A stretch of DNA of 25,928 nucleotides. It comes from a virus. How positions within the stretch are numbered: the stretch's first letter is position 1; each line of letters starts with the position of its first letter. The stretch spans positions 1 through 25,928 of IMG/VR virus record IMGVR_UViG_3300030104_000529; one strand, given 5' to 3'. Below, in pieces: positions 1 through 25,928 of this stretch. Under the pieces are notes generated by a model. The model made no database searches and was not told the origin of the DNA. It saw nothing but the letters and a program-made list of their open reading frames with translations. Made by a program: the position numbers and the translations under genes.

Positions 1-443
1 ACTAGCCTCCCACCACTTTCGATAGTCAACGTCACACCTGATGCTATACCTAATGTGCCTGTAGCTGTAGCATTTTCTGTGGCTAGTATGGTAGTGCTTA
101 TATCCATACTCTGTGCGTTTAATCTAAACATACCACCATTTTTAAAGTTACCTTTGAATTGTTCTTCAGGTACAACAGAAGCTCCACCTGTCTCTAGGAA
201 GTATACAAAGATATTATTACCTGAGTTAGAAGAAGGTGCAGCACTAAAGGTTAGTGTTGACCCATCAGGTACAGTATAAGCAGCAGTGTCTTGTATAACA
301 CCATCTACTGACACAAGTATGTCTTGTACAGAGCCAATAGTTCTACCTAGTGCAAAGGTTGTGTCTGAACCATCACCACTAAACCTGACAACAGCAGGAG
401 CAGTCTGAAAGTTAGACTCTGGTTCTACTCCAATATAGGGCAT
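1..443 (-). CDS. Tail fibre protein, N-terminal part (cut by left edge)
   Basis: An open frame starts at the ATG whose first base is 443 and stays open to base 1, giving 147 codons. It begins MPYIGVEPESNFQTA, continues with a VRFSGDGSDTTFALG segment and then a DILVSVDGVIQ / YTVPDGSTLTF pattern. This N-terminal beta-rich module is common at the start of fibre and receptor-binding proteins of marine and T7-like phages, where it anchors the fibre to the virion; the receptor-binding end would lie outside the window. It starts one base after the stop of the gene at 445-855, so it is the next cistron of the leftward late operon. The family assignment is by recall of the pattern and is fairly secure; the length and the C-terminal type are unknown. 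Confidence 0.8.
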   Translation of the reverse strand, partial: MPYIGVEPESNFQTAPAVVRFSGDGSDTTFALGRTIGSVQDILVSVDGVIQDTAAYTVPDGSTLTFSAAPSSNSGNNIFVYFLETGGASVVPEEQFKGNFKNGGMFRLNAQSMDISTTILATENATATGTLGIASGVTLTIESGGRL

Positions 444-444
444 A

Positions 445-855
445 TTATGTTATCTCCATGATGCTTAATGCTCCAGATAGTTTATCTGCTACACTACAAG
501 AAATTGTTATTGTATCAGTGGGTTGCATAATTACCTTTCCTCCTGATAATAATTCTAAGGTTGAACCTACAGGTATAGGTGCGTTATTTAACAACACCGC
601 AGTGGTATTATTATTTGCACCTCCCCCTGTTCCTGCACCTATGTTATTTGTTTGACTAGCAGAACCAGTTCCCCCTGTAGTATCAGACTCAAGAAGAACT
701 TTTGCTGTTACCTGTGAGGTGTGAATGTTTGTTAACATAAGACCAATAACAACTGTTGTTGTGCTACTTGGAGTCGTGTATATGTGATACTCACTCCCAT
801 CTGACGTACTTGCAGGTTCTGCTGCAAATGTTAATACTCTAAATGTATTTGCCAT
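445..855 (-). CDS. Small beta-rich virion protein, probably tail/fibre associated
   Basis: This encodes 136 residues starting MANTFRVLTFAAEPAS. It is rich in Thr, Ser, Gly and Val, with alternating beta-strand-like stretches (TTTVVIGLMLTNIH, KVIMQPTDTITISCSV) and a Gly/Asn-rich loop in the middle (about residues 66-83). There is no signal peptide or membrane segment. A good ribosome-binding site (AGGAGA) lies in the 13-base gap after the fibre gene at 869-3100. Its place between two fibre genes suggests a small virion component, such as a fibre accessory or a decoration protein. I do not recognise a named family. Confidence 0.75.
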   Translation of the reverse strand: MANTFRVLTFAAEPASTSDGSEYHIYTTPSSTTTVVIGLMLTNIHTSQVTAKVLLESDTTGGTGSASQTNNIGAGTGGGANNNTTAVLLNNAPIPVGSTLELLSGGKVIMQPTDTITISCSVADKLSGALSIMEIT

Positions 856-868
856 CTTTTTCTCCTAA

Positions 869-3100
869 CTATCCAAGGGCAATCGCAAGTGCCGTAGGGT
901 CGTCTGTGGAAAACCCTGCACTACTTAAATATGTTTTCACATCTGTTAATGCTACTTGTTTCATTGTTCCATCGTCATTTGTTACTAATCTATCTGCATC
1001 TGCAAGTGTAGTAGATGAAGCAGCCGTATTACCATCCATTATGTTTAACTCTGCTGCTGTAGCTGCTACGTTAGTACCACCTATGTCTAAGGTAGTTACA
1101 GATATTTCACCTGCTACTGTTGCTATACCATCTGCTAGTGTTATAAGGTCTGTATCATCTGTGTGACCTATAGTTGTACCATTTATTGCTACATTGTCAA
1201 CGGTTAATGCAGATAGTGTACCTAATGATGTAATGTTTGTTTGTGCTGCAGTTTGTAGTGTACCAGATAATTGTGTCGCTGTCAACCTTCCTGTGCTAGG
1301 ATTATAAATTAAATCACCATCTGACTCTAATCCTATGTTTCCACCGTCTACATCTCCACCTGCAGTAAAGATAATAGCATTATCTTCATCTGTACTTTCA
1401 TTATCTGAAATAGTTACAGTTGTTGCTACTGCAGCAGTTGTTGCATTAGTAACTGTTACACCTGCTATAACGGTGTTTAGTGCAGTGCCACCTACAGTAA
1501 TAGCATCGGCTTCTAGTGTTCCATCAACATCAACGTCACCATCAATGTCAGCATTTCCTGTTACTGTAATGCTGTCTACATAAGCATCTTTCCAACGAAC
1601 AGATGAAGAACCTAAATCTACATCGCTATCAGATTGTGGTCCAAATATGTTATCAGCTAAATATACCTGTTCTACATTGTTTGCATAAAAGTGTATCTCG
1701 TCTGCTGTTTCAAAATCAATTTTAGTCTGATCATCTTCACCAATCTTTATGTCTGTCGCAAGTAAAGAAGTTATACCTGTTTGTGCTGCGTCAATGCTCA
1801 TCACAGAGCTAGAAGCGGATAAGCCTGTTCCTGCAAATAAGGTTGCAAGAGAGGCTATCGTTGTAAGTTGTTCATTTGCTCCATCAGAGTCTATTGTAGC
1901 TAATTTATCACCATCAGCAGGAGTCACATCACTTAATTCAGACAGATCAAGTGTTAAAGTTACTGCACCTGATGCACCGCCTCCACTTAAACCTACACCT
2001 GCTGTTACACCTGTAATATCACCTACAGAGGCTGACACATACGTAACAAGATCAGATGCAGGTATTTGTTTAGTTGTAGTGCCATCAATAATTAGAAACG
2101 CATCAGCATCCGCTATTGTAATTGAACTTGTTGATTTGGCTGAACCGTCTAATAGATTTAACTCTGCAGCCGTTGATCCTACAGCAGTGCTACCTAGTGT
2201 AAGCTGACCATCAGGAACTACAAGTCCTGCAGCACCGCCTAGTATAAGGTCATCTGCTGATGTATCCCATAGCATGTATGCTGAAGCTGTGTCACCAAAG
2301 AATTTAACATCGTAACCTGCGTCATCTACACCAACAGTTAAAGCAGCGTCAATCTGCACAGCACCGTCAATGTCAACAGCATCTAAGTTAGTTGTGCCAT
2401 CAATATCAACATCACCAGAAATATCTAAGTTAGTAAATACAGATGTACCTACGGCTGTTATTTTATCATTAAAAGTAACTGCACCTGCTTCTGACATATC
2501 TATAGTCATAGCAGTTATAGCTGAACCACCATCGTTACCCTTAATTGAAAAGTCTTTGTCGGATACTTTAGTTTCAAGTATAACATCACTAGAGCTATTA
2601 TACAGACGAGCCATTTCTGTACCGTCATCTTCGTAAATAATGCCACTTGCTGCTGTTCCTGCATCTAAAGTAATACCTCCTGCAGATTCTATATTAATTG
2701 AATCTACGGCTGTACCATCTGAAACAATGTCTAAGTCTCCGTCTGCATTACTAGATATGTAAAGACCTGTATCTCTAAACTGTAACTTTTCATTTGTAGC
2801 TATAAGTATATCATCTGAAAACTCAAAGTAGTCTTCATCTTCCATCCACTTAAGTTCACCGTCAGCAGACTCACCATCAAAAGTAATAGTAATATCTGTA
2901 CCTGCAGTACCTGCACCAAATGTAAGAGTATTACCAAGAAGTTTAGTAACTGGTCCACCTTCGGCTGCAGTGCCGTCATGTGTGTGTCCTGTACTGGCTG
3001 CAAACGCTGCTAATAACTGGTTAAACTCGTCATTAGTGTGTGCGGCTGTGATAACATCTCCGTCACTATACGTAGACTGTCTTGTATACGTTGCTCCCAT
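869..3100 (-). CDS. Tail fibre / receptor-binding protein with repeated beta modules
   Basis: This 743-residue protein begins MGATYTRQSTYSDGD and includes the stretch ITAAHTNDEFNQLLAAF followed by TGHTHDGTAAEGGP. That N-terminal layout is typical of fibre proteins in marine phages. The body is Asp/Thr/Gly-rich repeated beta structure (many short xVDIDGTxxLDAV-type units) that likely forms an elongated trimer. A roughly 50-residue module occurs twice, near residues 309-360 (AAELNLLDG, ITIADAD, TKQIPASDL) and 682-729 (AAELNIMDG, TTLADAD, MKQVALTDV). The start directly abuts the upstream stop at 3101, with AGGAG inside the end of that gene. The likely role is host attachment at the tail. No enzymatic domain is visible. 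Confidence 0.85.
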   Translation of the reverse strand: MGATYTRQSTYSDGDVITAAHTNDEFNQLLAAFAASTGHTHDGTAAEGGPVTKLLGNTLTFGAGTAGTDITITFDGESADGELKWMEDEDYFEFSDDILIATNEKLQFRDTGLYISSNADGDLDIVSDGTAVDSINIESAGGITLDAGTAASGIIYEDDGTEMARLYNSSSDVILETKVSDKDFSIKGNDGGSAITAMTIDMSEAGAVTFNDKITAVGTSVFTNLDISGDVDIDGTTNLDAVDIDGAVQIDAALTVGVDDAGYDVKFFGDTASAYMLWDTSADDLILGGAAGLVVPDGQLTLGSTAVGSTAAELNLLDGSAKSTSSITIADADAFLIIDGTTTKQIPASDLVTYVSASVGDITGVTAGVGLSGGGASGAVTLTLDLSELSDVTPADGDKLATIDSDGANEQLTTIASLATLFAGTGLSASSSVMSIDAAQTGITSLLATDIKIGEDDQTKIDFETADEIHFYANNVEQVYLADNIFGPQSDSDVDLGSSSVRWKDAYVDSITVTGNADIDGDVDVDGTLEADAITVGGTALNTVIAGVTVTNATTAAVATTVTISDNESTDEDNAIIFTAGGDVDGGNIGLESDGDLIYNPSTGRLTATQLSGTLQTAAQTNITSLGTLSALTVDNVAINGTTIGHTDDTDLITLADGIATVAGEISVTTLDIGGTNVAATAAELNIMDGNTAASSTTLADADRLVTNDDGTMKQVALTDVKTYLSSAGFSTDDPTALAIALG

Positions 3101-5083
3101 TTATCTCCTAGCTCCCATTTGATATTCTAACCCAAAGCCTCTTATTGAGTACGGTGCTGATACACCATTGTCATTAACTCTTAAAGCTACTGTAAAGCCT
3201 GATCCTTCTACTGCCTGTCTAACTAATGGCTCTGACTGTCCACCATAAGTTGATGTTCCGTATGTTGTTCCTGACGCTCCATAAACTGCAGCTACATCAG
3301 CAGCAGATAAGGAATACGCAGCAGGTCTAGGTGAATCAGGGTCTTCATAGTCGTACCTTAAAAGTAAATCTGCGTTAACAGAAGATTCAGGCTTATAACT
3401 TAATAACACTTTTTGCATGTGCTTACGAACACCTGCATCTCCAAAACTTAAATCAGGACTTCTATACTTTCCATCAATAGACGTACCATTAAAGTCGTTA
3501 CCTGATTCTTGTTGATATATGTATCCATCTGCTCCACCGTGAACAACAGTAGTACCTGCTGACTCAACTAGTGTATCTGTGGATGTAGGTTTTATGCCTT
3601 TTAGTTTAGCAAACTCAAAATTAGCTTCTCTCATAGAACATATGACACCATTTGTTATAGTTTCAGACACCCCATCTTTAGTAAAGAAAACTCTGTATTG
3701 GGTTTTATTAGGAATAACAAGAGATCTAAAACCTCCTGAGTTAGCTATGTTATCATTAAAAACAGATTGAACAGCAGTACTGATTGTACCTAAATCAACG
3801 TCACCAATTCTTGCTGTACCTGCAACAGTTCTTAATCCGTCAGGAGCTAAGAATATTAAGTCACCTGCAAATTCCTGTATTGTCTGCCCATTAACGCAAC
3901 CAATATTTCTTGTAACAGGATCAACCCTAAAGTCAGCAAAAGAAGAACCACTAAGTTTAAAAATTCTGTTCTCGCAAAAGATAAATAAATTATCACGGAA
4001 AACTTTTAGTCCTGTTATTGTATCGTCAACTCTAAAACTACCTGCTCCTAATGCAACAGAAAAGTTATCCTCTTCAAACGGAACTGTAAACACAACCTCT
4101 TGAGGTAAAGCTGACATACCTGCGTAAAACAATGCGTCTTTAAATACAGCTACAAACTTAGCACCGCTTACAGCAGGAGGAAAGGCATCTGAAACTGTTG
4201 TTCCTGCAGTATGGTCTACTGCTTCTGTGCCTCCTGCGCCTCTTGTAACACCTGTAAAGGTTGTAGAAGTTAAACCTGTGTAAGTAAACTGTTCTGTGCC
4301 AATAACTAAAGTAAGCGTTCCTGATGACGGATCAGTAAAACCTGTTGTAGAGGCTACTTTGAGAACACCAGATCCTGTCATGCCTGTGCCACTAGCTATA
4401 TCTTGAACTAATGTAGTAGATTCGCCTGTACTAGCATTAGCATGAGCAACGTCTGTAGCTGCAAAAGACGTATTAAATACTGTAGGAGCATTTGCTCCAT
4501 CCGCTACTATAAACTTTTTTGTACCATCAAAGTTAAAGGTAGCAAAAGTATATACACCTGCACTTGTTCTGCTACTATCTATAGATGTCCAATATTGTGT
4601 GACTGTTGCTCCACTAGAGTGAGATGCAGCAGATGTAGAATTAGCTCCTCTTGTAGCTCCAGTGAGTGTAGTAGAAGTTTTACCTGTATAGGTTATTTGC
4701 TCAGACCCTAGTAATATTGTGCCTGTTGTAGAAAAATCTGTAGTAGATGCAACAGTTATTGTAGTTACAGAGTCATTATGGTCTTGAGAAATAGTAGTAG
4801 AGCCTTTAGTGCCTCTAAATATGTTTGTGCCTCTAGCTGCTATAATGTTGTCATTATAAAATGCTGACATTAATACAGTTTCTGAAGAAGCTGAAGTTTG
4901 TGGTACTATATTAGTATTATACTTTGCAAAACCACTTATGCGTCTATAACCACCACTAATGTCAGGCTCAAAGTTTATAAGCTCTAAAGCTTCACCTGCA
5001 GACATAGCAAAAGTAGATTTATTTAAAACTAAGCCTCCTTGAAGAGGAAATGTTGCAGGTTGTACTTGTGATAAATCAGGCAT
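3101..5083 (-). CDS. Tail nozzle / tail tubular B-like (stabilisation) protein
   Basis: This 660-residue protein starts MPDLSQVQPATFPLQGGL. The early segment LELINFEPDISGGYRRISGF and the later pattern KVFRDNLFIFCENRIFKLSG ... RNIGCVNGQTI ... DLIFLAPDGLRTV resemble the propeller-like nozzle or stabilisation proteins of podoviruses (P22 gp10 or T7 tail tubular B type). Two copies of a beta module with TYTG...LTG.TRGA are inserted at about residues 100-164 and 225-300; a third copy sits in the next upstream gene. It would close the portal channel and link it to the fibres. The gene lies one base after the adaptor gene, and its own stop abuts the fibre gene. The exact family is inferred from size, order and pattern. 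Confidence 0.7.
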   Translation of the reverse strand: MPDLSQVQPATFPLQGGLVLNKSTFAMSAGEALELINFEPDISGGYRRISGFAKYNTNIVPQTSASSETVLMSAFYNDNIIAARGTNIFRGTKGSTTISQDHNDSVTTITVASTTDFSTTGTILLGSEQITYTGKTSTTLTGATRGANSTSAASHSSGATVTQYWTSIDSSRTSAGVYTFATFNFDGTKKFIVADGANAPTVFNTSFAATDVAHANASTGESTTLVQDIASGTGMTGSGVLKVASTTGFTDPSSGTLTLVIGTEQFTYTGLTSTTFTGVTRGAGGTEAVDHTAGTTVSDAFPPAVSGAKFVAVFKDALFYAGMSALPQEVVFTVPFEEDNFSVALGAGSFRVDDTITGLKVFRDNLFIFCENRIFKLSGSSFADFRVDPVTRNIGCVNGQTIQEFAGDLIFLAPDGLRTVAGTARIGDVDLGTISTAVQSVFNDNIANSGGFRSLVIPNKTQYRVFFTKDGVSETITNGVICSMREANFEFAKLKGIKPTSTDTLVESAGTTVVHGGADGYIYQQESGNDFNGTSIDGKYRSPDLSFGDAGVRKHMQKVLLSYKPESSVNADLLLRYDYEDPDSPRPAAYSLSAADVAAVYGASGTTYGTSTYGGQSEPLVRQAVEGSGFTVALRVNDNGVSAPYSIRGFGLEYQMGARR

Positions 5084-5084
5084 T

Positions 5085-6020
5085 TTAATTTACTCTTGGT
5101 GATACGTCCATAAAAGCAGTTGACGTTCTAGGTATAAAAGTAGACCTTAGATATTCAAATTTATTGATTAGTAGTGTTTGCATGTGTTTAATACCCTCTT
5201 CAAACCTACTAAAGTTTATTTGGTATTGTTGTGTCTCACCTCTATATTGATAAACAAATGCTGTTGCACCGTCTACTATTACAGTATCAAAACGTGCAGG
5301 TATAGAAGTTGTATCATCATGTGCTGCCATATCTGTTGGGTAAGTGTAGTAGTCAAACTTTAATGAGTAAGACTTATCAGGGAATGGATATAAAAGATAG
5401 TTGTTATCAGCAGAACGTATTATATATCTAGGAACACCCCCTCTAGTAAACTGCGTAACTGTAACCCCATTATCGTGAGTTGCGGCTGTAGTTGCGTTTG
5501 CTCCTCTCGTACATCCAGTTAAAGTGTTAGTGCTTATTCCTGTGTACGATATTTGTTCATTATCTATGTATACTGTACCTGTGCTGTCAAAGTCAGTGGC
5601 ACTAGTTAAGTCAATTTCTGTTTCAGTTGCGTCTATAGCTTCAGCAGCAGTCGTAGAATTTATTTCATCTTCTTGTGTTATATAGTTGTTAATGTAGTCG
5701 TTGTAATTTAGTATACCCAACTTACCACCACTAGTGCTTAAATCGCTATCTTTAACTAACCTAAAAGTATTATAATCAACAGTTTTTGTACTTGTAGGTA
5801 AACTGTATCTAACTACTCCTGCAGTTAAAGTTTTTGTAGCTGTAGCGTGATTAAACGGATAATTAAATTCTCTTTGATTAATAAAACGTACTGCTTCATT
5901 AATTGCATTTTGGGCTTGTATTTGTATACCCCTAGCTGTACTAAAAGAGCTTGAAGTTAATGCTACTTCATTTAGCCTAGCTAAAACACTATTAGTTAGA
6001 GTTAAGTACGTTCCTGACAT
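5085..6020 (-). CDS. Head-tail adaptor / tail tubular A-like protein with inserted beta module
   Basis: This 311-residue protein starts MSGTYLTLTNSVLARLNEV. Its N-terminal helical part (IQIQAQNAINEAVRFINQREFNYPFN) and length fit the adaptor or tail tubular A proteins that bind the portal in short-tailed phages. Residues about 125-190 are an inserted beta module (TVYIDNEQISYTG, TLTGCTRGANATTAATH) nearly the same as two modules in the downstream nozzle protein. Without it the protein would be about 245 residues, closer to a typical adaptor. Position just before the nozzle gene supports the role. The sequence signature alone is not decisive. Confidence 0.65.
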   Translation of the reverse strand: MSGTYLTLTNSVLARLNEVALTSSSFSTARGIQIQAQNAINEAVRFINQREFNYPFNHATATKTLTAGVVRYSLPTSTKTVDYNTFRLVKDSDLSTSGGKLGILNYNDYINNYITQEDEINSTTAAEAIDATETEIDLTSATDFDSTGTVYIDNEQISYTGISTNTLTGCTRGANATTAATHDNGVTVTQFTRGGVPRYIIRSADNNYLLYPFPDKSYSLKFDYYTYPTDMAAHDDTTSIPARFDTVIVDGATAFVYQYRGETQQYQINFSRFEEGIKHMQTLLINKFEYLRSTFIPRTSTAFMDVSPRVN

Positions 6021-6024
6021 AAAT

Positions 6025-6441
6025 TTATGCTAACTTTGTCATCTCTAATATTATCCAATAGGTGTCTGTGTTTGAATGTCCTACTGTTGTAAATAATATA
6101 TCTCCAGTTTTACCGCTTCCTGCGTTATTAACTAAACCACCAAACTCACTAAAATCCCAGTGTTCAGGTCCACCATCAGCTAAGTAGATAGCTTCTACGT
6201 TAGATGTTGCATCCCACAAGACGCTTACAGCCATACCATTACATCTTGCCCATACTTTATCTATTCTTACTTCGGAACATGTAGTAGGTGTAACAGTGTC
6301 TACTCTTTGCCCTGCAGTAAAACCACTTACATCAACTTTGTTAACAGTACTTTCGCCTGTTCCGTCACTGGTGTTAGTAAATTTCATCACAAGTTTGTGG
6401 GGAGTATTTACTATTGTTTGACTTGTAACTGCATCTGCCAT
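6025..6441 (-). CDS. Hypothetical virion protein
   Basis: This encodes 138 residues beginning MADAVTSQTIVNTPHKLVM. The sequence is beta-rich, without Lys/Arg clusters or membrane segments, with CSEVRIDKVWARCNGMAVSVLWDA in the middle and DTYWIILEMTKLA at the end. That is the look of a small jelly-roll or beta-sandwich virion component. It is preceded by AAGGA about 8 bases before the ATG and stands just downstream of a terminator-like hairpin that separates it from the capsid unit. Four bases separate its stop from the adaptor start. I do not recognise a named family; a structural role is inferred from its place in the virion operon. Confidence 0.7.
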   Translation of the reverse strand: MADAVTSQTIVNTPHKLVMKFTNTSDGTGESTVNKVDVSGFTAGQRVDTVTPTTCSEVRIDKVWARCNGMAVSVLWDATSNVEAIYLADGGPEHWDFSEFGGLVNNAGSGKTGDILFTTVGHSNTDTYWIILEMTKLA

Positions 6442-6460
6442 TGTTATTCCTTTTTATGTT

Positions 6461-6488
6461 AAAAGAGAGGGCAACTTAATGCCCTCCC
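6461..6488 (-). terminator. Terminator-like hairpin after the capsid unit
   Basis: On the minus strand GAGGGCA, a six-base loop and TGCCCTC form a perfect seven-pair stem (6467-6473 with 6480-6486). Two further outward pairs, one of them G-U, are possible. TTTT follows after a C. The T-run is short, so termination is likely partial, letting some transcripts continue into the adaptor, nozzle and fibre genes. Confidence 0.6.
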
Positions 6489-6500
6489 TAGTTAGTAAAT

Positions 6501-6998
6501 TTAAGCTAGTTGATCCCTGTCAGTTTCAACAGGCTTTGTTAAAGCACCAATAGGCATAACTACTGCGAATACTCGCAATACACCTGCACTTATTGTACCT
6601 GCAGTACCTGCAAAGGTTAACTTTAATGAACCATCAGCAGTTACCATGAGTGGCACTCTTGCTGTTGCATCATCCACTGCTGCATAAGCACCTGCAGAAG
6701 CACCGTCACAGTCAAAGCCATCCACATAGTAATCAGCATCGCCTCCTGCCAAGCCCATGTCAATAGTAGCGTCTGACTGATCATTAGTCAAAGCTGTTAA
6801 TACTTCAATACTTGCAAACAGAATAAGGTGATCATTAGGAATAGCACAGCACTCAATAGTACTTCCATTAGCGTCAATGTTTTGATCAGAAAAATCAATT
6901 CGTTGCTCGACTAAATAAGGTCGTATCCTATCAGTCCTACCTGCACTTGGTCCATGAGTAGAATTAGTTGTTGCCAACGCTGTTGTTGTTGCCGCCAT
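6501..6998 (-). CDS. Capsid-associated virion protein (candidate decoration protein)
   Basis: This encodes 165 residues starting MAATTTALATTNSTHGPSAG. The sequence is acidic and beta-rich, with an Asp/Gly/Tyr segment (GGDADYYVDGFDCDGASAG) and a hydrophobic end region (GVLRVFAVVMPIGAL). It follows the major capsid gene by 13 bases, and the pair is bounded by a strong promoter upstream of the capsid gene and a terminator-like hairpin downstream. It is therefore likely made at high level together with the capsid protein. A decoration or other high-copy capsid protein is my inference; I cannot name a family. Confidence 0.7.
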   Translation of the reverse strand: MAATTTALATTNSTHGPSAGRTDRIRPYLVEQRIDFSDQNIDANGSTIECCAIPNDHLILFASIEVLTALTNDQSDATIDMGLAGGDADYYVDGFDCDGASAGAYAAVDDATARVPLMVTADGSLKLTFAGTAGTISAGVLRVFAVVMPIGALTKPVETDRDQLA

Positions 6999-7011
6999 TT
7001 TTTATTCCCCC

Positions 7012-8073
7012 CTAGAAGCCAGATACATAATATGCACGAGATAGAGCCTCAGGCTTGAGAATCTTTCGTCCGTATAAGTGCATACCACGAACAATGTCAG
7101 CAAAGCTGTCAGGGTCACGGTAAGACTCGGTCTTACTAATTTGTTCCGCAGTTGCAACAGCAGAACTATGACCTGCACAGATCACACCAAAGTGTGTTGA
7201 ACCTGTAGCAGTAGCTCCAGTTGCTCCATTGCCTTTAGCAGGAAGGTTATTAGACATATAGACTTTAAACCCATGAACATTGTTTAGAATTAGTCCATTT
7301 TGTAGACCGCCTCCTCCAAAGTCAGCATTAAAAAGTCGTGAGTCTTCATCCTTCATTAGCTCTGCAAAAACTGGGTCAACAACTAACCAACGATCCGTTG
7401 AAGGGATGTACTGTTGGTCAAGCTTTCTTGACATTCTTGCAATAACAGCTAAAGGTGTAGCGTTAGCGGCTGTCGTGTTTAGTGAATCACCACCTGCACG
7501 AGGCTTAACAACAATAGAGTTACCAGTAGTACCACCGTTGAAATCGGCAGCATCAACTAACATAGAAGCAAGTAGTTCGTTACTTGCTGCAGTGTCAACT
7601 GCTTTTGATCCAGATACGGTAGTGTTTTCAGCACTAGCTATTGTGTTTAAGCTTGACTGCTTCCAACCTGATAGATAACCAAGAACTTCTTGGTCAAACT
7701 GGTCAGATAGTCTGTAAGCAGCACGATTAGATGCCATTTCACCGAAATTGACATGTGAGTGAGCCTCTTCAATATCGTCAACTTTAAATGCAAAATAGTT
7801 TGCTTTGTCAACGGTAAGTTGAAAATCCTCATCGTCAAGATCTTGAGGTGTAATAGTAGTACCTCTTGCATAAGTCTTGACTGTGATTTCAGGTTCTTTT
7901 ATGATCCTTACAGTGTCACCCATAGATGCAATCTCACCAAAATAATCGTTATTGGTAATTTCGTCAACTACAGATTTTTTCCGAAAGGCTAATTGAACCT
8001 GCTTAGAATAGATTACTGGCGAGAAATTACCATTAGGTAAGTTGCCGTAACCTGCAGCGGTTGTAAAAGCCAT
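7012..8073 (-). CDS. Major capsid protein
   Basis: This 353-residue protein begins MAFTTAAGYGNLPNGNFSPV. The pattern YSKQVQLAFRKKSVVDEIT with NDYFGEIASMGDTVRI is typical of major capsid proteins in marine phages: an N-terminal subunit arm, then a domain that starts by dealing with uniformity of coat contacts. Later segments include STDRWLVVDPVFAELMKDE and NNVHGFKVYMSNNLP, also usual in these proteins. An HK97-like fold is assumed from the family. The gene follows the scaffold gene, as expected for a capsid pair. It has the best ribosome-binding site of the late region (AAGGAGG, 7 bases from the ATG) and its own promoter, consistent with being the most abundant product. Confidence 0.88.
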   Translation of the reverse strand: MAFTTAAGYGNLPNGNFSPVIYSKQVQLAFRKKSVVDEITNNDYFGEIASMGDTVRIIKEPEITVKTYARGTTITPQDLDDEDFQLTVDKANYFAFKVDDIEEAHSHVNFGEMASNRAAYRLSDQFDQEVLGYLSGWKQSSLNTIASAENTTVSGSKAVDTAASNELLASMLVDAADFNGGTTGNSIVVKPRAGGDSLNTTAANATPLAVIARMSRKLDQQYIPSTDRWLVVDPVFAELMKDEDSRLFNADFGGGGLQNGLILNNVHGFKVYMSNNLPAKGNGATGATATGSTHFGVICAGHSSAVATAEQISKTESYRDPDSFADIVRGMHLYGRKILKPEALSRAYYVSGF

Positions 8074-8301
8074 GAATAGTCCTCCTTATAAATAAGTTAG
8101 GCTTATAGTTATAAGCTAAACATACTCAGTAAGGGCAAAGTGTTAATAAGGTGTAAAGATTTAAGTGTTGCGCTACACTTCAAGCTTTAGGCTTATACAA
8201 CTTTGGTAAGCTTTAGGGTATAGTTTGCTTGAAAAGCATACATCTATAACTAGACGTATGCCATTAGTTATAGTGATAAATTGCACATTGTCAATAGTTT
8301 T
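8074..8301 (-). promoter_or_regulatory. Capsid gene leader region (228 bp, non-coding)
   Basis: No gene fits here. The stretch carries several dyads: GCTTATA-GT-TATAAGC (8101-8116), AAGTGT-N6-ACACTT (8163-8180), and two interleaved inverted repeats, GCATAC/GTATGC (8236-8241 with 8256-8261) and CTATAACTA/TAGTTATAG (8244-8252 with 8265-8273). TTAGGCTTATA is present twice (8097-8107 and 8187-8197) and AAGCTTTAGG twice (8182-8191 and 8208-8217). It is probably the 5' leader of the capsid transcript plus operator-like sites near the promoter. Confidence 0.6.
8267..8294 (-). promoter_or_regulatory. Sigma70-type promoter for the capsid unit
   Basis: On the minus strand, TTGACA (8294-8289) is followed after 16 bases by TATAAC (8272-8267). 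It is a perfect -35 box and a five-of-six -10 box, located just after the scaffold stop codon. Transcription would start near 8260 and give a leader of about 190 nt before the capsid ATG. The -10 box overlaps one arm of the CTATAACTA/TAGTTATAG dyad, so a bound repressor or activator could control it. Confidence 0.65.
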
Positions 8302-9174
8302 TTAACGTGCAGCACCACTAATATCGTATACAAAATTTCCTGATCTAATAGATTCCATTATTGATTCAGAATTTTTTTCGTATTCTTTTGCAGACATCTT
8401 ATCTACTTGAGATTCAGTCCATTTACCTTTTTTATCTCCTGTTGGTGGAGAAGAGCTAGAACGAGTGTTTATTGCAGTCGCAGCACTCTTGTTTGATTGC
8501 TTAGACTTTGACATACCTTTATCTGACTTGTAAAGGTCTATAACTCTAGCTGTAGACTTAGCATCATCAGAGTTTTCATAAAGAGCGTCTTGTACCCACT
8601 TAGGCTGTTGTTCTGCCCAATCGTGAAACTCATCATCCTCTCTTATATCAGAAAAGTCAGGATGTAAAGCTAATAACTCCGCTTCCGCTTTTTCTCGTGT
8701 AGCACTAGAACGCATTTCTTCTATCTGCTTCACTCTATCGTCTAAGTCTTTAGATCGTTCTTGAGCTTTTTTATCCGCTATTGTTTCAACTATAGATGCA
8801 ACATCAGGATATTGTTTAGCCCAAGCTTCAATCTCTTCATTTGTTTTAGGAAGAACTAGTTCGTTCTTAGTAGCTTTATCTAGCTGACCTTCTAAAGCTT
8901 CTATGCGAGATTGAAAATCTTTCTCTTTAGTTGCCATATGTCTTCGTAAATCACCATATCGCTTTTTAAATGAGCCTTCTTCTTTACTAAGATTCTCCTC
9001 TTGAGCCTCCTCCTTATTATCCGCTTTAGAAGTTTTTGTTACTTCTTCTTTGTTTTGCTCAACAAGATCTTGAAGTTCTTTTTCTTCTTTTTCAATACGT
9101 TCTTGGTTTGCTGATTTTCGTGGGTTAACAAACCCTGCCGTTTTTACTGGTTGTATTTCTGCTAATTCTGCCAT
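8302..9174 (-). CDS. Capsid scaffolding protein
   Basis: This 290-residue, highly charged and mostly helical protein starts MAELAEIQPVKTAGFVNPRK. Long Glu/Lys-rich coiled-coil stretches occupy about residues 20-160 (for example EKEEKELQDLVEQNKEE and KDFQSRIEALEGQLDKATK). A middle region, LLALHPDFSDIREDDEFHDW, is typical of scaffolds of marine podovirus-like phages, and a Ser/Lys-rich linker precedes the C-terminal helix. Position directly upstream of the major capsid gene is classical. It would template procapsid assembly and leave or be degraded before packaging. No protease motif is visible. The ribosome-binding site is AAGGAG, 9 bases before the ATG. Confidence 0.85.
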   Translation of the reverse strand: MAELAEIQPVKTAGFVNPRKSANQERIEKEEKELQDLVEQNKEEVTKTSKADNKEEAQEENLSKEEGSFKKRYGDLRRHMATKEKDFQSRIEALEGQLDKATKNELVLPKTNEEIEAWAKQYPDVASIVETIADKKAQERSKDLDDRVKQIEEMRSSATREKAEAELLALHPDFSDIREDDEFHDWAEQQPKWVQDALYENSDDAKSTARVIDLYKSDKGMSKSKQSNKSAATAINTRSSSSPPTGDKKGKWTESQVDKMSAKEYEKNSESIMESIRSGNFVYDISGAAR

Positions 9175-9243
9175 TTTAATTACTCCTTTTGTTGGGGTTG
9201 ACCGCAGTGGTCAAGTAGCCATAAGGTAGTACTCACTACTACT
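9175..9243 (-). other. Short intergenic spacer with two small hairpins
   Basis: This spacer separates the giant ejection-type gene from the scaffold gene. It contains TTGACC-N5-GGTCAA (9198-9214) and GTAGT-N4-ACTAC (9226-9239), then the scaffold ribosome-binding site. No T-run follows, so it is more likely an RNA-processing or stability element than a terminator. The role is not known. Confidence 0.35.
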
Positions 9244-12200
9244 TTACGATTTCTTCTTCTTTTTAGTAGCTCTCCTCTTCACCAATCCTCCAGACTTTAA
9301 TGCAATACCACTGCCTGATCCTGCACCACCGCCTGTATAAACATCTTTATCTTCTTGCTTTTTATTAGCATCCGCTATAGCATCTCGTACCGCTTTATCT
9401 CTAGCCTCTTGTCTTCTTCTTCTTCTTTCTGCTGCTTCTTTTGCGGCTTTATCTGCTGCGGCTTTATCTTCTGCGGCTTTATCTTCTGCGGCTTTATCTT
9501 CTGCTGCTTTTTTAGCGGCATCTTCAGCAGAAGTACCTACTATATCAGGTTGTTTATACGTATACCTCTCTTCTCCTAAAAGACCTTTCTCTGGAAGAAC
9601 TGTTTTCTTTGCTGTAGTAGGATCAAAAGATGCTACGTCTTTAGCTGTTAATACATAGTTAGCAGGTTTGTTAAGATATTCTCTTAGTTGAGCTTCACTT
9701 ATATAGGTATTATTGCCACCGCCTGTGTTATACCTAAAGTAATGAACTTCTCCTCCTCCAAGTTTCCCTGCGTTAAAGGCTTTTCCTCTTTGGTCTTTAT
9801 CTTTTCCTAGCCCTTGCAAGTTCATAAAACCTTGTTCTGTAAAGTCTCTTTGTGAATAGTCATCACCAAAACCACCTACTGAACCTGACTTGTCAAAGTA
9901 CTTATCCATAAAGCTAGGCTCTTTCTTTTTAGTACCAGACGTATCTTCAACTTTACTTTCACCTGCTTCTGCTATTACTTTTACTGGATCTCTTTCTGCT
10001 GTTGTTACAGAAGGTCTGCTTCTACGGAAACGCACATCAGCAGGAGGTCCACTAAGCCCACTAGACCTACCAAACGCTTGTTCAGTTTGAGAGCCTAAGT
10101 TTTCAAAGTCTGAAGTTCTTCCTCCATAATTAATTCTTGGTGTAGCACTTCGCATATTTGCATCTATAGTTTCACCTACGTCAAACGGTACACCACTCCC
10201 AAGCCTTGCAGGTCTAAATCTGTCAGACTCTTGACCTGTTATTTCACCACCAAATTCTCCTGTGTCAAATCTAGGAGTATCTTCTTCTCTAAAATCACTA
10301 TAGCTTAGTCTTGGTGTTCGCTCATCTACCGTTGGTGCTGTTATAGCTGCAGCGTCTGGTCTGAAGCCACCTTCAGTACCTATGCGTGGAACACCTCGAT
10401 TAGTTGTAGTTATGTCGTTTTGAGCCATTGCTCTGTTTGATAGATTTTGTGGAGGTTGACCACCAGAGTCCACTATTCGGTTTACAATCTCAGGTCTGTC
10501 TATAGTCTCACCTACATCAAACGGTACACCACCTGTGTCATCTCCGTAGATTATATTGTTAGGATCGTCAAACTCTGACCCCTCGTAAGATGGTTGTGGA
10601 TCTCGGCTTGGACCTTCCCCATAAAGGCTACTGCTTGTTGTAGGTAAATAGCCGCTATACCCTTGCGGTGTAAAACTAGAGCCAGTTTTATACTGATCTG
10701 ACATATCAGTAGAAGTTGTAGGAGGTGCTACATCCTGAACACCAGTTCCTCCAGATGGAGGTGTGTACGGATCATTTAGATTAGCAATAGCTTCTCCTGC
10801 TTGTGGAACTGCATCCATCCCTGCTACAAAACTAGGTGTTTCAAAACTGGAGGGTCTAGGAGGAGGCATCTCTGCTGCTGCAGCTTGTGTTACAGGAGAA
10901 AGCTGTGATATTGCCGTTAAAAAATTATTAGCATATCTTATAGCTCTATTAGGTGTTTGATTATACAAGTCAGTCTCTCCTACATTTTCTGCACCTGCAT
11001 CTGTTGAGAAGGAAAAAGCATCACCTATTTTAAAATTATTTAAAACTTGTTTAGAGGCTTCTTTGTAGTTACCCTCTTCAATAGCTTTATTCATTTGTGA
11101 AAAACCTTTTAGTCCACTCTCACCTAACTGAAAATTCATTCCAACTAAAGTAGTTCTTACTCTTGGAGGCATGTTTTCTGTATTATAATTTTTTTCTACA
11201 GACTCTATAGATTGATTTACTCTTTTTATAAATTCGTTTGATACTTCCGCTTCAGGATAGTTTTTCTGTATCGCTTCATCGCTAACAATTTGCTTACCTT
11301 GACTGTCTATAGTACCTAATAATATCCCAGGACCAACAGTCCAATAACCTCTACTGTCTTTATACGCTTTATAAACAGTATTACCTGAGTCATCAGTTAT
11401 AACTGCTCCTTTTCTTTTAAGCGTAGGGCTGTCTTTTAAACTCTCTAAAGTAGGTACACTAGCTTCATCTAAAAGAATATTTCTAACAGGGTCATTAGCT
11501 CTAGCTTCTGCTTCTGCAATATCTTCTGCTGTATCACCGCCTACGAGAGGTGGTATTGTAAAAGGTCTGTCATCTACTGCAATACCTTCTGGTCCAAATT
11601 TAGTGAGGTCTTCTCTTTGACCTCCGAACTGTGTCATGTCATCCGCTGTAGCTACAGCAGGTCTAGCTAAAATTTCGCCTGTTCCACTTACGTTTTGTAT
11701 ATTACTATTAGGGTCTTGACCATATGGGTATTTACCTGCTTGTACTGCTGATGCTACATCTAGCCCTGTTTCTTCAGCATTAGCAGGAGGCATCATGCCG
11801 TTTTCGTCTAATCTAGATAAAAGTTGATCTACTGTACCAACTCTGGTAGAACCGTCTATGGCATTATACCTTAGTTCTCCAGTAAAGTCAAGCATATCTG
11901 CAATACCATAAGTTTCTTGTTCTGTCAAGTCACCTTTGCCTGACACAAACCTAAACAACCTCTGCATAACACTTGGAGGGGGTGGGTTATTATAGTATTT
12001 AAACATAGCTATTCTATCTAAGTCAGTTATCTTTTCACCTGTAGCAGGGTTTATTTGACTTGGGTTTTCTTCTTCAGATAATGTTTTTTCAATATACTTT
12101 TTACCTGAAGAGTGGCTCATGCCTAAAAAAGGTATCAAAGATGCAGCTACTTTACCTATAGCTGATTGTGTACTATCTGCTGCATCAATAAAATCTTTAC

Positions 12201-14034
12201 TAGTAAAAGACCTAAAGCCTGTCTTTCTAGGCTCATTAGGTTTAAATGGTACATAAGGTGGATTGTCTCTTCCTCTACCTGCATCTGCAGACGCTTTTGC
12301 AGGTTCTTTATCTTGCCCTGTATATAACTGAAAACCGTCAGGTATCACGCTCATAGGTCTATTATTAAAAAATGGGAATACTATTATTCTTCCTGTAGAA
12401 GGTTCATAGTACTTTTTCATTTGAAAGCCTGTTGAATCTGCTAATCTTACACCTTCACCATAGGCTAATGATCCTGTAGGAACAACTCTTGGACCTACTT
12501 CCCCACCCTCAGACATACCTCTAAGTCTATCAGCACCTACAGTTTGTAGCTCTGATACATCAAAAGGTAAATCATCATCTTCAAAGTCTTCTAGCCTAGC
12601 TTCAGGATCACCCATAGGCTCACCACCTATCCTACCATCTGCTTCCATCTTTTGCAAACCTTTTTTAGCTGCAGTGCGTAAGTCTTCAAAAACTTTAACA
12701 CCGTGAAACCTAACAACGTCAGCAGGAACAACGTATTCACCTTCACTTAACATAGCAGGTATATCATCACGAACCTCCTGATCCATACTACCTGTAGGAA
12801 CTTCGTTACCACTTACATTGTCAACTTCTTTACCATCGTCAGTTAAACCCCCCTCTTGCATAAAAGGCATCATCTGTTGATTAGGCTCTTCGACTGTTTG
12901 CATTAAACCTCCTTGCTCGTCTATTGTTCCTTGCTGTTTTAACGCATCTTTATTTTTTTCACTGGGTTCTTGAGGTGTAAACATAGCACCTGTTCTGTTA
13001 ACATCTCCTCCCTCTTGCATGAAAGCCATTTGTGTTTGTTGTTGTAATTCCATTGGTACTATCCCACCTTTGTTAAATTTTAAACCTAAGTCAGAGAGTT
13101 TTGGTAAATCTGACACTCCTGCTTTATCGTTTATATCTTTTACTTCTTTACTAGTAAGAATTTTATTTACTTTTATTTCACCGCCTATTAACCAATTCCC
13201 TGTCATATTTGGATTTGTTTTATATCTATAATGTCCACCGAAAGGAACTTGATCTGTTATATGTGCTGTTTTAACATCAGGTGATCCGTCTTTTTTTATT
13301 CTAGCTTTATCATTAGCTACACTCTGCCAATCAACATCATCAAGCATTTCGACTTCAGCCCATACTTGATTTTCCTCTCTAACATTTGGAGGCATACTAC
13401 CTTTAAGTCGTTCCCCTGTTTGTAAGTCTACTTTACCTCCAATGTGTGTAGCCATAGGTAAATCACCTGCATGAAATCCAGGACGATACGCTAGATCGCC
13501 TATTGATGATTTTACTTTACCTGTTTTAGGATTTAATGAACCCTCTTCTGCTTTTATCCATTTATTTTTTGAGATAGGTTTATTTTCATCCATCTTAACA
13601 AATAATGGAAATAGCTCTCCTTTATCGTTTGTTTTAAAAAGTTTATATGCTTTAACGGTTTTTTTATCTTTAGTAACTTTTGTGGGTTTTGCATTAGAAA
13701 TAGATTTAACCTCTCCTATTTCATCTACTAGCTTTTCTGTCTCTATAGGTACATCTTTAGTTTTTGCTAACTTTTTAACTCCTTTTGCCGCAATATCTCC
13801 TACAACAGGAACTACCCCTACTGCCATTGCTAAAGTGTTTATTGCTGCTCCAACATTATCGCCCTTAGAGTAGCTCTCGTAAACATCTTGAGCCGCCATA
13901 ACATCGCCTACTACAGGAGTAAACTCTGCAATAGTTTTAGCTGTTTTTTCTGGAGTTATACTTTGTAACTCTTCACCAAGTTTTGTATACTCTTGCATAT
14001 CTGCAGGGGTAACATAGGGATTACTTTGATCCAT
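9244..14034 (-). CDS. Giant multidomain virion/ejection protein with T4-type lysozyme domain
   Basis: This has 1596 residues. Residues about 35-90 are Gly/Ala/Val-rich and hydrophobic (FTPVVGDVMAAQ, VGVVPVVGDIAAKG), like membrane-active linkers. Residues about 125-310 (RPGFHAGDLPMATHIGG, NQVWAEVEMLDDVDW, HYRYKTNPNMTGNWLIGG, EIKVNKILT) resemble a domain found in polyvalent proteins of phages and conjugative elements. Residues 390-470 hold a motif usual in marine phage virion proteins (RDDIPAMLSEGEYVVPADVV). Residues about 860-1045 are a T4-lysozyme (GH24) domain: YKDSRGYWTVGPGILL with Asp892 and Thr898, MNFQLGESGLKGF and YNQTPNRA. The usual catalytic Glu is not at its expected place. The C-terminal third is disordered, with AAEDK repeats and a Lys-rich tail. 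It probably enters the cell with the DNA and opens peptidoglycan. Confidence 0.75.
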   Translation of the reverse strand: MDQSNPYVTPADMQEYTKLGEELQSITPEKTAKTIAEFTPVVGDVMAAQDVYESYSKGDNVGAAINTLAMAVGVVPVVGDIAAKGVKKLAKTKDVPIETEKLVDEIGEVKSISNAKPTKVTKDKKTVKAYKLFKTNDKGELFPLFVKMDENKPISKNKWIKAEEGSLNPKTGKVKSSIGDLAYRPGFHAGDLPMATHIGGKVDLQTGERLKGSMPPNVREENQVWAEVEMLDDVDWQSVANDKARIKKDGSPDVKTAHITDQVPFGGHYRYKTNPNMTGNWLIGGEIKVNKILTSKEVKDINDKAGVSDLPKLSDLGLKFNKGGIVPMELQQQTQMAFMQEGGDVNRTGAMFTPQEPSEKNKDALKQQGTIDEQGGLMQTVEEPNQQMMPFMQEGGLTDDGKEVDNVSGNEVPTGSMDQEVRDDIPAMLSEGEYVVPADVVRFHGVKVFEDLRTAAKKGLQKMEADGRIGGEPMGDPEARLEDFEDDDLPFDVSELQTVGADRLRGMSEGGEVGPRVVPTGSLAYGEGVRLADSTGFQMKKYYEPSTGRIIVFPFFNNRPMSVIPDGFQLYTGQDKEPAKASADAGRGRDNPPYVPFKPNEPRKTGFRSFTSKDFIDAADSTQSAIGKVAASLIPFLGMSHSSGKKYIEKTLSEEENPSQINPATGEKITDLDRIAMFKYYNNPPPPSVMQRLFRFVSGKGDLTEQETYGIADMLDFTGELRYNAIDGSTRVGTVDQLLSRLDENGMMPPANAEETGLDVASAVQAGKYPYGQDPNSNIQNVSGTGEILARPAVATADDMTQFGGQREDLTKFGPEGIAVDDRPFTIPPLVGGDTAEDIAEAEARANDPVRNILLDEASVPTLESLKDSPTLKRKGAVITDDSGNTVYKAYKDSRGYWTVGPGILLGTIDSQGKQIVSDEAIQKNYPEAEVSNEFIKRVNQSIESVEKNYNTENMPPRVRTTLVGMNFQLGESGLKGFSQMNKAIEEGNYKEASKQVLNNFKIGDAFSFSTDAGAENVGETDLYNQTPNRAIRYANNFLTAISQLSPVTQAAAAEMPPPRPSSFETPSFVAGMDAVPQAGEAIANLNDPYTPPSGGTGVQDVAPPTTSTDMSDQYKTGSSFTPQGYSGYLPTTSSSLYGEGPSRDPQPSYEGSEFDDPNNIIYGDDTGGVPFDVGETIDRPEIVNRIVDSGGQPPQNLSNRAMAQNDITTTNRGVPRIGTEGGFRPDAAAITAPTVDERTPRLSYSDFREEDTPRFDTGEFGGEITGQESDRFRPARLGSGVPFDVGETIDANMRSATPRINYGGRTSDFENLGSQTEQAFGRSSGLSGPPADVRFRRSRPSVTTAERDPVKVIAEAGESKVEDTSGTKKKEPSFMDKYFDKSGSVGGFGDDYSQRDFTEQGFMNLQGLGKDKDQRGKAFNAGKLGGGEVHYFRYNTGGGNNTYISEAQLREYLNKPANYVLTAKDVASFDPTTAKKTVLPEKGLLGEERYTYKQPDIVGTSAEDAAKKAAEDKAAEDKAAEDKAAADKAAKEAAERRRRRQEARDKAVRDAIADANKKQEDKDVYTGGGAGSGSGIALKSGGLVKRRATKKKKKS
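9443..9502 (-). repeat. Four 15-bp tandem units encoding AAEDK repeats
   Basis: On the plus strand GCGGCTTTATCTTCT (one copy has CTGCT) repeats four times in frame. It encodes successive K-A-A-(E/A)-D units in the C-terminal region of the giant protein (residues about 1510-1530), a charged helical spacer that may vary in copy number. Confidence 0.8.
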
Positions 14035-14218
14035 TTACTTGCTCTTTTAACTGTTGTAGTTTTCGTAAAGCGTGTATACTACCTTGAAGTCTATGCACTT
14101 CTACTAAAGTATTTGCTTGTTCTAAACCTCTAGTATATACTTTTATTGAAGTTTCTATCATTTCTAAAAAGTCTTTATAAAGTTCTGTATTATTAACTAA
14201 AGGTTTTAAGTTAGGCAC
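14021..14218 (-). CDS. Small helical protein between portal and ejection protein
   Basis: This encodes 65 residues, MPNLKPLVNNTELYKDFLEM onward, almost entirely alpha-helical with a heptad-like pattern (VEVHRLQGSIHALRKLQQLKEQ). It overlaps the portal stop by 8 bases and the start of the giant gene by 14 bases, so translation is likely coupled to both. Small helical proteins with a VxRLQGxIxALRxLxxL pattern occur next to the portal gene in other marine phages. A connector-binding, assembly or regulatory role is possible but not shown by the sequence. Confidence 0.75.
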   Translation of the reverse strand: MPNLKPLVNNTELYKDFLEMIETSIKVYTRGLEQANTLVEVHRLQGSIHALRKLQQLKEQVNGSK

Positions 14219-16316
14219 TACCTGTAAATCCTTCTTCTTGTGGCAGTGGTGCTGTGCCTGTTCCTATAGTGCCGCCTCCTGCACCTGTGGTATCTTGTAC
14301 ACCGCCTCCTGCAGGAGCAGGTGGAGCTTCAGTAGGTGTTGCAGCAGGGGTTGCAGCAGGAGCTTGAAAACCTTTAAGTATCTCAGCTTGTATTGTTGCG
14401 TCCTGTAAACTATTGGTTACTTTGTCAGGGTCTAAGTCCATACTCTTAGCTATCTCTCTTATGATGTAGTCCATCTTAGCGAATGGAGCAAGAGCAGGGT
14501 TTGATGCTGTTTGTAGGAACTGCATAAGTCTTTGACTACGTACTTCGTTAGCCATTAAGCTTTCTGTACCTTGAGCTTTAACTTCTAGATCGCCTTTTAT
14601 TTCAGTGTCAAAATCAAACTGCATATTAAAACTAAAAAACGCTTTACCTAAAGGTCCAAGTAAATAGTCATCTACGTTTTTTACAACATTTCTGATAGAG
14701 CCATTAGCTGCTGACATCAGCATAGATATACCTGACGCAGTTCTACCTACACCCTGTATGCCTGTTTGTCCGTGAGCAAAACTTGGAAACCCTGTACTCT
14801 CGTCTGCCAGTGTTCTAGCTTTGTCGAATAGTTGTATATTCTCTCCTGCTACGTTTGGAAACTTTGTGCCAAATATAGCCTGTCCTGGAGCGCCACCCTG
14901 CCTTCTAAATACTTTTCCTGGATATACTGATAAGTCTTGTCCTGGAACTAAGTTAGTTTCATCAACTTCAATAATAAGGTTGCCACTCAATGCTGCGTTG
15001 TCAATAGCCATACGCATAAAACCATTCATTAGAGTTTGGGTATCGTCCATGTTCTCAGCAATTCCAATACCAAAGAAGCTGTAGGGATTAAGCTCATATG
15101 GTACGGCATAGTACGGTATACGAATTGGCTTAAACGGATTGAGTACAAGCCGTAGTATTTCTCCATTACATATCCATATATTGACATTTAGCTGCTCCAT
15201 ATCTTTTAATTCTTTAGGGATGTCAAGCCCATTTAGTTCTAGTTTTTCAGCGTCAACGTAACCCCAAAATTCTAAAACTTCGTATCTTTCTACTGCTTGT
15301 GACGTAACATAGTCAGACATATCGTCTTCCCAATGCTTTCTAGTATAGGACGAACCTAACTCAATAGCATTGTCTATAGACTCCGTTCTAAAGTAAGGAC
15401 GCATCTTTAATGCTCTAATTTGCATCTTAGACATCTTGTGTCTTTCAACTACATACTCAACCTCATCCATGTTTTTAGCGTCAGGGTCAGGATAAAAATC
15501 CCATATAGATACATGATTAGTACACGGTACAGTTTTAATTAAAGGATCATACTCACCGTCTTCACCCCAGTTAGGATACTCTTTGTCCATAGCAAATGGA
15601 CCTTTCATTACACCAGTACCAAACAGAGCCATTTCAAAAGCTGTGTTTCTTAAATGTTTATTAGCACCAGACTCTTCTAACTGATCGTGTATTTTCTTTT
15701 GCATTTTTTTAGCTGCTATTAATGCAGGGTGAAATGTCACAGTCTTACCTGTAGTGCCTACTCCCTCTATTATTTTGTCAGACACAGGCTCTAGCTTTTC
15801 TTTTAGCGGTCCTAGTCTTTCCTGTAAGTCAGCTATTGTTTCTCCTGCTTTTAACTTTGTGTCAGGTCCAAACAAGTACGGCTGAGAAGCTTTATCTTCT
15901 GTTACACCTCTTAGTTGATCCATAGCTTGTTCAGAGGCAGGATCAGTATTAATATGAACGGCTTCAGCTACACCGTCAGGAAGTCTTGTTGGATTAACAG
16001 ATAAAGGAAAAGTGTTATTACCAAACAATACATCAATTATTTGACCATAAGCTGCAAGAGTTTTTGTTTTAGTAACTTTTATAAATACCCTAGATTTTTC
16101 AGCTTCCGTAAACTGAACGTCTGATCCGTATAATCCTCTGTAGTTTCGATACGCTTTAGTCCAACGATCTTCGTCTGTTTTTCTAGCATCTTCTGCTCTA
16201 GTAAATCTTTCAATTACAAAAGCCTCTATTGAAGAGGGGTCACGTAATGCTGTGTCTCCATCTTGTATAACAGCTACGTTGTCTGTGTCAAAGTTTAGTT
16301 CTTCTTCTGTTGCCAT
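14211..16316 (-). CDS. Portal protein (P22-like size)
   Basis: This 701-residue protein starts MATEEELNFDTDNVAVIQDG. Features usual for portals are the N-terminal helical region (FTRAEDARKTDEDRWTKAYRNY), the clip/wing region (SIWDFYPDPDAKNMDEVEYV, a typical portal pattern) and a long helical stem (TLMNGFMRMAIDNAALSGNL). The Pro/Ala/Gly-rich C-terminus (about residues 645-701) is likely flexible. It forms the dodecameric DNA channel at one vertex and docks the terminase. It is directly downstream of terL (2 bases apart), the standard packaging order. Length is near that of P22 gp1 rather than the shorter portals of many siphophages, in line with a short-tailed virion. Confidence 0.85.
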   Translation of the reverse strand: MATEEELNFDTDNVAVIQDGDTALRDPSSIEAFVIERFTRAEDARKTDEDRWTKAYRNYRGLYGSDVQFTEAEKSRVFIKVTKTKTLAAYGQIIDVLFGNNTFPLSVNPTRLPDGVAEAVHINTDPASEQAMDQLRGVTEDKASQPYLFGPDTKLKAGETIADLQERLGPLKEKLEPVSDKIIEGVGTTGKTVTFHPALIAAKKMQKKIHDQLEESGANKHLRNTAFEMALFGTGVMKGPFAMDKEYPNWGEDGEYDPLIKTVPCTNHVSIWDFYPDPDAKNMDEVEYVVERHKMSKMQIRALKMRPYFRTESIDNAIELGSSYTRKHWEDDMSDYVTSQAVERYEVLEFWGYVDAEKLELNGLDIPKELKDMEQLNVNIWICNGEILRLVLNPFKPIRIPYYAVPYELNPYSFFGIGIAENMDDTQTLMNGFMRMAIDNAALSGNLIIEVDETNLVPGQDLSVYPGKVFRRQGGAPGQAIFGTKFPNVAGENIQLFDKARTLADESTGFPSFAHGQTGIQGVGRTASGISMLMSAANGSIRNVVKNVDDYLLGPLGKAFFSFNMQFDFDTEIKGDLEVKAQGTESLMANEVRSQRLMQFLQTASNPALAPFAKMDYIIREIAKSMDLDPDKVTNSLQDATIQAEILKGFQAPAATPAATPTEAPPAPAGGGVQDTTGAGGGTIGTGTAPLPQEEGFTGSA

Positions 16317-16318
16317 AT

Positions 16319-17896
16319 TTAGTATCCAAATTTAGGGTCAGAGGCTTGAAAGCCTGACTTTTGTGTTAGGGGGTTAAAATCCCATATAGAACTTCTAGGT
16401 CTTGTCATAATTCCATATCTTAAAGCGTCATACATGTGGTCTAAAGCATTAGTGTCAACGTCTTCAGGGTTCTTCTTGTCAAGAGGTAGAGTAGGTATTT
16501 GACTAATGCACTCAGTACAATTATTAAAAAATACAAGTCTTGGTTCTTCTGTGTGTTCATCTATTTGTAATCGTCTATGGACTTCATTCTTTCCTGCGAC
16601 TCTAGAGCCTTTGCTTCTATCTGACGGTCTAAATCGGCAACCTCGTTGTACCATTTGTTCTGCCAGAGATGGACCAGTATCCCCACGTTTGTGCCAAAGG
16701 CTACTGTCCAACACACCATACCGAATACCTCCATCATCTTTTTCTGCCTCTAGTATCATGTCTGCTAAGTCTACAGCTAATACTTTAGAAACGTGCAACT
16801 CCCTATATACTATAAGTTGCTCTGATGGTGATACAGCAAACCAAACTACGGCTGAAAAACTTCCGTATCCATAGTCACATGCCCTAAACTTTGTCCAATT
16901 ATTAGGTATGCTGTAAGGTTTAACAACGTGTACCTGCCTATTAAACTCAGGAAAGGCAGCACCTTCAGCTACATCCCAATCACCATCTAATAGTTGTTTT
17001 CTTTGCTGTTCAGGCAAAGATAAAAGCATGGCTTCGTAGTCACCTGTGTCTGACAAGTAAGGGTTATCAAAAAGTCTAGCAGGAATAAACCTGCGTTTGA
17101 ATAATGGTTGCCCTTCTTTGCTGTGACCTTTAGGAAAAGTTATTACTTCTCCTGTCTCTAAATTAGTTGCCCAAAAAGCTTTGTCTGACGGTGCAGGATC
17201 TATAAAGGTTTTCTTTACCCACTGATGTCCTGCTCCTCCAGGATTAGTAGTTGCTCTCATGTATAGACCTAACTCAGGGTCTACACTTCTAAGACGAGAT
17301 CGCATATAATCCCAAGCAAACGGTGTTGCCCATTGCGTTAATTCGTCAAAGCCTATCCAGTTAAACGCTTGTCCTTGATACCTCATAACATCTAAGTCAC
17401 GATCTAGGTAGGACATCCACAGTCTGCCACCTCTAGGTGAAGTCCACTGTGATTTACGTTCTGACCACTTTATGTTAGGTATTGCTTTAGGGTACAACTC
17501 TTGAGACTTTTGTATTAGTTCTCTTAATTCTTCTGTCGTGTGTCGTACAAGCAACCCACTAAAGTTTGGGTCATTTAAGCCTCGCAGGGGGTCAGCCAAC
17601 ATTGCGAAACTTTTGCCACCCCCTGCTGCACCTCCGTAGAGTACTTCCCTTTCAGATGATGCTAGGAAGTTAGTCTGAGGTCCATCATTAGGTTTGAATA
17701 CAACGTCTTGAGCGTGTTGTATCTCAAACGGTTCAGCAATTACTTCAGCAGGAACAGTAGAAACTTCAGGCTCTTGCTTCGGAGAGGTAGCTTCCTGTTG
17801 CTTCTTGTTCAAGCTTTTCGATTTCTTGTAGCGTCTTTTTGAGCCTTGAGGCAAGTTTGCGTTTAATTGTAGTTGTTTTCTTACGTTTACGCTCAA
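16319..17896 (-). CDS. terL: Terminase large subunit (TerL)
   Basis: The packaging motor ATPase/nuclease has 525 residues from a TTG start. The ATPase domain carries Walker A GGAAGGGKS (residues 88-96), Walker B IGFDE (181-185) and the coupling motif TTNPGG (216-221). The nuclease domain shows Asp341 (ACDYGYG), Asp397 (YGVLDSSLW) and Asp486/Asp490 (ALDHMYDALRYG), the acidic residues expected for the RNase H-like site. It cuts concatemeric DNA and drives it through the portal. No ATG precedes Walker A, so a TTG start is needed; the one at 17896 overlaps the upstream gene by 131 bases in a different frame. An internal TTG further in cannot be excluded. Confidence 0.92.
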   Translation of the reverse strand: MSVNVRKQLQLNANLPQGSKRRYKKSKSLNKKQQEATSPKQEPEVSTVPAEVIAEPFEIQHAQDVVFKPNDGPQTNFLASSEREVLYGGAAGGGKSFAMLADPLRGLNDPNFSGLLVRHTTEELRELIQKSQELYPKAIPNIKWSERKSQWTSPRGGRLWMSYLDRDLDVMRYQGQAFNWIGFDELTQWATPFAWDYMRSRLRSVDPELGLYMRATTNPGGAGHQWVKKTFIDPAPSDKAFWATNLETGEVITFPKGHSKEGQPLFKRRFIPARLFDNPYLSDTGDYEAMLLSLPEQQRKQLLDGDWDVAEGAAFPEFNRQVHVVKPYSIPNNWTKFRACDYGYGSFSAVVWFAVSPSEQLIVYRELHVSKVLAVDLADMILEAEKDDGGIRYGVLDSSLWHKRGDTGPSLAEQMVQRGCRFRPSDRSKGSRVAGKNEVHRRLQIDEHTEEPRLVFFNNCTECISQIPTLPLDKKNPEDVDTNALDHMYDALRYGIMTRPRSSIWDFNPLTQKSGFQASDPKFGY

Positions 17897-18173
17897 TGTC
17901 TATTCTCTTATTTAATCCTACGTGAGATATGTATCTCCCTGACTCTTTACTTAACCAGTTTGCTACTTCTCTGTAGCTATATTGTAGTAGGTGTTGTTTT
18001 GCTTTTTCTAGTAGTTCTAATTCTTCTTCTACAGGAAGTAAAAACCCATCGTCTTCTGGATCAACCTTATAGCCAAATGGTGTTGTTCTAGCTACTCTAG
18101 GTATTCTACTCCACTGTTTAACATTCATGTCAGGCTTTGGTAGCGTCCAATAGCCTAGACTCTCTTTACTCAT
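17766..18173 (-). CDS. HTH-like DNA-binding protein next to terminase
   Basis: Starting at the ATG at 18173 (MSKESLGYWTLPKPDMNVKQ) it has 135 residues. A longer frame from 18200 exists, but 18173 has AGAAGG upstream and overlaps the terS stop by 8 bases. The segment HLLQYSYREVANWLSKESGRYISHVGLNKRI reads as a helix-turn-helix of the resolvase/sigma-like type (residues about 74-105), followed by a very basic stretch (RKRKKTTTIKRKLASRLKK) and a coiled coil. The last 43 codons overlap the beginning of terL in another frame. It may bind DNA during packaging or regulate late genes; the function is not established. Confidence 0.7.
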   Translation of the reverse strand: MSKESLGYWTLPKPDMNVKQWSRIPRVARTTPFGYKVDPEDDGFLLPVEEELELLEKAKQHLLQYSYREVANWLSKESGRYISHVGLNKRIDIERKRKKTTTIKRKLASRLKKTLQEIEKLEQEATGSYLSEARA

Positions 18174-18531
18174 TTTTACCTTCTTTAGCAGGTAGTACAA
18201 AAAGACCGCCAGAAGATTCTACGTTGACCCTTTCAGTTTTAGTGTACCCTGCTCTGTCAAGTAAGTCTTTAGCGGCTGTCATTTTATCTCTGATGCCAAG
18301 CTCTGTAGGATCAACTAAAGCATTGCCTAGAGCTACGGCAGCTTTAGGTGCTATCCTAGCCATGTACTGTTTTGTAGCGTCATCAATTTCTTCTTTTAAA
18401 GATTTAATTATTTCAGCAGTTGCTGTTGAGTCTGAATACCCTGCTAATCTTTTAGCTGAAACAACATCTCCTCCTGCCTCATCAAACAATACTTTTAAAA
18501 AAGCCTGTTGTTTTTCTGTTAATTGTTTCAC
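18166..18531 (-). CDS. terS: Terminase small subunit (TerS)
   Basis: This encodes 121 residues from a GTG start with AGAGGA 6 bases upstream. The N-terminal part KQQAFLKVLFDEAGGDVVSAKRLAGYS fits the DNA-binding HTH of small terminases (a Terminase_2-like arrangement), followed by a central oligomerisation helix (AKAAVALGNALVDPTELGIRDKMTAAKDLLDRAGY is the region around residues 66-101). The end, VNVESSGGLFVLPAKEG, is also usual in this family. It recognises viral DNA and hands it to TerL. Only a small HTH gene separates it from terL. Confidence comes from both the pattern and the position. Confidence 0.8.
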   Translation of the reverse strand: MKQLTEKQQAFLKVLFDEAGGDVVSAKRLAGYSDSTATAEIIKSLKEEIDDATKQYMARIAPKAAVALGNALVDPTELGIRDKMTAAKDLLDRAGYTKTERVNVESSGGLFVLPAKEGKNE

Positions 18532-18682
18532 GTTTTTCCTCTTCGTGTTCTTTGTTATATAAGTATTCTAGCCAAGCTTTTGAAATATCAAAATTGTAAA
18601 AAACAGCACAATAGGCACACTCTAGTTTACCGTTAACAACAGGCATGGTGTGACTACACACAAAACAGATGTTACGTTCCAT
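18482..18682 (-). CDS. Small zinc-ribbon-like protein
   Basis: This encodes 66 residues with two Cys pairs, CFVC (residues 6-9) and CAYC (22-25), spaced 12 apart, as in a small zinc ribbon. The helical charged C-terminus (EYLYNKEHEEEKRETINRK) follows. The last 50 bases overlap terS. The start at 18682 has only a weak ribosome-binding site, so expression level is uncertain. Small zinc-binding proteins near terminase are frequent in marine phages. A protein-protein or nucleic acid binding role is plausible; no specific function is known. Confidence 0.6.
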   Translation of the reverse strand: MERNICFVCSHTMPVVNGKLECAYCAVFYNFDISKAWLEYLYNKEHEEEKRETINRKTTGFFKSIV

Positions 18683-18811
18683 TGTACCGTACTAGGTAGC
18701 AATGTCCTTACTTTTCTAAGCAAGTGCAATTATCATTACACTTTCGATTTAGTATCGCACAATATATACGTTTTAAGTATCTAAGCATCTGTTTCCCCCC
18801 TTGTTAACAAG
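18683..18811. other. Spacer with perfect palindrome CTTGTTAACAAG
   Basis: There is no gene in these 129 bases. A 12-base perfect palindrome lies at 18800-18811, immediately after the stop of the next upstream gene and beside six C. An imperfect dyad GTGCAA/TTACAC is at 18724-18741. No clear T-run or good promoter is seen; the palindrome could bind a regulator. Confidence 0.4.
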
Positions 18812-19078
18812 TTACTTTTTTCCGACTTTACCGCCTTTACTCATAAAGCCCATTTTGTTTCTTACGGCTCTAGGCAATTTTGCTAAACCTTTATCACCCT
18901 TAGGTACAGGCTTCATAGCACCCTTGCCTTTTGCTTTTTTATCAGCAGCAGCAGGTATATCGCCTCCTTTAGCGTAGCTTTTTCCGTAGCCTTTCTTTTT
19001 CATCATGCCACCACCCATCATTTTAGCTTTAGGTGGTCTACCTCGTTTACTTCCGTATGTACCTTTTCCCATTGGCAT
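18812..19078 (-). CDS. Very basic small protein with AT-hook-like motif
   Basis: This encodes 88 residues starting MPMGKGTYGSKRGRPPKAKM. KRGRPPK (residues 11-17) matches the AT-hook core (GRP flanked by basic residues) that binds the minor groove of AT-rich DNA. The rest is Lys/Gly/Met-rich with KGG-type motifs (YAKGGDI, MSKGGKVGKK). Similar small proteins are common in marine phage genomes, where they lie in the terminase-lysis segment. A DNA-compacting or virion-packaged DNA-binding role is inferred. It is preceded by a start 3 bases after the HNH-like gene. Confidence 0.75.
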   Translation of the reverse strand: MPMGKGTYGSKRGRPPKAKMMGGGMMKKKGYGKSYAKGGDIPAAADKKAKGKGAMKPVPKGDKGLAKLPRAVRNKMGFMSKGGKVGKK

Positions 19079-19081
19079 AGT

Positions 19082-19303
19082 TTATCTCCTTGATCTGTTT
19101 TTACTAGCAGATATTACCCTAAGATTACTTCTGCTATTGTTAGAGGTGTTTTTATCTTTATGGTCTACGTCTTTTCCATCACCTTTACGAGCTAGACCTG
19201 CTCTTACCATTTTGCGCCTTGCATTATTACGCTCTGCTCTCTTCTTCTTAACTTTAGGTGTGCCATCGTATCTAAGATACTCTTTTTTGTAGTTCCTAGC
19301 CAT
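19082..19303 (-). CDS. Small HNH-endonuclease-like protein
   Basis: This encodes 73 residues, very basic at the N-terminus (KVKKKRAERNNARRKMV). Residues 45-70 read DVDHKDKNTSNNSRSN then LRVISASKNRSRR: the D-V-D-H start, N-x-x-N-N spacing, S-N-L and a final Asn are the HNH_3-type pattern. His48 and the Asns at 59-60 and 69 would be the metal and catalytic residues. Full HNH nucleases have an N-terminal beta segment that is minimal here, so it may be a minimal nuclease or an inactive relative. HNH proteins near terminase often help cleavage for packaging. The function is an inference from motif and neighbourhood. Confidence 0.7.
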   Translation of the reverse strand: MARNYKKEYLRYDGTPKVKKKRAERNNARRKMVRAGLARKGDGKDVDHKDKNTSNNSRSNLRVISASKNRSRR

Positions 19304-19591
19304 CTAACACTTCCATCGTTTTCTTGCCTGTCGTAATCTGCTGTTAGGATCTTTAGCTGCTTTAGGAAACTGTTTCATTTGTCCTGCACTTCTAGCACAA
19401 TATGATTTACGTCTACTTGCAGCTTTACTACCTTTTTTTACTTTGCCTGTAACAGCCGTTTGCAGCTTACTTCCTGGATTATCTCTTCGGTACTTAGCTA
19501 CACCTTTCTTAGTCATACCTGCGCCACTCTTAGTAGGACGTTTATGACCACCGCCTATGGTGTGACCTTTCATTGTACCCTTTGTTGCCAT
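19304..19591 (-). CDS. Basic conserved phage protein (DUF6321-like)
   Basis: This encodes 95 residues, Lys/Arg/Gly-rich, with the conserved-looking end RRKSYCARSAGQMKQF ... PNSRLRQARKRWKC. The pattern GVAKYRRDNPGSKLQTAV plus KSYCARSAGQ and the terminal R-K-W-x-C is well known in marine phages, and I associate it with DUF6321, though I could not check that. The two Cys (one in CARS, one at the C-terminus) may pair or bind metal. Its start overlaps the stop of the upstream gene by one base (TAATG). Function unknown; likely DNA- or RNA-binding from charge. Confidence 0.75.
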   Translation of the reverse strand: MATKGTMKGHTIGGGHKRPTKSGAGMTKKGVAKYRRDNPGSKLQTAVTGKVKKGSKAASRRKSYCARSAGQMKQFPKAAKDPNSRLRQARKRWKC

Positions 19592-19821
19592 TAGAACTCT
19601 ATCTTATAGTTTACCTGTAGTTTACCTTTTCCTGTTTTAGGATTAAACTTAGTGCCTTTAAACATACTACCTAGCTTTTTAGCTTTATTTAACCAACCAC
19701 TATTCATAGGTAGGTTATCATAGCTAGGGCTATCTGCAGATTTTGATGAGCCGTAAGTCTTTACTAAGTTTTTTACGGCTCTTAGTTCTTCTGCGTCTTT
19801 ATGTTTTTTAAACTTTCTCAT
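19591..19821 (-). CDS. Small basic hypothetical protein
   Basis: From the ATG at 19821 (MRKFKKHKDAEELRAVKNLV) it encodes 76 residues. A longer reading from 19878 would overlap the upstream gene by 56 bases; the shorter start lies one base after that gene's stop, which I prefer, although its ribosome-binding site is weak. The N-terminal half is helical and charged; then a Ser/Tyr segment (GSSKSADSPSYDNLPM) and a Lys-rich end with KFNPKTGKGKLQV. No recognised domain. Confidence 0.65.
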   Translation of the reverse strand: MRKFKKHKDAEELRAVKNLVKTYGSSKSADSPSYDNLPMNSGWLNKAKKLGSMFKGTKFNPKTGKGKLQVNYKIEF

Positions 19822-19822
19822 A

Positions 19823-20104
19823 TTAATTATAGAACATACCTTTTCTACGATCTGTATGTCCTTTTTTAACTGATCCACCTTTAGCCATTTTTGTTTTAGT
19901 TGTTTTCTTTTTAGCTAGACCACCTTTGTTTAACCCTACAAATTGTGACGGTAAACCTTGTACTTTCATTAAATCCTTTTCAAACTTGCGTAGATCTTTT
20001 CCTATGCTTTTTCTAAGACTACTTGATAAAGTATCATCTTTTAGTAACTCTTCTAACTCAAATATTTTATTTCCTATAAACTTTATAAGTGCTTCATCTG
20101 ACAT
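19823..20104 (-). CDS. Helical protein with KGG-type basic tail
   Basis: This encodes 93 residues starting MSDEALIKFIGNKIFELEEL. The first 50 residues form amphipathic helices (KDDTLSSSLRKSIGKDLRKFEKDLMKV). The tail is basic and contains VGLNKGGLAKKK and AKGGSVKKGH, the same N-K-G-G type motif found in the giant ejection protein and in two neighbouring small proteins. Soluble, no membrane segment. Function unknown; the recurring motif may be a targeting or packaging signal. Confidence 0.7.
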   Translation of the reverse strand: MSDEALIKFIGNKIFELEELLKDDTLSSSLRKSIGKDLRKFEKDLMKVQGLPSQFVGLNKGGLAKKKTTKTKMAKGGSVKKGHTDRRKGMFYN

Positions 20105-20116
20105 TTTACTTTCCTC

Positions 20117-20569
20117 CTAGTTAAGTTCAAAATGTGGACCATCAATAAATGGTCTTCTACCCTGAGATCTACGTAAGTCAATGTAAGCCATCATAGCTTC
20201 TTCCATTGTGCCATCCCATGTAGATATGTCATCTATATGCCAAGCTGCTCCCCATCTAATCTTAGTTCCAGACTCTGTAGCTGCCCACTTCATAGCATCA
20301 GCTAGATCGTCATACAGATTGAGTTCCCAACTTGCCTTTCCGTCTACGTAAGCCATTAAGTCTACTGCGTCACCTGTTAGGTGCTTACTCTTCATAGTCT
20401 GTGACTTTCCTGCGTCAAACAACTTCTTCTGTTCTTCCAGTGTTCTCATTCCGTAGATAACACCAAAGTCAATTTTTGTGAGTTCTATCGCTCTTTGAAC
20501 AACCTTAACTAGGTCTTCATTTACTCCCTCTAGTTTGTCTAGGGATCTGCTCGACAGTGTGTAAGCCAT
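20117..20569 (-). CDS. M15-family peptidase endolysin (L-Ala-D-Glu / VanY-like)
   Basis: This 150-residue single-domain peptidase carries the M15 signature: GMRTLEEQ (residues 40-47), SKHLTGDAVDL (61-71) with zinc ligands His63 and Asp70, and the third ligand His146 in GPHFELN. Asp113/Asp114 near RWGAAWHIDD may help catalysis. It cuts the peptide side chains of peptidoglycan to lyse the host. There is no signal peptide, so it depends on a holin; the holin-like gene lies upstream (20874-21242) in the same operon. The giant virion protein carries a separate lysozyme domain, so this one is likely the lysis enzyme. Ribosome-binding site AAAGGA. Confidence 0.88.
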   Translation of the reverse strand: MAYTLSSRSLDKLEGVNEDLVKVVQRAIELTKIDFGVIYGMRTLEEQKKLFDAGKSQTMKSKHLTGDAVDLMAYVDGKASWELNLYDDLADAMKWAATESGTKIRWGAAWHIDDISTWDGTMEEAMMAYIDLRRSQGRRPFIDGPHFELN

Positions 20570-20699
20570 GTGTATATTTCCTTTTACTATTAAATCTATC
20601 TAGGGGTATGCGTCTTTCACCTAAGTAGTGAGGTTTAAACTTTACTATCTTTATAGGATCTTGATCCGTATGTTTCAACAAGAAATCCCCATACGTCAT
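20517..20699 (-). CDS. Possible small ORF overlapping lysin and neighbour (weak)
   Basis: This encodes 60 residues; the part KIVKFKPHYLGERRIPLDRF looks protein-like and covers the 65-base gap between the peptidase and the gene at 20635-20874. However, it overlaps both neighbours by over 50 bases in other frames and lacks a ribosome-binding site at its ATG. It may be a real small gene or a chance frame. Confidence 0.3.
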   Translation of the reverse strand: MTYGDFLLKHTDQDPIKIVKFKPHYLGERRIPLDRFNSKRKYTHGLHTVEQIPRQTRGSK

Positions 20700-20874
20700 C
20701 TGTTTTAATACATCCTATTTTGTGTTCGTTTTCTTGTATTAATCCTATATTAATATCAAAGTAGTTTTCCATTGCCCTGCACTGCTGTGCATCTTTCATA
20801 ATTACAGGAGGAAAGTTAGGGTCAATCCACCACTGCTCGTTTACTAAGAACATAACGTATAGAAATATTTTCAT
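20635..20874 (-). CDS. Small protein with N-terminal hydrophobic segment
   Basis: This encodes 79 residues starting MKIFLYVMFLVNEQWWIDPN. The first 12 residues are hydrophobic and could be a short signal anchor. The rest is acidic/aromatic with two Cys (residues 32 and 54). Its start overlaps the holin-like gene stop (TAATG). Position between holin and endolysin suggests a lysis accessory (spanin-like or regulator), but I see no clear lipobox. Function not recognised. Confidence 0.6.
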   Translation of the reverse strand: MKIFLYVMFLVNEQWWIDPNFPPVIMKDAQQCRAMENYFDINIGLIQENEHKIGCIKTDDVWGFLVETYGSRSYKDSKV

Positions 20875-21242
20875 TACTTCTTCTTAGGACCAAAAAATTT
20901 AGATACACCTTTAGTTCCTAGAGAGGCTGCAACTACAGCACCAAGACTGTATTGATACCAATCAGGCATCCCTGCTAAAGCAGTAAAGCCATTTGCTACT
21001 ATCTCCCTACCCCAATCACCACAGAAGGACAGTACTAACGGAATGGAGAAAAGTATAGTAATCCATTCATCTTTCCACGAACCTTGTGATGCCCTAATAG
21101 CAGCTAGATCCCAATCTATATCGCCTGTTGCCTCTTTCAAGCGAATCTGTGCTTCAGCTTTATTAGCAGCAACCTTACCGTCTAGGTAAGTAGAAGCTAA
21201 ACTGCCTACTGAAGATATTAGTGTTCCTGCAATATTAAACAT
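20874..21242 (-). CDS. Holin-like membrane protein (3-TM holin type)
   Basis: This encodes 122 residues. The N-terminal helix MFNIAGTLISSVGSLASTYL is followed by a charged amphipathic part (KVAANKAEAQIRLKEATGD, DWDLAAIRASQGSWKDEW) and then hydrophobic segments WITILFSIPLVLSFCGDWG (about residues 60-78) and WYQYSLGAVVAASLGTKGVS (about 94-113), ending in a basic tail FFGPKKK. The W-K-D-E-W segment before the first strong membrane helix is typical of the three-TM holins related to gene-transfer-agent release proteins. It would open the inner membrane for the M15 peptidase encoded downstream. Start and stop overlap both neighbours by one base. Confidence 0.72.
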   Translation of the reverse strand: MFNIAGTLISSVGSLASTYLDGKVAANKAEAQIRLKEATGDIDWDLAAIRASQGSWKDEWITILFSIPLVLSFCGDWGREIVANGFTALAGMPDWYQYSLGAVVAASLGTKGVSKFFGPKKK

Positions 21243-21457
21243 TAGTTGTCTTTACCGTTAGGTTTACCTTCTACTGCACCTATTAGCATATTAACAAACT
21301 GCTGTTTGGCTATCTCGTGTTGGTCTAGTTGAAACTTAGCTGAAGCTACTTTACCTTCTAAGTCTCTTATTTGTGCTACTATATATTTAGACTTACTATC
21401 TAGATCATCTAACTTATAGTCTTTTTTATTTATGTTTATTACGTTATCTTGTGACAT
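21242..21457 (-). CDS. Small coiled-coil protein (DUF6447-like)
   Basis: This encodes 71 residues beginning MSQDNVININKKDYKLDDLD. The pattern of a short beta hairpin (NVININKKDYKLDDL) followed by one long helix (SKYIVAQIRDLEGKVASAKF) is common in small marine phage proteins that I associate with DUF6447; this was not verified. It lies directly before the holin-like gene and its ATG immediately follows the upstream stop. It may act with the holin or be independent; function unknown. Confidence 0.7.
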   Translation of the reverse strand: MSQDNVININKKDYKLDDLDSKSKYIVAQIRDLEGKVASAKFQLDQHEIAKQQFVNMLIGAVEGKPNGKDN

Positions 21458-21703
21458 TTATACCTTTCTATATGCTCTCGTCTTTTTTGCAATACTCTTT
21501 GGTTGTTTAACGTGTTGCTTACCTGCTCGTTTACCTGCTCTCTTAGCTTTAGTAGTTGCTGCGTACTCTTGCGGAGATAGGGCTTTGATAGCTGCGGAAG
21601 GTAGGTAGCGTTCTCCTGTCTTGGCTGATGGTTTACCACTCTTGGTTCTCCACTTTTGTTTAGTCCACGATTTAAGACTTTTTTGACTTTTTGCTAGTGC
21701 CAT
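21458..21703 (-). CDS. Basic conserved phage protein
   Basis: This encodes 81 residues, starting MALAKSQKSLKSWTKQKWRT, with KSGKPSAKTGERYLPSAAIK, LSPQEYAATTKAKRAGKR and KQPKSIAKKTRAYRKV. This chain of motifs is very common among marine phages. Net charge is strongly positive, without membrane parts. It overlaps the neighbouring basic gene by 32 bases. The function is unknown; nucleic acid binding or virion packaging is plausible from the charge. Confidence 0.78.
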   Translation of the reverse strand: MALAKSQKSLKSWTKQKWRTKSGKPSAKTGERYLPSAAIKALSPQEYAATTKAKRAGKRAGKQHVKQPKSIAKKTRAYRKV

Positions 21704-21863
21704 CTACTTTTGTCTTTGCTTTTTTATTTAGGTCTTTATAGTGAAATAACTTTACACTAGTCTTACTATGCGTCTTACCTGTGTGCAGAGAACCGTCAGG
21801 CATCTTGTGAGTGCCTCCTTTATGTTCTGTGCCATCTTTCTTGTAGTGCTTTACACCCTTCAT
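21672..21863 (-). CDS. Small Lys/His-rich phage protein
   Basis: This encodes 63 residues: MKGVKHYKKDGTEHKGGTHK, then MPDGSLHTGKTHSKTSVKLF. The repeated H-K-G-x-T-H-K / H-T-G-K-T-H-S pattern is a conserved small phage protein type seen in many marine phages. The His residues are spaced so that they might bind metal. The end is Lys/Ser-rich. It starts with a one-base overlap after the upstream gene. No known activity. Confidence 0.75.
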   Translation of the reverse strand: MKGVKHYKKDGTEHKGGTHKMPDGSLHTGKTHSKTSVKLFHYKDLNKKAKTKVDGTSKKSKKS

Positions 21864-22144
21864 TACCTGTAACCGCCACCTTTAGCTTTATATTGCTTGG
21901 CTAACATCTGCGCTTTCCGTGCAGACCACTGCCCTGCGTTACCACCTTTAGTTCCTGCTTTGATACGGTTAAATAGGCTTTTACGCATAGTTGGCTTAGT
22001 GTAGTTACCTGCTTTATTTACAGTACTACCGCCTTTGTTAAACTTTAATGCAGTTAAAGCTTTAGCTTGTCCTGCGTGTGCTTGACTGGCTTTGCGTAAC
22101 TTACCTGCTACTTTCTTTATAGTGGCTTTAGCTTTTTGTTTCAT
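21863..22144 (-). CDS. Basic conserved phage protein with KGG motifs
   Basis: This encodes 93 residues. It contains LTALKFNKGGSTVNKAG and the conserved end NAGQWSARKAQMLAKQYKAK followed by GGGYR, a frequently seen marine phage motif. The heptapeptide LKFNKGG is identical to one in the giant ejection-type protein (its residues about 318-324). Strongly basic; likely soluble. Its ATG overlaps the upstream stop (ATGA). A role in DNA condensation or the virion interior is possible. Confidence 0.78.
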   Translation of the reverse strand: MKQKAKATIKKVAGKLRKASQAHAGQAKALTALKFNKGGSTVNKAGNYTKPTMRKSLFNRIKAGTKGGNAGQWSARKAQMLAKQYKAKGGGYR

Positions 22145-22461
22145 TTGCTTCTATTAGACATCCATGCAGATGTTCCCATATATGCTCCTACTATACCTGC
22201 ACCACTTATGTAAAATAGATTAGATATATCTGATAGGGCTTCTATATGTTCAATAGGCATGAAAAACATACCTGCTGTGAATATACCCATACCGATTAGA
22301 GTGCCTGTAGCCATTCTACGCTGTGCTTTCTGCTTACGTAGGTCAGCTTCTGTTTTATTTATCTCTTTAGCGTGTTCTAGCTCGTCATCTGTCACTATAC
22401 CGTCACCGTCTAAATCATATTTGTTGTAGTTGCTATCTTGTTCTAGGTTTTTCTGTGTCAT
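22141..22461 (-). CDS. EF-hand membrane protein
   Basis: This encodes 106 residues. Residues 16-27 (DLDGDGIVTDDE) form a complete EF-hand calcium loop: Asp16, Asp18, Asp20, Gly21, a hydrophobic residue at 23 and Glu27. A helical charged linker (HAKEINKTEADLRKQKAQRR) leads to two membrane segments, about residues 50-68 (MATGTLIGMGIFTAGMFFM) and 82-101. With one EF loop and two TM helices it could sense calcium or bind a partner at the membrane. The gene is second in the leftward operon, just before the basic-protein group. EF-hand/TM proteins of this type occur in other marine phages; the function is unknown. Confidence 0.78.
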   Translation of the reverse strand: MTQKNLEQDSNYNKYDLDGDGIVTDDELEHAKEINKTEADLRKQKAQRRMATGTLIGMGIFTAGMFFMPIEHIEALSDISNLFYISGAGIVGAYMGTSAWMSNRSK

Positions 22462-22720
22462 ATGAGCAATATCCTCTAGGTCTATCTGGGTCTAAGACTT
22501 CGTTTCTGCGTAAATGCCCTTCCAGAAACATAGCTCTTTCGATATGGTCTAAACTATATGTCTCTCCTGTACGTTCAGCGATAGCTTTGCGTACATAGAA
22601 GACATCGGACTTAGGGATGTGGACTTTGTAGAGACTATTAGGGTTGTTTCTAGCCAGAGTCTCATAAAAGTCTTCGATAACTGAGTCACTTGCATATAGT
22701 TTTACCTTCTTTTTACTCAT
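22433..22720 (-). CDS. First gene of the leftward operon, unknown function
   Basis: From the ATG at 22720 (MSKKKVKLYASDSVIEDFYE) it has 95 residues. A TTG six bases earlier is possible. I see no Shine-Dalgarno sequence before either start, which is unusual for this genome and may indicate a nearly leaderless message from the promoter at 22741-22769. The protein is charged and helical with YKVHIPKSDVFYVRKAIAERTGE and LDHIERAMFLEGHLRR. Being first to be transcribed, it could be a regulator; no domain is recognised. It overlaps the next gene by 29 bases. Confidence 0.7.
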   Translation of the reverse strand: MSKKKVKLYASDSVIEDFYETLARNNPNSLYKVHIPKSDVFYVRKAIAERTGETYSLDHIERAMFLEGHLRRNEVLDPDRPRGYCSYDTEKPRTR

Positions 22721-22740
22721 TGTCAAACATTATTTAGCTT

Positions 22741-22769
22741 ATAGTAGCATATTAAGGTATAAAACACAA
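22741..22769 (-). promoter_or_regulatory. Candidate promoter for the leftward operon
   Basis: On the minus strand, TTGTGT (22769-22764) is followed after exactly 17 bases by TACTAT (22746-22741). Both boxes are moderate matches to sigma70 (three and four of six). Start of transcription would be near 22735, just before the first leftward ATG at 22720. The TAGTTTTAACT repeats lie directly upstream, where an activator or initiator protein could sit. Confidence 0.45.
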
Positions 22770-22773
22770 GAAA

Positions 22774-22859
22774 TAGTTTTAACTTTATAGTTTTAACTAT
22801 TAAAAAAGTAGTAATATAAAATAGTTTTAACTTATAGTCTTAACTTAATAGCTTTAACT
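22774..22859 (+). repeat. Five TAGTTTTAACT-type repeats (iteron-like)
   Basis: Copies start at 22774, 22788 and 22822 (TAGTTTTAACT, identical), 22835 (TAGTCTTAACT) and 22849 (TAGCTTTAACT). Distances are 14, 34, 13 and 14 bases. Each unit is itself a near-dyad, AGTT-TT-AACT. Such an AT-rich array in a divergent intergenic region is typical of replication-origin iterons or of multiple operators. Confidence 0.75.
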
Positions 22860-22883
22860 ATGTTATACCACAGAATCACAGGG

Positions 22884-22913
22884 TTGTCAAGCGACATATT
22901 GTCACAGTATAAG
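22884..22913 (+). promoter_or_regulatory. Weak candidate rightward promoter
   Basis: TTGTCA at 22884-22889 is followed after 18 bases by TATAAG at 22908-22913. It would make a long leader of more than 400 bases before the first rightward gene, so either that leader is regulatory or this is not the real promoter. Confidence 0.3.
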
Positions 22914-23050
22914 TTAATATTGGTATTCCTATTAAGGTCACAACTAGTGGACCGCTGTGTTTACAAGGAAAAAAGTGGTTAACAGGCAAAAAACCCCTTC
23001 CGTGTGTATATTCATGTATATATATCCCTATACCCCCACGTGGCTCTCGC

Positions 23051-23079
23051 ACGGTCATGCTATGGAATGGGATTTTCTA
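23051..23079 (+). repeat. Left copy of the ACGGTCAT / ATGGGAT flanking repeat
   Basis: ACGGTCAT (23051-23058) is followed by ATGGAATGGGATT, similar to ACGGTCATCA plus ATGGGATGGGAT at the right end (25381 and 25434). Together the copies bracket the AT-rich rightward genes over about 2.33 kb. Confidence 0.55.
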
Positions 23080-23141
23080 GGAAAAATTTAAAACTCAAAT
23101 AATAAAAACATTTAGAATAATTCTAAAAACTGGAATCCCAT
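23067..23141. repeat. Nested inverted repeat
   Basis: The outer arms ATGGGATT (23067-23074) and AATCCCAT (23134-23141) are perfect complements. Inside them TTTAGAAT-A-ATTCTAAA (23111-23127) is a perfect eight-pair dyad. It could extrude as a stem-loop in DNA or fold in RNA of either strand. Confidence 0.7.
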
Positions 23142-23221
23142 AGTTAATAAATAATAATAACTAGGTTACTGATTTATAAGACTAAACAATCTGATAAAGT
23201 ATCAGTTAGTAAAAGCATATC

Positions 23222-23319
23222 GGAGCAATGGTTACGTTTGTAACGGTTTTATTTAAAACTAAGAGTCTGGTGCATGATTAATATTTTAAATTTTACTATA
23301 TACACTGCTCCTATTTTTT
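23222..23319 (+). ncRNA. Candidate structured small RNA or leader/attenuator
   Basis: GGAGCA (23222-23227) pairs with TGCTCC (23306-23311), with a mismatch and two more pairs inward, and the closing arm is followed after TA by six T (23314-23319), like an intrinsic terminator. Inside are GTTAC-GTTT-GTAAC (23231-23244) and GTTTT-ATTT-AAAAC (23246-23259). The whole would be a branched RNA of about 98 nt ending 50 bases before the first rightward gene. It does not match a tRNA. Not recognised as a known RNA family. Confidence 0.4.
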
Positions 23320-23369
23320 GGTAAAAAGAGTAATAATTTAAACCTTTAATGATTCGGAAAGATTCTAAA

Positions 23370-23660
23370 ATGAAAAACACAAATTACAAAACAGACTCAA
23401 TAAACTTTCAAAATATTACTCCAGTAAAAAAAGCTTTTGATTTAAGCGAATATGATATGCTTCAAAATTTAAGAGGCGAAAATAATAAGCTACAATGCGA
23501 AAAGGACGCACTCGTTAAGTTAGCAAATAATAGATATGATGAAATTGAAAACCTAAAAGAAGAAAACCAAAAATTAGAGAATCTAGTTAAACATCTAAAA
23601 ACTGAAATGAGAGTCGCTAGAAGTTTTTTAGAATATGAAAATAACGAGGACTTAAGATAA
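23370..23660 (+). CDS. Coiled-coil protein, first gene of the rightward cassette
   Basis: From the ATG at 23370 (MKNTNYKTDSINFQNITPVK) it has 96 residues. An ATG 21 bases upstream is in frame, but 23370 has the GATTC-TAAA-ATG arrangement shared with the other genes here, so I choose it. Residues about 36-80 form a leucine-zipper-like coiled coil (LRGENNKLQCEKDALVKLAN, EIENLKEENQKLENLVKHLK). Very AT-rich coding. Likely a dimeric regulator or adaptor; no family recognised. Confidence 0.7.
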   Translation: MKNTNYKTDSINFQNITPVKKAFDLSEYDMLQNLRGENNKLQCEKDALVKLANNRYDEIENLKEENQKLENLVKHLKTEMRVARSFLEYENNEDLR

Positions 23661-23664
23661 TAGT

Positions 23665-23711
23665 GAATCCTATAAGCCGATTCAAATACAAGAGTCGGCT
23701 TATGGATATTC
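23665..23711 (+). terminator. Long hairpin after first cassette gene
   Basis: The left arm starting GAATCCTATAAGCCGATTC (23665-23683) pairs with the right arm at 23692-23711, which reads GAGTCGGCTTATGGATATTC, with a bulged T and a G-U pair; the loop is AAATACAA. The stem has about 15 pairs. The T-run after it is poor, so it may be a processing or stability hairpin rather than a full terminator. Confidence 0.6.
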
Positions 23712-23756
23712 ATTTAAGAATATCAACAAACCAAACAATGACAATAGGAGTCAAAA

Positions 23757-24089
23757 ATGATTACATTTAATTTAAATAATATAACTAGAGGTGAAACAAT
23801 CAAAGGTGGATTAACACCAGTTAGAGTTTTAATAACGGCTTTTGATTTATGGCGCAAAGGTAATAAACCAGTTATCCATAGGAAGAATCCACAGGAGAAA
23901 GGTTTTTTCGTTAGGTTGGGTAATGGTGGAAAGTCTGGAGAACCTCTTTTAAGATTAAACTTTGGCAATTCTTATTCTTGCTTTCAAGCATATGATCGCA
24001 ATGGTTATTCTAGGATTAACCAAAACGGAATCGTAAGGCATAAAAGAAAAGCTAACGGAGTCAAATTGACTCAACGTCTAGCAAGTTAA
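23757..24089 (+). CDS. Hypothetical early protein, basic
   Basis: This encodes 110 residues starting MITFNLNNITRGETIKGGLT. It contains PVRVLITAFDLWRKGNKPVI and a basic, Gly-rich second half (RLGNGGKSGEPLLRLNFGN, RHKRKANGVKLTQRLAS). No membrane segment. The ribosome-binding site is AGGAGTC, 4 bases before the ATG, preceded by AACCAAACAA, a leader shared with the gene at 24162. It lies between two hairpins, so it is likely a separate message. Function unknown; nucleic acid binding is possible given the charge. Confidence 0.75.
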   Translation: MITFNLNNITRGETIKGGLTPVRVLITAFDLWRKGNKPVIHRKNPQEKGFFVRLGNGGKSGEPLLRLNFGNSYSCFQAYDRNGYSRINQNGIVRHKRKANGVKLTQRLAS

Positions 24090-24098
24090 TTTAAATTA

Positions 24099-24132
24099 GG
24101 AGTTTAGCTTTAATTAGCTAGACTCCATTTTT
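24099..24132 (+). terminator. Rho-independent terminator
   Basis: GGAGTTTAGCT (24099-24109), loop TTAATT and AGCTAGACTCC (24116-24126) form an 11-pair stem with one G-U pair, followed by ATTTTT. It ends the message of the gene at 23757-24089. Confidence 0.8.
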
Positions 24133-24161
24133 AAATTAATAAACCAAACAAGGAGTCGAAA

Positions 24162-24359
24162 ATGAAATTTAAATTTAATCAAATACTACTTAATGAAAAA
24201 GGTAATTCTATTTCTATAGTTCAACACAAAAACTATGATGATGAAATTCTGGTCCAAGAAATAGGTTTAAATATTATGCAAGACAATGAAAAGATAATAC
24301 GTTTTAATAATTTAGATAGTTTAATTGAAGCATTAACTGAAATTAAGAAAGGACTCTAA
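24162..24359 (+). CDS. Small hypothetical early protein, acidic
   Basis: This encodes 65 residues, MKFKFNQILLNEKGNSISIV onward, a beta-rich start then an acidic helix at the end (NNLDSLIEALTEIKKGL). The ribosome-binding site AAGGAGTC is 4 bases before the ATG and follows AAACCAAACAA, the same leader as at 23757. Two bases separate its stop from the next gene start, so the two form a pair. Small beta/alpha proteins of this type are typical of phage host-takeover regions; no family is recognised. Confidence 0.72.
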   Translation: MKFKFNQILLNEKGNSISIVQHKNYDDEILVQEIGLNIMQDNEKIIRFNNLDSLIEALTEIKKGL

Positions 24360-24360
24360 A

Positions 24361-24558
24361 ATGACAGCTACAAGTTTTCTATATAAAAAAGACTGGGGAA
24401 TCTCAGATACCAAAATCCGTAAAGCTAAAATAAATGTTAAGCGATTTATAAGGAATCAGACTCCAGAAAAGCAAAAGCAATTGATAGAATACATTAAGAC
24501 TATTAAAAAAGACCATATTAATTTTAGAACTAAAAGAAAAAACACAAGGAGTCTTTAA
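24361..24558 (+). CDS. Small basic hypothetical early protein
   Basis: This encodes 65 residues starting MTATSFLYKKDWGISDTKIR. It is Lys/Arg-rich and helical (KINVKRFIRNQTPEKQKQLI, KTIKKDHINFRTKRKNTRSL). The start follows GGACTC-TAAA; the last codons of the upstream gene supply the ribosome-binding site. The stop overlaps AAGGAGTC, which serves the micro-ORF at 24561. Charge suggests nucleic acid binding or inhibition of a host enzyme; no homolog is recognised. Confidence 0.72.
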   Translation: MTATSFLYKKDWGISDTKIRKAKINVKRFIRNQTPEKQKQLIEYIKTIKKDHINFRTKRKNTRSL

Positions 24559-24560
24559 CT

Positions 24561-24632
24561 TTGATTGATTATGATTTAATAATAGTAGTACTAACAATAT
24601 TAATTTTAATAGGAGTCGCACTATGCCGTTAG
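24561..24632 (+). CDS. Predicted 23-residue membrane micro-protein (TTG start)
   Basis: A TTG at 24561 lies 9 bases after GGAG within AAGGAGTC, and opens a frame of 23 codons reading (M)IDYDLIIVVLTILILIG then VALCR and stop. Residues about 5-21 are a single hydrophobic helix with an acidic N-terminus and an Arg end. The stop overlaps the next gene start by 10 bases, and the frame carries that gene's own AGGAGTC. There is no ATG in frame. The spacing and the hydrophobic helix make it plausible; otherwise this would be a 64-base gap. Confidence 0.5.
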   Translation: MIDYDLIIVVLTILILIGVALCR

Positions 24633-25321
24633 ATAATATAGGACACGTTTCAAAACTTAGAGGAAAACTTGATAAATTTCAAGCTATAGGAAACAATACT
24701 AAAAAGAATAAGTTTTGTTATGATAGGTATATTGAAGCTAAGAAGAAAAATGATTTAGCTTGTAAGATTGTTGATATTTGTGGAGTCTGTTATTCCCATA
24801 AATCAATGAATAGCTATATGAAAAACTTACCGTTATCATTAGACAAAAATGAAATACTAGCAGAAAAACTATTGAGTGACTTAGAGGTTAAACAATTCTT
24901 TTTTCTACAATCCTTTTTTAGATTTAATCATCATGGGGAATTACTAACTGAATTAGTAGATGATTACGGAGTCACAATAAAAACCTTTCCTAAATATAAT
25001 ATGATTGAAAACTATTGTAGGATATCTGAATACAATCCACATTGTACATTTGCTTTATGGACTAAAAGAACAGATATAATAAAAAGATATTTCGACAAAA
25101 GAGAAAAACCAAAGAACTTAATAATAGTTTTTTCTAATACTAAAGTAGACAAGGTTATTACTAAAATACCTAAACATTTCGACAAGGTTTTCAATAATGT
25201 TAATGGGGATAACTTTAAAGAGATTCAAAATTGCACTGGTCAAAAATGTAAAGATTGTTTGAGATGCTACAAACATTCAGACAAGCTAGAAGATAATATC
25301 ATTGTAGAAAAAACAAAATAA
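24623..25321 (+). CDS. Cysteine-rich gp88-like phage protein
   Basis: This encodes 232 residues starting MPLDNIGHVSKLRGKLDKFQ. Seven Cys form two clusters: C47-x5-C53-x2-C56 (ACKIVDICGVCYS) and C204-x4-C209-x2-C212-x2-C215 (NCTGQKCKDCLRCYKH). Between them come FFFLQSFFRFNHHGEL, CTFALWTKRTDIIKRY and NLIIVFSNTKV. This order (CxxCY, an F-R-x-x-x-x-G-E/D segment, a W-T-x-R segment, a C-terminal Cys cluster) matches the phage gp88-like family (PF17338), which I recall but could not search. The clusters could hold a metal or an iron-sulfur centre. The function of the family is unknown. It is the largest gene of the rightward block. Confidence 0.68.
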   Translation: MPLDNIGHVSKLRGKLDKFQAIGNNTKKNKFCYDRYIEAKKKNDLACKIVDICGVCYSHKSMNSYMKNLPLSLDKNEILAEKLLSDLEVKQFFFLQSFFRFNHHGELLTELVDDYGVTIKTFPKYNMIENYCRISEYNPHCTFALWTKRTDIIKRYFDKREKPKNLIIVFSNTKVDKVITKIPKHFDKVFNNVNGDNFKEIQNCTGQKCKDCLRCYKHSDKLEDNIIVEKTK

Positions 25322-25341
25322 AATCAATAACTTAAAGCCCG

Positions 25342-25379
25342 GATTTTGGTTTAGCTTTTCAAAAAGTTAAATCAAAATC
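25342..25379 (+). terminator. Long 18-bp inverted repeat after the gp88-like gene
   Basis: GATTTTGGTTTAGCTTTT (25342-25359) and AAAAGTTAAATCAAAATC (25362-25379) are complementary over 18 positions with two G-U pairs, separated by CA. There is no T-run on the plus strand after the stem. It may end or protect the message, or mark the edge of the cassette. Confidence 0.55.
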
Positions 25380-25380
25380 T

Positions 25381-25500
25381 ACGGTCATCAAGATGGGATG
25401 GGATGGGAAGTTTTAGATGGGATGGGATGCCTTACGGTCATCATGGGATGGGATGGGAAGTTTAAATTAGGATGGGATAGTAATGGGATGGGATGGGAAG
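25381..25500 (+). repeat. ATGGG repeat array with duplicated ACGGTCATCA unit
   Basis: ACGGTCATCA occurs at 25381-25390 and 25434-25443, each followed by ATGGGATGGGATGGGAAG (25393-25410 and 25443-25460). A further ATGGG triplet with the same AAG end lies at 25483-25500, and shorter copies are at 25417-25429 and 25472-25479. In all there are twelve GGG tracts, mostly separated by AT. This can form G-quadruplexes on the plus strand. Confidence 0.85.
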
Positions 25501-25529
25501 TATTTGATTTTAAATGATTATAATAACAG

Positions 25530-25557
25530 TTGACAAAAAACGAATCATCTATAAAAT
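25530..25557 (+). promoter_or_regulatory. Sigma70-type promoter for the DUF932-like gene
   Basis: TTGACA (25530-25535) is followed after 16 bases by TAAAAT (25552-25557), with TATAAA overlapping. Start of transcription would be near 25564, giving a leader of about 25 bases with AAGGAG before the ATG at 25589. A GAATC site lies within the spacer (25542-25546). Confidence 0.7.
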
Positions 25558-25588
25558 GGGTGACACAAACAAAAAGGAGAATCAATTT

Positions 25589-25928
25589 ATGACTATATAT
25601 GATGAAAGACCATTAACTAAGATGCCAGAAGAAATAGCATTTGACGTTTCTTTTGAGCCTACCAGATTTGACATGAGTAAGTATGTCATCAACAACAATA
25701 CTGATGAGGTGATAGGTATTGTAGGTAAAGACTTTAAATGTGCCAGTCACATTGATTTCTACCGACAAGTCAGAGATACAGTTGTAGCTGAACTTAGTGA
25801 CCATGACTTAGAGGATGCTACGTTGACTTGGCGAACTGCCAGAAACAATGCTTGGACTATGATGGATATGCGTTTGCCAAATGTGACACATAAGATAGCG
25901 ACTAGCAAACATGAGACTGATGTAGCTC
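25589..25928 (+). CDS. DUF932-like protein, N-terminal part (cut by right edge)
   Basis: The ATG at 25589 opens a frame that runs to the window end, 113 codons. It begins MTIYDERPLTKMPEEIAFDV and continues with YVINNNTDEVIGIVGKDFKC, ASHIDFYRQVRDTVVAEL and ATLTWRTARNNAWTMMDMR. The pattern (V-x-N-x-x-T-x-E-x-I-G-x-V-G-x-x-F/Y then H-x-x-F/Y) fits DUF932, a family frequent in phages and plasmids (related to YfjQ-type proteins), with no settled function. AAGGAG is 9 bases upstream. Codon use is less AT-rich than in the preceding genes, closer to the leftward block. Confidence 0.72.
   Translation, partial: MTIYDERPLTKMPEEIAFDVSFEPTRFDMSKYVINNNTDEVIGIVGKDFKCASHIDFYRQVRDTVVAELSDHDLEDATLTWRTARNNAWTMMDMRLPNVTHKIATSKHETDVA

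Follow-up and report, generated by a model that had tools for sequence, protein, structure and literature searches.

The early rightward operon of the phage fragment analyzed here is an island of GANTC sites. We consider it probable (roughly 60%) that it is a methylation-site island on which a mark written by phage and host methylases would switch transcription of the operon, most likely off. The window, meaning the whole analyzed stretch of 25,928 nt, is a contig fragment of an HMO-2011-type podovirus, and its source virus is marine. Its terminase and portal genes share ~70% nucleotide identity with those of HMO-2011 and CRP-2, with 84–99% of the query covered. The block holding the island is poorer in GC than the rest of the window, where GC content is about 39% (Table 1). 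Direct repeats at 22730–22860 adjoin this AT-rich block.

Within 23101–25600, 28 GANTC sites were found versus 6.3 expected from dinucleotide shuffles (0 of 1000 shuffles as high) and 6.1 expected from mononucleotide shuffles. Positions 1–23100 were depleted in GANTC (40 versus 54 expected). The total for the whole window was unremarkable (68 versus 65 expected), and the effect is therefore purely local. An earlier note on this DNA had counted 27 sites by eye in 23101–25600 and about ten in the first 3 kb (exactly nine in 1–3000); the observation is confirmed, and it is larger than was reported there. Of the five-base gapped palindromes, 16 in all, GANTC had the highest enrichment in the block (z 8.3), ahead of a runner-up at z 2.9. 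When seven related blocks were pooled, 197 sites were counted versus 43 expected (z 26), with the next of 256 patterns at z 7.1. The enriched pattern is the exact palindrome GANTC, with N unconstrained.

The enrichment extends into codons. When amino acids and codon usage were held fixed, 31 island genes contained 191 sites versus 105 in synonymous shuffles (z 13.5), and the same shuffle gave no GANTC enrichment in six late control genes. Sites were retained in relatives G002 (19 of 19, 71% expected) and G004 (16 of 18, 61% expected). In G003, G005, G006, and G011, different genes lie upstream of or around the gene for a GP88-type protein, and island density is maintained (30–39 sites per 2.5 kb; 16 per kb in G011). 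Enrichment in coding sequence, together with persistence in relatives with different genes and ribosome-binding sites (RBSs), indicates selection on the density of the site in DNA. Each full-length genome has one GANTC peak and is depleted elsewhere. No other palindrome was enriched to comparable strength in the island-free close relatives L068–L075.

Table 1. Features of the island and its surroundings in the window; start-context coordinates run from the first base of GANTC to the last base of the start codon.
Feature	Position	Strand	Details
Leftward (late operon) promoter-like site	22862–22890	-	TTGACA-ACCCTGTGATTCTGTGG-TATAAC; GANTC at 22873–22877 in the 17-bp spacer
GANTC island	23101–25583	.	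28 sites in 23101–25600; spans the early rightward operon; 27–30% GC
96-aa coiled-coil-like protein	23370–23660	+	GATTC-TAAA-ATG, 23361–23372
Inverted repeat, terminator- or hairpin-like	23665–23714	.	GANTC in each arm (GCCGATTC/GAGTCGGC); read from sequence
110-aa protein, no family match	23757–24089	+	GGAGTC-AAAA-ATG, 23748–23759
Terminator-like hairpin	24099–24131	.	GGAGTTTAGCT..AGCTAGACTCC-ATTTTT; GACTC in one arm; read from sequence
65-aa protein	24162–24359	+	GGAGTC-GAAA-ATG, 24153–24164
65-aa protein	24361–24558	+	GGACTC-TAAA-ATG, 24352–24363
Very short peptide	24561–24632	+	GGAGTC-N7-TTG, 24549–24563; conserved in G004, there ATG-started
232-aa GP88-type protein	24623–25321	+	GGAGTC-GCACT-ATG, 24613–24625
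Rightward promoter-like site	25530–25557	+	TTGACA..TATAAA/TAAAAT; GAATC at 25542–25546 between the hexamers
Next early gene	25589 onward, truncated at the end of the window	+	GGAGAATC-AATTT-ATG (GAATC at 25579), 25579–25591; 282 aa in relatives

All seven rightward starts are preceded by a GANTC exactly where the earlier note had placed it (Table 1); the TTG start at 24561 gains plausibility from a 24-aa homologue at this place in a relative, where it begins with ATG. Across ten islands, GANTC occurred within 20 bases before starts more often than island density predicts (29 of 48 starts versus 9.3 expected, p 5e-10), as it did after removal of the window and a near relative (20 of 36 versus 7.1). 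The fusion of RBS and GANTC recurs in unrelated phages, at 4 of 4 starts in both CRP-6 and G028. It is real, yet one among several placements: sites occupy RBSs and codons in the CRP-6 and window groups, promoters and codons in the DSS3P8 group, and codons in KpS8. As placement differs between groups, a single reader is not an obvious explanation. The TC is absent at some orthologous genes, for example at the GP88 start in G006 and at the orthologue of the 25589 gene in G016; the fusion is therefore not essential, and the island itself is untouched.

Two interpretations had been offered for these sites, CcrM-type methylation and a phage translational regulator that reads GGAGTC in mRNA, and they fared differently. 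The former is supported by the exact palindrome with its free N, by selection inside codons, by survival of gene replacement and by the relatives' own GANTC-type methyltransferase (see below). A protein reading GGAGTC at RBSs would account for a fusion exceeding site density in several unrelated islands, but not for a palindrome with a free N or for sites in codons, terminators, and promoters. Moreover, G005 and G006 have dropped the fusion at unchanged density (0 of 4 and 1 of 4 starts with GANTC, RBSs mostly ordinary), and DSS3P8-type islands have no RBS preference (8 of 95 starts versus 11.4 expected). As the main cause, such a reader is very unlikely and already largely refuted. An artefact of composition, or a recent import of foreign low-GC DNA, is suggested by the GC content of the block; mononucleotide, dinucleotide, and synonymous shuffles speak against it, as do GC-balanced islands in CRP-6 (46%), G021 (56%), and DSS3P8 and the distant GP88 homologues that are equally low in GC and show no enrichment. 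We regard this explanation as refuted, with a probability close to nil.

Comparison of island-bearing with island-free relatives singled out a DNA methyltransferase of 176–181 aa, which is encoded by the island-bearing full-length relatives and matches PHROG_799 (4e-31). A search for a CcrM-like methylase elsewhere in the phage, as the earlier note had suggested, thus ended with this small enzyme and not with the CcrM family, since PF01555 gave no hit in CRP-2, in ten viral contigs used as relatives or for comparison, or in the window. The gene lies outside the window fragment; judging from the relatives, the phage of the window presumably carries it too. The enzyme gave no Pfam match, and a sequence search of solved structures found none. 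Its fold resembles those of the rRNA adenine methyltransferases ErmE and KsgA and of M.TaqI, and EPCAG and TNPPW, representing the SAM-binding and catalytic motifs of N6-adenine methyltransferases, are invariant across 23 sequences. The G002 enzyme shares 53% identity across 179 aa (E 5e-62) with a prophage enzyme of the Paracoccus genome G048, which has three 179-aa copies (95–99% identical) at positions matching published P. aminophilus locus numbers. G048 is thus probably P. aminophilus, and the prophage enzyme one of those proven to methylate GANTC (PMC3925955, PMC5537653), so that the PHROG_799 enzyme is predicted to be a GANTC-specific phage methyltransferase of this type. BLASTP with phiLM21_p027, the other proven GANTC enzyme, gave no significant match. 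The P. aminophilus prophage enzymes (JCM7686_1231, _2255, and _2934), which appear to belong to the same protein family as that of the relatives, and Sinorhizobium phage phiLM21 represent, as here, a phage-borne mimic of host CcrM specificity; the reports on them cover the enzyme only and describe no site island, and none is present in phiLM21, where 50 kb contain 53 GANTC.

Islands recur in unrelated phages. CRP-6, DSS3P8, RcXuper, MD18, and several contigs encode the enzyme and an early protein of the GP88/DUF7227 type, and in each a GANTC island lies over the region of that protein. All eight genomes with the enzyme and a GP88-type gene have islands, whereas seven with the enzyme alone, two with a GP88-type gene alone, and two with neither are island-free. 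Isolates served as a test of this two-gene prediction, which was drawn from the earlier genomes. Islands were present in DSS3P8 (28 GANTC versus 8.6 expected), RcXuper (36 versus 11.5), and MD18 (27 versus 11.2), a weaker one was present in RpAliso (z 4.0), and no GANTC island was found in CRP-118, S2B, CRP-345, BDU-MI-1, and HTVC115P. Sites are packed only where the two genes co-occur, with the exception of L289, which has an island and no GP88/DUF7227 match by HMM. Conversely, Mel-JY03, RW (in the part read), G023, G024, and G027 encode the enzyme and have no island. DSS3P8-type islands are 7–14 kb wide and cover many early genes. Unrelated phages have separately filled the same few kilobases with sites, down to synonymous codons.

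The 232-aa protein of the window matched PF17338 (GP88) weakly (17.8 bits, below the 24.4 cut-off); CRP-6 gp68 and the G028 protein scored 138 and 89.6 bits. Cysteines are invariant in an alignment of 18 sequences, and a structure model (pLDDT 54) was too poor for structure search. A GP88/DUF7227-type gene alone was rejected as the cause of islands: the distant homologues L010–L026 have none, and HMO-2011, CRP-118, S2B, CRP-345, BDU-MI-1, and HTVC115P are island-free despite it. Proteins of this type occur widely in phages and so far have no known function; the association provides a first handle on them.

In enterobacterial hosts, GATC is the Dam site and CCWGG the Dcm site. Both were raised over the DUF7227 region of KpS8 (GATC 129 versus 59 expected; CCWGG 55 versus 19), in whose genome a PHROG_799 enzyme was looked for and found, and of Mydo (GATC 95 versus 32; CCWGG 49 versus 10). 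CCSGG was likewise raised in KpS8 (45 versus 21), and the match to Dcm there is therefore not perfectly specific. No comparably strong GANTC or GATC island was found in PaP1 and Adzzy, which have DUF7227 and no PHROG_799 enzyme, and Yersinia phage P778 had zero GATC in 19 kb. TCGA was mildly raised in Adzzy.

We propose that early-operon DNA is selected for the maximum of GANTC sites that codons, RBSs, terminators, and promoter spacers permit, with the remainder of the genome held low in such sites. The mark would be written jointly by the host enzyme and by a small DNA adenine methyltransferase of CcrM specificity that the phage encodes elsewhere, and the methylation state of the island would switch early-operon transcription. 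We infer that island GANTC carries methylation in vivo, that this affects transcription, and that the early genes most likely go off once the island is methylated, thereby sharing the fate of host-type DNA. The patterns point to control of early genes by a methylation mark of kilobase scale, shared among unrelated phages and so far undescribed; no description of an early-gene methylation-site island was found in the literature searched. Phage copies of CcrM- and Dam-type methylases are common, and their purpose is usually put down to 'protection' or 'regulation'; the island offers them a directly testable target of a few specific kilobases. Considerably more speculative is a general strategy of keeping early genes in host-type DNA. 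The early region would be loaded with sites of host orphan methylases (GANTC in Alphaproteobacteria, GATC and CCWGG in Enterobacteria), and GANTC purged from the rest of the genome in the alphaproteobacterial cases. The candidate factor acting on marked DNA would be the GP88/DUF7227-type protein, whose gene lies within the island; it would silence both the marked host chromosome and the phage early genes. If true, the DNA text itself would contain the switch-off.

Activation instead of silencing would result if the early promoters depended on host GcrA-sigma70, for which GANTC must be methylated, and the phage methyltransferase pre-methylated packaged genomes, making these promoters active on entry. 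m6A-GANTC is bound by GcrA, whose footprint on ctrAP1 covers -35 to -10 (PMC3667746). Strong promoter-like sites with GANTC in the spacer between -35 and -10 are present in the window (one in each direction) and in G003, G005, G006, G011, G025, and RcXuper, and promoter-like sites with GANTC are in excess (41 versus 24 expected, p 5e-4). The leftward arrangement is shared by G001–G005 and G011 and absent from G006 and the island-free relatives G013 and G014. In DSS3P8-type islands GANTC peaks 30–70 bp before starts, and MD18 encodes a GcrA-family protein, although it is the only one of 14 phages searched to do so. GcrA leaves unexplained the dense sites within coding sequence and the enterobacterial GATC/CCWGG islands, whose discovery led us to set aside a GcrA-only model preferred earlier; in addition, a published scan of alphaproteobacterial phages found GcrA sites without positional asymmetry (PMC9437464). 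We consider this activation possible but doubtful. Packaging might instead start at the island once licensed by methylation, as at a greatly enlarged Dam-dependent pac site of P1. This fits the islands of CRP-6, G021, G025, and L289, which lie directly upstream of terminase genes, in or beside that for the small terminase. However, the island of the window group is about 5 kb from the terminase, DSS3P8-type islands spread over many early genes and not at the small terminase gene, and enzyme-bearing phages without a GP88-type gene are island-free, making this improbable. Slightly less probable still is an origin of replication, or a region of sequestration, under hemimethylation control, as with SeqA and oriC. 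The block of the window is AT-rich and beside direct repeats, and replication genes are often near phage GANTC methylase genes (PMC5537653), but islands of the CRP-6 and G025 type are not AT-rich and the region in the DSS3P8 group is a long run of small genes. It also counts against an origin that we know of no SeqA-like GANTC reader.

The island proposed here to be a methylation switch resembles several known systems in part. Phage P1 encodes its own Dam methylase, and its pac site, which serves packaging, contains seven sites within about 160 bp. The likeness lies in a methylation-site cluster with a phage methylase of host specificity, the difference in about 30–60 sites over 2–14 kb of early genes. 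In phage Mu mom and IS10, the Dam methylation state of promoter sites sets transcription of a mobile element, but this involves host Dam alone and two or three sites, with neither an island nor a phage enzyme. T4 Alc, which reads unmodified cytosine in host-specific transcription shut-off, is a works-like analogy, in telling host-type from phage-type DNA along a transcription unit; no methylation sites are involved. GcrA/CcrM promoters of Alphaproteobacteria likewise have GANTC in the -35/-10 interval of a sigma70-type promoter, with one or a few sites each in the host versus dozens over kilobases in phage islands, codons and RBSs included, and parallel GATC/CCWGG islands exist where GcrA does not. 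Pelagiphages resemble the phages studied here in that their genomes contain few of the host's methylation sites, but this GANTC depletion was reported genome-wide only, with no local islands reported (Seong 2022, PMC9516812).

The local excess of GANTC that the earlier note had counted by eye held against dinucleotide shuffles, with 28 sites in 23101–25600 vs. 6.3 expected (0 of 1000 shuffles as high); positions 1–23100 were depleted (40 vs. 54 expected from shuffles). Within this block, GANTC was by far the top-ranking of the 16 five-base gapped palindromes (z 8.3; runner-up 2.9). The window is a virus fragment of 25.9 kb, with a terminase and a portal resembling those of HMO-2011-type podoviruses (CRP-2 and HMO-2011 among them), which infect marine Alphaproteobacteria.

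The signal lies at the DNA level. When the window was pooled with six related blocks, 197 GANTC sites were found vs. 43 expected (z 26), with all four bases occurring at N, and the second-ranked of all 256 XYNZW patterns reached only z 7.1 in the same pool. A synonymous-codon shuffle, which kept protein sequence and codon usage constant, gave 105 expected sites vs. 191 observed in 31 island genes of ten phages (z 13.5); late genes from genomes of this kind did not exceed expectation in that shuffle. Sites of the window were retained in the related genomes G002 (19/19 vs. 71% for neighbouring bases) and G004 (16/18 vs. 61%).

What the relatives conserve is GANTC density, whereas their block genes and ribosome-binding sites vary. 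Each of three full-length relatives (G002, 73.6 kb; G006, 56 kb; G011, 49 kb) showed a single peak of ~10–16 sites per kb across 2–3 kb at the late/early junction, most of their remaining sequence having 1–2 per kb. Block genes differed in G003, G005, G006 and G011 with site density unchanged, and the ribosome-binding sites of G005 and G006 were mostly ordinary at the same density. The island was absent from G013, G014 and G015, which have late genes 82–86% identical at the protein level, from G016, with 84% identity in the next early gene, and from HMO-2011 and CRP-2. Gene starts in unannotated contigs were picked by simple rules, and many contigs are possibly incomplete. The 73.6-kb contig of G002 exceeds other HMO-2011-type genomes (52–56 kb).

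All seven start contexts in which the earlier note had read a GANTC were confirmed exactly as written, and the fusion to ribosome-binding sites is real: of the 48 starts in ten islands of podovirus and siphovirus type, 29 had a GANTC ≤20 bases upstream vs. 9.3 expected from island density (20/36 vs. 7.1 when the window and its near relative were left out). It recurred in unrelated phages, namely CRP-6 (GGAGTC or GGACTC at 4/4 starts), G028 (4/4) and G025 (4/7). The TC after GGAG is a cheap spot for a GANTC site. The large DSS3P8-type phages showed no such preference (8/95 starts), their GANTC maximum lying 30–70 bp before starts, in the spacers of promoter-like sites. Enrichment in promoter spacers was modest overall (18 vs. 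10.6, p 0.016; 41 vs. 24 with a more relaxed setting). The leftward promoter-like site of the window was kept in seven of eight island-bearing genomes examined and missing from G013 and G014.

Promoter-like sites and other features in the window and in further island-bearing phages
Sequence	Feature	Position	Direction
Window	Promoter-like site, GANTC in spacer	22862–22890	leftward
Window	Promoter-like site, GANTC in spacer	25530–25557	rightward
Window	~5 direct repeats of type TAGTTTTAACT, separating the divergent late and early blocks; resemble operators or iterons	22730–22860	
Window	(A)TGGGATGGGATGGGA repeats in several runs, on the upstream side of the promoter at 25530	25392–25500	
CRP-6 (L259)	GTTGCA(A)GAATGTCAC-type repeat units alternating with CCGAATC, at divergent early junction	44500–44927	
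G011 (oriented)	Cytosine-5 methyltransferase-like gene, immediately downstream of GANTC island	18968–20173	
MD18 (Phaeobacter phage)	GcrA-family protein (PF07750, 9.5e-19)	108218–108436	

Comparing gene content between island-bearing and island-free relatives yielded a 176–181 aa protein encoded by G002, G004, G006 and G011 and by no island-free genome. It matches PHROG_799, a DNA methyltransferase, with invariant EPCAG and TNPPW motifs and a predicted structure (pLDDT 88) like adenine methyltransferases including ErmE, KsgA and M.TaqI; its relatives in the phage collection were nearly all from phages of Alphaproteobacteria. A Paracoccus genome, which we infer to be P. aminophilus, has three copies (179 aa, 95–99% identical), 53% identical to the enzyme of island-bearing relatives, at positions fitting JCM7686_1231, _2255 and _2934, whose products have been demonstrated to methylate GANTC (PMC3925955; see the discussion in PMC5537653). 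The methylase gene is not within the window, which stops short of its location in G002 and G004.

The isolate CRP-6, unrelated to the HMO-2011 group, carried 38 GANTC sites within the final 2.9 kb of its genome, compared with ~31 across the remaining 42 kb. Islands also occurred in G021, G022, G025 and G028, with GANTC the top palindrome in each; each of the five covers a short operon or region encoding a GP88 (PF17338)- or DUF7227-type early protein. An island was present in 8/8 genomes with both genes (these five plus G002, G006 and G011; in G002 and G006 the GP88-type protein was assigned via homology to the window protein), in 0/7 with the methylase alone (G023, G024, G026, G027, G030, Mel-JY03 and RW, the last read partly), in 0/2 with the GP88-type alone and in 0/2 with neither, counts that include related members and carry no phylogenetic correction. 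Weak local peaks were seen in G026 and G030, and G023 partially matched PHROG_2554 over a different part of that profile. The rule was drawn from these genomes and then tested on isolates picked solely for carrying both genes; up to 1 kb from the DUF7227 gene, GANTC numbered 28 vs. 8.6 in DSS3P8, 36 vs. 11.5 in RcXuper and 27 vs. 11.2 in MD18. RpAliso, examined later, was weaker (83 vs. 56, z 4.0), and five more phages that carry the GP88/DUF7227-type protein, and in which no methylase was detected, had z of −0.6 to −3.1. The metagenomic contig L289, classified in its record as betaproteobacterial, combined the methylase with the densest island (62 sites in ~4 kb) and had no GP88/DUF7227 match.

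The island would be methylated by the phage methylase together with the host's own enzyme, and its methylation would most likely alter early-gene transcription. Switch-off of early genes would be the favoured direction, modelled on systems that treat host-type and phage DNA differently. Activation via GcrA, the host regulator binding methylated GANTC, is possible in Alphaproteobacteria, and the island may have a packaging or replication role. Genome-wide GANTC depletion is already known in pelagiphages (PMC9516812), and a scan of alphaproteobacterial phages reported clusters of CtrA sites but no asymmetry of GcrA sites (PMC9437464); the open-licence papers found on GANTC, phage and CcrM, or on DUF7227, described no such islands.

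As a control, we examined the surroundings of DUF7227 genes in phages that infect other bacteria. Early regions around this gene were enriched in Dam (GATC) and Dcm (CCWGG) sites in Klebsiella phage KpS8 (113.2–129.6 kb; GATC 129 vs. 59, CCWGG 55 vs. 19) and Proteus phage Mydo (27–36 kb; 95 vs. 32 and 49 vs. 10); GANTC was not enriched there, and adjoining regions lacked the GATC/CCWGG enrichment. KpS8 encodes a PHROG_799 methyltransferase; PaP1 and Adzzy have neither PHROG_799 nor a comparable island. In KpS8, 102 GATC fell in 9.6 kb of coding sequence vs. 13 in 3.8 kb between genes. This placement and the GATC/CCWGG islands argue against GcrA as the general reader; they favour an effect exerted by host-type sites packed densely along transcribed DNA. 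Yersinia phage P778 had zero GATC in 19 kb containing a DUF7227 gene, and TCGA was mildly raised around that of the mycobacteriophage Adzzy (L315:1406–4158; 32 vs. 16).
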